A DNA stretch of 64,000 nucleotides from Croceibacterium atlanticum (GTDB lineage: Bacteria > Pseudomonadota > Alphaproteobacteria > Sphingomonadales > Sphingomonadaceae): assembly GCF_001008165.2 (NCBI RefSeq), contig NZ_CP011452.2, positions 1,674,001-1,738,000 on the forward strand, in the 5' to 3' direction. A model generated the notes under the pieces. It saw nothing but the letters and a program-made list of their open reading frames with translations. It was not told the DNA's origin and searched no databases. How positions within the stretch are numbered: position 1 is the stretch's first letter; each line of letters opens with the position of its first letter. A program made the position numbers and the translations under genes. Shown in pieces: positions 1-64,000 of this stretch.

Positions 1-604
1 CAATCAGGCCCACCAGCGCCGCCACGGTCAGCAATGCCAGCACCCAGCCGGCGGGGCCTTCCAGATCGGCGGGGTTCCGGCTCAGTGCCGCAACGATCGT
101 GATCAGCGGTATTATCGACAGATCCTGGAACAGCAGGATCGCGAAGGCCCGTTCCCCAAACGGCGTGCGCAGGCGCCCTGCCGATTGCAGCATCGGCAGA
201 ACCTGGGCGGTGGATGACAGGGCAAGCGGCAGGCCCAGGGCAATTGCAGCCGCCAGTGTGAAGCTGGTGGTCAGCTGGAGCATGACGATCAGGCCGATCC
301 CGCACAGCGCCACCTGCAACAGGCCAAGCCCGAAAATCTCCCGCTTCATCCGCCACAGCCGGCCCGGATTCAGTTCCAGCCCGACAATGAACAGCAGCAG
401 GACAATGCCCAGTTCCGCGAAGGATACGATCTCCTCCGCATCTCCGACCAGGCCGAGAACCTGCGGCCCGACCAGCGCCCCCGCGACAAGATAGCCCAGC
501 GTGGCACCCAGCCCCATCCGCCGGAACAGCAGCACCGAAGCCAGCGCGAAGCCGAGCAGGATGAAACCGTCGATCAGCACATGCGCGCCTGCCGTTTCTT
601 CCAT
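1..604 (-). CDS. KefB/CPA2-type cation:proton antiporter, N-terminal part (runs off the left edge)
   Basis: Partial gene: the first 201 codons are visible and the rest lies to the left of the window. The translation is strongly hydrophobic and starts METAGAHVLIDGFILLGFA-like (MEE at the true start), then carries the conserved CPA2 stretches GYLVAGALVGPQ, FAELGIVLLLFIVGLEL and LALSSTAQVLPML, ending in LFQDLSIIPL. These match the membrane domain of KefB/KefC/RosB monovalent cation:proton antiporters, which act in the inner membrane in pH and electrophile stress. The start is well supported by a GGAGGTG ribosome site seven bases upstream. Whether a C-terminal RCK (TrkA-N) domain follows cannot be seen, so KefB versus a plain Na+/H+ antiporter is unresolved. 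Confidence 0.85.
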   Translation of the reverse strand, partial: MEETAGAHVLIDGFILLGFALASVLLFRRMGLGATLGYLVAGALVGPQVLGLVGDAEEIVSFAELGIVLLLFIVGLELNPGRLWRMKREIFGLGLLQVALCGIGLIVMLQLTTSFTLAAAIALGLPLALSSTAQVLPMLQSAGRLRTPFGERAFAILLFQDLSIIPLITIVAALSRNPADLEGPAGWVLALLTVAALVGLI

Positions 605-635
605 CACCGCACCTCCATGCGCCGGGGCGCCGCTG

Positions 636-1652
636 TCAGAGCCATTTCCATTTCCAGAACAGCATCAGCTGCATCAGGAAGATTGCCCCGCACAGGCCGA
701 CCACGATCCAGAAAGCCGCCGGATCGTCCATGCCGGGCATACCGCCCACATTGATGCCCAGAAGCCCGGTCAGGAATCCCAGTGGCAGGAAAACGGCGGC
801 AACGATGGTCAGGACATAAGTGGTCTGTTCGCTGCGGGCCACGGCCCGCCCGCGAATGTCATCCATCAGCACGACCGCACTTTCCTTGCTGATATCGAGA
901 TCGTCTATGTAACGGCGCAGCCGGTCGATGCTCTCGCTCATTTCGCGGCGGTCGTGATCTTCAAACCAGGCGGGCGCGCTGCGGGAAATGGCTTCCAGCG
1001 CTTCGTGCTGCGGGCCCATATGCCGTTTCAGCGCCAGGCAATTGCGGCGGATGGTGGCAATCCGGGCCAGGATCATCTCCGCATCCTCTTCCGGATCGGC
1101 TTCTTCCAGCTCGTCGATATGGTCATTCATATCGGCGATCGACTGGCTCATGCGGGTGATCATTTCCTCTGTCAGTTCGGTGATCAGCGCGCCTGCATCG
1201 CCGGGACCGTCTTTTTCATCGATCCGGGCAAGCACGAAGCGCGGGGTCTGCAACCTCAACCGCCGCAAGGTGACGACTCTCGTCCCGTCGGACCAGAGCT
1301 GCATCGTCACCATATCCTCCGGCTCCGCACCGGGGTTGAAATTGATCCCCCGCAGCGTCGCCACCAGTGTTTCCCCTTCGCGGAAGGCACGCGGGCGTGT
1401 CCGGTCGCCGGTCAGCAATTCCACGGTCGGTTCGGGAATCCGGAGCTTGTCCTCCAGCCATTCCCACACGCCCGGCCGGTTGCGGCACAGATGCACCCAC
1501 AGCACTTCGCCCGGTGCCGCAGGCTGCCAATCCTTCGCCTCGTCCCAGCCGATGGGGCGGCCGCCGCCCTTGCCATCCAGAACCCGGCCGAACAGCAGCG
1601 GCCCATCCAGGCCGGCTTCTTCGCTGAGAGGCGGTTGTTCGGGCATATCCAT
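636..1652 (-). CDS. zntB: ZntB/CorA-family metal ion transporter
   Basis: 338 residues. The C-terminal pair of membrane helices with the motif LLGINVGGMPGM between them is the ZntB version (GIN) of the CorA GMN signature, and the protein ends in the short aromatic/basic tail WKWKWL. The middle (about residues 150-250) is helical and acidic, as expected of the cytoplasmic funnel. ZntB moves Zn2+ across the inner membrane; in studied cases transport is proton-driven import, although the gene was first described as an efflux function. I chose the start MDMPEQ; MPEQ six bases later is equally possible, and a longer reading frame would overlap ispG and is not family-like. It is transcribed away from ispG, leaving about 90 bases for two promoters. 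Confidence 0.85.
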   Translation of the reverse strand: MDMPEQPPLSEEAGLDGPLLFGRVLDGKGGGRPIGWDEAKDWQPAAPGEVLWVHLCRNRPGVWEWLEDKLRIPEPTVELLTGDRTRPRAFREGETLVATLRGINFNPGAEPEDMVTMQLWSDGTRVVTLRRLRLQTPRFVLARIDEKDGPGDAGALITELTEEMITRMSQSIADMNDHIDELEEADPEEDAEMILARIATIRRNCLALKRHMGPQHEALEAISRSAPAWFEDHDRREMSESIDRLRRYIDDLDISKESAVVLMDDIRGRAVARSEQTTYVLTIVAAVFLPLGFLTGLLGINVGGMPGMDDPAAFWIVVGLCGAIFLMQLMLFWKWKWL

Positions 1653-1743
1653 GATGTCGCCGATAGTGCGGCCCGAGGCAATCCCCGCTCCGCCTGCCAG
1701 CAATGACTTTCGCCAGTAGCTTTGAACCACTATAGAAGGTTCC

Positions 1744-2892
1744 ATGTCTTCCGTACGCCCATGGCGCGATATCGAGCGCCGCCAGAGCCGCCAGATCATG
1801 GTCGGTAATGTTCCCGTTGGCGGGGATGCGCCGATCACGGTGCAGACCATGACCAATACGCCCACGTCCGATGCGGGGGCCACGATCGACCAGATCCGCC
1901 GCTGCGAAGATGCAGGGGCGGATATCATCCGCGTGTCCTGCCCGGATGTGGAAAGCACCACGGCGTTCCGCCAGATTGCCAGGGCAGCGCGGGTGCCGCT
2001 GGTGGCGGATATTCATTTTCATTACAAACGCGCACTGGAAGCCGCCGATGCCGGCGCTGCCTGTTTGCGGATCAATCCCGGCAATATCGGTTCATCCGAT
2101 CGCGTGGCCGAAGTGGTTCGCGCGGCAAAGGCCAATGGCTGTGCCATCCGTATCGGCGTGAATGCCGGTTCGCTGGAAAAGGATCTGCTGGAAAAATACG
2201 GAGAGCCCTGCCCCGAAGCCCTGGTGGAAAGCGCGCTCGACCATATCAAGCTGCTGCAGGATCACGATTTCCACGAATACAAGGTGGCGGTGAAGGCCAG
2301 CGACGTATTCCTGGCCGTGGCTGCTTATATGGGGCTGGCCGATGCGGTGGATTGCCCGCTGCATCTGGGCATTACCGAAGCGGGCGGCCTGATCGGCGGC
2401 ACGGTGAAAAGTTCCATCGGCATCGGCAATCTGCTGTGGGCCGGGATCGGCGACACGATCCGCGTGTCCCTGTCCGCCGAACCGGAACAGGAAGTGCGCG
2501 TCGGGTTCGAGATTCTCAAGAGCCTGGGCCTGCGCACACGCGGCGTGCGCGTGGTTTCCTGCCCCAGCTGCGCACGGCAGGGTTTTGACGTGATCAAGAC
2601 CGTGGCCGCGCTGGAAGACCGGCTTAGCCATATCAAGACACCGCTTTCGCTGTCCGTCCTTGGCTGCGTGGTCAACGGACCGGGCGAAGCGCGGGAAACC
2701 GATATCGGCATAACCGGCGGCGGTGCGGGCAAGCACATGGTGTATCTGTCCGGCGTGACGGACCATCACGTGCAGAGCGACGCGATGCTGGATCACATCG
2801 TCGCACTGGTGGAAAAGAAGGCGGCCGAGATCGAAGACGGCATGAGCGATGCCGGCAATGCCGACAAACTGCCCGCGGAACCGGCTGAATAG
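1744..2892 (+). CDS. ispG: 4-hydroxy-3-methylbut-2-enyl diphosphate synthase (IspG/GcpE)
   Basis: 382 residues, normal for the bacterial two-domain IspG. It catalyses the reductive ring opening of methylerythritol cyclodiphosphate to HMBPP, the penultimate step of the MEP isoprenoid pathway. The N-terminal TIM-barrel part begins with [15 protein letters not shown] and VQTMTNTPT. The C-terminal [4Fe-4S] domain has the cluster cysteines in [10 protein letters not shown] (about residue 274-283) and [11 protein letters not shown] (about 310-320). The last 25 residues form an acidic, poorly conserved tail. It stands as a single gene, divergent from the zntB-like gene. Confidence 0.97.
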
Positions 2893-2952
2893 AGCCCGGA
2901 GGCGGGGGAACTTTACGCCCGCTTAAGCACAACCCCGCTATTCTTCGCGGCG

Positions 2953-3504
2953 ATGAAATTCGCCCCTGTCATTCTGCTGCTTGCTGCCGCCGGACTCGTC
3001 GGCTGGTTCTATCCCGAACTGGCCGGACCGGGCGGCGATGACGTGCAGGCGCAGCAATTGGCGGGAAAGGCGGCAGATGCCGATCCCCGGCCCGAACCCT
3101 CTCAGGCAATGGACATGGCGCAGAAGCGCTGGAACGCGGGTGAAATCGTCCTGCCTCGCGCCGCTGACGGACATTTCTATGCCGAAGTCACCGTGGATGG
3201 CGTGCCGGCGCGGATGCTGGTGGATACCGGGGCCACGGTCATTGCACTGACCGGGGCGGATGCGCAGGCCATGGGCCATTACTGGACGCCGCAGGATCTG
3301 CGCCCCATTGGGCGCGGCGCGGGCGGGCAGGTGCAGGGCGTGCCCATCGTGCTCGACCGGGTAGAACTGGGCGGGATCGAAGCGCAGCGCATACGCGCCA
3401 TCATCGTGCCTGAAGGCCTGCCGATATCCCTGCTGGGCCAATCCTTCCTTTCGCAAGTCCGCCGGGTCGAAATCGATTCTTCGGGCATGATCCTGGGCAG
3501 CTGA
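2953..3504 (+). CDS. Membrane-anchored retropepsin-like aspartic protease (TIGR02281 type)
   Basis: 183 residues. A hydrophobic N-terminal segment (about residues 4-20) is an anchor or uncleaved signal. It is followed by a loosely conserved linker and a single retropepsin-like domain with the catalytic DTG at residues 91-93 (MLVDTGATVIALTG), the flap-like G-rich stretch near 120 and LGQSFLSQ near 163. Such single-domain clan AA proteases work as homodimers and are common in alphaproteobacteria as periplasm-facing enzymes; substrates are mostly unknown. The start sits right after GGCG with no strong ribosome site. The 3' neighbour on the same strand begins 51 bases downstream. Confidence 0.8.
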   Translation: MKFAPVILLLAAAGLVGWFYPELAGPGGDDVQAQQLAGKAADADPRPEPSQAMDMAQKRWNAGEIVLPRAADGHFYAEVTVDGVPARMLVDTGATVIALTGADAQAMGHYWTPQDLRPIGRGAGGQVQGVPIVLDRVELGGIEAQRIRAIIVPEGLPISLLGQSFLSQVRRVEIDSSGMILGS

Positions 3505-3555
3505 CATGGAACGAAGGCTGGCCGTTTTACCCCCAACCCCCTTCCCGGACGCAGA

Positions 3556-4488
3556 ATGAAAATCGACAGCATCCTCCCCTATCGCTGGCGCACGCGGCGG
3601 GACACGGCGCGCCATAACGAAGCCGTCGCGCGCATTCTCGACACGCCGCCAATCGTCGCGAAGCAGGATGGGCTGGTGCTGTTTTCCATGATCGGCACGG
3701 CAGTGCTGCTGCCCTATCTGGTGGCGGTCAAATCCCTGTGGCAGCAACTGGGCCGGGGTCGCATCGCCATTCTGGACGATGGCACGCTGACGGCGCAGGA
3801 CCGGGCCATCCTTGCCCATCATTGCGGCGATCCTGAACTGATCCGGATGGACATGGTCGAACGCGGCGATTTTCCCAAGGGCGGATGCTGGGAACGCTTC
3901 CTGACCATTCTTGACCGGCGCAGCGGTGAATACTGGCTGCAACTGGACAGCGACACGGTGACATTGGGCCCTGTGCCCGAAGTGGAACGCGCCATCGCCA
4001 CCAATCGCAGCTTCACATTGCTGGGCGATGCGCAGGCGGAAGCCGGGCCGCTGCCACTTTATCAATTCGTGCAGAATTTCTATCCGGACGGGCCTGAAGA
4101 AGGGCATGTGCAGACCGTGGTGGAAAGCCGCCTGGGCCGTATCCCGCCGGAACGCGGCTGGCGCTATCTGCGTGGCTGCGCCGGTTTTGCGGGCTTCGCC
4201 GCCGGCGGCCCGGGGCGCGAACTTGCCCGCGCCTTCCTGATGCAGATCACCGATATGGCCGGGGAAGAAGGCGCCGCGACATGGGGCACCGAACAGGTGG
4301 CCTCCAATTTCCACATCGCCAACGAACCCTCGCCCGTCCTGCTGCCCTATTCCCGCTATCTCAATTACTGGGGGGAGGATTGGGCGGAGGATGCCGCCTT
4401 CATCCATTTCGTAGGCACGCATCGCTACAGCAATGGCGCCTATGCCCGCGCTTCACAGGATGCCATCGACAGGCTGCTCCCGGCATAA
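3556..4488 (+). CDS. Hypothetical protein with GT-A glycosyltransferase-like features
   Basis: 310 residues with no signal peptide or membrane segment. I do not recognise a named family. The central motif YWLQLDSDTV (DSD at about residues 131-133) looks like the metal-binding DxD of GT-A sugar transferases. It is preceded by a stretch that would fit a nucleotide-sugar fold (LFSMIGTAVLLPYLVAVKSL, then RIAILDDGTL). Near the C-terminus WGTEQVASN and FIHFVGTHRY resemble the family-8-like pattern in which a late HxxG segment completes the active site. A cell-surface or storage glycan role is inference only. It follows the aspartic protease gene and precedes the Tat-type L,D-transpeptidase, so an envelope context is plausible. 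Confidence 0.5.
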   Translation: MKIDSILPYRWRTRRDTARHNEAVARILDTPPIVAKQDGLVLFSMIGTAVLLPYLVAVKSLWQQLGRGRIAILDDGTLTAQDRAILAHHCGDPELIRMDMVERGDFPKGGCWERFLTILDRRSGEYWLQLDSDTVTLGPVPEVERAIATNRSFTLLGDAQAEAGPLPLYQFVQNFYPDGPEEGHVQTVVESRLGRIPPERGWRYLRGCAGFAGFAAGGPGRELARAFLMQITDMAGEEGAATWGTEQVASNFHIANEPSPVLLPYSRYLNYWGEDWAEDAAFIHFVGTHRYSNGAYARASQDAIDRLLPA

Positions 4489-4544
4489 GCCGAAAGGTGG
4501 CGGCGTCCATCTGCGGTGCTGGACAGAACATGCTATGAGAAGGC

Positions 4545-5240
4545 ATGATTTCCTCCGTGGATCGAAGAAACTTCCTGGGAACGGCCGCGTTGGCGGCGGG
4601 GGCGCTGGCCTTGCCGCGCAGCCTTGCCGCGCAGCCCGCAACCGCCGATGCGCGCGCGCGCCGTGTGCTGGAAATCGCCAGGCGCGAAGTTGAACGCGCA
4701 GGTGATGCGTTGTGGCGCCGGGACATTGCCGGCATCGCCGATTTCGGCGTCCATTCATCCATCCCGCGCTTCCATTTCGCCAATCTGGAAAACGGCACGG
4801 TCCGTTCCTTCCTGGTCACGCATGGCGCGGGGTCCGATCCGGAACATGATGGCTGGCTGAACGGCTTTTCCAATGTGGTCGGATCGAACGCGACCAGCCG
4901 GGGTCCCTATGTCACCTGGGAATGGTACAAGGGCCAATACGGCACTTCCATCCGCCTTGGCGGGCTGGCCCCGGATAATTCCAATGCGCTGGACCGCGCA
5001 ATCGTGATGCATTCGGCCGATTACGCGACCGAGACACATGTCGAGAAATGGGGTCGGCTTGGCCGGTCGAATGGCTGTTTCGCGATGGGGCCGGAAAATT
5101 TCCGCGAAGCCTTGTGGCACCTTTCCGGCGGACGGCTGCTTTATGCCGACCAGCTGGGCATCGGCGAAGACGGTGAAACCGTCGCCGGCCCGCCGCAGCC
5201 GCCGATCAATCCGGGCGGCTCCGACAGGGCAGACGTCTAG
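4545..5240 (+). CDS. YkuD_2-type murein L,D-transpeptidase catalytic domain protein, twin-arginine signal
   Basis: 231 residues. The N-terminus has a twin-arginine export pattern (DRRNFLGTAALAAG, then an AxA-like LAAQ site near residue 28). The mature part ends with HSADYATETHVEKWGRLGRSNGCFAMG, which gives the histidine and the catalytic SNGCF cysteine (Cys178) of the YkuD_2 family that cross-links or anchors peptidoglycan peptides in the periplasm. RLGGLAPDNSN and ENGTVRSFLVTHGAG are also typical of this family. Its stop lies only six bases from the stop of the convergent YcbB-like L,D-transpeptidase gene, so two different L,D-transpeptidases share one tail-to-tail junction. Confidence 0.82.
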   Translation: MISSVDRRNFLGTAALAAGALALPRSLAAQPATADARARRVLEIARREVERAGDALWRRDIAGIADFGVHSSIPRFHFANLENGTVRSFLVTHGAGSDPEHDGWLNGFSNVVGSNATSRGPYVTWEWYKGQYGTSIRLGGLAPDNSNALDRAIVMHSADYATETHVEKWGRLGRSNGCFAMGPENFREALWHLSGGRLLYADQLGIGEDGETVAGPPQPPINPGGSDRADV

Positions 5241-5246
5241 TCATCG

Positions 5247-6593
5247 TCAGATCTGGAGATCGTCGACGATCTCCACCACTTCTTCCTTCGTTTCCCGCGC
5301 CCGGTTGGCAATGCGCGGCGCATCCAGGCTGGCCAGTACGGGATCGTCCCGGTCATAGATGTCGGGGAAAGTGGTCAGGTTTCCGTCCACGTCCCGGCCC
5401 ATAGTGAAATAGGTGATATAGACCGGCATGGTCTTTTCCACCGGCACACGTGTGTAAGTGCCGGAACGGGAGATTTCGATCGCTTCCTCCTTGCTGGCAC
5501 CCTGGCCGAGAATGGCGATGGTCATGGCCAGTTCCAGTGCCCGCTCCGTGCGGATGCAACCATGGCTGAGCGCGCGATCTTCCTGATCGAACAAATTGCG
5601 GGCCGGCGTGTCATGCAGGAAGATTGCATGGGGGTTGGGCATGTCCAGCTTCATCATGCCCAGCGAATTGGCCGGCCCCGGCTGCTGCACCACGCCGATA
5701 TATCCGTCCGCGCCCCTGGTGGCCTTGTACCCCTTCGCCTTCGCCCAGGCGGGATTGTTGAGCACTTTCTGCCCCAGCCCTTCCCCCTTCACGATGGATT
5801 GCGGCACGGTCCAGGTCGGGTTGAAGATCACACCCTCCACCGTTTCCGCCAGCTGCGGCGTGGCCGTGCGCCCCGGCTTGCCGACAATCGTCTTGTAGGA
5901 CCGGACGATCTGGTCGTTCACCGTCAGGCGCAGGCGATATTCCGGCACATTGGTGATCAGATATTGCCCGCCCAGATCGCGTGCCAGCCAGCGCCAGCGA
6001 TCCATATTGGCGCGAATCATGGCGCGCTGCTGCGCATCGTCTTCCGGGGCTTCGGCCAGCGCCGCCTTCAGCGCGGCATAGTCAGGATGGGTCGGGTTGA
6101 GCGAGGCGAGCGTGCCTGAAACATCGCCGCTTTCCAGCGCCTGCCGCATCAGCTTGCCCGTGGGCAGCAGATCCGGATCGGGATCAACCACGAACCATTG
6201 CTTGCGCGCGGACATGGGCGTGCGCCCGTCGCGCAGATCCTCTACCAGCCAGGTGAAGCTTTCGCTCGCCAGCGCGTCCAGCTCTGCCCCTTCGCCGATC
6301 TCGATCGCGGCGCGCAGCGGGCCAGGGCGGTAATCGCGCGGATCGAGCCCTTCGGCTGCGATACCTTCGATCGCTTCCAGCAAGGCGCTGGCCCGGTCGG
6401 CTGGCCAGCGCATGACCTGCGGATATAGCGGCGCCTGCGGTTCACCCAGCGGCTGGATGACCGGGCGGGAGACAACCTCCACCGCATCCTGATCCAGCAC
6501 CTGCTCGGCCTGCAGCGCCTGCGCCGCAGCCATTGCCGGAGCGGCAAGAGCCGCACCCGCCATGAGGAGGGAAATGCGCTGGAAAATTCTCAT
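5247..6593 (-). CDS. YcbB/LdtD-like L,D-transpeptidase
   Basis: 448 residues from the start MRIFQRISLLMAG, which gives a clean Sec signal peptide (cleavage near AMA-AAQ); a start 54 bases further upstream would spoil it. The body follows the YcbB plan: an N-terminal scaffold (RASALLEAIEGIAAEGLDPRDY), a peptidoglycan-binding-like region with DRWRWLARDLGGQYLITNVP (about residues 200-220), then the YkuD domain with GKPGRTATPQL, IFLHDTPARNLFD and the catalytic SHGCIR (Cys346). These enzymes make 3-3 (DAP-DAP) cross-links in periplasmic murein. It is a single gene converging on the other L,D-transpeptidase. Confidence 0.9.
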   Translation of the reverse strand: MRIFQRISLLMAGAALAAPAMAAAQALQAEQVLDQDAVEVVSRPVIQPLGEPQAPLYPQVMRWPADRASALLEAIEGIAAEGLDPRDYRPGPLRAAIEIGEGAELDALASESFTWLVEDLRDGRTPMSARKQWFVVDPDPDLLPTGKLMRQALESGDVSGTLASLNPTHPDYAALKAALAEAPEDDAQQRAMIRANMDRWRWLARDLGGQYLITNVPEYRLRLTVNDQIVRSYKTIVGKPGRTATPQLAETVEGVIFNPTWTVPQSIVKGEGLGQKVLNNPAWAKAKGYKATRGADGYIGVVQQPGPANSLGMMKLDMPNPHAIFLHDTPARNLFDQEDRALSHGCIRTERALELAMTIAILGQGASKEEAIEISRSGTYTRVPVEKTMPVYITYFTMGRDVDGNLTTFPDIYDRDDPVLASLDAPRIANRARETKEEVVEIVDDLQI

Positions 6594-6770
6594 CTCGTGT
6601 TGGGCCCTGTAAAATATCGCGCACCGGGATGATGGATTCGGGTCCACCGCGCGGCCGCTGCGATTCTGTCCTTTTTCTCAATCCGCTATCCAGCGCCACT
6701 GCTTTCTGGCGCCTGAATCGGCATTGCTGTGCATTTCCCCGATAAACGCCAGCGCCTATGGGCCGGTTCC

Positions 6771-7655
6771 ATGACGCGCGAACATCACATTCTGCCCTTT
6801 GTGGCGACCCTGGCCGGTGTGGCGCTGTTTTCGCTGATGGATGCGCTGATGAAGGGCGCGACCATCGCCATCGGCGCCTATAGCGCGTTGCTGCTGCGCA
6901 GCGCAGTCGGTTTCGCGCTGATTACGCCGGTCTGGCTTGCGACCCGCAAGGAACGGCCAAGCCGGGAAGCGAAAAGACTGCATGTGGTGCGGGGCATCGT
7001 CGCGGCGGCAATGGCCTTCACATTTTTCTGGGGAATCGCGCGAATCCCGCTGGCGGAGGCAATAGCGCTGGCCTTCACCGCGCCGCTGATCGCGCTTTAT
7101 CTCGCAGCCGTCCTGCTGGGGGAACGAATCGGCAAGCGGGCGGCCTATGCCTCGCTGATGGGGCTGGCCGGCGTGGTGGTGATCGCCGCTGGCCGCATGA
7201 GCCTGCCCTCAGCCGATCCGGAAGCGGCCAAGGGCATCGCCTCGGTGCTGCTTTCCTCCATACTCTATGCCTGGAACCTTATCCTGCAACGGCAGCAGGC
7301 GCTGGTGGCCAGGCCGGCGGAAATCGCCACATGGCAGAATGGCGTGACGGGCGGTGCCCTGCTCCTGCTCGCGCCCTTTCTCTTCGTCACCCCCGGACGG
7401 GATATCTGGCTGGGCATTTCCGGCGCGGCGGCATTATGGGTCGGCGCATCCATGCTCTGTGCCTGGGCCTATGCCAGGGCGGAAGCACAAGTGCTTGTTC
7501 CGCTGGAATATTCCGGCTTTCTCTGGGCGGCCCTGTTTGGCTGGCTATTCTTTGCCGAACCGCTTCGCTGGCCGCTGGTGGTGGGCGCCTGCCTGATCGT
7601 GATCGCCTGCTGGATTGCCGCCCCGCGCAAACGGCCGGAACAAACTTCCGCCTAA
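6771..7655 (+). CDS. EamA/DMT-family transporter
   Basis: 294 residues with about ten membrane helices in two EamA repeats (10TMS drug/metabolite transporter superfamily). The first repeat starts LPFVATLAGVALFSLMDALMKG and includes WGIARIPLAEAIALAFTAPL; the second contains AWAYARAEAQVLVPLEYSGFLWAALFGWLFF, a conserved end of the fold. Substrate cannot be told from sequence; relatives export amino acids, nucleobases or S-adenosylmethionine. I use the ATG at MTREHH; a GTG 42 bases upstream gives a non-hydrophobic extra piece. Its stop overlaps the stop of a small membrane-protein gene on the other strand by four bases. A second EamA gene lies near 31 kb. Confidence 0.85.
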   Translation: MTREHHILPFVATLAGVALFSLMDALMKGATIAIGAYSALLLRSAVGFALITPVWLATRKERPSREAKRLHVVRGIVAAAMAFTFFWGIARIPLAEAIALAFTAPLIALYLAAVLLGERIGKRAAYASLMGLAGVVVIAAGRMSLPSADPEAAKGIASVLLSSILYAWNLILQRQQALVARPAEIATWQNGVTGGALLLLAPFLFVTPGRDIWLGISGAAALWVGASMLCAWAYARAEAQVLVPLEYSGFLWAALFGWLFFAEPLRWPLVVGACLIVIACWIAAPRKRPEQTSA

Positions 7656-7825
7656 TCCTTTGTCGGTTCTTCTTCCGCCCGCTCCTCGGCCGGATCATCG
7701 CCCAGGCCGGATGATTGCCAGACCAGCCCCAAAGCGGCCCCGGCAAACGCGGCCAGCGCCAGAACCAGCGCCATCATCCAGACATGCAAAGGCTCCTTCC
7801 GGCGGCCTGCCTGTCCTGTCTGCAT
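7652..7825 (-). CDS. Small single-pass membrane protein (57 aa), unknown function
   Basis: A 57-residue reading frame starting MQTGQAGRRKEPLHVW, then a clear hydrophobic helix (about residues 16-36, rich in Ala/Leu/Gly and ending LVWQSSG), then an acidic tail DDPAEERAEEEPTKD. The positive-inside, acidic-outside charge pattern suits a small inner-membrane protein. AAGGGG sits at a good distance before the ATG. Its last four bases overlap the tail of the convergent EamA gene. It faces away from acnA, so the 167 bases between the two starts hold both promoters. No family recognised; the composition could also fit a spurious frame in this GC-rich DNA. Confidence 0.55.
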   Translation of the reverse strand: MQTGQAGRRKEPLHVWMMALVLALAAFAGAALGLVWQSSGLGDDPAEERAEEEPTKD

Positions 7826-7992
7826 CGCTTCGCCCCTTGCATTATCCGTGCGGGGAACCCGGCACAGTGCGGACGGGTTCCCCTTAATGTGGCCTTGACG
7901 AGGCGCGCGCGAACGCGCAACTGCCCAAGCAAAATCCGGGCCGCCCTTTGCGCCTAGACGGCCGGATCAGCAACAGGAAGGATCTCGCCCAT

Positions 7993-10668
<2,676 letters not shown>

Positions 10669-10696
10669 TCGGCCTGCCGACCGGACAGAAAACAGA

Positions 10697-10724
10697 AAGG
10701 GCCCCGCCATCGTGCGGGGCCTTT
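10697..10724 (+). terminator. Intrinsic terminator of acnA
   Basis: The arms GGCCCCGC and GCGGGGCC form an eight-base stem around a six-base loop (CATCGT), followed by CTTTTC, starting 31 bases after the acnA stop. Confidence 0.8.
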
Positions 10725-10763
10725 TCATATCTGCTGAAGTCTATCGGATGCGCCCTTGCCGCA

Positions 10764-10794
10764 AAGAAGAAGGGCGGCCTGCGGGGCCGCCCTT
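10764..10794 (-). terminator. Intrinsic terminator of the PEP-CTERM gene
   Basis: A perfect ten-base stem (AAGGGCGGCC / GGCCGCCCTT) with a five-base loop. Read on the minus strand it is followed by CTTCTTTGC, a T-rich run, so it ends transcripts arriving from the gene at 10830-11876. Confidence 0.65.
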
Positions 10795-10829
10795 CACCTG
10801 ACTGGTACGCAAGGTAACGGAAGGTACCG

Positions 10830-11876
10830 TCAGGCAGCCTTCTTGTTCTTCATGGCCTTCCTGCGCCGCCGCGCGAAAACCGCGGCCGCACCCGCCCCGA
10901 ACAGCAGCAACATCGGCGGTTCCGGAATATCGGTGCCGGAAGAAGTGCTGGTCGTGGTGGTGCCACCCGAACTGGTCGAGGTGCTGCTGGATGTCGAACT
11001 GCTCGTCGAAGTGCTGGTCGAACTGGACGTGCTCGAACTGGACGAAGACGAAGAGGAGGAAGACGAAGACGAACTGGTGCTGGTCGACACGTTGCCGGAT
11101 GTCGAAGTGGACGTCGAAACATTGCCAGACGTGGAGGTGGACACGTTGCCGGAGGTCGATGTCGAGACATTACCCGATGTCGAAGTGGACACATTCCCCG
11201 AAGTGGAGGTCGTGGTCGACACATTTCCCGAGGTGGAAGACGTGGTCGAAACATTGCCCGAAGTGGATGTCGTCGTCGACACGTTACCGGAAGTTGAGGT
11301 CGAAGTCGAAGTCGACACGTTGCCCGATGTCGTGGTGGTCGTGGTCGTCGTCGTGCTGCTCGTGCCGTCGTCACCGCCGGAGCTGGAAGATGAACTGCTG
11401 GTGGAGGAGCTGCCGCTTGTAGAGGAGCTGCCACTGCTCGAAGAGCTGCCCGTGGTGGTGGTGCTGATATCCACGCTGGCCGAGCCGCCGCTACTGCCGC
11501 CGAAGAAGCCGCCGAAGAAACCGCCACCAAAGCCGCCGCCATATCCACCCGAACCGCCGATCACGATCGGCTGGGCGCCGCCACCGGCGATGATGGGCTG
11601 GACCGGCGGCAATTCCGGCAGAGGCACCGGAACCGGCACCATCGCATATTCAGGCTGCTTTTCGATCACGCGGCGAGCGGGCTTTTCCTGCTTGGGAATG
11701 ACGCGCTTCGCCGGCTTCTCCTTCACATATTTGACCTGCTGGACCTTGCCGCCCTTGCCCGACTTGTATTCCAGGTCGGCCGATTGCGGTTCGGCAACAT
11801 GCACGGCGCCACCGACGACAAGCGCGCCACCTGCTGCTGCGGCAGACAGTTTCGCGAGGGCGGTTTTTACCGACAT
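10830..11876 (-). CDS. PEP-CTERM sorting-domain surface protein with Ser/Thr-rich GNVST repeats
   Basis: 348 residues. N-terminal signal-like segment (MSVKTALAKLSAAAAGGALVVGG), a basic KEKPAKRVIPKQEKPARR stretch, a Pro/Gly-rich part (GGSGGYGGGFGGGFFGGFFG), then about 150 residues of almost pure Ser/Thr. Within that lie nine copies of a GNVST-type unit spaced by 8-12 residues. The C-terminus is a PEP-CTERM signal: IPEPPMLLLFGAGAAAVFA followed by RRRRK. Such proteins are exported, cut and anchored by an exosortase; none is encoded in this window. The low-complexity region is likely glycosylated or extracellular-matrix material (inference). The repeats predict length variation between strains. 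Confidence 0.8.
   Translation of the reverse strand: MSVKTALAKLSAAAAGGALVVGGAVHVAEPQSADLEYKSGKGGKVQQVKYVKEKPAKRVIPKQEKPARRVIEKQPEYAMVPVPVPLPELPPVQPIIAGGGAQPIVIGGSGGYGGGFGGGFFGGFFGGSSGGSASVDISTTTTGSSSSSGSSSTSGSSSTSSSSSSSGGDDGTSSTTTTTTTTTSGNVSTSTSTSTSGNVSTTTSTSGNVSTTSSTSGNVSTTTSTSGNVSTSTSGNVSTSTSGNVSTSTSGNVSTSTSTSGNVSTSTSSSSSSSSSSSSSSSTSSSTSTSTSSSTSSSTSTSSGGTTTTSTSSGTDIPEPPMLLLFGAGAAAVFARRRRKAMKNKKAA
11166..11355 (-). repeat. Tandem codon-level repeat encoding GNVST/STS units
   Basis: Degenerate in-frame repeats of roughly 24-36 bases inside the PEP-CTERM gene, visible on the plus strand as recurring GAC-ACA/G-TT-GCC(C/G)-GA blocks separated by GTCGAAGTGGA-like spacers. The approximate limits cover most of the nine GNVST units; some lie just outside. 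Phase is kept throughout, consistent with replication slippage under selection for the reading frame. Confidence 0.6.
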
Positions 11877-12103
11877 GGGCAGTCTCTCTTACGCGTTGCG
11901 GAACAGCTGATCGGCCCGAATGGCGCCGCCGCTGGTCCTGTTGGGCACACCAACACGCGAAAAACCTTTCCCGACAATTGCCTTTGCAATGTTTTTGGGC
12001 TGCCGGAGCTGTTTTTTCAGTCCCGGAACGGGATGCGAACCCGCTTTGTCCCGATCTGGAACCAACCAACGGCCGATTCCAAATGAACTGTTAACTGTTT
12101 TGA

Positions 12104-13132
12104 CTATTTCCCGCCGTCGAAAAGACCCGTCTGCGATCCTGGGGGCGGGGTGATTCCCAGGTGATTCCACCCTGCATCATTGAGGCAGCGCCCGCGGGCG
12201 GTGCGTGCGATCAGGCCCAGCTGGATCAGATATGGCTCGATCACTTCCTCAACCGTGTCGCGCGGTTCGGAAAGGCCGGCGGCCAGCGTTTCAACACCCA
12301 CCGGCCCACCCTTGTAGATATCCGCGATCATGGTGAGATAACGCCGGTCCATTGCATCCAGGCCGAGCGAATCGACTTCCAGCCGGGTCAGCGCCCGGTC
12401 CGCCACTTCGGCGCTGATCGTGCCGTTTCCATCGACATGGGCGAAATCGCGCACCCGGCGCAGCAGCCGCCCCGCCACGCGCGGTGTCCCGCGTGAACGG
12501 CGGGCGATCTCCCGCGCGCCGCCCGGCTCCATCGTCATGCCCAGCAGGCCCGCGCCGCGTGTCACCACCTGCTGCAATTCCTCCACCGTGTAGAAATTGA
12601 GCCGCACGGGAATGCCGAAACGGTCCCGCAAGGGCGTGGTCAGCAGGCCCTGCCGCGTGGTCGCCCCCACCAGCGTGAAGGGCGGCAGGTCGATGCGGAC
12701 GCTGCGCGCAGAAGGGCCCTCGCCAATGATGATGTCGAGCGCGCGATCTTCCATCGCGGGATAAAGCACTTCCTCCACCACGGGATTGAGCCGGTGAATC
12801 TCGTCGATGAACAACACGTCATGCGGTTCTAGATTGGTCAGCAAAGCGGCCAGATCGCCCGATTTGGCGATGACCGGGCCACTGGTGGCGCGAAAGCCCG
12901 CGCCAAGTTCCCTGGCCACGATCTGCGCCAGCGTGGTCTTGCCCAGCCCCGGCGGGCCGAAGAACAGCACATGGTCCATCGCCTCCCCGCGCCCACGCGC
13001 GGCCTCGATAAAGACGCGCAAATTCTCCCGCGCGGCCGCCTGGCCGACAAATTCGCCAAGCGATTTCGGCCGCAGCGCCGCATCCGCGTCTTCCGGCTGG
13101 CGTTCGGGTGAAAGATCCGGGTTGGTGCTCAT
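12104..13132 (-). CDS. ruvB: Holliday junction branch migration ATPase RuvB
   Basis: 342 residues, full length. AAA+ motor that, with RuvA, drives branch migration of Holliday junctions. Walker A is [12 protein letters not shown] (about residue 62), Walker B is [10 protein letters not shown], sensor I lies in [19 protein letters not shown] with the arginine finger region, and the C-terminal winged helix contains [30 protein letters not shown] in pieces. The start [12 protein letters not shown] is supported by family alignment. It lies downstream of ruvA in the same direction, with an unusual gap of 127 bases; ruvC, often upstream of ruvA, is not present here. Confidence 0.97.
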
Positions 13133-13259
13133 ATGAACGGGTTCAGCGTAATAGCTTGTTGCCGCAGCAATGCGTGGGCCGCGATGGCAGGCATGATCGT
13201 GAACCTGCCGCCTGTCGCTGGATACCCACCGCGGGGATGATGATGAAGGGCCATTTCAC

Positions 13260-13862
13260 TCACCCCGCCGCCCTCTTCAATGCCACGCGGATCAGTTCGC
13301 TTTCGCTCGCGCCCTCGCCCAGTTCGCCCTGGGCTTTCGCCACGGCCTGCGCCGCGATTGCCGGTTTGAAGCCGAGATTTTCCAGCGCCGAAACCGCATC
13401 GGCATTGGCGCCGCCGACCAGCCGCGCCGGGGCCGCGCCCGTTGCGCCGCCGCCCGGAAGTGCACCAGCCCTGTCCTTGAGTTCGTTGACGATGCGCCCG
13501 GCCAGTTTCGGCCCCACGCCCTGCGCCCTGGCGATCGTCGCCGCGTCCTGCGCCGCGCAGGCATCGCGCACTTCACCAATGCTCAGCGCGGAAAGGATCG
13601 CCAGCGCAACCTTGCTGCCCACGCCCTGCACCGTCGTCAGCAGGCGAAACCAGTCACGCTCCCCCGCTTCGGCGAAGCCCAGCAGTCGCATGTCGTTTTC
13701 GCTGACCTGCAGATCGGTAAAAACGGTGCAACCTTCCCCCACATTGCCCAGCGCGGAAAGCGTCTTGGACGAACAATGGACGAGATAGCCGACGCCCTGG
13801 ACATCGATCACGGCCCAGTCCACGCCGGTATCGTCAAGCACACCCTTGAGCTTTGCAATCAT
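13260..13862 (-). CDS. ruvA: Holliday junction branch migration protein RuvA
   Basis: 200 residues, normal length. Begins MIAKLKGVLDDTGVDWAVIDVQGVGY, the OB-fold domain I. The helix-hairpin-helix domain II holds LLTTVQGVGSKVALAILSAL and ARAQGVGPKLAGRIVNELKD. A short, flexible linker leads to the C-terminal domain III (ADAVSALENLGFKPAIAAQAV) that contacts RuvB. It binds the four-way junction as a tetramer and recruits RuvB. The gene precedes ruvB, and a small possible reading frame lies between them. Confidence 0.96.
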   Translation of the reverse strand: MIAKLKGVLDDTGVDWAVIDVQGVGYLVHCSSKTLSALGNVGEGCTVFTDLQVSENDMRLLGFAEAGERDWFRLLTTVQGVGSKVALAILSALSIGEVRDACAAQDAATIARAQGVGPKLAGRIVNELKDRAGALPGGGATGAAPARLVGGANADAVSALENLGFKPAIAAQAVAKAQGELGEGASESELIRVALKRAAG

Positions 13863-14172
13863 GTTTTGTTCTTGCCCGAGCGCGGGACCGATGGCCAGTG
13901 AAAAGGCGCGCTTTTCCGCAAGCGCTGGAACAGTTGGAACACTGTCCCGAAGCGGAATTCGCGCGGCATGGTGCGCAAATGGGAAAAAGGACCGGTGGGG
14001 GACTGCACATGGGCGGGCATCGGCAGGCTGTTAAGCGCAGGGGCGAGCTGTAGGACAGCGGAGCCTTGCAGCCACTCTTCACCTCACCCGCGCGGGAATG
14101 ACGCGGCAACAGCGCCATACCGAATGATCGACGATATGGACAGCCCCCCTATCTTGCGCCAATGCCGCGGGC
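13863..14172. other. Intergenic region between ruvA and aroC (divergent starts)
   Basis: 310 bases with no gene I can support. Short frames on both strands are Ser/Pro/Cys/Arg-rich and look like GC-driven noise. It must contain the divergent promoters of ruvA and aroC. Near 14090-14102 there is a small palindromic word (ACCCGCGCGGGAATGAC), the style of short dispersed intergenic repeats in this group, but only one copy is seen here. Confidence 0.5.
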
Positions 14173-15240
14173 ATGAGCGTCAATACATTCGGCCGCGTTT
14201 TACGTTTCACGACCTGGGGCGAAAGCCACGGCCCGGCTTTGGGTGCTGTGCTGGACGGGTGCCCGCCGGGGCTGGAAATCAGCGAAGAGGCGATCCAGCC
14301 ATTTCTGGATGCGCGCCGCCCCGGCACCAGCAAGTTCACTACCCAGCGGCGGGAACCGGACGCGGTGAAAATCCTGTCCGGCACGTTCGAGGGCAGGACC
14401 ACCGGCACGCCGATCAGCCTGATGATCGAAAACACGGACCAGCGGTCCAAGGATTATTCCGATGTCGCCCAGGCCTATCGCCCCGGCCATGCGGATTACA
14501 CTTATGACGCGAAATATGGCTTCCGCGATTATCGCGGCGGCGGCAGGTCCAGCGCGCGGGAAACCGCCGCGCGGGTCGCGGCAGGCGCAGTGGCGCGACA
14601 GATAATCCCCGAAGTGTCCATCATGGCCTATGTCTGCGAGATCGGCGGGGACGAGATCGACCGCGAAGCCTTCGATCCCGCGCAGATCGGCCAGAACCCG
14701 TTTTTCTGCCCCGATAGCTGGGCGGTGAAGCGCTGGGAAAAGCTGGTGGACGATGCGCGCAAGGACGGATCCAGCCTCGGCGCCGTGGTGGAATGCGTGG
14801 CCACGGGCGTGCCGGCCGGGTGGGGCGCGCCGATCTATGGCAAGCTGGATGCGGATCTGGCGGCTGCGATGATGGGCATCAATGCGGTGAAGGCGGTGGA
14901 AATCGGCGACGGTTTCCGCGCCGCACGCCTGCGCGGGGAAGAGAATGCCGACCCGATGCATCCGGGCGAAAACGGGCCGGAATTCTCGGCCAATCATGCA
15001 GGCGGCATCGCCGGGGGCATTTCCACCGGCCAGCCGGTCGTGATGCGGATCGCCTTCAAGCCGACCAGTTCCATCCTCATCCCGCAGGACACGATCACCC
15101 GCGAAGGCGAAGCGACGAAACTGGCCACCAAGGGCCGCCACGATCCCTGCGTGGGCATTCGCGGCGCGCCAGTGGTGGAAGCGATGATGGCGCTGGTGCT
15201 GGCGGACCACAAACTGCTCCACCGCGCGCAGTGCGGATAA
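14173..15240 (+). CDS. aroC: Chorismate synthase
   Basis: 355 residues. Final step of the shikimate pathway, conversion of EPSP to chorismate with reduced FMN. Starts [25 protein letters not shown], the first family signature. The FMN- and substrate-binding stretches [30 protein letters not shown] (in pieces) and later [18 protein letters not shown] and [13 protein letters not shown] are intact. The start ATG has no neighbour within 300 bases upstream and the gene appears to be monocistronic. Confidence 0.97.
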
Positions 15241-15317
15241 GCGCATAAAGGGCCGGGTTTGCGGCAGCCGGACGACAACAGGATCGTGGATAGCGGGCGG
15301 GCAGTCCATTAATCGTT

Positions 15318-15366
15318 GATTTCGATCAATATCCTGTGATTGATTTATTTCATCAAACCAATCGAT
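15318..15366. promoter_or_regulatory. Candidate LysR-type (OxyR-like) operator upstream of ahpC
   Basis: An AT-rich island in GC-rich DNA contains repeated GAT/ATC half-sites, the clearest being TTGAT-N7-ATCAA at 15340-15356, flanked by ATTG and CAAT. OxyR is the established activator of ahpC in many proteobacteria and binds spaced dyads of this general kind. The assignment to OxyR is inference; no oxyR gene is in the window. Confidence 0.35.
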
Positions 15367-15448
15367 ACTCCTCACTGGCGAGAATCGGCAGTGGGCCCTA
15401 TCTCCTCTCCCGAGTGTTTCACCCCCAGGAAATAGGGAGATTTTACGC

Positions 15449-16015
15449 ATGGGTATCATTGGCAGCACTGTGAAGCCGTTCAAGGCCACCGCATTCCAGG
15501 CCGGCAAGGATTTCTTCGAAGTCACCGAGAAGGATCTCGAAGGCAAGTGGACGGTGTTCTTCTTCTACCCCGCCGACTTCACCTTCGTCTGCCCGACCGA
15601 GCTGGAAGATCTCGGCAAGCAGTATGACACGCTGAAGGGCATGGACGTGGAAGTCTATGGCGTTTCCACCGACACGCATTTCAGCCACAAGGCATGGCAC
15701 GACACTTCGGACAAGATCGGCAAGATCCAGTATCCGTTCCTGGGTGACCAGCTGCACACGCTTTCCAAGAACTTCAATGTTCTGCGCGAGGAAATGGGCC
15801 TGGCCGACCGTGCGACCTTCGTGGTCGATCCCGACGGCGTGATCCAGATCATGGAAATCACCTGCGAAGGCGTTGGCCGTAACGCGGCCGAACTGGTCCG
15901 CAAGATCAAGGCCGCGCAGTATGTCCGCGCCAATCCGGGCCAGGTCTGCCCGGCCGCATGGGAAGAAGGCAGCGAAACCCTCGCTCCGTCGCTCGACCTC
16001 GTCGGCAAGATCTAA
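15449..16015 (+). CDS. ahpC: Alkyl hydroperoxide reductase subunit C (2-Cys peroxiredoxin)
   Basis: 188 residues, the typical AhpC length. Reduces H2O2, organic hydroperoxides and peroxynitrite in the cytoplasm. The peroxidatic cysteine is in [12 protein letters not shown] (about Cys48) and the resolving cysteine in [12 protein letters not shown] (about Cys168), as in the typical 2-Cys class. The ribosome site AGGGAG lies eight bases before the ATG. ahpF follows 99 bases later on the same strand, separated by strong hairpins, and an AT-rich operator-like region lies upstream. Confidence 0.97.
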
Positions 16016-16027
16016 GTCTTAGCAATC

Positions 16028-16090
16028 CCCGCATCCCGATGCGGGTCGCATGGCGGCCCGGGGCGTGCCCCCCACGCCCCGGGCCGTTTC
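16028..16090 (+). terminator. Tandem intercistronic hairpins between ahpC and ahpF (attenuator-like)
   Basis: Two hairpins in series: CCCGCAT/ATGCGGG with a four-base loop (16028-16045), then a perfect 14-base stem CGGCCCGGGGCGTG/CACGCCCCGGGCCG with a five-C loop (16054-16086) followed only by TTTC. The weak T-run suggests a partial terminator or an RNA-stabilising 3' end, giving more ahpC than ahpF mRNA. AhpC is needed in excess over AhpF, so this makes sense. Confidence 0.65.
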
Positions 16091-16114
16091 AGTTTCCAGC
16101 AGGAGAATATTCCG

Positions 16115-17704
16115 ATGCTCGACGCCAATATGACGCAACAGCTCCAGCAATTTCTCGGCAACCTGCGCGAGCCGATCGAGCTCGTCGCCTCTCTCGGCGA
16201 CGATGACAAATCGGCCCAGACCCGCGAATTGCTGGAAGAAATTGCTGCCCTGAACGACAAGGTGACCGCCAGTTTCGACGGCACCAACGAACGCAAGCCC
16301 AGCTTCATCATCCGCCGCGCAAGCGATGCGGAAAAGTGGGTCCGCTTCGCCGGCCTGCCGATGGGCCATGAATTCACCAGCCTCGTGCTGGCCCTGCTCT
16401 GGGCCGGTGGCCACCCGCCCAAGGTGGAACAGGATGTGCTGGACCAGATCGCCGCACTTGAAGGCGATTACAATTTCGAGATGTATTTCTCCCTGTCCTG
16501 CCACAATTGCCCGGACGTGGTGCAGGCCCTGACGCTGATGGCGCTGAACAATCCGCGCATCACGGCCACGCTGATCGAAGGCGGTGCCTTCCAGGACGAG
16601 GTGGAGAAGCGCAATGTCCTCGCCGTGCCGGCAACCTTCCTCAACGGGGAAATGTTCGCCAGCGGCAAGATGAGCGTGGAAGAAGTGCTGGCCAAACTGG
16701 ATGGCAATGCCGGCGCCCGCGCGGCGGCCAAGCTGGCCGACAAGGAACCGTTTGAAGTGCTGGTCATCGGCGGCGGCCCCGCCGGTGCGGCAGCCTCCGT
16801 CTATACGGCGCGCAAGGGCTTCAGCACGGGCATCGCGGCAGAACGCTTCGGCGGGCAGGTGCTGGACACGATGGGGATCGAGAACTTCATTTCCGTCCCC
16901 TATACCGAAGGCCCCAAGCTGGCCGCCCAGCTGGAAGCGCATGTCGGTGAATATGACATCGACGTGATGAATTTGCAGACGGCGAAACAGCTCATTCCGG
17001 CCAGGCAGCCCGGCGGGATGCACGAGGTGGTGTTCGAAAACGGCGCTTCGCTGAAGGCCCGGTCCATCATCCTGTCCACCGGCGCCCGCTGGCGGAATCT
17101 GGGCGTGCCGGGCGAATTCGAATATCGCAATCGCGGCGTGGCCTATTGCCCGCACTGCGACGGCCCGCTGTTCAAGGGCAAGCGAGTGGCGGTTATCGGC
17201 GGCGGCAATAGCGGCGTCGAAGCGGCGATCGACCTGGCCAATATCGTGGGCCATGTCACGCTGGTCGAATTCGACAGCAAGCTGCGCGCCGACCAGGTGC
17301 TGCAGGACAAGCTCCGCAGCCTGGCCAATGTCGACATCCTCGTCTCCGCACAGACGACGGAGATCACCGGCGATGGCGAGCGGGTTAACGGCCTGGTCTA
17401 CAAGAACCGCGAAAGCGGGGAAGAAAAGACGGTCGAGCTGGAAGGCGTGTTCGTCCAGATCGGCCTGGTGCCCAACACCGAATGGCTGAAGGAATCGGGC
17501 CTTGAACTGTCGAAATTCGGCGAGATCATGATCGACGAAAAGGCGGCGACGAACCTTCCCGGTATCTTCGCAGCGGGCGATTGCACCACCGTGCCTTACA
17601 AGCAGATCATCATCGCCATGGGCGAAGGATCGAAAGCAGCATTGAGCGCATTCGATTATCTGATCCGCACCCAACCGGCGGACGAGGTGGCCGAAGCGGC
17701 CTGA
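16115..17704 (+). CDS. ahpF: Alkyl hydroperoxide reductase subunit F
   Basis: 529 residues. NADH-dependent flavoprotein disulfide reductase that recycles AhpC. The N-terminal tandem thioredoxin-like domain carries the CxxC-type SCHNCPD (about residue 128-134). It is followed by the FAD-binding [17 protein letters not shown] (about residue 216), the second redox centre YCPHCDGP (about 345), the NAD-binding [14 protein letters not shown] and the C-terminal FAADG-like [14 protein letters not shown]. All redox cysteines are intact. A ribosome site CAGGAG precedes the start. It ends in a good terminator. Confidence 0.97.
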
Positions 17705-17728
17705 TCGTCTGGCCCGGCGGCAAGGAAA

Positions 17729-17766
17729 AGCGGGCGGGGTTCAGCGAACCTCGCCCGTTCTTTTTT
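17729..17766 (+). terminator. Intrinsic terminator of ahpCF
   Basis: An 11-base stem CGGGCGGGGTT/AACCTCGCCCG with one G-T pair and a five-base loop CAGCG, followed by TTCTTTTTT. Confidence 0.9.
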
Positions 17767-17919
17767 GCGCGAGCGTTATTCTCCGCGCTTTCATTCCGGA
17801 TTTTCCAACTTTCCTGAAACGGGGCACCCCGTGGAAAAACATGGCAATATCGTAAGACATATTTGACGATCGGAATCGATAAATAGCAGCCAGATATATT
17901 GGCCGATCGGAGAGTGCCG

Positions 17920-18219
17920 ATGTTGCAGGACCGCGTAGCAGACCGACGTGAAGTCGAGATAGAGGCGCATTGCTTCATGCAGAGACGCTCTTTCCCCCTG
18001 TCCGTCACCGATATTTCCGTCGATGGATGCGCGGTCAGGGCGATCGCGCAGGAACCGCTGGAACAGGCAGATTTCCTGAAGCTGCGGATTGCCAATTCGA
18101 TAGAGGTCAATGGGAAGATCGCCTGGCTGAACGGAGAGACGGCAGGCGTTCGCTTCTTCGGCCAGATCAACCCTGTCGTGGTAGAGATGCTGCTGGCCCG
18201 CAAGGCAACCCTCAACTGA
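17920..18219 (+). CDS. PilZ-domain protein
   Basis: 99 residues, a stand-alone PilZ domain. The c-di-GMP-binding signature is recognisable: an RxxxR-like start DRVADRREVEIEAHCF (about residues 4-19) and the D/NxSxxG box DISVDGCAV (about 34-42). WLNGETAGVRFFGQI matches the last strands. PilZ proteins relay c-di-GMP signals to motility, polysaccharide or cell-cycle targets; the partner is unknown. The start is the ATG preceded by GGAGAG; a TTG 21 bases upstream is weaker. The glycine of the second motif is followed by C, a common variation, so binding is likely but unproven. Confidence 0.8.
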   Translation: MLQDRVADRREVEIEAHCFMQRRSFPLSVTDISVDGCAVRAIAQEPLEQADFLKLRIANSIEVNGKIAWLNGETAGVRFFGQINPVVVEMLLARKATLN

Positions 18220-18232
18220 TGGCGCAGGGTCG

Positions 18233-18787
18233 CTATCGCCCCTTTTTCAACACCAGATAGAGCGCGCCCTCCCCGCCATGCCGCCGGTGCGCCTTGCGAA
18301 TGGCGGCGATATGAGAAGCATGCGGACCGGCGGCGAGCCAGTCCAGCATCTGCGCGCGGATGGCCCCGCGGCTATGGCTGCGATCCGCGGCATCGACCGG
18401 GCGCGGCCGGCCAGTTACCACCAGCACCAGCCGGGCACCCATGGCCCGTGCCTGCGCCAGCCCCATGTCGAGCCGGCGATGGGCGGTTTCCAGCGTATGG
18501 CCATGCAGGTCCAGCGTAAAATCGGGATCCATCGCCGCACGGTTCAGCCGCCTGTCCCAATGTGAATTCAGCCCCGGATCGGGCGCAGGCTTCGGTGGCG
18601 GCGGAGCCGGGCGCGGCGGCGGTACGCGGCCCTTCACGGCAGGCCTGGGCGGAATTGCAGGCACGGGTTTGCGCACCGGAACGGGCGCAGGCTGCGGGGT
18701 TTCGCGCCCCTTCAGCGGGGTGACGCTTTGCGCCACGCGTTCCCACAGGGCGGCTTCCGCCTCGCTCAGGCCACGGGGAGGCTTCAC
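18233..18787 (-). CDS. Smr/MutS2-like domain protein
   Basis: 184 residues. N-terminal 80 residues are Pro/Arg-rich and look disordered. The C-terminal Smr domain has DFTLDLHGHTLETAHRRL (the LDLHG motif), LVLVVTGRP and a late HRRHGGEGALYLVLKK with the HxxxGxGA-type end. Smr domains are metal-independent nicking or RNA endonucleases; in alphaproteobacteria this stand-alone form often sits beside mltA. It starts with GTG that shares bases with the stop codon of mltA (CAGTGAAG), so it is translationally coupled to mltA. Confidence 0.88.
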   Translation of the reverse strand: MKPPRGLSEAEAALWERVAQSVTPLKGRETPQPAPVPVRKPVPAIPPRPAVKGRVPPPRPAPPPPKPAPDPGLNSHWDRRLNRAAMDPDFTLDLHGHTLETAHRRLDMGLAQARAMGARLVLVVTGRPRPVDAADRSHSRGAIRAQMLDWLAAGPHASHIAAIRKAHRRHGGEGALYLVLKKGR

Positions 18788-19983
18788 TGCGCCCCCAGCC
18801 GGTCTAGCACTCCCTTCGGCAGCAGCAGCAACGCATCGCCGCGTGCGCTCATCCCGCCGGCAATGGTCCGCGCGTCCTCACCCGCTCCCCAGAAACTGTC
18901 GAACCTGTTTGGCCCCTTGATTGCGCCGCCCGTATCCTGCGCAATCCACAAGCCCTGCACTTCCGGCCGGTCGGTATCAAGCAGCACCGGCGCGCCCAGC
19001 GGCACGAATCTAGGATCCGCGGCGACGGAACTTTCCCGCCGCACCGGCACTTCCAGCGCCCCCAGCGGCCCATCCCCGGTCAGTTCGCGGAAGAAAACCC
19101 AGCTTTCGTTGAGCTGCATCAGCGCGTGGCCTTCAACTGGGTTTTCACGAATATATTGCATGATGCCCTGCATGGAGGCCGGATACTGGCCGGGCCCATC
19201 CCCCAGCAAGCCACGTTCGCGCATTACGCCGCCAATGCCGGTATAGGCATGGCCGTTCTGCCCGGCATAGCCGATGCGGATCACTTCGCCTTCGGGCGTT
19301 TTCAGCCGGCCCGATCCCTGTACCTGCAGAAAGAAGAATTCCACCGGATCGGCAACCCAGGCGATTTCCAGCCCGCGCCCTTCCAGCGCACCCGCTTCGA
19401 TCTCGGCACGGGTGTAATAGGGGACAAGATTGCCATCATCGCCATAGCGGCCAAGCGGCGCCCGGCCCGTCCGGTCTTCCGGTCGAACGTCATCCGGCCA
19501 CGCGCGAACCAGATCCTGCGGCATGGCATAGACCGGCGTTTCAAAGCCGGGGCGCCGCGTCCGCGATCCGGCGATCTCCGGCTCGTAATAGCCGGTGACG
19601 AAGCTCGATCCATTACCGATGCGGGCCGTGTCGAAATAGGCCTGGAAAAAACCGGCCGCTTCGGCCGTGGGCCAGCCCGGCGCCGCTTCGCAGGATGGGC
19701 GCCAGTCATCCGGGCGGGTCAGCCCGCTGGCATCCGTGCGGCGCAACAGCTTTGGGCAGCTTTCCCTGTAGGAAGCGAGCGCGGCCCCGGCATCATGCGG
19801 CGCCAGTTGCGCGGCGGGCAGCGGTGCGGCGCGAAAAACGCCCGCCTGCAGCGCAGTCTCAGGTGCGGTAAGCGGCGGCTTGCCGGGCGGCACCATGCCG
19901 CCACAGGCAACCAGCAGCATGGTCGCGGAGAGGGCTGCGAAGGCGCGGAATTGCCTTGGGCCGCCAACCCCGCGAAAGGGCAC
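18784..19983 (-). CDS. mltA: Lytic murein transglycosylase A (MltA), lipoprotein
   Basis: 399 residues. Cleaves glycan strands of murein to 1,6-anhydro products. The signal peptide ends in a lipobox LLVACGG (Cys about 27), so it should be anchored in the outer membrane. Family motifs are FVTGYYEPEIAGSRTR, MQGIMQYIRENP and, in the C-terminal 3D domain, RFVPLGAPVLLDTD, GLWIAQDTGGAIKGPNRFDSFWG (in pieces), with the catalytic aspartate in the latter. The gene starts with GTG three bases after the stop of the Tim44-like gene. TimA-MltA-Smr form one transcription unit, a neighbourhood common in Sphingomonadales. Confidence 0.95.
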   Translation of the reverse strand: MPFRGVGGPRQFRAFAALSATMLLVACGGMVPPGKPPLTAPETALQAGVFRAAPLPAAQLAPHDAGAALASYRESCPKLLRRTDASGLTRPDDWRPSCEAAPGWPTAEAAGFFQAYFDTARIGNGSSFVTGYYEPEIAGSRTRRPGFETPVYAMPQDLVRAWPDDVRPEDRTGRAPLGRYGDDGNLVPYYTRAEIEAGALEGRGLEIAWVADPVEFFFLQVQGSGRLKTPEGEVIRIGYAGQNGHAYTGIGGVMRERGLLGDGPGQYPASMQGIMQYIRENPVEGHALMQLNESWVFFRELTGDGPLGALEVPVRRESSVAADPRFVPLGAPVLLDTDRPEVQGLWIAQDTGGAIKGPNRFDSFWGAGEDARTIAGGMSARGDALLLLPKGVLDRLGAQ

Positions 19984-19986
19984 GGA

Positions 19987-20643
19987 TCAGCCTTCGTCGG
20001 TTTCGTCGAGAATCCAGTCCGGCTCGCTGCTGTTCACATCGCGCGAGAAGGTCCAGATGTCGCGGCTTTCCACCGCATCGTCCAGCGAACCGGCGATGAC
20101 ATTGCCATCCCTGTCGCGCGTAACGGCAGCGATATCGGCCACGAAGCGCACGGAAATACGCGCAGTGCGTCCCACCAACCCGGCGGAATGCACGCTGGTA
20201 TCCTCGATCCGGACGAGCCGGTTATCGAGCGTTTCGCCCGCTTGTTCGCGCGCGTCGATGGCGGCGATGAAGCCTTCATACACATCGTCGTCACACAGCT
20301 GGCGGAGCGTGTCCCTGTCGCCGCGCCAGAACGCTTCCAGCACCATGCCATAAGCGGCCTTGGCGCCTTCGAGGAAGGGAAGCAGATCGAAGCGACGATC
20401 AGCGGCGGCAATTTCGCGCAGACCCTGTTCGATCGCGGGCGGGAAACCCGCCATTTCGCGATTGGGGCGCAACACCTCTGGCGAGGGCTGCGATATCGTG
20501 CGCGGCGCATTGCCACCTTCAGACCGCTCGAACCTGGTCGGCACGGGTTCTTCCTCATGCTCGGCCCTGCGGCCCAGCACCGAATAGAGCCTGAGCCCCA
20601 GAAAGGCGGCGATCATGGCCAGAATGACGATTTCGATGATCAC
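19987..20643 (-). CDS. Tim44/TimA-family membrane-associated adaptor protein
   Basis: 218 residues from a GTG start preceded by AGGAAG; a longer frame begins in the promoter region and is not family-like. One N-terminal helix (IIEIVILAMIAAFLGLRLYSVLG) is followed by a charged linker and a Tim44-like domain (about residues 80-218) with FDLLPFLEGAKAAYGMVLEAFWRGD and FVADIAAVTRDRDGNV. TimA is the alphaproteobacterial relative of mitochondrial Tim44 and is usually found beside secB/fxsA. Its role in protein export or envelope quality control is only partly understood. It is divergent from secB and leads the mltA-Smr operon. Confidence 0.88.
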   Translation of the reverse strand: MIIEIVILAMIAAFLGLRLYSVLGRRAEHEEEPVPTRFERSEGGNAPRTISQPSPEVLRPNREMAGFPPAIEQGLREIAAADRRFDLLPFLEGAKAAYGMVLEAFWRGDRDTLRQLCDDDVYEGFIAAIDAREQAGETLDNRLVRIEDTSVHSAGLVGRTARISVRFVADIAAVTRDRDGNVIAGSLDDAVESRDIWTFSRDVNSSEPDWILDETDEG

Positions 20644-20906
20644 TTCAACTTCCTGATTCCTGCGACCGCCCTTCTCTGTCCAGATATGGTTTGCGGCGGA
20701 TGATTGTCTATCGTGCCCGAAATAGGTACCGATTTCAAATGAACAACGTGAAAACGCCGTTTTCAGGGCACGGTCCGGCGTTGTTTTTCCGCGCATCGCA
20801 GCTTTCTTGCCCGGACGTTGCGGGCGCGCCAAGCCGGTGCTAGGCGCGCGGACCTGTGACAACGGGGCGCGAGGGGCGCCTCTCAACTAGCCGAGAGAAA
20901 ACGATC

Positions 20907-21434
20907 ATGGCCGAACCTGGCGACGTCCTCAGCAATCTCGGCGGCGACAATGCCGCCATGGGCAATGGTGCCGACAACCAGCCGGTGGCCGGCCTGCTTT
21001 CGCAATATGTGAAGGATCTGTCGGTTGAAAACCCCAAGGCGCCCGACAGCTTCCAGTGGAAGGAACAGCCGCAGCTGGACGTGCAGTTCAATATCGGCGC
21101 CCGCAAGGTGAACGAAGAACTGACCGAGGTGGAACTGAAGATCACCGCCAATGCCACGACCGGCCAGGGCACGGCCTATATCGTGGAACTGAGCTATGGC
21201 GGCCTGGTCGGCATGCGCAACATGCCGGAAGAACAGAAGCACGCCTTCACCTATGCCGAAGCGCCGCGCATCCTGTTCCCCTTCGCCCGCCGCGTGATTG
21301 CCGATGCCGTGCGCGATGCCGGTTTCGCCCCGCTTCTGCTCGATCCCATTGATTTCAACGGGCTCTATATCCAGCAATTGCAGCAGAAGCAGGCGCAGGA
21401 AGCAGCCACGACACCGCCCGCGGGCGAGGCCTGA
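20907..21434 (+). CDS. secB: Protein-export chaperone SecB
   Basis: 175 residues from MAEPGDVLSNLGG. Tetrameric cytoplasmic chaperone that keeps precursors unfolded and hands them to SecA. Family stretches: GLLSQYVKDLSVENPKAP, VQFNIGARKVNEELTEVELKI, LFPFARRVIADAVRDAGFAPLLLDPIDFNGLY (in pieces). The 25-residue N-terminal and C-terminal tails (QEAATTPPAGEA) are longer than in E. coli but usual in this group. A longer frame upstream lacks homology. Divergent from timA; murJ follows 28 bases downstream on the same strand, suggesting cotranscription. Confidence 0.96.
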   Translation: MAEPGDVLSNLGGDNAAMGNGADNQPVAGLLSQYVKDLSVENPKAPDSFQWKEQPQLDVQFNIGARKVNEELTEVELKITANATTGQGTAYIVELSYGGLVGMRNMPEEQKHAFTYAEAPRILFPFARRVIADAVRDAGFAPLLLDPIDFNGLYIQQLQQKQAQEAATTPPAGEA

Positions 21435-21461
21435 CCCGGCAGCGCGCCTGAGGTTCGCGGC

Positions 21462-23033
21462 ATGAGCCTCGTCAGGAATGTGGGGACGATCGGCGGGCTG
21501 ACCCTGGTCAGCCGCGTCTTCGGTTTCCTGCGCGACATATTGCTGGCCCGCGTCCTCGGCGCGGGCGGCGTGGGCGATGCCTGGCAGCTGGCCTTCCAGC
21601 TACCCAATATCTTCCGCCGCCTGTTTGCCGAAGGGGCCTTCTCCTCTGCCTTCGTCCCGCTGTTCAACCGGCGGATGACGAAGGATGGCGACATGACCGA
21701 AGCCCGCATCTTCGCCGAAGAAGTGCTGGCCGTCCTGATCCCGATCCTGATCCTGTTTTCGGCCGCAGCGCTGATCGCCATGCCCTGGATCGCCGGCCTG
21801 TTCGCCAACGAAGGCATTTCCTCCGATCCGGAACTATATGACCTGGCCGTGCTGATGGCGCGGCTGGCCTTCCCCTATCTCGCCTTCATGAGCCTGGCGA
21901 CGGTGTTCGCGGCCATACTCAACAGCCTGTCGCGATTCGCCGCGGCAGCAGCAGCGCCGATCCTGCTCAATATCTGCCTGATCACGGCGCTGACGGTGGG
22001 CGCCGTCCAGCCCGATTCGGTGGAATTGCGGCGCGATATCGGCATGTGGCTGGGCATTGCCGTCACCATATCCGGCATATTGCAGGCGCTCTGGCTCGGC
22101 TGGTGGGCCTGGCGCGAAGGGTTCCGCATTCGCCTGCGCGCGCCGCGTCTGACAGCGGATGTGAAGGAGCTGGGCATATTGGTGCTGCCCGCCATATTGG
22201 GGGCGGGCGTTTACCAGATCAGCCGCTTCATCGACCTGTTCTTCCTCTCCACCCTGCCCGACGGTGCCTATACCTTCCTGGCCATGGGGGACCGGCTTAA
22301 CCAGTTGCCGCTGGGAATAATCGGCATCGCACTGGGCACGGCAATCCTGCCATCGCTGTCCCGCCATATCGCCAGGGATGATCATGACGGCGCCTTCCGC
22401 CTGCAAAGCAATGCGGTGGAACTGGCCCTGCTGCTGACTGTGCCCGCAGCCGTCGCCCTGTTCATTTCGGGCAGTGCCTTTACCCGCGCCTTCTACACTG
22501 GCGGCGCCTACACGCTGGCCGACAGTATCAGCACGGGCGCGGTCGTTTCCGCACTGGTTGTCGGCCTGCCCGCCTATGTCCTGAACAAGGTGCTGATTCC
22601 CAACTTCTTCGCCCGCAAGGATACGCGCACGCCGGTCTATACCGCCGGGGGCGCGCTGGTGATCAATATCGGGCTGAACTTCCTGCTGGTGCCGCGCCTG
22701 GGCGTGGTCGGCCTCGCCCTGGCTGGCTCCATTTCCGCCTGGTGCAATGTTGCCGCGCTCTATGCCATTCTTGCCAGCAAGGGATATTTCCACCTCACGC
22801 GGCTGGTCCTGTCCCGCATTGCCCGGATCACGCTGGCCGCCGCTTTCATGGGCGGGGTTTTGTGGTATGCGATGCCTTATGGATCGGAATTCTACTCCGG
22901 ATCGGCGCTGGAACGCGTCTCCTCGGTCATCGCGCTGGTGGCGCTGGGCGGCGTGGCGTTCCTGGTCGCCGCATTGCTGCTGAAAGCCATCGATCGCAAG
23001 ACGATTGACCAGCTTCTCCGCCGGCCCGCCTGA
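21462..23033 (+). CDS. murJ: Lipid II flippase MurJ (MviN)
   Basis: 523 residues, about 14 membrane helices, MOP superfamily. It flips the peptidoglycan precursor lipid II across the inner membrane. N-terminus SLVRNVGTIGGLTLVSRVFGFLRDILLARVLG (in pieces) and the conserved QLPNIFRRLFAEGAFSSAFVPLF loop are diagnostic, with the functionally important arginines near residue 18, 24 and 52. The remaining helices are well formed and end with a short basic tail. trpS follows 65 bases later. Confidence 0.96.
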   Translation: MSLVRNVGTIGGLTLVSRVFGFLRDILLARVLGAGGVGDAWQLAFQLPNIFRRLFAEGAFSSAFVPLFNRRMTKDGDMTEARIFAEEVLAVLIPILILFSAAALIAMPWIAGLFANEGISSDPELYDLAVLMARLAFPYLAFMSLATVFAAILNSLSRFAAAAAAPILLNICLITALTVGAVQPDSVELRRDIGMWLGIAVTISGILQALWLGWWAWREGFRIRLRAPRLTADVKELGILVLPAILGAGVYQISRFIDLFFLSTLPDGAYTFLAMGDRLNQLPLGIIGIALGTAILPSLSRHIARDDHDGAFRLQSNAVELALLLTVPAAVALFISGSAFTRAFYTGGAYTLADSISTGAVVSALVVGLPAYVLNKVLIPNFFARKDTRTPVYTAGGALVINIGLNFLLVPRLGVVGLALAGSISAWCNVAALYAILASKGYFHLTRLVLSRIARITLAAAFMGGVLWYAMPYGSEFYSGSALERVSSVIALVALGGVAFLVAALLLKAIDRKTIDQLLRRPA

Positions 23034-23098
23034 GCCTATCGGGCAATCTCGAATTCCTTCATGATCCATTCTCCAGAATATTGACACAGGTGACATCG

Positions 23099-24115
23099 AT
23101 GCGCGTCGTTTCCGGTATCCAGCCCACGGGTTCGCTCCATCTCGGCAATTATCTGGGTGCGATCCGCAACTGGGTACGGATGCAGGATTCGCTGGAAGAA
23201 GGCAGCCAGTGCCTGTTCTTCCTGGCCGATCTGCACGCCATTTCCATGCCGCACGTCCCGGCCGAACTGCGCGCCGGCACGCTGGAGATGACAGCGGCGC
23301 TGGTTGCCTGCGGGATCGATCCGGATCGTTCGATCCTGTTCAACCAGGCGCAGGTTCCCGCCCATGCGGAATTGCAATGGCTGCTGAACGGCACGGCCCG
23401 CATGGGCTGGCTGAACCGGATGACCCAGTTCAAGGACAAGTCCGGCAAGAACCGCGAAGGCGCCAGCGTGGCCCTGTTCACATATCCGGTGCTGCAGGCT
23501 GCCGACGTGCTGCTTTATCAGGCGAGCCACGTGCCGGTGGGCGAAGACCAGAAGCAGCATCTGGAACTGGCCCGCGACGTGGCGCAGAAGTTCAATAATG
23601 ATTTCTGCACGGAAGATGCGCCGGTCTTCACCCTGCCCGATCCGATCATCCCGCCCGAAGCGGCCCGCATCATGAGCCTGCGGGATGGCTCTTCCAAGAT
23701 GAGCAAGTCCGACCCGTCGGACATGGCACGGATCAACCTGGCCGACGATGCCGACCTGGTGGCGAAGAAGGTCAAGAAGGCGAAGACCGACCCGGAACCC
23801 TTGCCGTCAGAGGCCAAGGGGCTGGAAGGCCGGCCGGAAGCGCTGAACCTCGTATCCATCTATGCCGCTTTGTCCGATTGCAGCGTGGAATCCGTGCTGG
23901 CGCAATATGGCGGGCAGGGCTTCGGTGCCTTCAAACCGGCGCTGGCGGAACTGATGGTGGAATCGCTCCGCCCCGTAACGACGCGCTTCAACGAATTGAT
24001 GGAAGACCGGGAAGCGCTGGACGCCATCCTCGCCCGGGGCGCCGCCCATGCGCGCGAGATTGCCCGGCCGACATTGAACGCCGCCTACGAGGCGCTGGGC
24101 CTCGTCCGCGGCTGA
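23099..24115 (+). CDS. trpS: Tryptophanyl-tRNA synthetase
   Basis: 338 residues, class I synthetase charging tRNA-Trp. The HIGH-like motif is in GIQPTGSLHLGNYLGAIRNW (about residue 15-19) and the KMSKS motif in DGSSKMSKSDPSDM (about 203-207). QAADVLLYQASHVPVGEDQKQHLELARD (in pieces) is the family's ATP and tryptophan site. The start MRVVSGIQPTG is the ATG; a TTG 18 bases upstream is also in frame. Same strand as secB-murJ. Confidence 0.97.
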   Translation: MRVVSGIQPTGSLHLGNYLGAIRNWVRMQDSLEEGSQCLFFLADLHAISMPHVPAELRAGTLEMTAALVACGIDPDRSILFNQAQVPAHAELQWLLNGTARMGWLNRMTQFKDKSGKNREGASVALFTYPVLQAADVLLYQASHVPVGEDQKQHLELARDVAQKFNNDFCTEDAPVFTLPDPIIPPEAARIMSLRDGSSKMSKSDPSDMARINLADDADLVAKKVKKAKTDPEPLPSEAKGLEGRPEALNLVSIYAALSDCSVESVLAQYGGQGFGAFKPALAELMVESLRPVTTRFNELMEDREALDAILARGAAHAREIARPTLNAAYEALGLVRG

Positions 24116-24368
24116 TCCCGGTCAGCCGCCGGGCAAGGCTGCGCGGGCGGGACTCCGTCTTCAAAACAGGAAACAGGACTGCCACCGGGCCGCGCAGGCC
24201 CGGATGACAGCCTGCGCCCGAACATTCACCACCTTGAAATTCCAGCAGAATGATTATTTCGATATTCAAATGCTATTCAGCCCGTCAGCTTTATGACAGG
24301 CCACTATGCAAAAGCTGCATTCCCGGCTCAGGGTTTGCGAGCTGCCCAACCGTTCCGGAGTGTTTGCC

Positions 24369-25070
24369 ATGAACGATCTCACCAAGACTGCGCGAGCCCT
24401 GAGGCTGACCGTGCTGGCGCTGGCACTGGCCGGCCTGGCCGCCTGCGCTTCTCCCTTCCGGGCGGATGTTTCCCGTTTCCAGAGCCAGCTTCCCGCCCCC
24501 CAGGGGCAGAGCTTCGCCGTGGTGGCAGAAGACCCCGCATTGGCCGGCGGGCTGGAATTCGCCCGATATGCCGAAGACGTGACGGCACATATGGCCGAAC
24601 TCGGTTATACTCCGGCCACGGCCGAAACGGCGGATCTGCTCGTCCGTTTCGATTATGGCGTGGATAATGGCCGCGAACGCGTGACCAGTTCCGGCTTCGG
24701 CTATCACGATCCGTTCTGGTCGCCCTGGTACAGCTATCGCCCGGTCGTCTGGCTGGGCCGCGACGGCCGCCGTTATGTTTCCTATGTGCCCAGCCGCGCA
24801 TGGGGATATGGCTGGTACGATCCGTTCTTCAGCCGCAACGACGTGTCCAGCTATACCGTCTATACCAGCGGCATCGAACTGAAGATTGACCGCCGCGCCA
24901 CGGGCGAACGCTTGTTCGAAGGCCGGGCGGAAGCGGTTTCCACCTCCAACCGCCTGCAATATCTCGTGCCCAATCTGGTAGAGGCGATGTTCACGGACTT
25001 CCCCGGCAATTCGGGCGAAACGGTGCGCATCTCGATCAAGCCGGAAGACCAGCCGGTAAAGCGCCGCTGA
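24369..25070 (+). CDS. DUF4136-like lipoprotein
   Basis: 233 residues. Signal peptide with lipobox GLAACAS (Cys near 24), so a lipoprotein. The mature part matches the DUF4136 pattern: SPFRADVSRFQ, a Ser/Phe-rich strand SFAVVAEDPALAGGLEFARYAEDVTAHMAELGY (in pieces), then ADLLVRFDYGVDNG, a Tyr/Trp-rich loop (FWSPWYSYRPVVWLG) and an end with LVEAMFTDFPGNSGETVRI. Function unknown; probably a periplasm-facing outer-membrane lipoprotein. The chosen ATG has CCGGAG upstream. A good terminator follows. Confidence 0.75.
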   Translation: MNDLTKTARALRLTVLALALAGLAACASPFRADVSRFQSQLPAPQGQSFAVVAEDPALAGGLEFARYAEDVTAHMAELGYTPATAETADLLVRFDYGVDNGRERVTSSGFGYHDPFWSPWYSYRPVVWLGRDGRRYVSYVPSRAWGYGWYDPFFSRNDVSSYTVYTSGIELKIDRRATGERLFEGRAEAVSTSNRLQYLVPNLVEAMFTDFPGNSGETVRISIKPEDQPVKRR

Positions 25071-25095
25071 TCTGGCGGACAATCACGGATAATCG

Positions 25096-25125
25096 AAAGG
25101 GCGGGCAGCGATGTCCGCCCTTTTT
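25096..25125 (+). terminator. Intrinsic terminator after the DUF4136 gene
   Basis: Stem AAAGGGCGG/CCGCCCTTT around a ten-base loop, followed by TTC. Convergent dut lies beyond it; the stem's A-side could also act, more weakly, on the opposite strand. Confidence 0.8.
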
Positions 25126-25155
25126 CATTGCGGGGTGACGAGGTGCGGCCCCGGC

Positions 25156-25617
25156 TCAGACGAGCAGGGCATGCCCCCCGGTCGATCCGAACCCGCTTTC
25201 ACCGCGCGCCGTATCGTCCAGTTCGGCAACCTCTTCCCACCATGCCTGCGTGACGGGTGCCAGCACGAGCTGGGCGATGCGATCGCCGCGTTCGATGCTG
25301 AAATCCTCCGAACCGAGATTGATCAGAATGATCTTCAACTCGCCGCGATAATCGGAATCGATCGTGCCCGGCGTATTCGGCAAGGTGATGCCGTGCTTCA
25401 GCGCCAGGCCGGAACGCGGGCGAACCTGGATTTCGTACCCATCGGGAATGGCGAGGGCAAAGCCGGTTGCCACCGGATGCCGGGCGCCGGGTGCCAGCGT
25501 CACATCCTCCGCCGAAAGCACATCCATGCCCGCCGCGCCCGCCGTGGCGTAGCGGGGCATGTCCAGCCCTTCCCCATGCGGCAGCCGCTTGATCTGTACC
25601 GGCACCGCTTCAGTCAT
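25156..25617 (-). CDS. dut: dUTP diphosphatase (dUTPase)
   Basis: 153 residues, trimeric dUTPase that hydrolyses dUTP to dUMP, keeping uracil out of DNA. All five motifs are present: [11 protein letters not shown] (1), [12 protein letters not shown] (2), [14 protein letters not shown] (3), [10 protein letters not shown] (4) and the C-terminal [12 protein letters not shown] (5). Its ATG lies inside the last codons of coaBC (eight-base overlap), so the two are translationally coupled; the coaBC-dut pairing is common in alphaproteobacteria. Confidence 0.97.
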
Positions 25618-27202
25618 TCAGTTTCTCCGCCATGCGCTCCACCAAATGGCGGGCGACTTCCTGTTTGCTCATGGGTTCCCAATCTTCCACCCGGTCTTCG
25701 CTGACAAGATGGACGGTGTTGTCACTGCCGCCCATCACGTCTCCGGACACGTCATTGGCGAGGATCCAGTCCACCGCCTTGCGCTTGCGCTTGGCCTTGG
25801 CATTTTCCACCACGTCCTGCGTTTCCGCCGCGAAGCCCACCACCAGGCGGGGCCTGTCAGGGCTGGAGGCGACGATGGCCAATATGTCCGGATTTTCCGT
25901 CAGCAGCAGGGCTGGCGGCGCACTGCCGCGCTTTTTCATCTTCTCTGCCGCATAATCGCGCGTGCGCCAATCGGCCACGGCGGCCACCATCACCGCCGCA
26001 TCGGCCGGCAGGGCGGACTTGACGGCGGCGGCCATTTCCTCCGCGCTTTCCACGTCGATCCGGTCAACCCCCGGCGGCGTGTCGAGCGTGACCGGGCCGG
26101 AGATCAGCGTCACCCGCGCCCCGGCGGCGGCGGCGGCGGCGGCAATGGCAAAGCCCTGCTTCCCCGAAGACCTGTTGGCGATATAGCGCACAGGGTCGAT
26201 CGGTTCATGCGTAGGCCCCGCTGTCACCAGTACATGCCGGCCATAAAGCGGCCGATGTTCGGGATCGGCATCGAATTCCGGCTGGCCTTCCAGCGGATCG
26301 AAAGCAGGAGACGCGGCCCCGCCATCGAGGCTGTAGGGATCAGCGCGCGGCACGGCCTTTGCCTGCCCCTTCGGTGCCAGCAGGGGGCCGGAAACGAGGT
26401 CCGGCGGCGGCAATTCGCCCTTTTCGGGCAGTTCAAAATCATCGGGAAGCGGCGGCTGGATCGGCTCATCCGCGCTCTCTTCCTCGCGATAGGTGACTTC
26501 CTTCTCTTCTATACGGCGCGCCGTGCTGCGCGGAATGATGGAAGCGAGCAAGCCGGCCAGCCCGCCAATCGCCGTTTTTTCACGTTCCGGTTCCGGCTCT
26601 TCCTCCGGCTCCAGCGCCTGAAGATAATCGGCAACATCGCGCGGACCCGCATCGCCCGGATCCACGCCGAGAAGATCGGCAATTTCCAGCCAGACCATTT
26701 CCGGATCGGGCAGGCGGCCGGGGCCGAATTCGCCGCAGGCCATCGGCCCTTCATCCGGCTGCATCACATGCACCCCTGCCTGCCGCAGCATGGTAAGATT
26801 GCGCTGCGTCGCCGCGTGCTGCCACATGCGCACATTCATGGCGGGCACTGCCAGCACCGGCTTGTCCGTCGCCAGGATCAGCGTGGTCGCCAGATCATCG
26901 CAAATGCCCGCCGCCATCTTGGCCAGGAGATTGGCCGTGGCCGGGCACACCACCACCAGATCGGCATCCCGGCTGAGCTGGATATGGCCGATTTCCGCCT
27001 CGTTCCGGAGATCCCACAGGCTGGTATGCACCTGGTTGCCGGAAAGGGCCGCCAGGCTCATCGGCGTGACGAATTGCGCCCCGCCCTCCGTAAGCACACA
27101 GGTCACATCGCCCCCGCCCTTGCGGATCAGGCGAACGAGTTCGCAGGACTTGTAGGCGGCGATTCCTCCGCCCACGACCAGCAGAATACGTGGCTGCTGC
27201 AT
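25610..27202 (-). CDS. coaBC: Bifunctional phosphopantothenoylcysteine decarboxylase/phosphopantothenate-cysteine ligase, with long interdomain insert
   Basis: 530 residues, about 120-130 more than usual. Steps two and three of coenzyme A synthesis. N-terminal FMN-dependent Coa[31 protein letters not shown] and [16 protein letters not shown]-terminal Coa[28 protein letters not shown] (in pieces), [15 protein letters not shown] and [10 protein letters not shown]. Between them (about residues 190-320) is an acidic, Pro-rich stretch ([32 protein letters not shown]) with no domain I recognise; it looks like a disordered linker. The start MQQPRILL is the family start, and a much longer upstream frame is not. 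Confidence 0.95.
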
Positions 27203-27290
27203 GTTCGCGGCAAAACCTCCGGCAAGGAGCTGACAGGACAAAAAGCCTAGCCGCGTGCATGGTGCAAGGCCAGCCCGGCAGCTGCGAAAA

Positions 27291-28403
27291 CTAGGCCGTT
27301 CCCTTACCCGGATGCGTAATTGCGGCCACCAGATCCGCCACGGCACGCGGGACAAGGGCCAGTCCGGCCATATAGGCGGGCAGCAGCAACAGGACCCAGT
27401 AAAAATTGTTCGGCCGCGCGAACAACGCCACGGCCATGCCAAAGCCGATGAACCACAGGCTGGCAAAAAAGCCCAATCGGCCACCCAGGGCAATCCAGCC
27501 GAGAATCGGCAATAGCGCCAGAGGCCCGGCAAGAGCGGGCGGCAGGGCCAGCAAGAGCGTGAGCTGGCCAATACTCGTCAGCAGATAGGGCAAGCCCAGC
27601 ATACCCGCCCAGCCCGGCGTCGCCGCATCGCCGGGCAGGCGCATTTCCGCCACGTTCCATGCGTGAAGCGCCATGCCGGCGGCAAAGAGCAGGAACAGGC
27701 CAGCCAGCGCGGCCAGCTCTGCCCAGCGCCGCTGCGAAGCGGCAAATGCGGCCCAGAGCAGTATGAATGGCAGCGCCAGTTCCCGCACGGCCAGTGCCGC
27801 ACCCGCTGCCAGCAGGCTGGGCCACCAGCGATGTGGGCGATACAGGCCCAGCGAGAGCGAGAGCAGCAATCCGGCAACCAGTTCGTGCATGAAGCCGGCG
27901 CGATCGTAGAAGACGCCCATACCCGCCGCCGCAAGCAGCAAGGCCGCGCCCGCCCGCTCCACCGCCAGAGTCAGGCCAGACAGCGCACCGATGAAGCTGA
28001 AGATGATTGCGCCCAGCAGGGCCGGCGCAAGGATGCGCCAGCCGGAGGCGCCCCATAGCTGGTTGGTCCATGCCAGCGTCGGCAGGCGCACGGTGACAAA
28101 AGGCCGCGCCGGATAATCATGCGCGCGATGTTCGGCGAGAGCGGCCTCATAATAGCCTTCCCCTCCGGCCATGCGCCGATTGATCGTTTCATAGAGATCG
28201 ACATCGCCGAAGAAATCCTGCTCGGCCGATTTCTGCCCACGCTGTTCCGCCAGTTCCTGATACAGGCTGCCGACACTGCTGGCGCCGTAAACCAGCAGCA
28301 GTGCAGTCCCGATCAACACGAAAAGCGCGGCAGCGCGGGGCAAGGCCCGCAAGGGACGTCCAAGCGATACCCACCAGCCCACCGGATCCGGAATTGCCCC
28401 CAT
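27291..28403 (-). CDS. Polytopic membrane protein, GT-C-like, unknown function
   Basis: 370 residues with about nine to ten predicted helices (first LPRAAALFVLIGTALLLVYG). After helix 1 there is a periplasmic loop FFGDVDLYETINRRMAGGEGYYEAALAEHR whose D-x-D and GxxYY look similar to the first loop of GT-C lipid-linked sugar transferases (GT87/ArnT type), which suggests but does not prove such an activity. I do not recognise a named family. The start MGAIPDPVGWW has AAAGG upstream; an ATG 39 bases earlier is possible. Neighbours are coaBC and ubiB on the same strand, with no functional link seen. Confidence 0.55.
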   Translation of the reverse strand: MGAIPDPVGWWVSLGRPLRALPRAAALFVLIGTALLLVYGASSVGSLYQELAEQRGQKSAEQDFFGDVDLYETINRRMAGGEGYYEAALAEHRAHDYPARPFVTVRLPTLAWTNQLWGASGWRILAPALLGAIIFSFIGALSGLTLAVERAGAALLLAAAGMGVFYDRAGFMHELVAGLLLSLSLGLYRPHRWWPSLLAAGAALAVRELALPFILLWAAFAASQRRWAELAALAGLFLLFAAGMALHAWNVAEMRLPGDAATPGWAGMLGLPYLLTSIGQLTLLLALPPALAGPLALLPILGWIALGGRLGFFASLWFIGFGMAVALFARPNNFYWVLLLLPAYMAGLALVPRAVADLVAAITHPGKGTA

Positions 28404-28468
28404 CGGGCCTTTCTGCACCGGACCGGGGCGGCCATCAAGCATCGCCCGGAAGACCCGGGAAAACCCGA

Positions 28469-30025
28469 TCAGCCGAACAGGCCGGCAAGACTCCCGGCCC
28501 AGACCAGCGCCCCGCCCGCCACCGCGGCACCAGCATAGCCGAGCCAGCCGCGCGATTCGCGCTGGCGGCGTTCCCAGATCAGTTCGATCTTCGGCAGTGG
28601 CGGCGGTTCCGGGGCACCGCCCTTGGGCGGGAATTTCTCTTCCAGCCGGCGCAGGAGAGAAGGCAGGCGCAGCAGGGTCTGCGTATCTTCGCGAATACGA
28701 TCGGCCAGCGCCGCTTCCGGCCCCAGCTCGTCACGGATCCAGCTGCGCACGAAAGGTGCGGCCACGTCCCACATATTGATTTCGGGATCGAGCTGGGTGG
28801 CAATGCCTTCCACCATCACCATGGTCTTCTGCAGCAGCAGCAGATGCGGCTGGGTCTGCATGTCGAAATCGCGGGTGATGGCAAACAGCCCGTCCAGCAT
28901 CTGGCCGACGGATAATTCGCTCACCGGCTTGCCGCGCATCGGTTCACCCACGGCGCGCAGCGCAGTCGCGAATTCATCCACCGAATGATAGCTCGGCACA
29001 TATTGCGCTTCGAAATGGATTTCCGCCACGCGGCGATAATCGCCGGTGGTCAGGCCATAGAGGATTTCCGCCAGCCATTGCCGGGCCCGCCGGTCGATCC
29101 GGCCCATGATCCCGAAATCGATTGCCACGATCTCGCCATCCTGCCGGACAAACAGGTTCCCCTGATGCATATCGGCATGGAAGAAACCGCCGCTGATCGC
29201 CTGGGTCAGGAAGGCCAGCACCAGCCGCCGCGCCAGTGCGGGCAAATCATGCCCCGCATCGCGCAATTTCTGCGTTTCGCTGATCTTGATGCCATCGATC
29301 CATTCGATCGTCATCACCCGGCCATTGGTCCGGTCCCAGTCGATTTCCGGGATGCGATAGCCGTGAAAGCCCTTCATCGCCGCCGCCAGTTCGGAAGCGG
29401 AGGCGGCTTCCCGCCGCAAGTCCAGCTCCCGATTGGTCCAGCGCTTGAAATTGGCGATGGTCAGCCGCGGGCGCAGGCGCGATGCCTCCCCGCCCAATGC
29501 CTCCAGATGGGCGGCGGCCCATTCATAAGTGGCGATATCCTTCGCGAATTTCTCGCGGATGCCGGGGCGCAACACCTTGATCGCCACGGTCCGCCCGTCG
29601 CTGGTCACACCCTTGTGCACCTGCGCGATGGAAGCCGCGCCCACCGGATCGGGATCGATATGGCTGTAAAGATCGCTGGCCGGCCGTTCAAAGCTGCGCT
29701 CGATCTGCGACTCTATCTCGGCATAATCCACCGGCGGCAGGCTGTCCTGCAGGCTCAGCAGGTTACGCGCCGCATCCTCCCCCACGAGATCCGGCCTTGT
29801 TGCCAGCGTCTGGCCCAGCTTTATCGCCGCCGGGCCGATATCGCGAAAGGCCGCGGCATAATCCGGCTCGCGCGGCTGGAAGGCACCGAAACGGGCCAGG
29901 CGGGTGAGCCGCCTTACAGGTTGCGGCGTGTTGGGATCGCGTTCGATCCCGCGCAGGGCGCCATGGCGGGCCAGCGTCCGGCCCCATTTGAGCAGGCGCC
30001 AGATATGGGTGGCAGGCTTGGTCAC
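28469..30025 (-). CDS. ubiB: Ubiquinone biosynthesis regulatory kinase-like protein UbiB
   Basis: 518 residues. Atypical ABC1/ADCK kinase-like ATPase needed for ubiquinone synthesis. The family KxGQ motif is in AAIKLGQTLATRPDLVG (about residue 70), followed by AlaxA-rich DPVGAASIAQVHKG, the kinase VAIKVLRPG, the catalytic FHADMHQGNLFV and DFGIMGRID. Two C-terminal helices (WLGYAGAAVAGGALVWAGSLAGLFG) anchor it in the membrane. The GTG start lies four bases after the stop of ubiE, so ubiE-ubiB are coupled; a longer frame through ubiE's end is an artefact. Confidence 0.95.
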   Translation of the reverse strand: MTKPATHIWRLLKWGRTLARHGALRGIERDPNTPQPVRRLTRLARFGAFQPREPDYAAAFRDIGPAAIKLGQTLATRPDLVGEDAARNLLSLQDSLPPVDYAEIESQIERSFERPASDLYSHIDPDPVGAASIAQVHKGVTSDGRTVAIKVLRPGIREKFAKDIATYEWAAAHLEALGGEASRLRPRLTIANFKRWTNRELDLRREAASASELAAAMKGFHGYRIPEIDWDRTNGRVMTIEWIDGIKISETQKLRDAGHDLPALARRLVLAFLTQAISGGFFHADMHQGNLFVRQDGEIVAIDFGIMGRIDRRARQWLAEILYGLTTGDYRRVAEIHFEAQYVPSYHSVDEFATALRAVGEPMRGKPVSELSVGQMLDGLFAITRDFDMQTQPHLLLLQKTMVMVEGIATQLDPEINMWDVAAPFVRSWIRDELGPEAALADRIREDTQTLLRLPSLLRRLEEKFPPKGGAPEPPPLPKIELIWERRQRESRGWLGYAGAAVAGGALVWAGSLAGLFG

Positions 30026-30029
30026 TCCG

Positions 30030-30761
30030 TCAGATCTTCCAGCCCGAATGGATCGCCACCAGTCCGCCCATGATCGGTTCCACCCTGGTCCGGACGAAAC
30101 CCGCATCGCGGATCATGTTTTCGAATTCCGGCATCGGCGGGAACCGGCGGATGCTTTCGATCAGGTAACGATACGAATCCTCGTCCCCGGCAACCAGCTT
30201 GCCGATCTGCGGCACCAGCCGGTGGGAATAGAGATCATAGACATCCTTCATCCCCGGCCATTCCATGGTCGAGAATTCCAGGCAGAAGAACCGGCCGCCG
30301 AATTTCAGCACGCGGTGCGCCTCGCGCAGGGCCTTGTCGATATGGGTGACATTGCGGATGCCGAACGCAATCGTATAGGCATCGAAGATCCGGCTGGAGA
30401 AAGTCAGTTCTTCCGCGTTCTGGCGCGACCAGACGAGGCTATCCAGCCCGCGTTCCATCGCCCGTTCGATGCCGACATCCAGCATTTCCTGATTGATGTC
30501 GGACACGGTCACATTGGCGCCGCACGCTTCCATGCGGAAGGCGATGTCCCCCGTTCCGCCGGCCATGTCCAGGATCTGTTCGCCCGGCTGCGGCTTCACC
30601 CGCCGCACGAAGCGATCCTTCCACAAACGGTGCATACCGCCCGACATCGCATCGTTCATGATGTCGTATTTGGCCGCCACATTGGAGAAGACCGCACCCA
30701 CGCGGCGGGTCTTTTCATCCGGGGCGACGTCTTCGTAACCGAAGGAAACCTGTTCGCTCAT
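30030..30761 (-). CDS. ubiE: Ubiquinone/menaquinone biosynthesis C-methyltransferase UbiE
   Basis: 243 residues. SAM-dependent C-methylation of the quinone ring in ubiquinone (and, where present, menaquinone) synthesis. Motif I is ILDMAGGTGDIAFRM, and the family signatures NDAMSGGMHRLWKDRFV, AFGIRNVTHIDKALREAHRVLKFGG (in pieces) and LEFS are intact. Its first four bases overlap the stop of the upstream EamA gene (ATGA). It lies in an EamA-ubiE-ubiB unit. Confidence 0.97.
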   Translation of the reverse strand: MSEQVSFGYEDVAPDEKTRRVGAVFSNVAAKYDIMNDAMSGGMHRLWKDRFVRRVKPQPGEQILDMAGGTGDIAFRMEACGANVTVSDINQEMLDVGIERAMERGLDSLVWSRQNAEELTFSSRIFDAYTIAFGIRNVTHIDKALREAHRVLKFGGRFFCLEFSTMEWPGMKDVYDLYSHRLVPQIGKLVAGDEDSYRYLIESIRRFPPMPEFENMIRDAGFVRTRVEPIMGGLVAIHSGWKI

Positions 30762-31702
30762 GCCGCATCCTCTAGCTTGGGTGCCTGCCCGGCGCCAGCC
30801 GCCTCTTTCCCCCGCAAGGCCAGCAGGCCCAGCACCACGCCCGCCAGGATGAACCCCATGCCGACAAAGTGATACAGATGCAGCACCTCGCCCAGCAGCA
30901 GGACCGACAGCAGCGCGCCGAACAGCGGCATCATGGTGATCGCCTGCCCGGCATGGGCAGGCCCCACGGTCTGCGCCGCGTAATTATATATGAAATAGGA
31001 TACGATCGAAGGCAGGACCGCGACATAGAGGAAGGCCGCCCCCACGCCCGGGCTCCAGTGAATGGTCCGGCCCGCGCTCCATTCCCAGGCCGCGAAAGGC
31101 GCCATGGCGATCACCCCGACGGCAAAGGTCACCGCGATGAAGCTGATCGGCGCCGTGACCGGGCGCAGGCGCAGGAAGATCGTGTAGAAGGACCAGACGG
31201 TGACCCCGCCCAGCACCAGCGCATCGCCAATGCCGAATTGCAGGCGCAGGGCGGCGGCCAATTGCCCGTCGAACACGATCACCAGCATACCGATAACCGA
31301 CGCGACGAGGCCAGCCGCCTGGATCGGATTGGCCCGCGTGCCGAAAATCAGCCGGTCGAGGATCACCACCAGCACGGGAATGCCGGAATGCAGCAACAGG
31401 GCATTCGTGGCCGTGGTATATTGCAGCCCGGAATAGAGAAACGCGTTGAACGCGCCCACGCCCAGCAGGCCGAGCAGGAGAACGATCTTCCAGTGTTCCC
31501 TTATGGCCGGCCAGTCCCGCTTCAGCGGGCGCCAGGCGAAAGGCAGCAGGAACAGGCAGGCCCCGCTCCACCGGACGAAGGCAAGCGTCAGCGGCGGAAC
31601 ATCGAAACGTACCGCGCGGGCGACGATGGAATTGCCGGCCCATAGCAGCATGACGAGGCCGAGCAGGGCGATGGCTTTCAGATGTTGGCGATCCGTTTGC
31701 AT
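30758..31702 (-). CDS. EamA/DMT-family transporter
   Basis: 314 residues, ten predicted helices in two EamA repeats: first repeat LLGLVMLLWAGNSIVARAV, then LTLAFVRWSGACLFLLPFA; second repeat ends IVSYFIYNYAAQTVGPAHAGQAITMMPLFGALLSVLLLGEVLHLYHFVGMG (in pieces). It shares the fold, but not close sequence, with the gene at 6771. The gene is translationally coupled to ubiE (four-base overlap), placing it at the head of the ubiEB unit, an arrangement that may be lineage specific. Substrate unknown. Divergent from mutM, 75 bases away. Confidence 0.85.
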   Translation of the reverse strand: MQTDRQHLKAIALLGLVMLLWAGNSIVARAVRFDVPPLTLAFVRWSGACLFLLPFAWRPLKRDWPAIREHWKIVLLLGLLGVGAFNAFLYSGLQYTTATNALLLHSGIPVLVVILDRLIFGTRANPIQAAGLVASVIGMLVIVFDGQLAAALRLQFGIGDALVLGGVTVWSFYTIFLRLRPVTAPISFIAVTFAVGVIAMAPFAAWEWSAGRTIHWSPGVGAAFLYVAVLPSIVSYFIYNYAAQTVGPAHAGQAITMMPLFGALLSVLLLGEVLHLYHFVGMGFILAGVVLGLLALRGKEAAGAGQAPKLEDAA

Positions 31703-31777
31703 TTGCGCTGCTCCCTAAAGCGGACTTGCGCACTTGGCGATGACAGAATGGCCCCTCGGGGCTAGAGCCCGGCTTCC

Positions 31778-32593
31778 ATGCCCGAACTACCCGAAGTCGA
31801 AACCACTGTGCGCGGCCTCGCCCGCTTTCTCGACAATGCGCGGATCGAGCGGCTGGTGCTCAACCGGCCGGACATGAGGTTCCCCTTCCCGCCCGATCTC
31901 GTCCAGGCGATGACCGGGGCGCGAATCTCCGGCCTGGGCCGCCGCGCGAAATACGGGCTGATCCACACCGAAAGCGGCCGCACCATGATCTTCCATCTGG
32001 GCATGAGCGGGCGCTGGCGAATCGATCCGGAAAGAATCGAAAAGCATGATCACCTGCTGATCGAAACGGATGGCCATCTGTTCGCGCTCAATGATCCGCG
32101 CCGCTTCGGCTTCGTGGATCTGGTGGATACGGCGGCGCTGGAAAGCTGGCCGGCCTTTTCCGTCATGGGGCCGGAACCGCTCGGCCCCGGACTGACGCAA
32201 GCGCATCTCCATGCCGCCTTGCAGGGACGCAAACAAGCCATCAAGCTGCTGCTGCTGGATCAGCGCATCGTGGCAGGCCTGGGCAATATATATGTGTGCG
32301 AAGCGCTGTTCATGGCCGGCATATCCCCGCGCAAGCCGGGCGGCAGGGTCAGCCGCCCCGCGCTGGAACGGCTGGTGCCCGCAATCCGGGCCGTGCTGGA
32401 ACAATCGATAGAAGATGGCGGGTCCAGCCTGCGCGACTATGCCCGCCCGGATGGGGAACTGGGCTATTTCGCCACGCGCTTCCAGGTCTATGGCCGGGAA
32501 GGCCAGCCCTGCATGCGCTGCGATGGCGGGATCATCCGCCGCATCCTCCAGGGCGGGCGCAGCACATGGTATTGCCCGAATTGCCAGAAATAA
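31778..32593 (+). CDS. mutM: Formamidopyrimidine-DNA glycosylase (Fpg/MutM)
   Basis: 271 residues. Excises 8-oxoguanine and formamidopyrimidines and nicks the abasic site. The catalytic Pro-Glu start MPELPEVETTVRGL is intact. The H2TH region holds IKLLLLDQRIVAGLGNIYVCEALF (in pieces) and the C-terminal zinc finger has CMRC and CPNC (about residues 244-271). Starting methionine must be removed to expose Pro2. Divergent from the EamA-ubiEB unit. Confidence 0.97.
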   Translation: MPELPEVETTVRGLARFLDNARIERLVLNRPDMRFPFPPDLVQAMTGARISGLGRRAKYGLIHTESGRTMIFHLGMSGRWRIDPERIEKHDHLLIETDGHLFALNDPRRFGFVDLVDTAALESWPAFSVMGPEPLGPGLTQAHLHAALQGRKQAIKLLLLDQRIVAGLGNIYVCEALFMAGISPRKPGGRVSRPALERLVPAIRAVLEQSIEDGGSSLRDYARPDGELGYFATRFQVYGREGQPCMRCDGGIIRRILQGGRSTWYCPNCQK

Positions 32594-32645
32594 TGCCATC
32601 AGGCATAAGCCGCTGCCGCACACGGTGCCCGTCGGCTACTATCAG

Positions 32646-32674
32646 TTGACGATTCGCCCCCTCGGCGCTAAGGC
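32646..32674 (+). promoter_or_regulatory. Candidate promoter of rpsT
   Basis: TTGACG (32646-32651), a 17-base spacer and TAAGGC (32669-32674), 90 bases before the rpsT start. The -35 is close to the TTGACA consensus; the -10 is only fair. Confidence 0.4.
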
Positions 32675-32763
32675 GCGCGCTTTCCGGCGCTTCGTCGCCG
32701 TTTCCGCAGGTTACGAGTTTAAGGACAATCCGGCCGCATCGGTGGCCCGAGACAAGGACAGAC

Positions 32764-33024
32764 ATGGCCAATACGCCGCAAGCCCGCAAGCGCATCCGCC
32801 GCAATAATCGCCGCGCGGAAATCAACACCGCCCGCATGAGCCGCATCCGCAGCTTCGTGAAGAAAGTCGAGACCGCGATCGCCGGTGGCGACAAGTCCGC
32901 TGCCCAGGCAGCGCTGAAGGACGCGCAGCCGGAACTGGCACGCGGCGTGGCGCGCGGCGTGATTCACAAGAACACCGTGGCACGCAAGATGAGCCGACTC
33001 AGCAAGCGAGTCGCAGCCCTCTGA
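32764..33024 (+). CDS. rpsT: 30S ribosomal protein S20
   Basis: 86 residues, very basic: [35 protein letters not shown] and the C-terminal [19 protein letters not shown] are the S20 hallmarks. It binds 16S rRNA early in assembly. GGACAGAC precedes the ATG. A strong terminator follows, and then the leader of dnaA; the rpsT-dnaA order is common in alphaproteobacteria. Confidence 0.98.
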
Positions 33025-33513
33025 TTACCCTTTAGGGTTAATACCCAGGAACGAAATCGGAACGAGGCCGGCGGATTTTTCGCCGGCCTTTTTTGCGTCT
33101 GCGAAAGGCCTCGCGGCAGCTCTCGGTAAACTGTTGGAAAACCCGCGATTCGTTGGAGCAAAGACCAAATATCGCGTTAAATCAGTGGCTTAAATGGAAG
33201 CCCGCGGCACTGCGATGAGTCAAGGCGGTATTTTTCAGATTTTTTACAGGCCCGCTCTTGCCCCTGCCGACCATGTGTTCATAACAACCATCCGGCCGGG
33301 ACGAAACGCTCCCAGCCGCCAAATCGAAGACGTTGTTCGGGATAACCTGTGGACCAACATGGTTCGCAGGAGCGGGGGAGTCATGCCTGCCGCCTGGGCA
33401 TCGAAGCAGCAGTGATTGACGCTCGTCGGAACAAAGGACTCGGCTCGATGATACGCAGGGGACCGCAAACTGGTCGATCGCTACCGGCCAGCGGCAAAGT
33501 GGTTGAGGGCACA
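33025..33513. other. Long dnaA leader / intergenic region
   Basis: 489 bases without a gene I can support, apart from the rpsT terminator at its left. It should hold the dnaA promoter(s). I found no cluster of TTATCCACA-type DnaA boxes: the nearest word is TGTGGACCA at 33349, which matches six of nine bases. A TGTTCATAACA dyad (33276-33286 region) is the only other regular element. Short in-frame extensions of dnaA here are not family-like. Confidence 0.5.
33065..33095 (+). terminator. Intrinsic terminator of rpsT
   Basis: Stem GGCCGGCG/CGCCGGCC with a GATTTTT loop, followed by TTTTTT. Confidence 0.93.
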
Positions 33514-34917
33514 ATGGAAGAACAGGAAGCCGCGGATCTTGCCGCGGATTGGTCCGACATCAGTCTGGGCCTGCGCAAGGATCTGGGGCACCAATTATTC
33601 ACGCAGTGGATACGTCCGATTCAGCTGGGCAGCTTCTGCAAGGAAACCGGCACGCTGGAACTGTTCCTGCCGACCGAATTTTCCGCCAACTGGGTGCAGG
33701 ACCGATTCCATGACCGGCTTTCGCTGGCCTGGAAAATCGCCCGCAGCGAAGTGAGGCAGGTGAAGATCGCAGTCCATCCCGGCCGCCGCAAGCTGGCCGA
33801 TCTGGATCTGCGGGGCGATGACGGATTCGGCCATCGCGCTGCCAATGACGGCACGCTGGGCATGGAATCCATCGGCGACGCTGGCTTCACATCCTCTGTC
33901 GGGCTGGACCCTTCGCTCACCTTTGCCGCATTCGTGACCGGCACCACAAATGTGCTGGCCTATAATGCGGCGGAACGGATGGCGAAGGCGGAGAAGCCGC
34001 AATTCAGCCCGCTCTATCTCAAGGCCGCCACCGGCCAGGGCAAGACCCACCTGCTGCACGCGATCGGCCATGCCTATCTGCAGAACCACCCGCGGGCGCG
34101 CATTTTCTACTGCAGCGCCGAACGCTTCATGGTGGAGTTCGTCCAAGCCCTGAAATCGAACGAGATGATCGAGTTCAAGGCACGGCTGCGCGGTTTCGAC
34201 CTGCTGCTGGTGGACGATATCCAGTTCATCATCGGCAAGGCGAGCGCCCAGGAAGAACTGCTTTACACGATCGATGCGCTGCTGGCCGAAGGCAAGCGGC
34301 TGGTCTTCGCCGCCGACCGCGCGCCGCAGGCGCTGGACGGGGTGGAACCGCGCCTGCTCAGCCGCCTGTCCATGGGCCTGGTGGCCGATATCCAGCCGGC
34401 CGATATCGAACTGCGCCGATCCATCCTGGAATCGAAGCTGACCAAGTTCGCCCCGCTGGACGTGCCGGGCGACGTGATCGAATTCCTCGCCCGCACCATC
34501 AACCGCAATGTGCGCGAACTGGTGGGCGGCCTGAACAAGCTGATCGCCTATGCGCAGCTGACCGGGCAGGAAGTATCGCTGCAGCTGGCCGAAGAACAGC
34601 TGACGGATATCCTGTCGGCCAATCGCCGCCGTATCACGATTGACGAGATCCAGCGGACGGTTTGCCAGTTCTACCGCATCGACCGTTCCGAAATGTCGAG
34701 CAAACGCCGCGCCCGCGCCGTGGTCCGCCCGCGCCAGGTGGCCATGTATCTGGCCAAGGTGCTGACGCCGCGTTCCTATCCGGAAATCGGCCGCAAGTTC
34801 GGCGGGCGCGATCACTCCACCGTGATCCACGCCGTCCGCCTGATAGAAGATCTGCGCAAGCGCGATGCCGATATGGATGGCGATGTGCGCAGCCTGCTGC
34901 GGCAACTGGAAAGCTGA
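33514..34917 (+). CDS. dnaA: Chromosomal replication initiator DnaA
   Basis: 467 residues from MEEQEAADLAADW, with AGGG just upstream. Domain I (LRKDLGHQLFTQWIRPIQL) is followed by a linker; the AAA+ domain holds the Walker A-like AATGQGKTHLLHAIGHAYL (about residues 171-190), Walker B LLLVDDIQFI and the sensor RLLSRLSMGLVADIQPAD (in pieces). Domain IV, the DNA-binding helix-turn-helix, has the signature GGRDHSTVIHAVRLIEDL. The Walker A begins AAT rather than GGV/GAT-G, still a GxGKT. The gene binds DnaA boxes at oriC, which is not seen here. Confidence 0.97.
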   Translation: MEEQEAADLAADWSDISLGLRKDLGHQLFTQWIRPIQLGSFCKETGTLELFLPTEFSANWVQDRFHDRLSLAWKIARSEVRQVKIAVHPGRRKLADLDLRGDDGFGHRAANDGTLGMESIGDAGFTSSVGLDPSLTFAAFVTGTTNVLAYNAAERMAKAEKPQFSPLYLKAATGQGKTHLLHAIGHAYLQNHPRARIFYCSAERFMVEFVQALKSNEMIEFKARLRGFDLLLVDDIQFIIGKASAQEELLYTIDALLAEGKRLVFAADRAPQALDGVEPRLLSRLSMGLVADIQPADIELRRSILESKLTKFAPLDVPGDVIEFLARTINRNVRELVGGLNKLIAYAQLTGQEVSLQLAEEQLTDILSANRRRITIDEIQRTVCQFYRIDRSEMSSKRRARAVVRPRQVAMYLAKVLTPRSYPEIGRKFGGRDHSTVIHAVRLIEDLRKRDADMDGDVRSLLRQLES

Positions 34918-34993
34918 CCGATATTGCAGCGGAGATGCCCCGGCGGCATCTCCGCTCATTGCCGTATGCGGCCAGGCACTCTACATAGTACCG

Positions 34994-35428
34994 ATGCACG
35001 GCACGACTCCCCTATCCCAGCCCGCGGCACTGCCGCATAGATTGACCGAAACCGCGATGCGCGGTGTGCGGGGACGTTGCCCCCGTTGCAATGGCGCGGA
35101 ACTGTTTCGCAAATGGCTGAAGCCGGTGGATCACTGCCGCGCCTGCGGTCAGGACTGGTCGCTGCACACGGCGGATGATTTCCCGCCCTATATTTCCATT
35201 TTCGTCACCGGCCATCTGCTTGCCCCGCTGATGATCATGCTGGTGCTGGATTTCGGCCTTTCCACGCTGGCGACCGCGGCGATCCTGATCCCGCTGGCGA
35301 GTGTGCTGATGCTCGGCATGTTACAGCCTGCCAAGGGCGCAGTGATTGCCTATCAATGGTGGCTTGGCCTTGGCGAGTTCGAACAGGAACGCCCCCTGCC
35401 GGTTGCGGACAGCCAGAAACTGCCGTGA
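34994..35428 (+). CDS. DUF983 zinc-ribbon membrane protein
   Basis: 144 residues. N-terminal zinc ribbon MRGVRGRCPRCNGAELF ... DHCRACGQDWSLH (CPRC and CRAC) followed by FPPYISIFVTGHLLAPLMI and a second hydrophobic segment, the DUF983 pattern. The family is widespread in alphaproteobacteria and of unknown function; some members sit with cytochrome oxidase genes. Start: the ATG used is the first reasonable one, but MRGVRG at 35056 is also possible. The stop overlaps the GTG of the MoeB-like gene, so the two are coupled. Confidence 0.78.
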   Translation: MHGTTPLSQPAALPHRLTETAMRGVRGRCPRCNGAELFRKWLKPVDHCRACGQDWSLHTADDFPPYISIFVTGHLLAPLMIMLVLDFGLSTLATAAILIPLASVLMLGMLQPAKGAVIAYQWWLGLGEFEQERPLPVADSQKLP

Positions 35429-36198
35429 CGCTTCCGCCGGAGAGGCTGGACCGCTTCGCCCGCCATATCGTTCTGCCAGAAATAGGCGGCGCCGGTCAGG
35501 CGGCGCTGGCCCAATCCTCTGTGGCCCTGATCGGCCTTGGCGGAATTGGCAGCCCTGCCCTGCAATATCTGGCTTCGGCCGGGATCGGCACGCTGGTGCT
35601 GTTCGACGATGGCGAGGTGGAGCTGTCCAATCTGCAACGGCAGACGATCTATGCCGAAAACGATGTGGGCAAGGGCAAGGTCGATGCGGCCATGGCCTGG
35701 CTCCGCAACTTTGACGATCAACTGACCGTCACCGGCATTCGCGAACGGATCACCACCGGAAACGCGGCCCGGTTGATGGAAGGCGTGGACCTCGTGCTGG
35801 ACGGGACCGACAATTTCGCCACCAGGCTGGCCATATCGGATGGCTGTGTGGCGGCGGGCACGCCCCTGCTCAGCGCCGCTGTCGGGCGGTTCCAGGGGCA
35901 GGTCGGTGCATTTGCCGGCCACCTGCCGGATCAACCCTGCTATCGCTGCTATGTCGGCGATGCTTTCGATGCCGATGATTGCGATACCTGCGCTGAAGAC
36001 GGGATATTGGGCGCCATGGCCGGGTGGACGGCGACATTCGCTGTCCTGCAAGCCATCCGTATCCTGGTGTCCCGCACTGGCGGGCTGGGCGATCCGCAAT
36101 GGGGCAAATTGCATCTGATGGACGGGCTTGCCCCATCCATGAGAACGATGAGCCTGGTGAAGGATCCAGCCTGCAAGGCCTGCGGTTCAACCGCCTAG
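35425..36198 (+). CDS. moeB: MoeB/ThiF/HesA-family adenylyltransferase (E1-like)
   Basis: 257 residues. Adenylates the C-terminal glycine of a ubiquitin-like sulfur carrier (MoaD or ThiS). The nucleotide loop GLGGIGSPALQYLASAGIGTL is followed by DDGEVELSNLQRQTIY and the adenylation DGTDNFATR. The zinc cysteines form two pairs, CYRC (about residue 173) and CKAC (near the C-terminus). The cysteine in DTCAEDGILGAMAG matches the MoeB active-site region. Whether it serves molybdopterin or thiamine cannot be decided here. GTG start inside the DUF983 stop. It converges on the sirtuin gene with a 12-base overlap. Confidence 0.88.
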   Translation: MTLPPERLDRFARHIVLPEIGGAGQAALAQSSVALIGLGGIGSPALQYLASAGIGTLVLFDDGEVELSNLQRQTIYAENDVGKGKVDAAMAWLRNFDDQLTVTGIRERITTGNAARLMEGVDLVLDGTDNFATRLAISDGCVAAGTPLLSAAVGRFQGQVGAFAGHLPDQPCYRCYVGDAFDADDCDTCAEDGILGAMAGWTATFAVLQAIRILVSRTGGLGDPQWGKLHLMDGLAPSMRTMSLVKDPACKACGSTA

Positions 36199-36888
36199 CA
36201 GATCATCCACCCATTGCGGCACCAGCACACTCGCCGGGCCGAGGCGGGTATCATCGAACCAGTGCGAGCCCTGGCTGCGATCCAGATTGAGTTCCATCGT
36301 CCGCGCGCCATGGGCACCGGCCTGCTGCACGAAACCGGCAGCGGGATATACCGCGCCTGACGTGCCGATGGATACGAACAGATCCGCCCGCGCCAGAGCG
36401 GCGAATATCTCCTCCATGCGATAGGGCATTTCACCGAACCACACGATATCCGGCCGCATCGCCGCCGTGCCGCAGGACGGGCAGGCCGGCCCGTCTGCCA
36501 GCGTTGCCAGCCAGCGATGGCGCGCATTGCAGGCCGTGCACCAGGCAGACAGTGCCTCCCCATGCATATGCAGCACGCGGCCCGCCCCGGCGCGTTCATG
36601 CAGATCGTCGATATTCTGCGTAACGATCAGCAATTCATCATCCCACTGGCTGTCCAGCCGGGCCAGCGCCTCATGCGCGGGATTGGGCTGCGCTTCCTGA
36701 ACACCGGCGCGGCGCGCGTCATAGAATCGCTGCACCAGATCGGGATCGCGGATGAAGGCTTCGGGCGTCGCCACGTCCTCCACCCGGTGATCTTCCCACA
36801 ATCCGTCCTCTGCGCGGAACGTGCGAAGCCCGCTTTCGGCACTGATTCCGGCACCTGTAAGGATCACGATGTTGCGGATATTGGCCAT
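36187..36888 (-). CDS. cobB: NAD-dependent protein deacylase, sirtuin (CobB/SIRT5-like)
   Basis: 233 residues from MANIRNIVILTGAGISAESGL. NAD-binding GAGISAESGLRTFRAEDGLW, catalytic VTQNIDDLHERAG ... HMHGE and the zinc cysteines CTACNARHRW / CPSCG are all present. The Tyr-Arg pair of class III sirtuins is seen in RFYDARRAGV, predicting desuccinylase/demalonylase as well as deacetylase activity. Two upstream ATGs in frame add a short piece. It is divergent from dapB with only 35 bases between starts, and its tail overlaps moeB. Confidence 0.92.
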   Translation of the reverse strand: MANIRNIVILTGAGISAESGLRTFRAEDGLWEDHRVEDVATPEAFIRDPDLVQRFYDARRAGVQEAQPNPAHEALARLDSQWDDELLIVTQNIDDLHERAGAGRVLHMHGEALSAWCTACNARHRWLATLADGPACPSCGTAAMRPDIVWFGEMPYRMEEIFAALARADLFVSIGTSGAVYPAAGFVQQAGAHGARTMELNLDRSQGSHWFDDTRLGPASVLVPQWVDDLLGG

Positions 36889-36923
36889 TGCCCGCATGAA
36901 GCACGCGGCAAGGGGAAGGCGCA

Positions 36924-37652
36924 ATGACAAGTATCGGAATCATCGGCAGCGAAGGACGCATGGGACAGGCCCTGGCCCGCGCGATAGAAGCGGCGGGCTA
37001 CACGCTATCCGGCGGGGCGGACAAGGGCAGCGACGTGGCGGCCCTGGCCGATGCCAGCAATGCGCTGGTGGATTTCTCCGCCCCGGCGGCCCTGGATGCC
37101 AATCTCCATGCGGCGGTGGGCGCGGGCATCCCGATCCTGATCGGAACGACCGGCCTGGCCGACGCGCACCACGCGGCGATTGACCAGGCCGCGCAGGCCA
37201 TACCCGTATTGCAGACCGGGAATACCTCGCTCGGCGTGACGCTGCTCGCCCATCTGGTGCAGGAGGCGGCGAGCAGGCTCGGCCCGGACTGGGATATAGA
37301 AATCCTGGAAATGCACCACCGGATGAAGGTCGATGCACCGTCCGGCACGGCCTTGCTGTTGGGCGAAGCCGCGGCGAAAGGCCGCAATGTGGATCTTGCC
37401 GAACATAGCGAACGCGGGCGGGATGGCCACACCGGCGCAAGGGCGGAAGGCGCGATCGGCTTCGCATCGCTGCGCGGCGGCACGGTCGCCGGCGAACATT
37501 CGGTAATCCTGGCGGGGGAGCAGGAACGCATCACCCTGTCGCACAGCGCGGAAGACCGGATGATCTTTGCCCATGGCGCGATCAAGGGCGCCGCATGGCT
37601 GATCGGCCAGCCGGCCGGCCGTTACACCATGCCGCAGGTATTGGGCCTTTGA
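36924..37652 (+). CDS. dapB: 4-hydroxy-tetrahydrodipicolinate reductase
   Basis: 242 residues. Reduces HTPA toward tetrahydrodipicolinate in the lysine/meso-DAP pathway. NAD(P) site IGIIGSEGRMGQALARAI, the GTTG segment at IGTTGLADAHH and the catalytic HHRMKVDAPSGTALLLGEAA (His pair and Lys) are conserved. Its stop overlaps the TTG start of nth. dapE, another gene of the same pathway, lies 3 kb downstream on the opposite strand. Confidence 0.97.
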   Translation: MTSIGIIGSEGRMGQALARAIEAAGYTLSGGADKGSDVAALADASNALVDFSAPAALDANLHAAVGAGIPILIGTTGLADAHHAAIDQAAQAIPVLQTGNTSLGVTLLAHLVQEAASRLGPDWDIEILEMHHRMKVDAPSGTALLLGEAAAKGRNVDLAEHSERGRDGHTGARAEGAIGFASLRGGTVAGEHSVILAGEQERITLSHSAEDRMIFAHGAIKGAAWLIGQPAGRYTMPQVLGL

Positions 37653-38329
37653 CGAAAGACCAGATCTTTGAATTCTTCCGCATATTGGCGGAAGACAATC
37701 CCGAACCCGAGACAGAGCTGGAATATGGCAATGCCTACCAGCTTGTCGTGGCGGTCGCCCTGTCGGCCCAGGCCACCGATGTGGGCGTGAACAAGGCCAC
37801 CCGCCGGCTTTTTTCAGAAGTCACCACGCCCCGGCAAATGCTCGAACTGGGCGAAGAAGGGCTGAAGGAACACATAAAGACGATCGGCCTGTTCAATTCC
37901 AAGGCAAAGAACGTCATCGCCCTGTCGCAAATGCTGGTGGACGATTTCGGGGGCGAAGTGCCCGACAGCCGGGAAGAGCTGGTGAAGCTGCCCGGTGTTG
38001 GCCGCAAGACGGCCAATGTCGTGCTCAATTGCTGGTTCCGGCAGGAAACCTTCGCGGTGGACACGCATATTCTGCGCGTGGGCAACCGCACCGGCCTGGC
38101 CAAGGGCAAGACGCCGGAACAGGTGGAAGCCAAGCTGGAAAAGCGCGTCCCGCAACCTTTCCGGCTCCACGCCCATCACTGGCTGATCCTGCATGGCCGC
38201 TATATCTGCAAGGCGCGCAGGCCCGAATGCTGGCGCTGCCCGGTCGAACATCTCTGTTCCTATCGGAACAAGGTCATGGAACAGCCCGTTGCCAAAGGTA
38301 AGCGGGTGTCGGCTCCGTCATCCGCTTGA
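37649..38329 (+). CDS. nth: Endonuclease III
   Basis: 226 residues. DNA glycosylase/AP lyase for oxidised pyrimidines. The HhH motif LPGVGRKTANVVLNCWF carries the catalytic lysine, the catalytic aspartate is in FAVDTHILRVGNRTGL, and the C-terminal 4Fe-4S loop shows C-x6-C-x2-C-x5-C in CKARRPECWRCPVEHLC. The start is a TTG embedded in the dapB stop (CTTTGACG); longer frames run into dapB. TTG suggests coupled, low-level expression. Confidence 0.95.
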   Translation: MTKDQIFEFFRILAEDNPEPETELEYGNAYQLVVAVALSAQATDVGVNKATRRLFSEVTTPRQMLELGEEGLKEHIKTIGLFNSKAKNVIALSQMLVDDFGGEVPDSREELVKLPGVGRKTANVVLNCWFRQETFAVDTHILRVGNRTGLAKGKTPEQVEAKLEKRVPQPFRLHAHHWLILHGRYICKARRPECWRCPVEHLCSYRNKVMEQPVAKGKRVSAPSSA

Positions 38330-38351
38330 CCCTTGTGGAAGGAGAGGAGCC

Positions 38352-38747
38352 ATGACCGTTCGTGTATTACCCCGATTGCTGATCGCCGCCAGCGCCATCC
38401 CACTTGCCGCCTGCAGCGCGCAGATGGACGAGGAGCGGGGAGTGACCGCGCCCGCAGTCAAGGTGGTGGGAGAGCCGGTGAACTGCATCCAGACAAACCG
38501 CATCCGCAACACCAATGTGCATGACAACCAGACCATCGATTTCGAAATGTCGGGCGGGAAGCTCTATCGCAACACGCTGCCCCGCAGTTGCCCCAGCCTC
38601 GGTTTCGAAAAGCGGTTTTCCTACAAGACTTCGACCGGGCAGCTTTGCAGCACCGACATCATCTACGTGCTAGACACCAATGGGCAACAGGGCGCTGGCT
38701 GCGGCCTGGGCCAGTTCGTTCCGGTAGAGCTGGCCGAAACCGAATGA
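38352..38747 (+). CDS. DUF6491-like lipoprotein
   Basis: 131 residues. Signal peptide with lipobox PLAACSA (Cys about 21). The mature part has the DUF6491 pattern: a C-x-n-IRNTNVHDNQTIDFEM stretch, a YRNTLPRSCPSLGFE segment and C-terminal CSTDIIYVLD ... GCGLGQFVPV, giving several conserved cysteines likely to form disulfides outside the cytoplasm. Function unknown. The ribosome site GGAGAGGAG is strong. It follows nth by 22 bases. Confidence 0.78.
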   Translation: MTVRVLPRLLIAASAIPLAACSAQMDEERGVTAPAVKVVGEPVNCIQTNRIRNTNVHDNQTIDFEMSGGKLYRNTLPRSCPSLGFEKRFSYKTSTGQLCSTDIIYVLDTNGQQGAGCGLGQFVPVELAETE

Positions 38748-38768
38748 ATCTGATCGGCGCGGGCTGCC

Positions 38769-40007
38769 TTATACGTCGTCCGCGCTGATCATTTCCTCGC
38801 GGTCGATCTCGCCCGTCATCACTGCCACCGTGGTTGCCACTGCGGCATCGCCGCTGACATTGGTGGTGGTGCGCATCATGTCCATGATCCGGTCCACGCC
38901 TGCCACGAAGGCGATCGTTTCCAGCGGCACGCCGACCGCGCCGAATACCAGCGCCATCATGATCAGCCCCGCCCCGGGAATACCGGCCGCGCCGACCGCC
39001 CCCAGCGTGCCGAGGATCGAGATCAGGAAATAATCGCTCCAGCTCAGATCCACGCCGAAGATCTGCGCCCCGAACAATGTGGCAAGGCCAAGATACATGG
39101 CGGTGCCGTTCATATTGATCGTCGCGCCGAGCGAGATCACGAAACTGGCGACCGAATTGGACACGCCAAGGTTCCGTTCCGCACAGCGCAATGTCACCGG
39201 CAGAGTGGCGTTGGAACTGGCGGTGGAATAGCTGACCGCCATCGCATCAACGATGCCGCGGAAGAAATCCCGCACCGGCAGTTTCGCCAGCAGCTTTATC
39301 ATCAGCGAATACATGACGAAGATGATCAGCAGGCAGCCCGCATAATTGAGCGCCACCAGCTTGCCGAGCGCGGCCAGCGCATCGAAGCCCAGCGTGCCCG
39401 CCACCCATGCCATCAGCGCAAAGACGCCGAAGGGGGTCAGCTCCATCACGATCATCGTGACCTTCTGCATCACGATGGCGCCGGAATCGAAGATCCTGAG
39501 CACAGGCCCGCCTTCTTCCTTCGCCATCAATATTCCGATGCCGAGCAGCAGGGAGAAGATGATCAGCGGCAGGACATTCACATCCGCCATGGTCTGGACC
39601 GGGCTTTGCGGGATCATGCCCATGATCATTTCGCGCCAGGTGGTATTATCGGGCTCTGGCGTAACACCCATTTCGATCATGCTGGTATCGACGCCCACGC
39701 CGGGCTGGATGACCGTGCCGAGCAGAAGCCCCAGCCAGACCGCGATCTGCCCGCTGACGACGAATAGCAGCATGGCCCGCCAGCCCACATTGCCCAGCTT
39801 TCGCAGATCGCCGATGGAGGCAACGCCCGCCACCAGGCTGAAAAAGATCAGCGGGACCACCAGCATCTTGATGAAGCCGATGAATACATCGCCCACGATC
39901 TTGATGCTTTCAGCTTCCGGCCCCCACAGCCAGCCGATGAGGATGCCAAGGATCAGGGCCCCGATTACCCGCTGCCACAGCGGAATGGCAAACCACTTGC
40001 GAAGCAT
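38769..40007 (-). CDS. Dicarboxylate/amino acid:cation symporter (DAACS, GltP/DctA type)
   Basis: 412 residues, about eight helices plus two re-entrant loops. Hairpin motifs: the serine-rich SYSTASSNATLPVTLRCAE near residue 260 and NMNGTAMYLGLATLFGAQ near 300; AAGIPGAGLIMMALVFGAVG follows. These are the glutamate/aspartate or C4-dicarboxylate transporter signatures of the DAACS family; the exact substrate is not clear. It has a normal length and no obvious operon partner, lying between a DUF6491 gene (convergent) and dapE (same strand, 62 bases apart). Confidence 0.92.
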   Translation of the reverse strand: MLRKWFAIPLWQRVIGALILGILIGWLWGPEAESIKIVGDVFIGFIKMLVVPLIFFSLVAGVASIGDLRKLGNVGWRAMLLFVVSGQIAVWLGLLLGTVIQPGVGVDTSMIEMGVTPEPDNTTWREMIMGMIPQSPVQTMADVNVLPLIIFSLLLGIGILMAKEEGGPVLRIFDSGAIVMQKVTMIVMELTPFGVFALMAWVAGTLGFDALAALGKLVALNYAGCLLIIFVMYSLMIKLLAKLPVRDFFRGIVDAMAVSYSTASSNATLPVTLRCAERNLGVSNSVASFVISLGATINMNGTAMYLGLATLFGAQIFGVDLSWSDYFLISILGTLGAVGAAGIPGAGLIMMALVFGAVGVPLETIAFVAGVDRIMDMMRTTTNVSGDAAVATTVAVMTGEIDREEMISADDV

Positions 40008-40069
40008 TCATTGACCCCCTGGACCCGTAATCCGGGGCAACCTGCCCGCCCTCGCTGCCTTGTGCAAGC

Positions 40070-41194
40070 TCAGCTGGAAAGTGCGGCCTGCACCACGCGG
40101 CGATAAATCCGCGTCAGCGCCTCCAGATCGGGCAGCGCCACGGCTTCATCGCATTTATGCATGGTCGCATTGACCAGGCCGAATTCGATGACCGGGCACA
40201 AATCCTTCAGGAACCGCGCATCGGACGTGCCGCCGCTGGTGGATGCTTCCGGCACGATGCCGGTTTCCGCCTCCACCGCCCGGGCGATCATTTCGGAAAA
40301 TTCTCCGGGCGGGGTCAGGAAGGGTTCGCCGGAGATCACCGGATTGGCAGTGCCGCCATGCTTGCGGGCGATCTCCATCACCCTTTCGCCCAATTCGGCG
40401 CCGCTATGAAGATCGTTGAAGCGGATGGATATGCGCGCCTTCGCCTTGCCGGGAATGACATTATGCGCCGGATTGCCGATCTCCATCTCGGTGATTTCGA
40501 GATTGGAGGGCTGGAACCAGTCGGTCCCTTCATCCAGTTTCAGCGCATCCAGTTCCGCCAGCATCGCCACCAGACGCGGGGCCGGATTATCGGCCAGATG
40601 CGGATAGGCGACATGGCCCTGAACACCCGTGGTTTCCAGGAAGATATTGACCGAACCGCGGCGGCCGATCTTCATCATGTCGCCCAGCCGGTTCACCGAT
40701 GTCGGTTCCCCAACCAGGCACAGATCGGGCACGTCGCCGCGCTGGCGGATCAGGTCGATCAAGGCGCGCGTGCCGTAAATGGCCGGGCCTTCCTCGTCAC
40801 CGGTGATGATGAAGCTGAGCGTGCCAGCATCCGCCGGGATATCCGCCACGGCAGCCACCATGGCGGCGATCGCGCCCTTCATGTCCACCGCGCCCCGGCC
40901 ATACAGCAGCTCGCCGCGAATCTCCGGCGTGAAGGCTTCGCCAGACCAGCCCTGCCCGGGCGGCACCACGTCCACATGACCGGCAAAGGCGAAATGCCGG
41001 GTACCCTTCGGCCCGCGCCTGATGGCAAGGAGATTTTCCACCGGCCCATCCGGCACTTCCCCCGCGATGAAGCGATGAATCTCGAAGCCCAGCGGTTCCA
41101 GCATGTCCTGCATGCAATCGAACACCGCGCCGCGCGCGGGCGTCACGCTTTCGCAAGCGATCAGTCTCTCGGTGAACTCGACGGCGGCGCTCAA
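40070..41194 (-). CDS. dapE: Succinyl-diaminopimelate desuccinylase
   Basis: 374 residues. M20 zinc peptidase-fold enzyme of lysine/meso-DAP synthesis. Zinc ligands: FAGHVDVVPPG, TGDEEGPAIYG and VNATMHKCDEAVAL near the end. SGGTSDARFLKDLCPVIEFG completes the family pattern. The start is TTG overlapping the gst stop (CTTGA); longer frames run into gst. With the dapB gene nearby, two lysine-pathway genes lie within 5 kb but on opposite strands. Confidence 0.95.
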   Translation of the reverse strand: MSAAVEFTERLIACESVTPARGAVFDCMQDMLEPLGFEIHRFIAGEVPDGPVENLLAIRRGPKGTRHFAFAGHVDVVPPGQGWSGEAFTPEIRGELLYGRGAVDMKGAIAAMVAAVADIPADAGTLSFIITGDEEGPAIYGTRALIDLIRQRGDVPDLCLVGEPTSVNRLGDMMKIGRRGSVNIFLETTGVQGHVAYPHLADNPAPRLVAMLAELDALKLDEGTDWFQPSNLEITEMEIGNPAHNVIPGKAKARISIRFNDLHSGAELGERVMEIARKHGGTANPVISGEPFLTPPGEFSEMIARAVEAETGIVPEASTSGGTSDARFLKDLCPVIEFGLVNATMHKCDEAVALPDLEALTRIYRRVVQAALSS

Positions 41195-41859
41195 GCGTTT
41201 TCGACCACTTCGAACTGTTCGATCACCCAGCGTTCTTCCTCGGCCGCGCCAATCCATGCCTGCATCCAGTCATGTTCCCAGATGGCCTGCATATATGCCT
41301 GCGCGAAACCCGGCACGCCGATGCCATAGGTCAGGAACCGGCTGACCACCGGCGCATAGAAGATATCGGCCGCGCAGAACGTGCCGAACAGGAACGGGCC
41401 GCCCTTGCCGAAACGGGCCCGCGCCTCCGCCCACAGGCCTAGAATACGCACGATATCCGCGCGTGTCGCATCGGTCAGTTCCAGACCGTTCACCCGTTTG
41501 CGGATATTCATCGGGCACTGGCGGCGCAGGTCGAGATAGGAACTGTGCATTTCCGCGACCATGGAACGGGCCATGCCGCGCGCCGCTTCGTCCTTCGGCC
41601 AGAAGCGATCGCGCCCCACCTTGTCGGCCAGATAATCGAGGATGGCCAGGCTGTCCCAGACGACCACTTCACCGTCCCACAGGACGGGCACCTTGCCGGC
41701 GGAGGGTTGGAACACGCCATCGGTCCGTTTCGTGGCCTGCCAGTCATCCCCGTCGATATGGACGGTCAGCTCGTCGAAATGCAGCCCGGATTGCTTGGCC
41801 GCCAGCCAGCCGCGCAGCGACCAGCTGGAATAGTTCTTGTTGCCGATAATCAGCTTCAC
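41191..41859 (-). CDS. Glutathione S-transferase family protein
   Basis: 222 residues from a GTG start preceded by GAGAGG. N-terminal thioredoxin-like domain: KLIIGNKNYSSWSLRGWLA (active-site Ser), with GKVPVLWDGEVVVWDSLAILDYL as the glutathione-binding part. The C-terminal helical domain holds PFLFGTFCAADIFYAPVVSRFLTYGI, the N-cap box of the family. The two-domain length is normal. Specific substrate unknown. The stop overlaps the dapE start. Confidence 0.85.
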   Translation of the reverse strand: MKLIIGNKNYSSWSLRGWLAAKQSGLHFDELTVHIDGDDWQATKRTDGVFQPSAGKVPVLWDGEVVVWDSLAILDYLADKVGRDRFWPKDEAARGMARSMVAEMHSSYLDLRRQCPMNIRKRVNGLELTDATRADIVRILGLWAEARARFGKGGPFLFGTFCAADIFYAPVVSRFLTYGIGVPGFAQAYMQAIWEHDWMQAWIGAAEEERWVIEQFEVVENA

Positions 41860-41965
41860 GCCGGTCCTCTCTCGGTCTTTCCGGCGTGCCCTAGGCGTTC
41901 GCCGGGGACGTGTCGAGGCTGGACACAATGAGAGGATGGCATCTTCCGGAATCACACGGCTTGCT

Positions 41966-41984
41966 AATGAAACTGACTCTCATT
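41966..41984. promoter_or_regulatory. Fur-box-like operator upstream of the siderophore receptor operon
   Basis: A 19-base dyad AATGAAACT-G-ACTCTCATT. Left and right half-sites agree at seven of nine positions and match the AATGAGAAT style of iron-box half-sites; flanking CT/AG extends the palindrome (CTAATGA/TCATTAG). It lies 54 bases before the receptor's start and fits iron-repressed expression. Confidence 0.7.
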
Positions 41985-42037
41985 AGATGACAGCCAACCG
42001 GCGTCCCGATCCGCCCAAAATATCCATGAGGAATCTG

Positions 42038-44119
42038 ATGAAACTGTCCCGGCCGCTCCTGCTCGCCTGCACCTGCCTCGGCACCACACCCGCATTCGCG
42101 GAAGAAGCGCCGGACGATCGCCAGATCATCGTGCAGGGCGAAGTTCTGCGCAGCGCCTCCGCTACGCAGACCGACACCCCGGCAATCGAAGTGCCGCAGC
42201 CGGTGACTGTCGTGACCGACGAAATCTTCCAGGCGCAGGGCGCGATCTCCGTCAGCGATACGCTGAACTATGTTGCCGGTGTGACCGCCAATTCCTACGG
42301 GCCTGACAGCCGTGTGGATGGCGGCTTCGTGCGCGGCGTCACCCCGCTGCAGTTCCGCGACGGGATGCGCGACATTTTCGGCTATTACGCCAGCATTCGC
42401 GCGGACCCGTACAACTTCTCTCAGGTGGAGGTCGTGCGCGGCCCGGCATCGGTGCTGTTCGGTGCCGGATCTCTGGGCGGGATCGTCAACCTGGCGTCCA
42501 AGCTGCCCGAATTCACGCCCGGCGGCGAAGTGGCGATTCGCTATGGCTCGCATGATCGCAAGGAAGCGCTGGCCGACATTACCGGCCCGATCGGCGATAC
42601 GATTGCCGGCCGCGTCGTCGCCCGTGTTCGCGATTCCGGCACGCAGACCGATTACGTTCCCGATGACCGGGTGATGATCGCCCCATCCATCACCTGGGCG
42701 CCGAGCATGGACACCAGGCTGACCCTGCTCGGCCTGTATCAGGAAGACGATGGCGGCTCGACCTCGCAATTCCTGCCGCTGGTCGGCACTATCCTGGACA
42801 ATCCGAACGGCACGCTGCCCAATGATCTGTTCGTCGGCAAGCCGGGCTGGGATCGTTATGATGGCCGCCTTTTGCAGGGCACGGCCCTGCTGGAACAGCG
42901 CGTGACAGACAATGTCCGGCTGAACCTGAAGGCGCGCTATATCGATAGCGACGTGACCTATTTCACCCATTATCCGAACAGCTATTCCAACCCGACAAAT
43001 CCCTATCTGGACGCGGACCAGCGGTTGATCACCCTGATTGCTTCCGGCGGCCCGGCGCGGATGGAAGTGTTCACCACCGACAACAATGTGCAGTTCGATT
43101 TCAATACCGGCGCAAATGTGGAGCATGTCTTGCTCGCCGGGGTCGATTACAGCTGGAACCGCGTGCGTAAAGAAGCCGGCTATGCCTATGAAACGATCGA
43201 TATCTACGACATCGATTACGGCTCTCTGTCCGATTTCGGCGGCGGCCCGCCCCAGCCTTCCGGACCAAGCGAAGACACGGAACAGGAACAGCTCGGCCTT
43301 TACCTGCAGGATCAGATCCGCTTCTTCGACCGCGTATCCCTCGTCCTTGGCATCCGCCATGATGATGTCAGTTCGGACAGTTTCGGGACGCAGGCCTTCG
43401 TTTCCAGCGCAACCACTTATCGCGCCGGCATCATCGCTGAAATCGTGAACGGCGTTTCGCCCTTCTTCAGCTACACCGAAAGCTTCGAGCCGATTTCGGG
43501 CGCGACCAGCGACGGATCGCCCTTCACGCCAAAATCGGGCCGCCAGTTCGAAGCGGGTGTAAAAATCCATCCCAACGAAGCCACGCTGCTGACGCTGACC
43601 TGGTACGACATCAAGGAAAATGGCCGCCCGATCCCGGACAACAGCACGCCTGATCCGGATGACCGGATACAGGCCGGCGAATCATTCTCCCGCGGTTTTG
43701 AAGTGGAAGGCAGCACTGTCCTGCCCGGCGAAATCCAGCTCCTTGCCAATTTCAGCTATAACAAGGCCGAAATCGAAGGAACGGGCCAGCAGATCGACAA
43801 TGTGCCGAAATACAATGCCTCGGCATGGGCCATGAAGGGCTTCGATCTTGGCGGCGACACTTTCCTTCGCCTTGGCGGGGGCGTCCGCTATGTCGGCAAG
43901 AACCGTTCCTATGGCCCGGCCTTCCCCAACGGGCTGGTCACGCCGAGCTTCACCCTGGTGGATGCCATGGCAGAAGTGACCTGGGATGAAAGCTGGAGCC
44001 TGCAAATCAACGCCACCAATCTGCTGGGCAAGGATTATTACGCGGCCTGCCTTGCGCGGGGCGATTGCTTCATGGGCGCCGAACGCAATGTGTTCGGCAC
44101 GCTGAGCTACCGCTTCTGA
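42038..44119 (+). CDS. TonB-dependent siderophore receptor
   Basis: 693 residues from MKLSRPLLLACTCLGTTPAFA (clean Sec signal), with GAGGAA upstream. The plug domain includes EVPQPVTVVTDEIFQAQG, SVSDTLNYVAGVTANSYG, and GPASVLFGAGSLGGIVNLASKLP; the barrel ends with FGTLSYRF. The plug's pattern is that of the ferrichrome/ferrioxamine-type siderophore receptors (TIGR01783-like). Ligand not known. A Fur-like box precedes it, and its stop overlaps the start of a small membrane gene, which in turn overlaps a PepSY gene, making a three-gene iron operon. Confidence 0.93.
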   Translation: MKLSRPLLLACTCLGTTPAFAEEAPDDRQIIVQGEVLRSASATQTDTPAIEVPQPVTVVTDEIFQAQGAISVSDTLNYVAGVTANSYGPDSRVDGGFVRGVTPLQFRDGMRDIFGYYASIRADPYNFSQVEVVRGPASVLFGAGSLGGIVNLASKLPEFTPGGEVAIRYGSHDRKEALADITGPIGDTIAGRVVARVRDSGTQTDYVPDDRVMIAPSITWAPSMDTRLTLLGLYQEDDGGSTSQFLPLVGTILDNPNGTLPNDLFVGKPGWDRYDGRLLQGTALLEQRVTDNVRLNLKARYIDSDVTYFTHYPNSYSNPTNPYLDADQRLITLIASGGPARMEVFTTDNNVQFDFNTGANVEHVLLAGVDYSWNRVRKEAGYAYETIDIYDIDYGSLSDFGGGPPQPSGPSEDTEQEQLGLYLQDQIRFFDRVSLVLGIRHDDVSSDSFGTQAFVSSATTYRAGIIAEIVNGVSPFFSYTESFEPISGATSDGSPFTPKSGRQFEAGVKIHPNEATLLTLTWYDIKENGRPIPDNSTPDPDDRIQAGESFSRGFEVEGSTVLPGEIQLLANFSYNKAEIEGTGQQIDNVPKYNASAWAMKGFDLGGDTFLRLGGGVRYVGKNRSYGPAFPNGLVTPSFTLVDAMAEVTWDESWSLQINATNLLGKDYYAACLARGDCFMGAERNVFGTLSYRF

Positions 44120-44694
44120 TGGCGGATCCCCTGCTCTGGGTCGCTTCGGCAGCCGGCATCGCCGGTGTCGGCGTGCTGCGCATGTCCTGGGCAGGGCGAA
44201 AACGCTCCACCACCCGCAACAGTGCGGGCTGGCTGCTATTGCTGGTGGGCGCGATTGGCGGGGCCTTGGCGGAAGGGGCGTGGGGCGTCTCCATCGTCTC
44301 CCTCTTCGCGATGGGGACGGCGGCGCTCATCCTCGCCCATTCCGCCATCACCGCCCCGCCCGGCAAGGCGAAGCCATCCGATCGGCGGGTCCGCATGCTG
44401 CCAGAAGCGGGGGAAAGCCTGCATATCGGCGCACGGTTGCTGACTTTCGTGCTGGTGGCCATCGTCCTTCTCGCCATTTCCGTTGGCCTGGGCATTGCCA
44501 TTCGCGGCTTCGCCTATCTGGCGGGCATGAATGAAGCGAACAGCAATGTGACCGGCCTGTTCGCCGTGCCGATAATCTGGTCCATCCTTGCCGTCTGGCT
44601 GTTGATGCTGGAACGCCCGCGCAACCGGCTGATCCTGGTGCTGGCAAGCTGCATCCCGATCCTGCCCCTTCTATTCATCGGAGCTTCGGCATGA
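44119..44694 (+). CDS. Small polytopic membrane protein in the siderophore operon
   Basis: 191 residues. About five hydrophobic segments: residues 2-20, 38-58, 60-75, 105-130 and 145-190. The middle loop is basic (GKAKPSDRRVRMLPEAG). I do not recognise a named family. Start ATG overlaps the receptor stop (TGATG), and its stop overlaps the start of the PepSY gene. The context suggests a subunit or partner of the PepSY-family reductase; this is inference. Confidence 0.65.
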   Translation: MADPLLWVASAAGIAGVGVLRMSWAGRKRSTTRNSAGWLLLLVGAIGGALAEGAWGVSIVSLFAMGTAALILAHSAITAPPGKAKPSDRRVRMLPEAGESLHIGARLLTFVLVAIVLLAISVGLGIAIRGFAYLAGMNEANSNVTGLFAVPIIWSILAVWLLMLERPRNRLILVLASCIPILPLLFIGASA

Positions 44695-46031
44695 ACATGG
44701 CGCCCGACACATCCACGGTGAAGAAGGCGCTGTCCGCCCATGCGGCCATCGGCCTGGTTGCCGGCGCCCTGCTCTATCTGATCTGCCTGACCGGCACGGT
44801 CGTGGTCTTCTACGAAGAATGGCAGTGGATCGAACAGCCCGATGCGCCGGAGATGGAACGGATCGCGCCGGAAGCGGTGCAGCGCGGCGTCGAAGCGGTA
44901 ATGGCGAGCGAGGCTGACCGCGAACCGACCACGCATCTCTATGTCCATTTGCCGGTGGAAGACCTGCCGCGCGCCACGATTTCCACCGATACGCAGGCAG
45001 TACATCTGACGCAGGACGGCAGCATCGCCAATCCGGAGGAAGTAGCCTGGTCGGATTTCCTGCTGGCCCTGCACTACCGGCTCAACCTGCCCAGCCTTAT
45101 CGGCATCACCATCGTTGGCGCATTGGGCGTGATGATCGTCAGCCTGGCAATTTCAGGAGTGATCGCCCATCCGCGCATCTTCCGCGATGCATTTCGCCTG
45201 CGCGCCCGCAATGGCGGCGGGATCGCCCTGGCGGACTGGCATAATCGCATGAGCGTGTGGACCCTGCCCTTCTCGCTCGCCATTGCGCTGACCGGGGCGG
45301 TGATCGGGCTGGCATCAATCGCGGCCTATGGCCTTGGCACGCTATATTACGATGGCGATCTGGAAGCCGTCTATGCGCCGATCTTCGGGGAAGAAGGCGC
45401 GAGCGATGCAACGCCTGCACCGGCGCCCGATGTCGCCCGCGCGCTCGGTTACATGCAGGCCAATTATCCCGATGTCGTGCTGACCTATGCCATATTGCAC
45501 GATCCCGGCACGCAGGGGCAGCATATCCAGATGGTCGGCGAACATCCGCGCCGGCTGATCTTCGGCGAATATTACGATTTCGACGCGGCGGGGAATTTCG
45601 CAGGCACGGCAGGGCTGGCCGATGGCGAACTGGGCCAGCAGACGGCGGCATCCATCTATAATCTGCATTTCGGCAATTTCGGCGGCCTGCCGGTCAAGAT
45701 CGCCTATGTGATCTTCGGCCTTGCGCTGACCGCGATCTGCGCCACCGGCACCTATATCTGGCTGGGCAAGAGGCGGCGACGGGGCCTGTCGGAACCGCGC
45801 CTGCTGGCCGCCTGGGATGCGATTGTGTGGGGCACGCCGCTGGCGCTCGCCATCGCCTTCGCCGCGCGCCTGCTGATCGGTAATGCCGCCGCGCTGGAAG
45901 CGATCTTCTGGCTGAGCGCGCTGGCGATACTGGTGATCAATATCGCGCTGGCCGGCAAATTGCCGGGGCGCCGGGTGCTGCAATCGCTGCTGGTGATCGG
46001 CTGCACGGCAGGGCTGGTCCTCGCGGCATAG
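44691..46031 (+). CDS. PepSY-associated TM helix protein (probable siderophore/iron reductase)
   Basis: 446 residues, five or more helices. Start MNMAPDTSTVKKALSAHAAIGLVAG, first helix GALLYLICLTGTVVVFYEEW, then a periplasmic loop (PEDLP, VHLTQDG), a WSDFLLALHYRLNLPSLIGITIVGALGVM helix with histidines that could bind haem, and a second pair with ADWHNRMSVWTLPFSLAIALTGAV. Family members such as FoxB reduce ferric siderophores at the membrane. The operon context with a siderophore receptor and a Fur-like box supports that role. ATGA overlap with the preceding gene. Confidence 0.85.
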   Translation: MNMAPDTSTVKKALSAHAAIGLVAGALLYLICLTGTVVVFYEEWQWIEQPDAPEMERIAPEAVQRGVEAVMASEADREPTTHLYVHLPVEDLPRATISTDTQAVHLTQDGSIANPEEVAWSDFLLALHYRLNLPSLIGITIVGALGVMIVSLAISGVIAHPRIFRDAFRLRARNGGGIALADWHNRMSVWTLPFSLAIALTGAVIGLASIAAYGLGTLYYDGDLEAVYAPIFGEEGASDATPAPAPDVARALGYMQANYPDVVLTYAILHDPGTQGQHIQMVGEHPRRLIFGEYYDFDAAGNFAGTAGLADGELGQQTAASIYNLHFGNFGGLPVKIAYVIFGLALTAICATGTYIWLGKRRRRGLSEPRLLAAWDAIVWGTPLALAIAFAARLLIGNAAALEAIFWLSALAILVINIALAGKLPGRRVLQSLLVIGCTAGLVLAA

Positions 46032-46050
46032 AGCCGCACCAGCCTGCCGT

Positions 46051-46689
46051 TCAGGCGAGGATGTCCTGCAGCACGGCAGCGCGCAATTCGGGAATGCCCA
46101 TTCCCTTTTCGCTGCTGGTCACGTGGATCACCGGATAGGCTGCCGGGTGCTTGCGCGCCTGCGCCTCCACCTTCGCCAGCACATCGGCCAGTTCGCTCGC
46201 CTTCACCTTGTCCGCCTTGGTCAGCACCAGGCGATAACCGACGGCCGCTTCGTCCAGCATCTTCATCATCTCCTCGTCCGGAGGTTTGATGCCATGGCGG
46301 CTGTCAATCAGAACAAGCGTGCGCTTCAGCACGGCCCGGCCGCGCAGGAATGTGCGCACCAATTGCTTCCAGCGTTCGACCACTTTCACCGGCGCCTTGG
46401 CAAAGCCATAGCCGGGCATGTCGACCAGCCGGAACACGGTGGGCGTTCCGATCTCGAAGAAGTTCAGTTCCTGCGTGCGGCCCGGTGTAACCGATGTGCG
46501 CGCGATTGATTTGCGCCCGGTCAGGGCGTTGATCAGCGAGCTCTTGCCGACATTGGACCGGCCGGCAAAGGCCACTTCGGGAAAATCCGCATCCGGCAGG
46601 AATTTCAGCTCCGGTGCCGAGAGCAGGAATTCAACCCTGCCCGCGAACAGTCGCCGCGCTTCCTCGATCAGTTCGTCCTGCTCGCTCAC
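46051..46689 (-). CDS. engB: Ribosome-biogenesis GTPase EngB (YsxC)
   Basis: 212 residues. TRAFAC-class GTPase for 50S assembly. G1 is [19 protein letters not shown]2 [15 protein letters not shown]3 [13 protein letters not shown] and G4 VLTKADKVK, all intact. An N-terminal 30-residue helix ([16 protein letters not shown]) precedes the domain. It overlaps yidC by four bases (ATGA) and is the last gene of the rpmH-rnpA-yidD-yidC-engB unit. Confidence 0.97.
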
Positions 46690-48461
46690 TCCTTCGCCTT
46701 CTCACGTTCGGCCGCGCGGGCCTTGTCGGCACGGTCCTTCTCCATCTGCGCCTTCAACTGGGGATGGCGCGAATAGAGATATTTCTGTTGTGCCACCGTC
46801 AGGATGTTGGAGGTGATCCAGTACAGCAGCAGGCCGGCGGCGAAAGGCGCCATCACGAACATCAGCACCCACGGCATGATCATGAAGATCTGCTGCTGGG
46901 CCGGGTCCATCGCGGCGGGGTTCAGCTTGAACTGGAGCCACATGGTGAAGCCGAGCAGCACCGCCAGCACACCGATTGCCAGGAAGCCGGGCGGGTTGAA
47001 ATCCAGCAGCCCGAACAGGTTGAGTATATGTGCCGGATCGGGCGCGGAAAGGTCGCGGATCCACAGGGCGAAGGGCTTGTGGCGCATTTCGATCGCCACC
47101 AGCAAGGTCTTGTACAGGGCGAAGAAGATCGGGATCTGCAGGAAGATCGGCAGACACCCGGCCAGCGGATTGACGCCTTCTTCCCGGTAGAGCTTGCCCA
47201 TTTCCTGCTGCAGCGTCGCCTTGTCGTCCTTGTGCCGTTCCTGCAGCGCCTTCATTTTCGGCTGCACCGCGCGCATCTGCGCCATGGACGCGAACTGCTT
47301 CTGGGCGATGGGGAACATCAAGGCCCGGATCACCACGGTCAGCAGGATGATCGCCACGCCGAAATTGCCTGTCAGCGCATAGAGTTCGCGCAGCAGCCAG
47401 AAGATCGGCTTCATGAACCAGCGGAACCAGCCCCAGTCGATCGCCAGGCCGAAATTCTCGACCCCGGCATCCTCGTAATGGTCGAGCACGGCGCTTTCCT
47501 TCGCACCGGCAAACAGCTGGGTCGAACGGCTGGCGGTTTCGCCGGATCCGACAGTGACTGCATCATAGAGCAGATCGGCCCGATAATGCTCGCCCCCGGC
47601 AGTACGGAATTCGGTCTGCGTTTCGGTGCCCGCCTGCGGGATCAGCGCGGACAGCCAGTAAATATCGGTAAAGCCTACCCAGCCGGTGGGGGTGGCGTTG
47701 CGAACCGATCCCGCTTCGGCCACATCGTCATAATCCCAGCTGAAATTCACCTCGCCGCCGAAATTGCCGATCGGGCCGGAATGCAGGTTCCACATATCGC
47801 TACTGGCCGTGCGGCTGGTGCGATTGATGAAGGCATAGGGCCGCAGCGCGACAGAACCTTCCGCATTGTTGATGACGGACTGATCCGCCGTCAGCATGTA
47901 GAATTCATCGATCGAGAAGCGGATGGTGAAGACCTGGCCTTCGCCATTGTCCCAGGTGAGCGTGACGGGGTTGCCGGGGGCCAGCGGGCCACCTTCGGCC
48001 TGCCACACCGTATTGGCGCCTGGCAGCTTCACGCCTTCGCCAATCCAGCCGAATTGCGCGAATTGCTGCGCGGGCGTGCCACTGGGGGAGAACAGGCGGA
48101 CAGGGCCGCTATCCTTGTCGACCGTCTGGCGGTGGGTCTTGAGAACGATATCGTCGATCCGCGCACCGACGGGGTTGATGGAGCCGGCAACTTCCGGCGC
48201 ATCGATCCGCACGCGCTCGGCGGTGGCCAGCGCGGTTTCGAGATCGCGTACTTCCTCCGCCTGTTCGGCGGGATCGGTCAGCCCGCCATCGCGGATATGC
48301 GTGGCCGCCGCGCGCTGCGCCGGCGTGTCGGTGCCGTTCTGCGCCAGTTCTTCCGTCGGAGCCTGATCCGACTGCGGATAGAACTGGCTCATCGCCACTT
48401 CGTAGCCGAGAAACAGCACGAGGCTCAGCACTACGGCGAGGACGAGATTGCGATTTTCCAA
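46686..48461 (-). CDS. yidC: Membrane protein insertase YidC
   Basis: 591 residues. N-terminal helix ([21 protein letters not shown]), a long periplasmic domain (about residues 60-340) and the five-helix insertase core starting [49 protein letters not shown] (in pieces), with [24 protein letters not shown] and the C-terminal [13 protein letters not shown]. The basic C-terminal tail ([17 protein letters not shown]) suits ribosome docking. It inserts proteins into the inner membrane, alone or with Sec. Confidence 0.97.
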
Positions 48462-48499
48462 GATGCGGGTCCTAAGATACTGCTTGCCGTACCGATGCG

Positions 48500-48709
48500 T
48501 CAGGGCACCGGGTCATAGCCATGACCACCCCAAGGGTGGCAGCGCAATAGACGCTTGATCGCGATCCATCCACCCTTGATCGCGCCATGTTTTTCCAGCG
48601 CCTCTATCGCGTACTGGCTGCAGGTCGGCTGATAGCGGCAGGACGGCGGAAGAATGCGCGAAGGGCCGAGCTGCCATCCACGCGCGATGAGTATGAAAAT
48701 CCGTTTCAT
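48500..48709 (-). CDS. yidD: Membrane-protein insertion efficiency factor YidD
   Basis: 69 residues with the YidD cores [14 protein letters not shown] and [17 protein letters not shown]. It lies between rnpA and yidC, its usual place, and overlaps rnpA by four bases (ATGA). Assists YidC-dependent insertion. It carries an N-terminal amphipathic segment ([14 protein letters not shown]). Confidence 0.95.
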
Positions 48710-49116
48710 TTGCGGCCGCTCCGGCGGCGGCGGGACGGATCGCCCTTGCCGTCTGCCGCGCGCGACAGGGCGAATGAGAGTTCGCCGCGCATTTTCGCGA
48801 AATCGCGTTCGATCCCGCCTTCGCGGCCGATCAGCACGTGATCGTGATCGGGCAGCCCTTCATCCGGGAGGGCCGCACGCAGCAATTCGCGGAACCGGCG
48901 CTTCATGCGGTTGCGAACAACCGCATTGCCGATCTTCTTGGTGACGGTAATTCCGTAACGCTTGCCCCGCCCCCCATTGGGACGGGCCAATAGCACGAAG
49001 CCGGGGCGTGCAACACGCAAACCCCGGTTGGCAGCAAGGAAATCCGCGCGGCGTTGAAGGACCGCGATGGATTCCGGTGCTTCGTTCGTGTCAGGCGCTG
49101 AGTTTCTTGCGTCCAC
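48706..49116 (-). CDS. rnpA: Ribonuclease P protein component
   Basis: 136 residues when started at the GTG used here. The core is clear: [41 protein letters not shown], the RNR-type [10 protein letters not shown] and [10 protein letters not shown]-terminal tail is basic and unstructured. The start is uncertain: there is no ATG in the usual place, only this GTG that overlaps the end of rpmH by 26 bases, or a more distant ATG at 49149 well inside rpmH. RnpA pairs with the RnpB RNA to mature tRNA 5' ends. Confidence 0.88.
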
Positions 49117-49225
49117 GGGCGCGGCGGGCGCGAAGCACCTTGCGGCCACCGGGGGTAGCCTTGCGGGCGAAGAAACCGTGGCGGCGCTTGCGCACGAGAT
49201 TGCTCGGCTGAAAAGTGCGCTTCAT
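49091..49225 (-). CDS. rpmH: 50S ribosomal protein L34
   Basis: 44 residues, nearly all Arg/Lys: [18 protein letters not shown] at the start and a second basic half ending GRKKLSA. This is the typical L34 sequence and length. It begins the rpmH-rnpA-yidD-yidC-engB unit. A minus-strand terminator lies just upstream, isolating it from the preceding gene. Confidence 0.97.
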
Positions 49226-49248
49226 CTTTCAATCCTCGAATTCAAACG

Positions 49249-49275
49249 AAAAGGGCCGCCCGTTGGGACGGCCTG
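49249..49275 (-). terminator. Intrinsic terminator of the gene at 49290-50075
   Basis: On the minus strand GGCCGTCC and GGGCGGCC pair (one G-U) around a short loop and are followed by CTTTTCG. It lies 15 bases after the stop at 49290 and before rpmH. Confidence 0.6.
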
Positions 49276-49289
49276 ATATGGATGCGCGG

Positions 49290-50075
49290 TTAGTTGAGGC
49301 CAGACGCGAAGTCAAGATAGGCGAGCTTCGGCGCGGCCGGTTTCTCGGCCTCCACCCACTGACGCATCTCGCTCCCCGTCAGCCATAGCGCATTTTCGAA
49401 GCTGGCGGAATTGGTCATGGTATAGAATGACGCGGCTTCTTCCGCGCTCATGCCCATTTCGCGGTAGTAGGAGAGGTATTTCCGGTTCTGCGGCGAATCG
49501 GCGGCGAAGTCATCGGGTTCCAGCCCTTCCACGTCGATCCAGGCATGGACGGCGAACTCTGCCCCGTCCGCCACCACGCGGCTTTCACCCGCCAGGAACA
49601 GTTCCACCGCGCCCGAACGGACGGAGCCACCCTCCGCCACGAATGTCCGCAGGCCGGCGGCGCGGATCATCCGGCCCAGGCGCAGATTGGCGATATCGTC
49701 ATAAGTGCCCGGGCAATCGTGAAATTCCAGCACTTCGATGGATGGGAAATCCCGCAGCATCGCCGCGAAGCTGGCGGGCGTGCCGCGATCCGTCACGTCG
49801 ACAAGTGCGGCAGTACGCTCGTCCAGCACACGGAACGGACCATATTCGGCAATGGCCGCATCGGCGGCGGCGGCAAGATCGGGAATGTAGTATCGGCTGG
49901 CCAGCGCCTGCCCGGCCGGCGCCACTACTGGCTGTGCCGGAACTTCCACTGCAACCGGCGGGGGAGCGGGAGCCTGCCCCTTTTCGACCATCGCATGCGC
50001 CGCGCCCGGCAAGGCGAAACAGGCGCAAGCAATTGCAACAAGGCGCAGACGGCGTTCCATCCCGAATGCCTGCAT
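49290..50075 (-). CDS. Secreted ClpP/crotonase-fold-like protein (COG3904-like)
   Basis: 261 residues. Sec signal (MERRLRLVAIACACFALPGAAHA). The middle contains IEVLEFHDCPGTYDDIANLRLGRMIRAAGLRTFVAEGGSVRSGAVELFLAGESR (in pieces) and AEFAVHAWIDVEG. This resembles the ClpP-fold pattern in periplasmic COG3904 proteins, where a nucleophilic Ser would lie in the GGSVRSGA-like loop and the SGAV helix follows; the usual GxSxxG is altered. Function unknown. The exact start could be this ATG or one 15 bases later. Single gene, divergent from comM. Confidence 0.5.
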   Translation of the reverse strand: MQAFGMERRLRLVAIACACFALPGAAHAMVEKGQAPAPPPVAVEVPAQPVVAPAGQALASRYYIPDLAAAADAAIAEYGPFRVLDERTAALVDVTDRGTPASFAAMLRDFPSIEVLEFHDCPGTYDDIANLRLGRMIRAAGLRTFVAEGGSVRSGAVELFLAGESRVVADGAEFAVHAWIDVEGLEPDDFAADSPQNRKYLSYYREMGMSAEEAASFYTMTNSASFENALWLTGSEMRQWVEAEKPAAPKLAYLDFASGLN

Positions 50076-50206
50076 CGAGGGATGCTGCTCAGGAGTGAAA
50101 TTTCACGGTTGCCCGCAAATTCACCATATTCGCATCCGAAGCGGCGCGAAGCGCTCGACATGGGGTTTTCGCGCGCTATCGTCGCCGCCGGATAAGGGGG
50201 CAATAA

Positions 50207-50965
50207 GTGGTCGCACTGGTTTCTACCGTGGCCTATCTCGGGCTGGAGGCGCGGCGCGTGGAAGTTCAGTGCCAGGTGGCGCCGGGCATGCCGCGTTTCG
50301 CGATAGTGGGGCTGCCGGACAAGGCAGTGGGCGAAAGCCGCGAACGGGTGCAATCGGCGCTCGCATCCATGGGCCTTTCCCTGCCGCCCAAGCGGATCAC
50401 CATCAATCTTTCCCCGGCCGACCTGCCGAAGGAAGGTTCGCATTACGATCTGCCCATCGCGCTGGCCTTGCTGGCCGCCATGGGTGTGACCGATGCCGAA
50501 CAGCTGGCCGACTGGGTGGCAGTGGGCGAACTGGCGCTGGATGGCAGGGTCGTCGGTTCCCCCGGAGTATTGCTGGCCGCGATTCATGCCAGCGAAACAG
50601 AAAAGGGCCTGATCTGCCCGGCCGGCCAGGGGGCGGAAGCGCGCTGGGCCAGCGGCGTGCCCGTCTGCGCCGCGCCGGACCTGGTCAGCCTGCTCAACCA
50701 TCTTAAGGGCACGCAGCGCCTGCCCGATCCCGAACCGGGCGCGGTCGAACCGGCAGCCCCCGGCCCCGATCTCAAACAGGTGAAAGGGCAGGAAACCGCC
50801 AGGCGCGCGCTGGAAATCGCCGCCGCCGGAGGGCACAATCTGTTCTTGACCGCGTCGCCGTCGATTGCATTACGCGCAACGGCAGCTTCGCGCCCTCATG
50901 CCGGACATTCGACCAATCGCGACAAGATCCCGAAAGCCGCCATTCGTTCGTGGGGCCGACGATGA
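50207..50965 (+). pseudogene. comM: Truncated comM (yifB), Mg-chelatase-like ATPase, broken before Walker A
   Basis: The first 214 codons match ComM/YifB (branch-migration helicase of natural transformation): MVALVSTVAYLGLEARRVEVQ, FAIVGLPDKAVGESRERV, PKRITINLSPADLPKEGSHYDLPIALALLAA (in pieces) and KGQETARRALEIAAAGGHNLFL. Full-length ComM is about 500 residues and continues with a GPPGxGKS loop. Here the homology stops after LFL (50848), and 38 unrelated residues follow to a stop at 50965. The ATPase core and C-terminal domain are absent from the window, so the product is non-functional as a helicase. The break is the left border of the accessory region. Confidence 0.9.
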
Positions 50966-51220
50966 CAACAATGTGTCCTCGTTTTGGTCATTCTTTGCGG
51001 CTTCGGGGTGGCCATTAGCGGACGTTGACTCATCCAGTCGCCCTTCCGTCCACGTAGGGCGCCGGATCGCCACTCGCAAATTGTCGTTATCGTAATCTCG
51101 AAACCATAGCGCCCGCCCGCCGTTGGGGAGGAAAGTCCCATCATCGGCTCCCTGCGCGGCCGGCACAGCCCGCCGCCGCCCCGGTCCCATGCCGATTTGC
51201 GCGAGGAGAGGATGCCGACC
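50966..51220. other. Junction debris between truncated comM and the PQQ dehydrogenase
   Basis: With 50849-50965 this makes about 370 bases with no gene I can support. It contains short runs of the sort seen between islands in this group. No transposase or tRNA is visible. A GGAGGAAAGTCC word at 51127-51138 resembles the start of RNase P RNA, but nothing else of that RNA follows. Confidence 0.4.
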
Positions 51221-53632
51221 ATGGATGGCAATCACACAACTAGGAGCGCCCGCGATTGGACCCGTTTCTTGGCTCTGGCTCTGGGTGGGCTTCTTGGCCT
51301 CATCGGGCTGGTACTTATCGTAGGCGGCGCGTGGCTCGCACTGCTTGGCGGGTCCCTCTACTACGTCATTGCCGGTCTCGCGCTGCTTGCCAGCGGCGTG
51401 CTCATTGCACGGCGGTCCATGGCCGGAGTGCTGTTCTATGTCGCATTGTTCATCGGCACGATCGCCTGGGCATTCTGGGAAGTAGGCGGCGATGCCTGGG
51501 CGCTGCTGCCGCGTCTGTTCGGTCCGGCAGTTCTGTTCCTGCTGGTGGTGCTGATCACCCCGCTGATGCGCGAGGCGCGCTATGGATGGAAGCATGCGGG
51601 TGGGGCGGCGCTGGCTTCGTTCCTGGTTTTCGTCATCGGCGGCTACATCATTGCCCAGCAGCACGATCCGTGGGAGCGGGGCACCCTGCCGCAAACGCTG
51701 ATGGCGGATGCGGACCTATCCTTCGCGGCGCCGGACGGCGACTGGATCGCCTATGGCGGGACTTACGGCGCACAGCGCTATTCGCTCCTTCGCCAGATCA
51801 CGCCCGATAATGTGGGGCGGCTCGAGCGGGTGTGGGTCGCGCACACGCGCGACCTGCCCGAGGACAAGAGCGACAACAGTTATGGCGCCGAAACCACACC
51901 GCTCAAGGTGGGCGACCGGCTGTATCTGTGTTCGGCGATGAACATCATGATCGCGCTGGACCCGGCCTCGGGGCGCGAACTCTGGCGCTACGACCCGCAG
52001 GTGCCGGATGAATATATCCCCTATACCGCCGCCTGCCGCGGCGTTGCCTATTACGAAGTGCCCGATGCCGCGCAGGACCAGGCCTGCGCAGCGCGGGTGA
52101 TCCAGGGTACGCTCGACGGGCGCATCGTCGCCGTCGATGCGAATTCCGGCCTTCCCTGCGCCGATTTCGGCCAGAACGGCTCGGTCGACATCACCACCGG
52201 CATGGGCGAGGTGGTCCCGGGCATGGTCTCGATTACCTCGCCGCCGGTTGTCGTGCGGGGAAATGTGGTGACCGGCCACCAGGTGCTCGACGGGCAGAAG
52301 CGCGATGCGCCTTCGGGCGTGATCCAGGCTTTCGATGCCGTCACCGGCGAACTTGCCTGGGCGTGGGACCTGGCGCGGCCCGACCTCACCGGCGCCCCGG
52401 AGCCGGGCGACAGCTACACGCGCGGCACGCCCAATATGTGGACCATTGCCTCGGCCGACGAGGAACTGGGCCATGTCTACCTGCCGATGGGCAATTCGGC
52501 AGTCGACTATCTCAGCGCCAGCCGTTCCGATGCCGAGAACGAATATGCAACGGCACTTGTGGCGCTCGATGCCGAGACCGGCCGCCCGGCCTGGCATTTC
52601 CAGACCGTCCACAAGGACGTGTGGGATTATGACCTCGGTTCGCAGCCGACATTGATCAATCTTCCGGGCGGAGTGCCCGCGCTGGTCCTGGCCAGCAAGC
52701 AGGGAGACATGTACGTGCTCGACCGGCGCACCGGTCAGCCCCTCACAGGCGTGGAGGAGCGCCTCGTTCCCCAGGGCGGAGTGGAGCCGGAAGAGCGCAC
52801 CCGCACCCAGCCATTCTCCACCTGGCACACGCTCGCCAAGCGTGACCTGACGGAACGCGACATGTGGGGGATGTCGCCGATCGACCAGATGGTCTGCCGG
52901 ATCCAGTTCCGCCGGGCCGCCTATGACGGCATCTACACCCCGCCCACCGCCGACCGGCGCTGGATCCAGTATCCCGGCTACAATGGCGGGTCGGATTGGG
53001 GCGGCATCGCGATCGATCCGCTGCGCGGCCTAATTGTCGCCAATTACAATGACATGCCCAATTACAACCGTCTCGTTCCCCGCGAAGAGGCTGACCGGCT
53101 CGGGTGGGTTCCGCGCGGCGATCCGCGCGGCGGCGACCTTGGCGAGGGCGGGCCGGAAGGTGCCGGCGACCCGCAAATGGGCGCGCCCTATGCGGTCGAC
53201 GTCAACGCCGGCTGGCGGATGCCTTTCACCAACTTGTTGTGCAAACAGCCGCCTTATGGCGGCATCCGCGCAATCGATCTGCGCAGCGGCCAGACGGTGT
53301 GGGACCGGCCATTCGGGTCCGCACGCAAGAACGGCCCTTTCAACATTCCCTCTATGCTCCCTCTGCGTATCGGCACGCCCAACAATGGCGGCGCGGTCGT
53401 CACAGCGGGCGGGCTGATCTTCATCGCGGCGACAACCGATGACCGGATCCGTGCCATCGATATCGAAACCGGCGAAACGCTGTGGGACGATGTGCTGCCC
53501 GCGGGTGGGCAGTCCACCCCCATCACTTACGAAGCCAACGGGCGGCAATATGTGGTGATCATGACAGGCGGGCATCACTTCATGGAAACGCCCATCGGCG
53601 ACGAGGTGATCGCCTATGCTCTGCCGCGCTGA
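51221..53632 (+). CDS. gcd: Membrane-bound PQQ-dependent dehydrogenase, glucose/quinate/shikimate family
   Basis: 803 residues. N-terminal five-helix membrane domain (about 1-140: FLALALGGLLGLIGLVLIVGGAWLALLGG onward) that reaches the quinone pool, then an eight-bladed PQQ propeller in the periplasm. Motifs: GGTYGAQRYSLLRQITPDNV, CRGVAYYE, HKDVWDYDLGSQPTLINL, the lysine segment ASKQGDMYVLDRRTG, WGGIAIDPLRGLIVANYNDMP and NGGAVVTAGGLIF. It oxidises an aldose (or quinate/shikimate) and passes electrons to ubiquinone. The start MDGNHTTR has GGAGAGG eight bases upstream; MPT nine bases earlier is possible. Gluconate or dehydroquinate would be the product; no PQQ genes are near. Confidence 0.92.
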   Translation: MDGNHTTRSARDWTRFLALALGGLLGLIGLVLIVGGAWLALLGGSLYYVIAGLALLASGVLIARRSMAGVLFYVALFIGTIAWAFWEVGGDAWALLPRLFGPAVLFLLVVLITPLMREARYGWKHAGGAALASFLVFVIGGYIIAQQHDPWERGTLPQTLMADADLSFAAPDGDWIAYGGTYGAQRYSLLRQITPDNVGRLERVWVAHTRDLPEDKSDNSYGAETTPLKVGDRLYLCSAMNIMIALDPASGRELWRYDPQVPDEYIPYTAACRGVAYYEVPDAAQDQACAARVIQGTLDGRIVAVDANSGLPCADFGQNGSVDITTGMGEVVPGMVSITSPPVVVRGNVVTGHQVLDGQKRDAPSGVIQAFDAVTGELAWAWDLARPDLTGAPEPGDSYTRGTPNMWTIASADEELGHVYLPMGNSAVDYLSASRSDAENEYATALVALDAETGRPAWHFQTVHKDVWDYDLGSQPTLINLPGGVPALVLASKQGDMYVLDRRTGQPLTGVEERLVPQGGVEPEERTRTQPFSTWHTLAKRDLTERDMWGMSPIDQMVCRIQFRRAAYDGIYTPPTADRRWIQYPGYNGGSDWGGIAIDPLRGLIVANYNDMPNYNRLVPREEADRLGWVPRGDPRGGDLGEGGPEGAGDPQMGAPYAVDVNAGWRMPFTNLLCKQPPYGGIRAIDLRSGQTVWDRPFGSARKNGPFNIPSMLPLRIGTPNNGGAVVTAGGLIFIAATTDDRIRAIDIETGETLWDDVLPAGGQSTPITYEANGRQYVVIMTGGHHFMETPIGDEVIAYALPR

Positions 53633-53647
53633 CCTCCGGCCCGACCG

Positions 53648-53968
53648 CTAACAGGTCTGCAGCAGCGCGACCGGCATCCCGGTCCACAGCATTGCGCCCA
53701 GCGCGGCGACGGCAAGCGCCAGCCCAAGCCTGCGCAGGAACGCCGTGTCGCTCGAACCCTGCGCCGGCTTGCGGAGGAAGGCGAAGACGAGCCCGCCGCC
53801 CGCCGCCAGCAAGATCAGCCACACTCCGGTCAGCACCCAGCGCGCGCCATTGAAGCCCACGGCGCAGGAATAGCCATGCGCGGCATAGAGTACGACGAAG
53901 GCCAGCGCCCATAGCGAGAAGCCGGCAATCAGTGCCAGCGGCCCGGAGAAAGGCGTTTGCCTCCTCAT
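53648..53968 (-). CDS. Small membrane protein of the oxidase locus
   Basis: 106 residues, three hydrophobic segments (PLALIAGFSLWALAFVVLYA, VLTGVWLILLAAGGGLVF, LGLALAVAALGAMLWTGMPVALLQ). Its ATG overlaps the stop of the oxidase subunit gene (ATGA), so it is the last cistron of that operon. I do not recognise a family; comparable small hydrophobic proteins close many cytochrome oxidase operons. It converges on gcd, 16 bases apart. Confidence 0.7.
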   Translation of the reverse strand: MRRQTPFSGPLALIAGFSLWALAFVVLYAAHGYSCAVGFNGARWVLTGVWLILLAAGGGLVFAFLRKPAQGSSDTAFLRRLGLALAVAALGAMLWTGMPVALLQTC

Positions 53969-56481
53969 CCCGTTCCCAGCACCGGGCCGAGATGGATCGC
54001 GGCGACCGTCACCGCCCCGACCAGCGCGGAATAGCCCGAGAATGCCGCCAGGTTGCGCGGATCGAGGCTGCGCCGCGCGCTCACAAACCCGGCCCGGCCG
54101 CGGGCCAGCACGAATGCCGAGCCGATCGCCGCCAGGCCGTTGTGCAGGATAGCGTAGAGCGCCAGCGCCCATATGCACGCGGCATAGGCATGACTTGCGG
54201 CAGGCGGAGTCAGGAAAGCCAGCGTGGCGGCAAAGGCTATGCAGGCGAGTGCATTCGCCGAGGCCGATACAACGAGCCAGCGCGCGCTTCGCGCCGCGTC
54301 GCCGCGCAGATTGGAGCGATGTGCGGCCAGCGGGGCGAGCCCCGCCATCGCCAGCGCGGCCAGCGTCGCTATCGCAAGCCCGGGCGCAGCATCGATGAAG
54401 GCAGGCGGCGGCCAGCCGGGCGCAATGACCCACAGGAACAGGTAGCCGAACAGCAGCGAGATGAAGAGCGTCGCGTCGAACACCAGCGTGAAGACCATCC
54501 CCCACCAGCCGGGGGCCTGCGGGTGGGCGTGATGCGGCGGCAGCCGGGTGCCCTCTCTACAATCGACCGAGTCCGGATCGGCGGTGTCGCCTGATCGCCA
54601 GAGCCACCAGCACCCGCATCCAATCACCGCCAGGCCCAGCAGCCCCGCCCCCCAATAGAACCCTGCCAGGAAACAGATCGCCGCGCCGACCAGTGCAAGC
54701 GCGGTCCAGAACGGAATGAGCGTGGGTCCGGGCAGAATGATCACATGCTCCGGCGCGCCCGTGACGCTGTCCACCGCCATTGTCGCTCGCCGCCCGCCCA
54801 GTGCGCCGGGCAGATAGCCCGTTCCGCCCGCAAGGCGCGCCGAGAGGTCCGGGTCGTCATGCAGCGGATGGCGACTGCCCACTTTCGGCAGGCTGGCGAA
54901 ATTGTATGTCGGCGCAGGCGTGGGCATGGCCCATTCCAGCGTATCCGCCTTCCAGGGATTGTGCGGAGTATGCGGGGCAAAGCGCCACTGCACCAGTATG
55001 TCCACCAGCGTCATGGCGAAACCAATCGCCATCACGAAGCCGCCGAAAGACGATACCAGGTTCGGCCAATCCCAGCCCAGCCCGGTCTCGTAAGTGAATA
55101 CCCGGCGCGGCATGCCCAGCAGACCGGTCCAGTGCATGACCAGGAAGGTGAGGTTGAAGCCGATGAACACCAGCCAGAAGGCAAGGCGGCCCAGCCCCTG
55201 GTCGGTCCGCCTGCCACTCAGCTGCGGCCCCCAGTAATAGATGCCCGCCATCACTGGAAACACGAACCCGCCCACCAGCACATAGTGAAGGTGCGCCACC
55301 ACGAAATGGGTGTCGTGCACCTGCCAGTCGAATGGGACCACGGCCACCATCACTCCGGTGAGGCCGCCGCTCACGAAGACGAAGAAGAAGCCATAAATCC
55401 AGAGCATCGGCAGGGTCATTTTCGGCCGGCCTTTGAGGAGCGTGGTCAGCCAGGCGAAGATCTGGATCGCCGTGGGCACCACCACCAGCAGACTGGCCGC
55501 GGAAAAGAATGCCAGGCTCAGATGCGGGATGCCTGTGGTGAACATGTGATGCACCCACAGCCCGAAGCTGAGAAACGCCTGCGCGATCAGCGCTGCCACG
55601 ATCCAGCGATATCCGACGATGGGCCGCCCTGCGAACACAGGGAGGATCGTCGAGATTACCCCCGCAGCCGGAAGGAAGATGATGTAGACCTCCGGATGCC
55701 CGAACAGCCAGAACAGGTGCTGCCAAAGCAGCGGATCGCCGCCCCGTGCCGAATCGAAGAACGGCAGGCCGAATGCGCGTTCGGCCTCAAGCAAAATCGA
55801 ACCGAGGATGAGCGGCGGGAACCCGACCAGCATCATCGCCGCCGTGATCCACAAATACCAGGCGAGGAGCGGCATCTTAGAAAGCGCCATGCCTCCTGCC
55901 CGCACTTTCAGGACAGTGGCCATGAATTCGATGGCCGCACACACGGCAGACACCTCCACCACCGTGATGCCGACCAGCCAGATGTCCGAATTGATCCCCG
56001 ACGAAAACGGCTTGGACGAGAGCGGCGTGTACATGAACCAGCCGCTGTCGGGCGCGATACCGAGCACCAGCGCTGCCAGCAGGATCAGGCCGCCGGCAAG
56101 ATAGCACCAGTATCCGAACGCGCTCAGCCGCGGGAAGGCGAGGTCGCGTGCGCCCAGCACCTTAGGCAGCATGTAGAGCGCAAAGCCTTCGATCAGCGGG
56201 ATCGCGAAGAGGAACATCATCACCGTGCCGTGCATGGTGAAGACCTGGGCGTAATTCGCCGCATCCAGGAACTGGGTATCTGGCCCGGCAAGCTGCGCCC
56301 GGATCAGCATCGCCAGCACACCGCCGATGAAAAAGAATGCGATAGCGGTCACCATGAAGCGGATGCCGATGACGGTGTGGTTGGTTGCCCCAAGGAAGCC
56401 GAACCAGGTCTTCGGCTGGCCGTAGAGCGGCTCCATCTCGTGATGCAGCGCGAGGGCGCGTTTGTGTGCCGTGTCGTTCAT
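53965..56481 (-). CDS. Cytochrome c oxidase subunit I+III fusion
   Basis: 838 residues. The first ~560 are subunit I with all haem/copper ligands: FTMHGTVMMF, GHPEVYIIFLP (CuB His-Tyr pair and channel Glu), WVHHMFTTG (CuB pair) and HDTHFVVAHLHYVLVGG (haem ligands). DLAFPRLSAFGYW keeps the D-channel aspartate. After a linker near residue 600 the C-terminal 250 residues are a subunit III-like set of helices (WWGMVFTLVFDATLFISLLFGYLFLW). This I+III fusion is known in some caa3/ba3-type oxidases. The start MNDTAHKRALALHHE overlaps the coxB stop (ATGA). A longer frame upstream is an artefact. Confidence 0.92.
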   Translation of the reverse strand: MNDTAHKRALALHHEMEPLYGQPKTWFGFLGATNHTVIGIRFMVTAIAFFFIGGVLAMLIRAQLAGPDTQFLDAANYAQVFTMHGTVMMFLFAIPLIEGFALYMLPKVLGARDLAFPRLSAFGYWCYLAGGLILLAALVLGIAPDSGWFMYTPLSSKPFSSGINSDIWLVGITVVEVSAVCAAIEFMATVLKVRAGGMALSKMPLLAWYLWITAAMMLVGFPPLILGSILLEAERAFGLPFFDSARGGDPLLWQHLFWLFGHPEVYIIFLPAAGVISTILPVFAGRPIVGYRWIVAALIAQAFLSFGLWVHHMFTTGIPHLSLAFFSAASLLVVVPTAIQIFAWLTTLLKGRPKMTLPMLWIYGFFFVFVSGGLTGVMVAVVPFDWQVHDTHFVVAHLHYVLVGGFVFPVMAGIYYWGPQLSGRRTDQGLGRLAFWLVFIGFNLTFLVMHWTGLLGMPRRVFTYETGLGWDWPNLVSSFGGFVMAIGFAMTLVDILVQWRFAPHTPHNPWKADTLEWAMPTPAPTYNFASLPKVGSRHPLHDDPDLSARLAGGTGYLPGALGGRRATMAVDSVTGAPEHVIILPGPTLIPFWTALALVGAAICFLAGFYWGAGLLGLAVIGCGCWWLWRSGDTADPDSVDCREGTRLPPHHAHPQAPGWWGMVFTLVFDATLFISLLFGYLFLWVIAPGWPPPAFIDAAPGLAIATLAALAMAGLAPLAAHRSNLRGDAARSARWLVVSASANALACIAFAATLAFLTPPAASHAYAACIWALALYAILHNGLAAIGSAFVLARGRAGFVSARRSLDPRNLAAFSGYSALVGAVTVAAIHLGPVLGTG

Positions 56482-57323
56482 TCGATTCCCGTCAAGTCGA
56501 GGAGGTAATCCCGCCATTGTTCGATGATCGTTGCGGCAGGGGCGGGCCGCGGGTTGAGCACCTGGGGCGGCGGCTCGAAGCTGCCCGCCTGCTCCGCCAA
56601 TGCCGCGGCGTAGGCTTCCGCAGGGTGCGCAATCACCACCATCTGCATCGGCGCATGACCGATGCCGCAATATTCCGCGCAGACGCCGCGATAGCGGCCC
56701 GGTTTGTCGGCGTGGAGGACCATGCGATTGGTCTTGCCCGGAACAGCATCCATCTTGCCGCCCAGGCGCGGCACCCAGAAGCTGTGGATCACGTCGCCGC
56801 TCGTCAGTTCCAGCGTGAAATCTCGACCGGCGGGCACGTGGATTGTGTTGATCGTCTGGCCGCCGCCCGGATAGATCGCGACCCAGCGCCACTGCTCTGC
56901 CCGCACGGCAATCACCGCCTCATCGCTGCTGCGGGCGAACAATTGTTCGCCTCGCAGGAATGCGAAACCCATCAGCAGGGCGAGTGTGACCAGGGGAAAC
57001 ACCAAGCCCCAGCCGACCAGCACCCGGCGTGCGGAAATATCGCGCAGGCCATGCCGCTCGCGCAGGGCATAAAGCGCGACCGCCAGCACCAAGCCCAGGA
57101 TGGCCACGGCCCCGCCCAGCATGATCCACCACAATTCCGCCACCCGGGCGGCAGCGGGCCCGGCCGGGTCGAGCGCCGAAAGTTCGCCGGAGCAACCGGC
57201 CGATGCGAGGCTGGCGAAGATGGCCGCGCAACCCTTCGCGCCGCCGCGCGTTACTCCCGCATGGCCAGACTTGACGAAGCCAAAGACCAGAGCGTCGGCT
57301 CGCGCATCGCGCTGGCCGGGCAC
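56478..57323 (-). CDS. coxB: Cytochrome c oxidase subunit II (CuA)
   Basis: 281 residues if begun at the GTG used. Mature part: lipobox-like LASAGCSGELSALDPAGPAA, two helices (ELWWIMLGGAVAILGLVLAVALY and GWGLVFPLVTLALLMGFAFL), then the cupredoxin domain with EQWRWVAIYPGG, DVIHSFWVPRLGGKMDAVPGKTN and the CuA site CAEYCGIGHAPMQM. No haem-c domain is attached. The start is a puzzle: no ATG or TTG lies between the divergent DUF2231 gene and the signal sequence, so either this overlapping GTG or a rare start nearer GVTRGGAKGC is used. The cupredoxin part itself is secure. Confidence 0.88.
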   Translation of the reverse strand: MPGQRDARADALVFGFVKSGHAGVTRGGAKGCAAIFASLASAGCSGELSALDPAGPAAARVAELWWIMLGGAVAILGLVLAVALYALRERHGLRDISARRVLVGWGLVFPLVTLALLMGFAFLRGEQLFARSSDEAVIAVRAEQWRWVAIYPGGGQTINTIHVPAGRDFTLELTSGDVIHSFWVPRLGGKMDAVPGKTNRMVLHADKPGRYRGVCAEYCGIGHAPMQMVVIAHPAEAYAAALAEQAGSFEPPPQVLNPRPAPAATIIEQWRDYLLDLTGIE

Positions 57324-57815
57324 CCGATCCACGCGATGATGGTGACTTTCCCGATTGCGCTGGTCGTGGCCACGCTGGCGGCGGACCTGTTCTGGTGGTT
57401 GACCGCCGACCCATTCTTCCCGCGGCTTGCCTTGTGGGCCAGTGGATGGGGCTTCGCCTTCGGCGTGCTCGCAGGAATCGCCGGCACCGCCGAACTTCTC
57501 GCGGGACGGGGGATTCGCCGCCGTCCCGAAAGCTGGACCCATGCCACCGCTGCGATGATGCTGCTGGCGGTGATCGGTGCCAATTGGGGCCTGCGCCTCT
57601 ACGGGCCGGCCGAGGCCGTGCTGCCCTGGGGCCTGTTCCTCTCCGTGGGAGGGCTGCTCTTCGTCGGCCTGGCGGGCTGGCAGGGGGGCAAGCTGGTGTT
57701 CGAGCATCAGATGGGCGTCATGATGAATGAGGATAGACAGGCGGAGCATGCCGAGGAGGAGGCGGAGGAGGAGCGTGCCGCTCTTCCAGGGGTTGCAGCT
57801 GACCCGGCTCGGTAA
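57261..57815 (+). CDS. DUF2231-family membrane protein
   Basis: 184 residues. Three to four hydrophobic segments and the family's GHPIHAMMVTFPIALVVATL (HPxHP-like) start, then a helix pair (LALWASGWGFAFGVLAGIAGTAELL) and ATAAMMLLAVIGANWGLRL. The C-terminus is acidic (EDRQAEHAEEEAEEERA). DUF2231 is a predicted haem- or redox-related membrane family; function unproven. It is transcribed against the oxidase operon: its 5' end overlaps the possible coxB start and its 3' end overlaps the CopD-like gene by 98 bases. Confidence 0.7.
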   Translation: MARLDEAKDQSVGSRIALAGHPIHAMMVTFPIALVVATLAADLFWWLTADPFFPRLALWASGWGFAFGVLAGIAGTAELLAGRGIRRRPESWTHATAAMMLLAVIGANWGLRLYGPAEAVLPWGLFLSVGGLLFVGLAGWQGGKLVFEHQMGVMMNEDRQAEHAEEEAEEERAALPGVAADPAR

Positions 57816-58281
57816 GCCATGTCGGCAAGCCGGGATCGATCGCAGGCTTGGCCAGCACCAGCGCCAGGATTGCTAGCGAAGACGCGCCGATGGCCAGGGC
57901 GACGAGCCGGATGCGCAAGGTTGGCCCTTCCACTTCCTCATCGGCGAGATGCGCGAGCACATGGCCGTACTGCATATGCGCAACCACCAGCACGCCGACT
58001 GCCGCGAGCTTCGCGAACATCCACGGATGGAGGGCATCGGCCAGGAACAGCAACGCTCCGCCTGCGCCGACCGCGACGAAAGCGGCCGGGGAGACCAGCC
58101 CCATATAGGCGAAGCGGCTGCCCATCCGGACTCGTGCAAAGTCCTGCCGGTCGCGCACGCGCTGGTGGTTCTGGAGCAGCGCCGCGAGATACAGCAAGCC
58201 CGCCACCCAGACGGCCACTCCGGCGATATGGAGGAACTTCAGCCACAGCATCTCAGGATACAGGCTCCGCGCGGAGTCCAT
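57718..58281 (-). CDS. CopD/HemJ-like membrane protein
   Basis: 187 residues. Four predicted helices: LWLKFLHIAGVAVWVAGLLYLAALL, FVAVGAGGALLFLADA, MFAKLAAVGVLVVAHMQYGHVL and LVALAIGASSLAILALVLA. The WLKFLHI start and GMxLLY-like pattern resemble HemJ (protoporphyrinogen oxidase) and CopD/YtfN copper-resistance helices; each histidine could bind haem or copper. In a cytochrome oxidase operon, haem or copper delivery is plausible. The Pro/His-rich tail (RHAPPPPPPRHAPP) overlaps DUF2231 on the other strand. ATG at 58251 is an alternative start. Confidence 0.6.
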   Translation of the reverse strand: MDSARSLYPEMLWLKFLHIAGVAVWVAGLLYLAALLQNHQRVRDRQDFARVRMGSRFAYMGLVSPAAFVAVGAGGALLFLADALHPWMFAKLAAVGVLVVAHMQYGHVLAHLADEEVEGPTLRIRLVALAIGASSLAILALVLAKPAIDPGLPTWLTEPGQLQPLEERHAPPPPPPRHAPPVYPHSS

Positions 58282-58972
58282 GCAGCAACCTCGAAACGGC
58301 GGAGTAACCGGCCAGGACGGTCAGCGGCAGGCTCGCGGTCCACATCAGTAGGCCGGCCAGCTGCTGGTCGGCCAGCGGCGTCAGGCCATAAAGCCCGGTG
58401 GTGAGATAATGCGGGGCATAGAGCGCGCCGGGCGCAAAAGTCAGCAGCGCGCCGAGCAGCCCCATCTGCATCGTCATGGCAATGATTGCCAGCAGCGCTG
58501 CCGGCAAGGAGGTTGCGGTATCGGCCAGCCGGTACCAGAACAACATGGCCGAACCGAGCAACGCAACCTGCCCCAGCCAGTATGCCAGGTCGCTCGACAG
58601 CGCCCAGCTATAGGCAAGCGGCACGTGCCAGGCCCACATGACCGCCACATGCAGTACGAGCGCGGCGGAGAGCGGGACCTTTGACAGGTCGGCCGGCAGG
58701 CGGACGAACTGCCCCGCCAGGAGCGGCGCGGCGGCGTAGACCACGAGCAAATGGTGCGCGGCCCGAACGGAAAACAGGCCGGAACTCAGCGCGCATATCG
58801 GGGAAACATAGGCTAGGGCCAGCAAGCCCAGGCCGGCCCAGCTGGCGCGCGGCTGATGGCTCAGCAGCCATGCGGCCAGCGCCAGTGCAGCCAGCAGAGG
58901 CGGGTCGAAATTCCATGCGCCCGCTGCTGCCCCGGGCAGGGGCGCGGGGCCACAATATGGGACAGCCGGCAT
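58253..58972 (-). CDS. ctaG: Cytochrome c oxidase assembly protein CtaG (caa3-type)
   Basis: 239 residues, seven hydrophobic segments. After MPAVPYCGPAPLPG the helices include SPICALSSGLFSVRAAHHLLVVYAAAPLLAGQFV (in pieces), LVLHVAVMWAWHVPLAYSWAL, LFWYRL and LTFAPGALYAPHYLTTG, the pattern of the caa3_CtaG family that helps place copper in the oxidase. AAGGAGG lies six bases before the ATG. It is the first gene of the ctaG-CopD-like-coxB-coxAC-small membrane protein unit. Confidence 0.85.
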   Translation of the reverse strand: MPAVPYCGPAPLPGAAAGAWNFDPPLLAALALAAWLLSHQPRASWAGLGLLALAYVSPICALSSGLFSVRAAHHLLVVYAAAPLLAGQFVRLPADLSKVPLSAALVLHVAVMWAWHVPLAYSWALSSDLAYWLGQVALLGSAMLFWYRLADTATSLPAALLAIIAMTMQMGLLGALLTFAPGALYAPHYLTTGLYGLTPLADQQLAGLLMWTASLPLTVLAGYSAVSRLLHGLRAEPVS

Positions 58973-59378
58973 GCCGCCTCCTTCATGCAGCGCCGATTCC
59001 ACGAAGTACTCGACGCGGGCCATTCCGGGATTAACGCACGCCAGCGATTTCGGTTGCGGTGGTCGGGGAATTCTACTCAGGAAAGACTTCGCCACCGGTG
59101 CCGCAACTGACCAGTGACTGTCCACGCGTCCAGGCGTGAACGATATCGAAGAGCGCGCGAATCTGCCGCTACCTGGTCAGATAAATGCGGGCTTTCGAGG
59201 GATCGTTGGGGGCGTTGAACGGCCGGTTTGTCAGCGCCTGCTGACGAAGGCATGGGCTCACCCTAACGTCAGCTTTCCCGATTTCTGTACTTGAAACCGG
59301 ACAGGCGGAACTCGGCCCCACACATGAAATCATTCCGTGCGTTCTCCGTTCGGCCAATGTTGGCCGAGGAGAAATACA
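58973..59378. other. Intergenic region between ctaG and the recombinase
   Basis: 406 bases with divergent genes on both sides and no supported gene. A reading frame on the minus strand at 59169-59357 ends in ordinary residues and looks like noise. The region should hold the ctaG operon promoter and the recombinase promoter. A weak dyad CACGCGTCCAGGCGTG (59134-59149) is the only regular element seen. Confidence 0.45.
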
Positions 59379-60011
59379 ATGGGATACTCATGCTTTGATG
59401 GAGCTATGCGGCATCGTCCTGCTTGGAATGCGGGCAAGAATGTTGGAACGAAACGTCCCCTAACGCAGAAGCAGATCTGGGCGATCCGCTTTCATCTCGA
59501 TCGCGACGGACGGTTGCGAGACAAGGCTCTCTTCGACCTTGCCATCGACAGCAAGCTGCGCGGTTGTGACCTCGTCAAGATCAAGATCGGCGACGTGGTT
59601 GCGGGTGCTGAGATACGCAATCGAGCGACCGTCATTCAGCAGAAGACCAACCGACCAGTGCAATTCGAACTTACCACCGACGTGCGGGCGACATTGCTAA
59701 CGTGGCTGGAACGCCGGGGAGGCTCTATAGGCGACTATCTGTTCCCGAGCCGAGTGGATCACACTGGCCATATGAGTACGCGACAGTATGCACGCTTGGT
59801 CGACGAGTGGGTGACGGCGATCGGGCTGCGCAAGGCCGAATATGGCACACATTCGTTGCGCCGGACGAAGGCGGCAATGATCTACCGTGCCACAGGCAAC
59901 ATTCGGGCGATCCAAATCTTGCTTGGTCATACCAAGATCGAGAACACAGTGCGCTATCTTGGCGTCGACGTCGAGGATGCTCTGCTTCTGGCGGAGAGGA
60001 CCGAAATCTGA
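59379..60011 (+). CDS. Small tyrosine recombinase/integrase
   Basis: 210 residues, only the catalytic domain plus a short N-terminal extension. The family active site is complete: Arg in SKLRGCDLVKIKIGD, the K in the beta-hairpin (QQKTNRPV), HSLRRTK (His-x-x-Arg), LGHTKIENTVRYL (His and the nucleophilic Tyr). Such compact XerC/D-like integrases are typical of mobile islands and cassettes in Sphingomonadales; this one is the only mobility gene in the island part visible. GAGGAG lies upstream of the ATG. It could serve insertion or cointegrate resolution. Confidence 0.88.
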   Translation: MGYSCFDGAMRHRPAWNAGKNVGTKRPLTQKQIWAIRFHLDRDGRLRDKALFDLAIDSKLRGCDLVKIKIGDVVAGAEIRNRATVIQQKTNRPVQFELTTDVRATLLTWLERRGGSIGDYLFPSRVDHTGHMSTRQYARLVDEWVTAIGLRKAEYGTHSLRRTKAAMIYRATGNIRAIQILLGHTKIENTVRYLGVDVEDALLLAERTEI

Positions 60012-60110
60012 TCACATCTGCGGCCGATCGGCCAAGCTGGTCGGCCGCTTTCAGGCGGGGGGTCATGTGCGATCATCGGCCAGCGAAGGGGGGAGCTGAT
60101 GCTGGAATAC

Positions 60111-60434
60111 TTAGGCCGGGCGCGGACCGAACAGGATGATAGCTGCACCGCCAAGACAAACGATTGCGCCAATCAGGTCCCATCTATCGGGCTTTGCGCC
60201 TTCGATCAGCCATAGCCACGCGATAGCCGAAACAATGTAAACGCCACCGTAGGCTGCGTATGTGCGACCGGCATGTACTGCTTCTACGAGCGTCAACAAA
60301 TAAGCAAAGAGAGCCAAAGCCATCATGCCCGGAACAAGCCACCAGACGGATTTGTCCAAGCGCAACCATGCCCAAAATGCGAAGCAACCTGCGATTTCTG
60401 CGAGCGCTGCTCCGATGTATGCGAATGCAGTCAT
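60111..60434 (-). CDS. YnfA/UPF0060-family membrane protein
   Basis: 107 residues, four helices: [55 protein letters not shown] and [17 protein letters not shown]. This matches YnfA, related to the small multidrug resistance transporters. YnfA is reported to export some drugs; here only membership is clear. The ATG MTAFAY has GAAAGGC upstream. It is on the opposite strand to the recombinase. Confidence 0.9.
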
Positions 60435-60769
60435 GCCTTTCGTTCGCATCTAACTCGAACTTCCGCAATTGGCCTCAAAACTTTGAGACCGCGGCAAGTA
60501 GGCGGCGGCCGCTGGGCTGCGCGCTCATTGGCAACCGATAGTTGGATTTCCAGAGGCGGACAGCGCGCTCCTCTGTTGGCCTCACCTCTGCAAACGCTGA
60601 TCTCGGGTTAGGAGTATCTAGCCACCGCAGCCTTCACATCAGTAACTTATGCCGAGGCCGCAGTCCGCAACCTAAGTTTGAGGGCAGAAAATTCCGCAGA
60701 GCGGGCATACTGCTATTGCGACCCAATTGCAGAAACGCTAGGCGGCGGCGAATCTTCAGGGAGTTTCGA
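60435..60769. promoter_or_regulatory. Divergent intergenic region with promoter and operator of the second TonB module
   Basis: 335 bases without a gene. It lies between the start of ynfA (minus) and that of the TonB receptor (plus). A good dyad is present at 60711-60731 (listed separately). Nothing else recognised. Confidence 0.5.
60711..60731. promoter_or_regulatory. Inverted-repeat operator upstream of the second TonB receptor
   Basis: TGCTATTG-N5-CAATTGCA: left and right arms agree at seven of eight positions. TGCAAxT-type dyads are the alphaproteobacterial iron-regulator style (Fur/Irr family), so an iron-responsive site is likely but not proven. Located 38 bases before the start. Confidence 0.5.
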
Positions 60770-62902
60770 ATGTACCGCTACCTCGTCGGCGTGCTTGCGC
60801 TGGCCCCGCTTTCGCCTGCTTTCGCGCAGGAAGTCCGGCCAACGGACAGCACAACTGTTGACGACGCAGGGGGAAGCGAGATCGTCGTAACCGCGACCCG
60901 CAGCCAGCTTCCGGCCAGCGCACTTCCTCTCACCATCGATGTCATAGACAGCGAAGCGCTGGAGCGGCAGGTACTGGTATCGGGATCGACGGTCGATGCG
61001 GTATCCGCCCTTTTGCCATCCTTCTCTCCCACAAGGGAAAAGCTTTCGGGTTCGGGCGAAAGCCTGCGCGGCCGATCGCCGCTCTATGCGATCAACGGGA
61101 TTCCCCAGTCGACCCCGGTGCGCGACGGTTCGCGCGACGGCTACACCATCGACCCGTTCTTCATCGACCGGGTCGAGGTGATTTACGGATCGAACGCGCT
61201 GCAGGGCATCGGCGCGACCGGCGGCGTGGTCAACCAAGTGCTGGTCGGCGCGCCGCGCGAGGACGGCGTATCCGTCCGCACGCTGCTACAGGCCACCTTG
61301 CCCGACGGTTTCGACGGGGAAGGCATCGGCGCGAAGTTCGGCGCACTGGTGGGTTATCGGTCCGGGAACCTCGATGCCAATTTCGGCGGCACGCTGGAAA
61401 GGCGCGGGGCATTTTCCGACGGCGCGGGCAACCGGATCGGCGTGGACGGCACGCAGGGCGAAATCCAGGACAGCGACAGCTGGTCGGTGTTCGGTCGCCT
61501 CGGTTACGAACTGGCGAGCGGCGCCCGGTTCGAAATCGTGGCCAACCGCTTCGAGCTGGAAGGCAACGCCCATTACATCGCCGTCACCGGCCACCGGGAT
61601 GCCGGTATCCCCGCGACCAGCGTGCGCGGCGATACGCCGGGCGATCCGCCGTCCAACACCGCGGAACTGATTTCTGCATCGCTCACCGACACCGACCTTG
61701 GCGGCGGAACCTTCGTGCTGCAGGGATTCTACAGCCGCACCAGCGACGTCTTCGGCGGAGGCATTTTCGGGACATTCCAGGATCCCGCAATCGACCCGAC
61801 CGGCAACATCTTCGACCAGTCGGCCAACAAATCGCGCAAGCTGGGCGGCAAGGTCAGTTACGAGCGGGCCTTGCCCGGTTTCGAGGACCTGGTCCTGACC
61901 GCCGGGTTTGATGCGTTGTTCGATCGTACCGAACAGTCACTGGTTCAGACTGATCGCATCTGGGTTCCACGCAGCGACTTCCGCAGCCTTGCCCCGTTCC
62001 TGCAGGGCAATCTGGCCCTTGCCGACGGACTGGTGCGGCTGGCGGGTGGCCTGCGGTACGAGAACATCCAGCTCGACGTCGGCGATTTCACCACGCTGGC
62101 AAGCTACGGATCGGTGGACGTCGCTGGCGGCTCCCCTTCGTTTCAGGATGTGCTGTGGAATGGCGGCATCATCGTGGAGCCCATCGACGGGCTGCGCGCC
62201 TACGGCAGTTACGCAGAAGGCTTTACCATCGCCGATGTGGGCCGCATCCTGCGCGGCATCACCCAGGAAGGAGTCGATGTGGACGAGTTCCTCTCGCTCG
62301 AACCGGTGGTGTCGAACAACCGCGAACTGGGCCTGGAATGGGATCGCGGCAATCTGACCGCGTCGGCCGGATATTTCTGGTCGTCCAGCGATTTGGGATC
62401 GCTGCTGGTCCTGCGCAACGACGTCTACGAGGTCCTGCGCCAGCCGATCCAGATCGAGGGCTTCGAAGCCAGCCTGGCGTGGAAGACACCCGTTCCCGGC
62501 CTTTCGCTGAGCGGCGGCTATGCGACCATCGAAGGCCGCACAGATGGCGACGAGGACGGCGAGGTCGACGAGGATCTGGACGGGGCCAACATCTCGCCCG
62601 ATCGCGTCAACCTTGCGGCGGATTACAAATCAGGGCGCTTCAGCGCCCGCGCCCAGGCCCGCTTCTACCTCGCGCGCGAGTTCAACGATCCGGCGGTGGA
62701 TACTGATTTCGAGGGCTATGCCCTGCTCGACGCCTTTATCGCCTATCGCACCGATTTCGGAGAATTTGCGTTTGCGGCGCAGAACCTGACCGACGAATTC
62801 TACATCACCTACGACAGCGACACGGTGCGGGTGACCGACAGCAGCCGGTTCTATTCGGGCCGCGGACGCACATTCACGCTGAGCTGGCGCGGCGAATTCT
62901 GA
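60770..62902 (+). CDS. TonB-dependent receptor
   Basis: 710 residues from MYRYLVGVLALAPLSPAFAQ (Sec signal), with GGGAG upstream. Plug: SEIVVTATRSQLPASALPLTIDV, SGSTVDAVSALLPSFSP, GRSPLYAINGIP and DRVEVIYGSNALQGIGATGGVVNQ; the barrel ends SRFYSGRGRTFTLSWRGEF. It is a separate branch from the receptor at 42 kb. Its substrate is unknown; the adjoining PepSY gene and iron-style operator suggest a ferric siderophore or haem-like compound. Confidence 0.92.
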   Translation: MYRYLVGVLALAPLSPAFAQEVRPTDSTTVDDAGGSEIVVTATRSQLPASALPLTIDVIDSEALERQVLVSGSTVDAVSALLPSFSPTREKLSGSGESLRGRSPLYAINGIPQSTPVRDGSRDGYTIDPFFIDRVEVIYGSNALQGIGATGGVVNQVLVGAPREDGVSVRTLLQATLPDGFDGEGIGAKFGALVGYRSGNLDANFGGTLERRGAFSDGAGNRIGVDGTQGEIQDSDSWSVFGRLGYELASGARFEIVANRFELEGNAHYIAVTGHRDAGIPATSVRGDTPGDPPSNTAELISASLTDTDLGGGTFVLQGFYSRTSDVFGGGIFGTFQDPAIDPTGNIFDQSANKSRKLGGKVSYERALPGFEDLVLTAGFDALFDRTEQSLVQTDRIWVPRSDFRSLAPFLQGNLALADGLVRLAGGLRYENIQLDVGDFTTLASYGSVDVAGGSPSFQDVLWNGGIIVEPIDGLRAYGSYAEGFTIADVGRILRGITQEGVDVDEFLSLEPVVSNNRELGLEWDRGNLTASAGYFWSSSDLGSLLVLRNDVYEVLRQPIQIEGFEASLAWKTPVPGLSLSGGYATIEGRTDGDEDGEVDEDLDGANISPDRVNLAADYKSGRFSARAQARFYLAREFNDPAVDTDFEGYALLDAFIAYRTDFGEFAFAAQNLTDEFYITYDSDTVRVTDSSRFYSGRGRTFTLSWRGEF

Positions 62903-63984
62903 TGAAGCTCCTGTCGCTCCTGCATCGTTGGGCGGGCGGCATTGTCGGCCTCCTGCTGGCCGTTATCGGCTTGTCCGGCACGGTTCTGTTGTGGGAGGAT
63001 AGCTGGATCATGCTGGCAGGGGCGGACGAGCCGGTTGTCAGTGATCCGCAGGCTATGGGTCAGGCGGTCGCGGTCGCGCTGCAGACAGGCCCAGACCTAT
63101 CACGGATAACCTTTGCAGGTGAAGAAATCGGGCTTCATCAGGCGATCTATCGCGATGGAAGCGGCGCTTATATCACGCAGGATGGCAATGTGGTGGATCG
63201 CTGGTCAAGCATGTGGGAGAGGCCTGAACTCTGGCTGTTCGATCTCCATCATTACCTGCTCATCGGCGAAAGTGGAAAAACGCTTACCGGGGTGCTTGGT
63301 GTCCTGCTGCTGGCCTTTACAGTTACCGGGGTCATCCTGTGGTGGCGAACCCGTAAGACGTTCAAGTTCCGCCTCTGGCCGCCACGATACACCGCCAGCG
63401 CCATAGTACGACACCATCGCGATCTGGGAGTAGTTGCCTCTCCTCTGCTTATCCTTGTCGCTGCTACGGGAACGCTGATGGTGTTCCCCGCTGCGTCGGA
63501 TGTCATCCTGTCGCCTTTCGCTTCAGTGGACGATGAGCCGGATCTTCCCGGAGACCTGCTGCAGGTCGACGAAACGACAGATTGGCAAGCATTGATGGTG
63601 GCTGCCCAATCCGCCTTTCCCCAATCAGAGCCGAGGCGTCTGATGATGCCGGATGAACCCGGCAAGCCGGTAGCGATACGCTTTCGTCAGCAATTCGAAT
63701 GGACGCCGAACGGACGCAGCTATGTTTGGCTCGCTCCGGCTGGAGCAATCGCCGTCGGAACAAAGGATCCCGCCCAATCCGATGCGCGTTCCGCGATTGT
63801 CGAGAAATTCTATCCGATTCATGCCGCCAAGGTTGGAGGGCTAGTCTGGCGCCTGATCATGACTTTTGCTGGAGTGGCGTTGGTCCTCCTCGGCTCGTTT
63901 GCAAGCTGGAGTTTCTGGAGGGCCAAAGTAAGTAAGCTCAGGCCCACTGCTTCCATTTCGAATACACCAAGGACTACGGGATAA
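62902..63984 (+). CDS. PepSY-associated TM helix protein (probable siderophore/iron reductase)
   Basis: 360 residues. Four helices as in the PepSY_TM family: LLSLLHRWAGGIVGLLLAVIGLSGTVLLW, LTGVLGVLLLAFTVTGVILWW, VVASPLLILVAATGTLMVF and LVWRLIMTFAGVALVLLGSFASWSFW, with LFDLHHYLLIGESG and HHRDLGVVA placing histidines at the membrane edge. It is shorter than the family member at 44691 and only loosely related. The start ATG overlaps the receptor's stop (TGATG), so the two are coupled as in the first module. Confidence 0.88.
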   Translation: MKLLSLLHRWAGGIVGLLLAVIGLSGTVLLWEDSWIMLAGADEPVVSDPQAMGQAVAVALQTGPDLSRITFAGEEIGLHQAIYRDGSGAYITQDGNVVDRWSSMWERPELWLFDLHHYLLIGESGKTLTGVLGVLLLAFTVTGVILWWRTRKTFKFRLWPPRYTASAIVRHHRDLGVVASPLLILVAATGTLMVFPAASDVILSPFASVDDEPDLPGDLLQVDETTDWQALMVAAQSAFPQSEPRRLMMPDEPGKPVAIRFRQQFEWTPNGRSYVWLAPAGAIAVGTKDPAQSDARSAIVEKFYPIHAAKVGGLVWRLIMTFAGVALVLLGSFASWSFWRAKVSKLRPTASISNTPRTTG

Positions 63985-64000
63985 CTTTTCCGCGTTTGGG

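Follow-up and report, generated by a model that had tools for sequence, protein, structure and literature searches.

Interruption of comM in Croceibacterium atlanticum by a 45-kb island of two head-to-tail modules, probably formed at a serine-recombinase attachment site

The stretch of Croceibacterium atlanticum DNA considered here (the window, 64,000 nucleotides, C1:1674001-1738000 within a 3.39-Mb contig) raises the question of why its natural-transformation gene comM breaks off shortly before the codons of the Walker A loop, and which kind of DNA has taken over from there. The gene begins with a GTG at window position 50207 on the forward strand, and the comM of relatives has been matched up to CTGTT at 50840-50844, directly before the Walker A codons, as the first-pass annotation of this DNA had claimed. 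At 50845 comM ceases; the reading frame stays open for a further 40 unrelated codons, until a stop at 50963-50965. In the string GGHNLFL, given in that annotation as the end of the ComM part, the last residues are encoded by the island.

The break had also been taken for the border of a genomic island, and this has proved right. A search to the right of position 64000 for the comM 3' half (GPPGxGKS to the end), which the annotation had suggested, has located it on the same contig and strand at about C1:1770081-1770939 (MIGPPGAGKS..., an ORF of 285 aa), 32.1 kb past the right end of the window, so that the insert measures 45,236 bp from core to core. The suggested comparison with intact genes has been equally clear, since in seven comM genes of relatives GGHNLLM-x-GPPGAGKS runs unbroken across the insertion place. 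Cores of the CTG[CT]T type lie at both flanks of the insert, and outside them the sequence joins as in the intact comM of relatives. With the 3' half 45,236 bp to the right and flanks that join in this way, the break is an insertion, namely that of a 45-kb foreign block made of two islands end to end. Both halves of the host gene are present and the empty site can be restored, as is expected of a genomic island integrated by a large serine recombinase (LSR). From the interrupted frame it is fair to infer that normal ComM function has been lost in this genome. The features within the window are the following.

50207..50844, forward strand: comM 5' fragment (N-terminal domain), terminating with CTGTT just ahead of the Walker A codons
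50840..50844, forward strand: left-junction recombination core, CTG plus the dinucleotide TT (CTGCT at the right junction, C1:1770076-1770080); in the relatives' attP, this dinucleotide is the centre of the dyad
50845..50937, forward strand: left end L1 of module 1, conserved and non-coding, a profile match; it resembles the comM right half-site by half-site score, and one of the internal left ends in the Pelagerythrobacter marinus array is similar to it
50845..64000 in the window, forward strand: module 1 of the island, 13,365 bp, with its right end R1 just outside (window 64165-64204)
51197..53632, forward strand: cargo, membrane-bound PQQ-dependent dehydrogenase (NCBIfam TIGR03074, Pfam PQQ)
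53965..59125, reverse strand: cargo, cytochrome c oxidase cluster (CtaD/CoxA-like in a 975-aa frame, CoxB-like, UPF0093, Caa3_CtaG)
59337..60011, forward strand: short tyrosine recombinase of 224 aa (PF00589, phrog_216)
60111..60449, reverse strand: cargo, YnfA/UPF0060 membrane protein
60542..63984, forward strand: cargo, TonB-dependent receptor and PepSY-type membrane protein

The island is composed of two modules in head-to-tail order that have the same right end: the comM 5' half is followed by L1, module 1 of 13,365 bp, R1, L2, module 2 of 31,871 bp, R2 and the comM 3' half. The last ~85 bases of the island terminate in TCTTCCACAGC, 12 bases, GAGTGTAGGYRTATCYAAC and then CTG. This right end is repeated 31.9 kb earlier inside the island as R1 (C1:1738165-1738207, window from 64165), ~200 bases past the window, where it adjoins not comM but another left end (CTGTTCAAATTTGCGCGACCGGGTATTGC). 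The left and internal junctions have TT as their core dinucleotide, the right junction has CT. A tandem composite of modules at one gene, some of them without a recombinase, is the arrangement of an SCC-like cassette chromosome. The cargo of module 2 includes a catalase, an alcohol dehydrogenase, OsmC-like, PLD-like and patatin proteins and a mechanosensitive channel, together with an RND-type efflux system and an IS4/5-type transposase. One further ORF of this module (L009:16417-17235, forward strand), without a match in Pfam, NCBIfam or PHROGs, contains the string GSHVHVVVLP, which, judged by eye, looks like an HUH motif.

Adjoining one type of module left end is a 361-aa protein (L008:3265-4350, minus strand, C1:1738265-1739350) that has no match in Pfam, NCBIfam or PHROGs. 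It has been found in three of the 397 family genomes and always at a module left end, in two of them at a junction of a right with a left end (R/L) and in P. marinus (G006) at a junction of comM with a left end. As it occurs only there, it belongs to the modules, and the idea that the left ends are attachment sites beside a host gene has been rejected. An integron attC reading of the ends has been considered by eye and dropped. ORF comparisons of the arrays have revealed no protein common to all modules that could be a candidate mobilising enzyme; one round of them omitted four of the 17 right-end loci described below, namely one chance match and three whose genomes were already included.

The right end provides a probe for related arrays. 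Together with CTG and with three mismatches allowed, it has been found in 5 of 397 family genomes, the reversed control in none (0/397). An exact scan with one genome per species, covering 84,980 species, has returned 17 loci, of which 16 belong to 12 genomes of Erythrobacteraceae; the remaining one, from a Campylobacterales bin, has neither the conserved upstream bases nor a module left end and looks like a chance match. The comM 3' half adjoins six of the 16 Erythrobacteraceae loci and the left end of another module the remaining ten. Nine of these 12 genomes have their comM interrupted at codon ~212, and G457 and G458 have a single cut, at codon ~305. No comM has been found in the last one, G160, for which the search has given no match better than E 2.9e-4. 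The R/L junction of the latter genome (G160:C2:5442-5484, L073) lies on a contig of 11.4 kb, with no comM match at E 1e-15. Outside the 12 genomes, G309 has an R/L junction ~12 kb from a tRNA-Pro gene and an intact comM elsewhere, and the modules therefore also occur away from comM. The idea that viruses or plasmids carry these ends has been rejected, as the right end has no exact counterpart in the viral collection and a single match of 37 bases among plasmids.

The enzyme that would act on such ends is suggested by the relatives. Among ten arrays at comM codon ~212 whose left end has been examined, eight have an LSR gene after the comM 5' half, at a distance of 37-52 bases in seven (G456, G459, G460, G461, G462, G463, G464) and of 1.3 kb in G040; the two without it are G000 and G006. 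Of these genomes, G461 is that of Qipengyuania aestuarii GH1 and G462 that of Erythrobacter litoralis SNB-035. The LSRs of the seven other arrays are 61-82% identical to that of G461, and the three of the eight that have been domain-scanned all contain Resolvase, Recombinase and zinc-ribbon domains. In the genome of the window this clade has not been found, the sole PF00239 match there being a frame of 208 aa that lies far off; the LSR at the element end seen in 8/10 related arrays is thus missing here, and the enzyme has to be deduced from the relatives. At E<=1e-60, LSR matches occur in 10 of the 397 family genomes, 12 in all, and a comM fragment lies within about 1.5 kb of ten of these loci, of which two are one locus with two LSRs (G444) and one is situated at codon ~383 instead of 212 (G440, L119). 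More distant is the LSR at codon 212 of G012, which is 33% identical to the query LSR and has the same three domains. In that genome (L035/L036) it stands at the left edge of a 35-kb island at comM codon ~212 that has a 15-bp direct repeat, CACAATCTGCTGATG, on both sides.

Next to the LSR, the relatives have an arm (AGATAAGATATGCCTACACT in G462) that repeats the shared right end in inverted orientation. In six relatives' arrays the two arms, P and P', match as inverted repeats at 93 of 144 positions in the dyad register, compared with 18 to 56 at 20 other registers, and the dyad centre falls on the dinucleotide of the CTG[CT] core. These six arrays accordingly display imperfect inverted-repeat arms round a short core, as is typical of an attP, and the island of the window keeps the P arm only. 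Inverted-repeat arms centred on CTG[CT] are the anatomy of a serine-integrase attP.

The left ends of the modules are of another kind, for they resemble the right half-site of comM itself. When scored with a half-site matrix derived from 18 intact comM genes (18 of 20 intact loci fitted the pattern used), the 19 module left ends have reached a mean of -8.8 bits, compared with -25.2 bits for 921 control CTG[CT]T[CG] sites, of which 3.5% attain the left-end mean; as the 19 left ends represent a few related types and are not independent, the test is weaker than its z-score. Furthermore, one left end directly follows comM in P. marinus but a P end in Qipengyuania sp. XHP0211, with 200 of 200 bases identical to the right of the core and 14 of 40 to the left of it. 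As far as the two sequences tell, an exchange at the core would account directly for this switch. The left end of module 2 in the genome of the window is identical at 199 of 200 bases to those of two other genomes. Module ends that are identical at 199/200 and 200/200 bases across genera indicate that the modules travel.

Based on these features, we propose, at a probability of roughly 0.8, that this codon of comM serves as the attachment site for an Erythrobacteraceae clade of LSRs, that the arrays have been built by gain and loss of elements, and that the LSR element has been excised from the array described here. In such a system, a circular LSR element would carry an attP consisting of the P arm (...AGTGTAGGCATATCTAAC), the core CTG[CT] and the P' arm (AGATAAGATATGCCTACACT...), and would recombine with comM at CTG[CT]GATG, directly before the Walker A codons. 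The predicted products are an attL, in which the comM 5' half is followed by P' and then the LSR gene, and an attR, in which P joins the comM 3' half. Repeated gain and loss would build up arrays of modules, the internal ones having P at the right and, at the left, a B'-like end, i.e. one that resembles the comM right half-site. The genome of the window, with two modules, no LSR and comM joined directly to the B'-like end of the first module, would then represent the product expected if the LSR element had left by recombination of attL with an internal attR. It is probable that this LSR has carried out the exchanges, that excision has removed its element here and that ComM has ceased to function. 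The origin of B'-like left ends on LSR-less modules falls outside the proposed mechanism. Evidence that runs counter to it comes from the R/L junctions away from codon 212, in G309 with its intact comM, in G457 and G458 and in G160. The different core dinucleotides (TT at the left and internal junctions vs CT at the right) also speak against it, as do the two of 12 LSR loci that have no comM nearby and the one at codon ~383.

The alternative that fares best is that the array arrived ready-made by homologous recombination through the comM flanks, the LSR having been deleted in an ordinary way or never having been present in this genome. The travelling of modules with identical or nearly identical ends is in line with it, a flank-based transfer would give the same structure as has been seen here, and the end state of this genome could indeed have come by homologous recombination with another strain. 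However, one would not expect an ordinary deletion to end precisely at the core with a B'-like end left behind, which is the state of both LSR-less arrays (G000 and G006), and we regard this course of events as improbable, at something like one chance in eight of being correct.

Considerably less probable is an integration of the island by its own short tyrosine recombinase, the PF00589 enzyme at 59337-60011 inside module 1. It sits in the middle of this module and not at an end, the complete arrays of G461, G462 and G463 have the same right end and yet no PF00589 match inside, and no related protein has been met in the other arrays compared. As it is not common to the other complete arrays, it has not been taken as the recombinase of the array.

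Finally, the first-pass annotation had proposed kinship with the AbaR-type (Tn7-like) islands that insert into comM, one described case of which has 5'-ACCGC-3' repeats at both ends (PMC3691203), and had pointed to the same word near the left junction as a possible five-base target duplication. This ACCGC (50849-50853) begins at the fifth base of the island, inside L1, and has not been found within 60 bases of the right junction; therefore, it is not a target duplication. With no tni- or rve-type gene (the tniA/tniB/tniC-like genes that had been anticipated included) among the 33 island ORFs scanned with Pfam, which are part of the island's ORFs and whose sole transposase is of the IS4/5 type, with array ends that make LSR-type arms and with relatives that carry an LSR at this place, a transposon of this kind is the least credible of the readings and has been rejected.

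The earlier view of comM as a target of islands is well founded, as the gene is a recurrent island target within this family. Two or more comM matches have been counted by hand in 63 of 397 family genomes, a number that is an upper bound for interruption because contig breaks and extra copies are included. A second hot spot lies at codon ~305 (L105 in G457, L106 in G458, L107 in G459, L109 in G464), where all four inserts have an IS1595-type transposase, inverted repeats at both ends and a conserved protein of ~150 aa near one end. In two of the four, a cargo of 16-18 kb has matches to defence families, namely type I restriction-modification in G464 and PLD-helicase/BrxH/DrmD-like, HmaB-like and UvrD-like proteins in G459. 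In G146 (C1:590191-643721), codons 2-354 of comM are followed by three copies of codons 341-498 at 614869, 618360 and 643230, as if islands had brought their own comM 3' ends. Moreover, comM is interrupted or split at about codons 394 (G002), 240 (G077), 338 (G087), 283 (G092), 302 (G128) and 383 (G440), the pieces being 4 to 70 kb apart where they are on one contig.

Cassette elements that share one entry gene are known from staphylococci, in which SCC elements use serine recombinases and rlmH as the single chromosomal entry gene, form composite arrays and include some cassettes without a recombinase of their own. The comM arrays are alike in all four respects, but differ in host phylum, target gene and core, and we do not class them as SCC. 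A wider proposal, which we offer tentatively and at slightly less than even odds, would make comM the landing pad of a cassette-chromosome-like system in Erythrobacteraceae. One LSR clade, encoded next to comM at the left edge of the array, would serve a stock of LSR-less modules passing from genus to genus, with P at the right and a comM-mimicking half-site at the left. Loss of the LSR element would leave a hybrid attB of comM and module for new LSR elements, so that arrays would grow at the comM side and ComM-dependent uptake of foreign DNA would stay silenced.

With regard to published systems, 12.4% of predicted site-specific integrases have been reported to target the magnesium chelatase/ATP-dependent protease gene, which is hit by diverse LSR clusters (PMC10083194) and is the same kind of target gene for LSR integration as here; the passage concerned speaks neither of arrays of LSR-less modules nor of hybrid left junctions, both of which are present in our case. 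In Wolbachia, a serine recombinase of sr1WO prophages places the element inside the magnesium chelatase gene, with portions of the gene on either side (PMC9203015). According to the part of that work considered, these elements are prophages, whereas those in comM are multi-module arrays, and no phage module has been noticed in the ORFs scanned. AbaR and other islands inside comM of Acinetobacter baumannii have been linked to reduced natural transformation (PMC3691203, PMC11472951). They resemble the present island in their location inside comM, but, as described in the passages concerned, involve Tn7-like transposition with a 5-bp duplication, while a CTG[CT] core without such a duplication is found here, a comparison that does not extend to the identity of the codon. 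A literature search has brought up no account of such arrays in the comM of this family, although it was partly diluted because 'comM' also matched words such as 'common'. As far as these passages reach, LSRs that target this gene are known (PMC10083194) and arrays of LSR-less modules look new.

What had been a remark on a broken gene is thus replaced by a defined site-specific system with predicted attP, attB, attL and attR sites, of which the window itself shows an LSR-less state. That serine recombinases favour this gene has been published, and the arrays would be a further variant of this preference. The system also bears on the question of why mobile elements so often land in comM, a gene that helps cells to recombine incoming foreign DNA.
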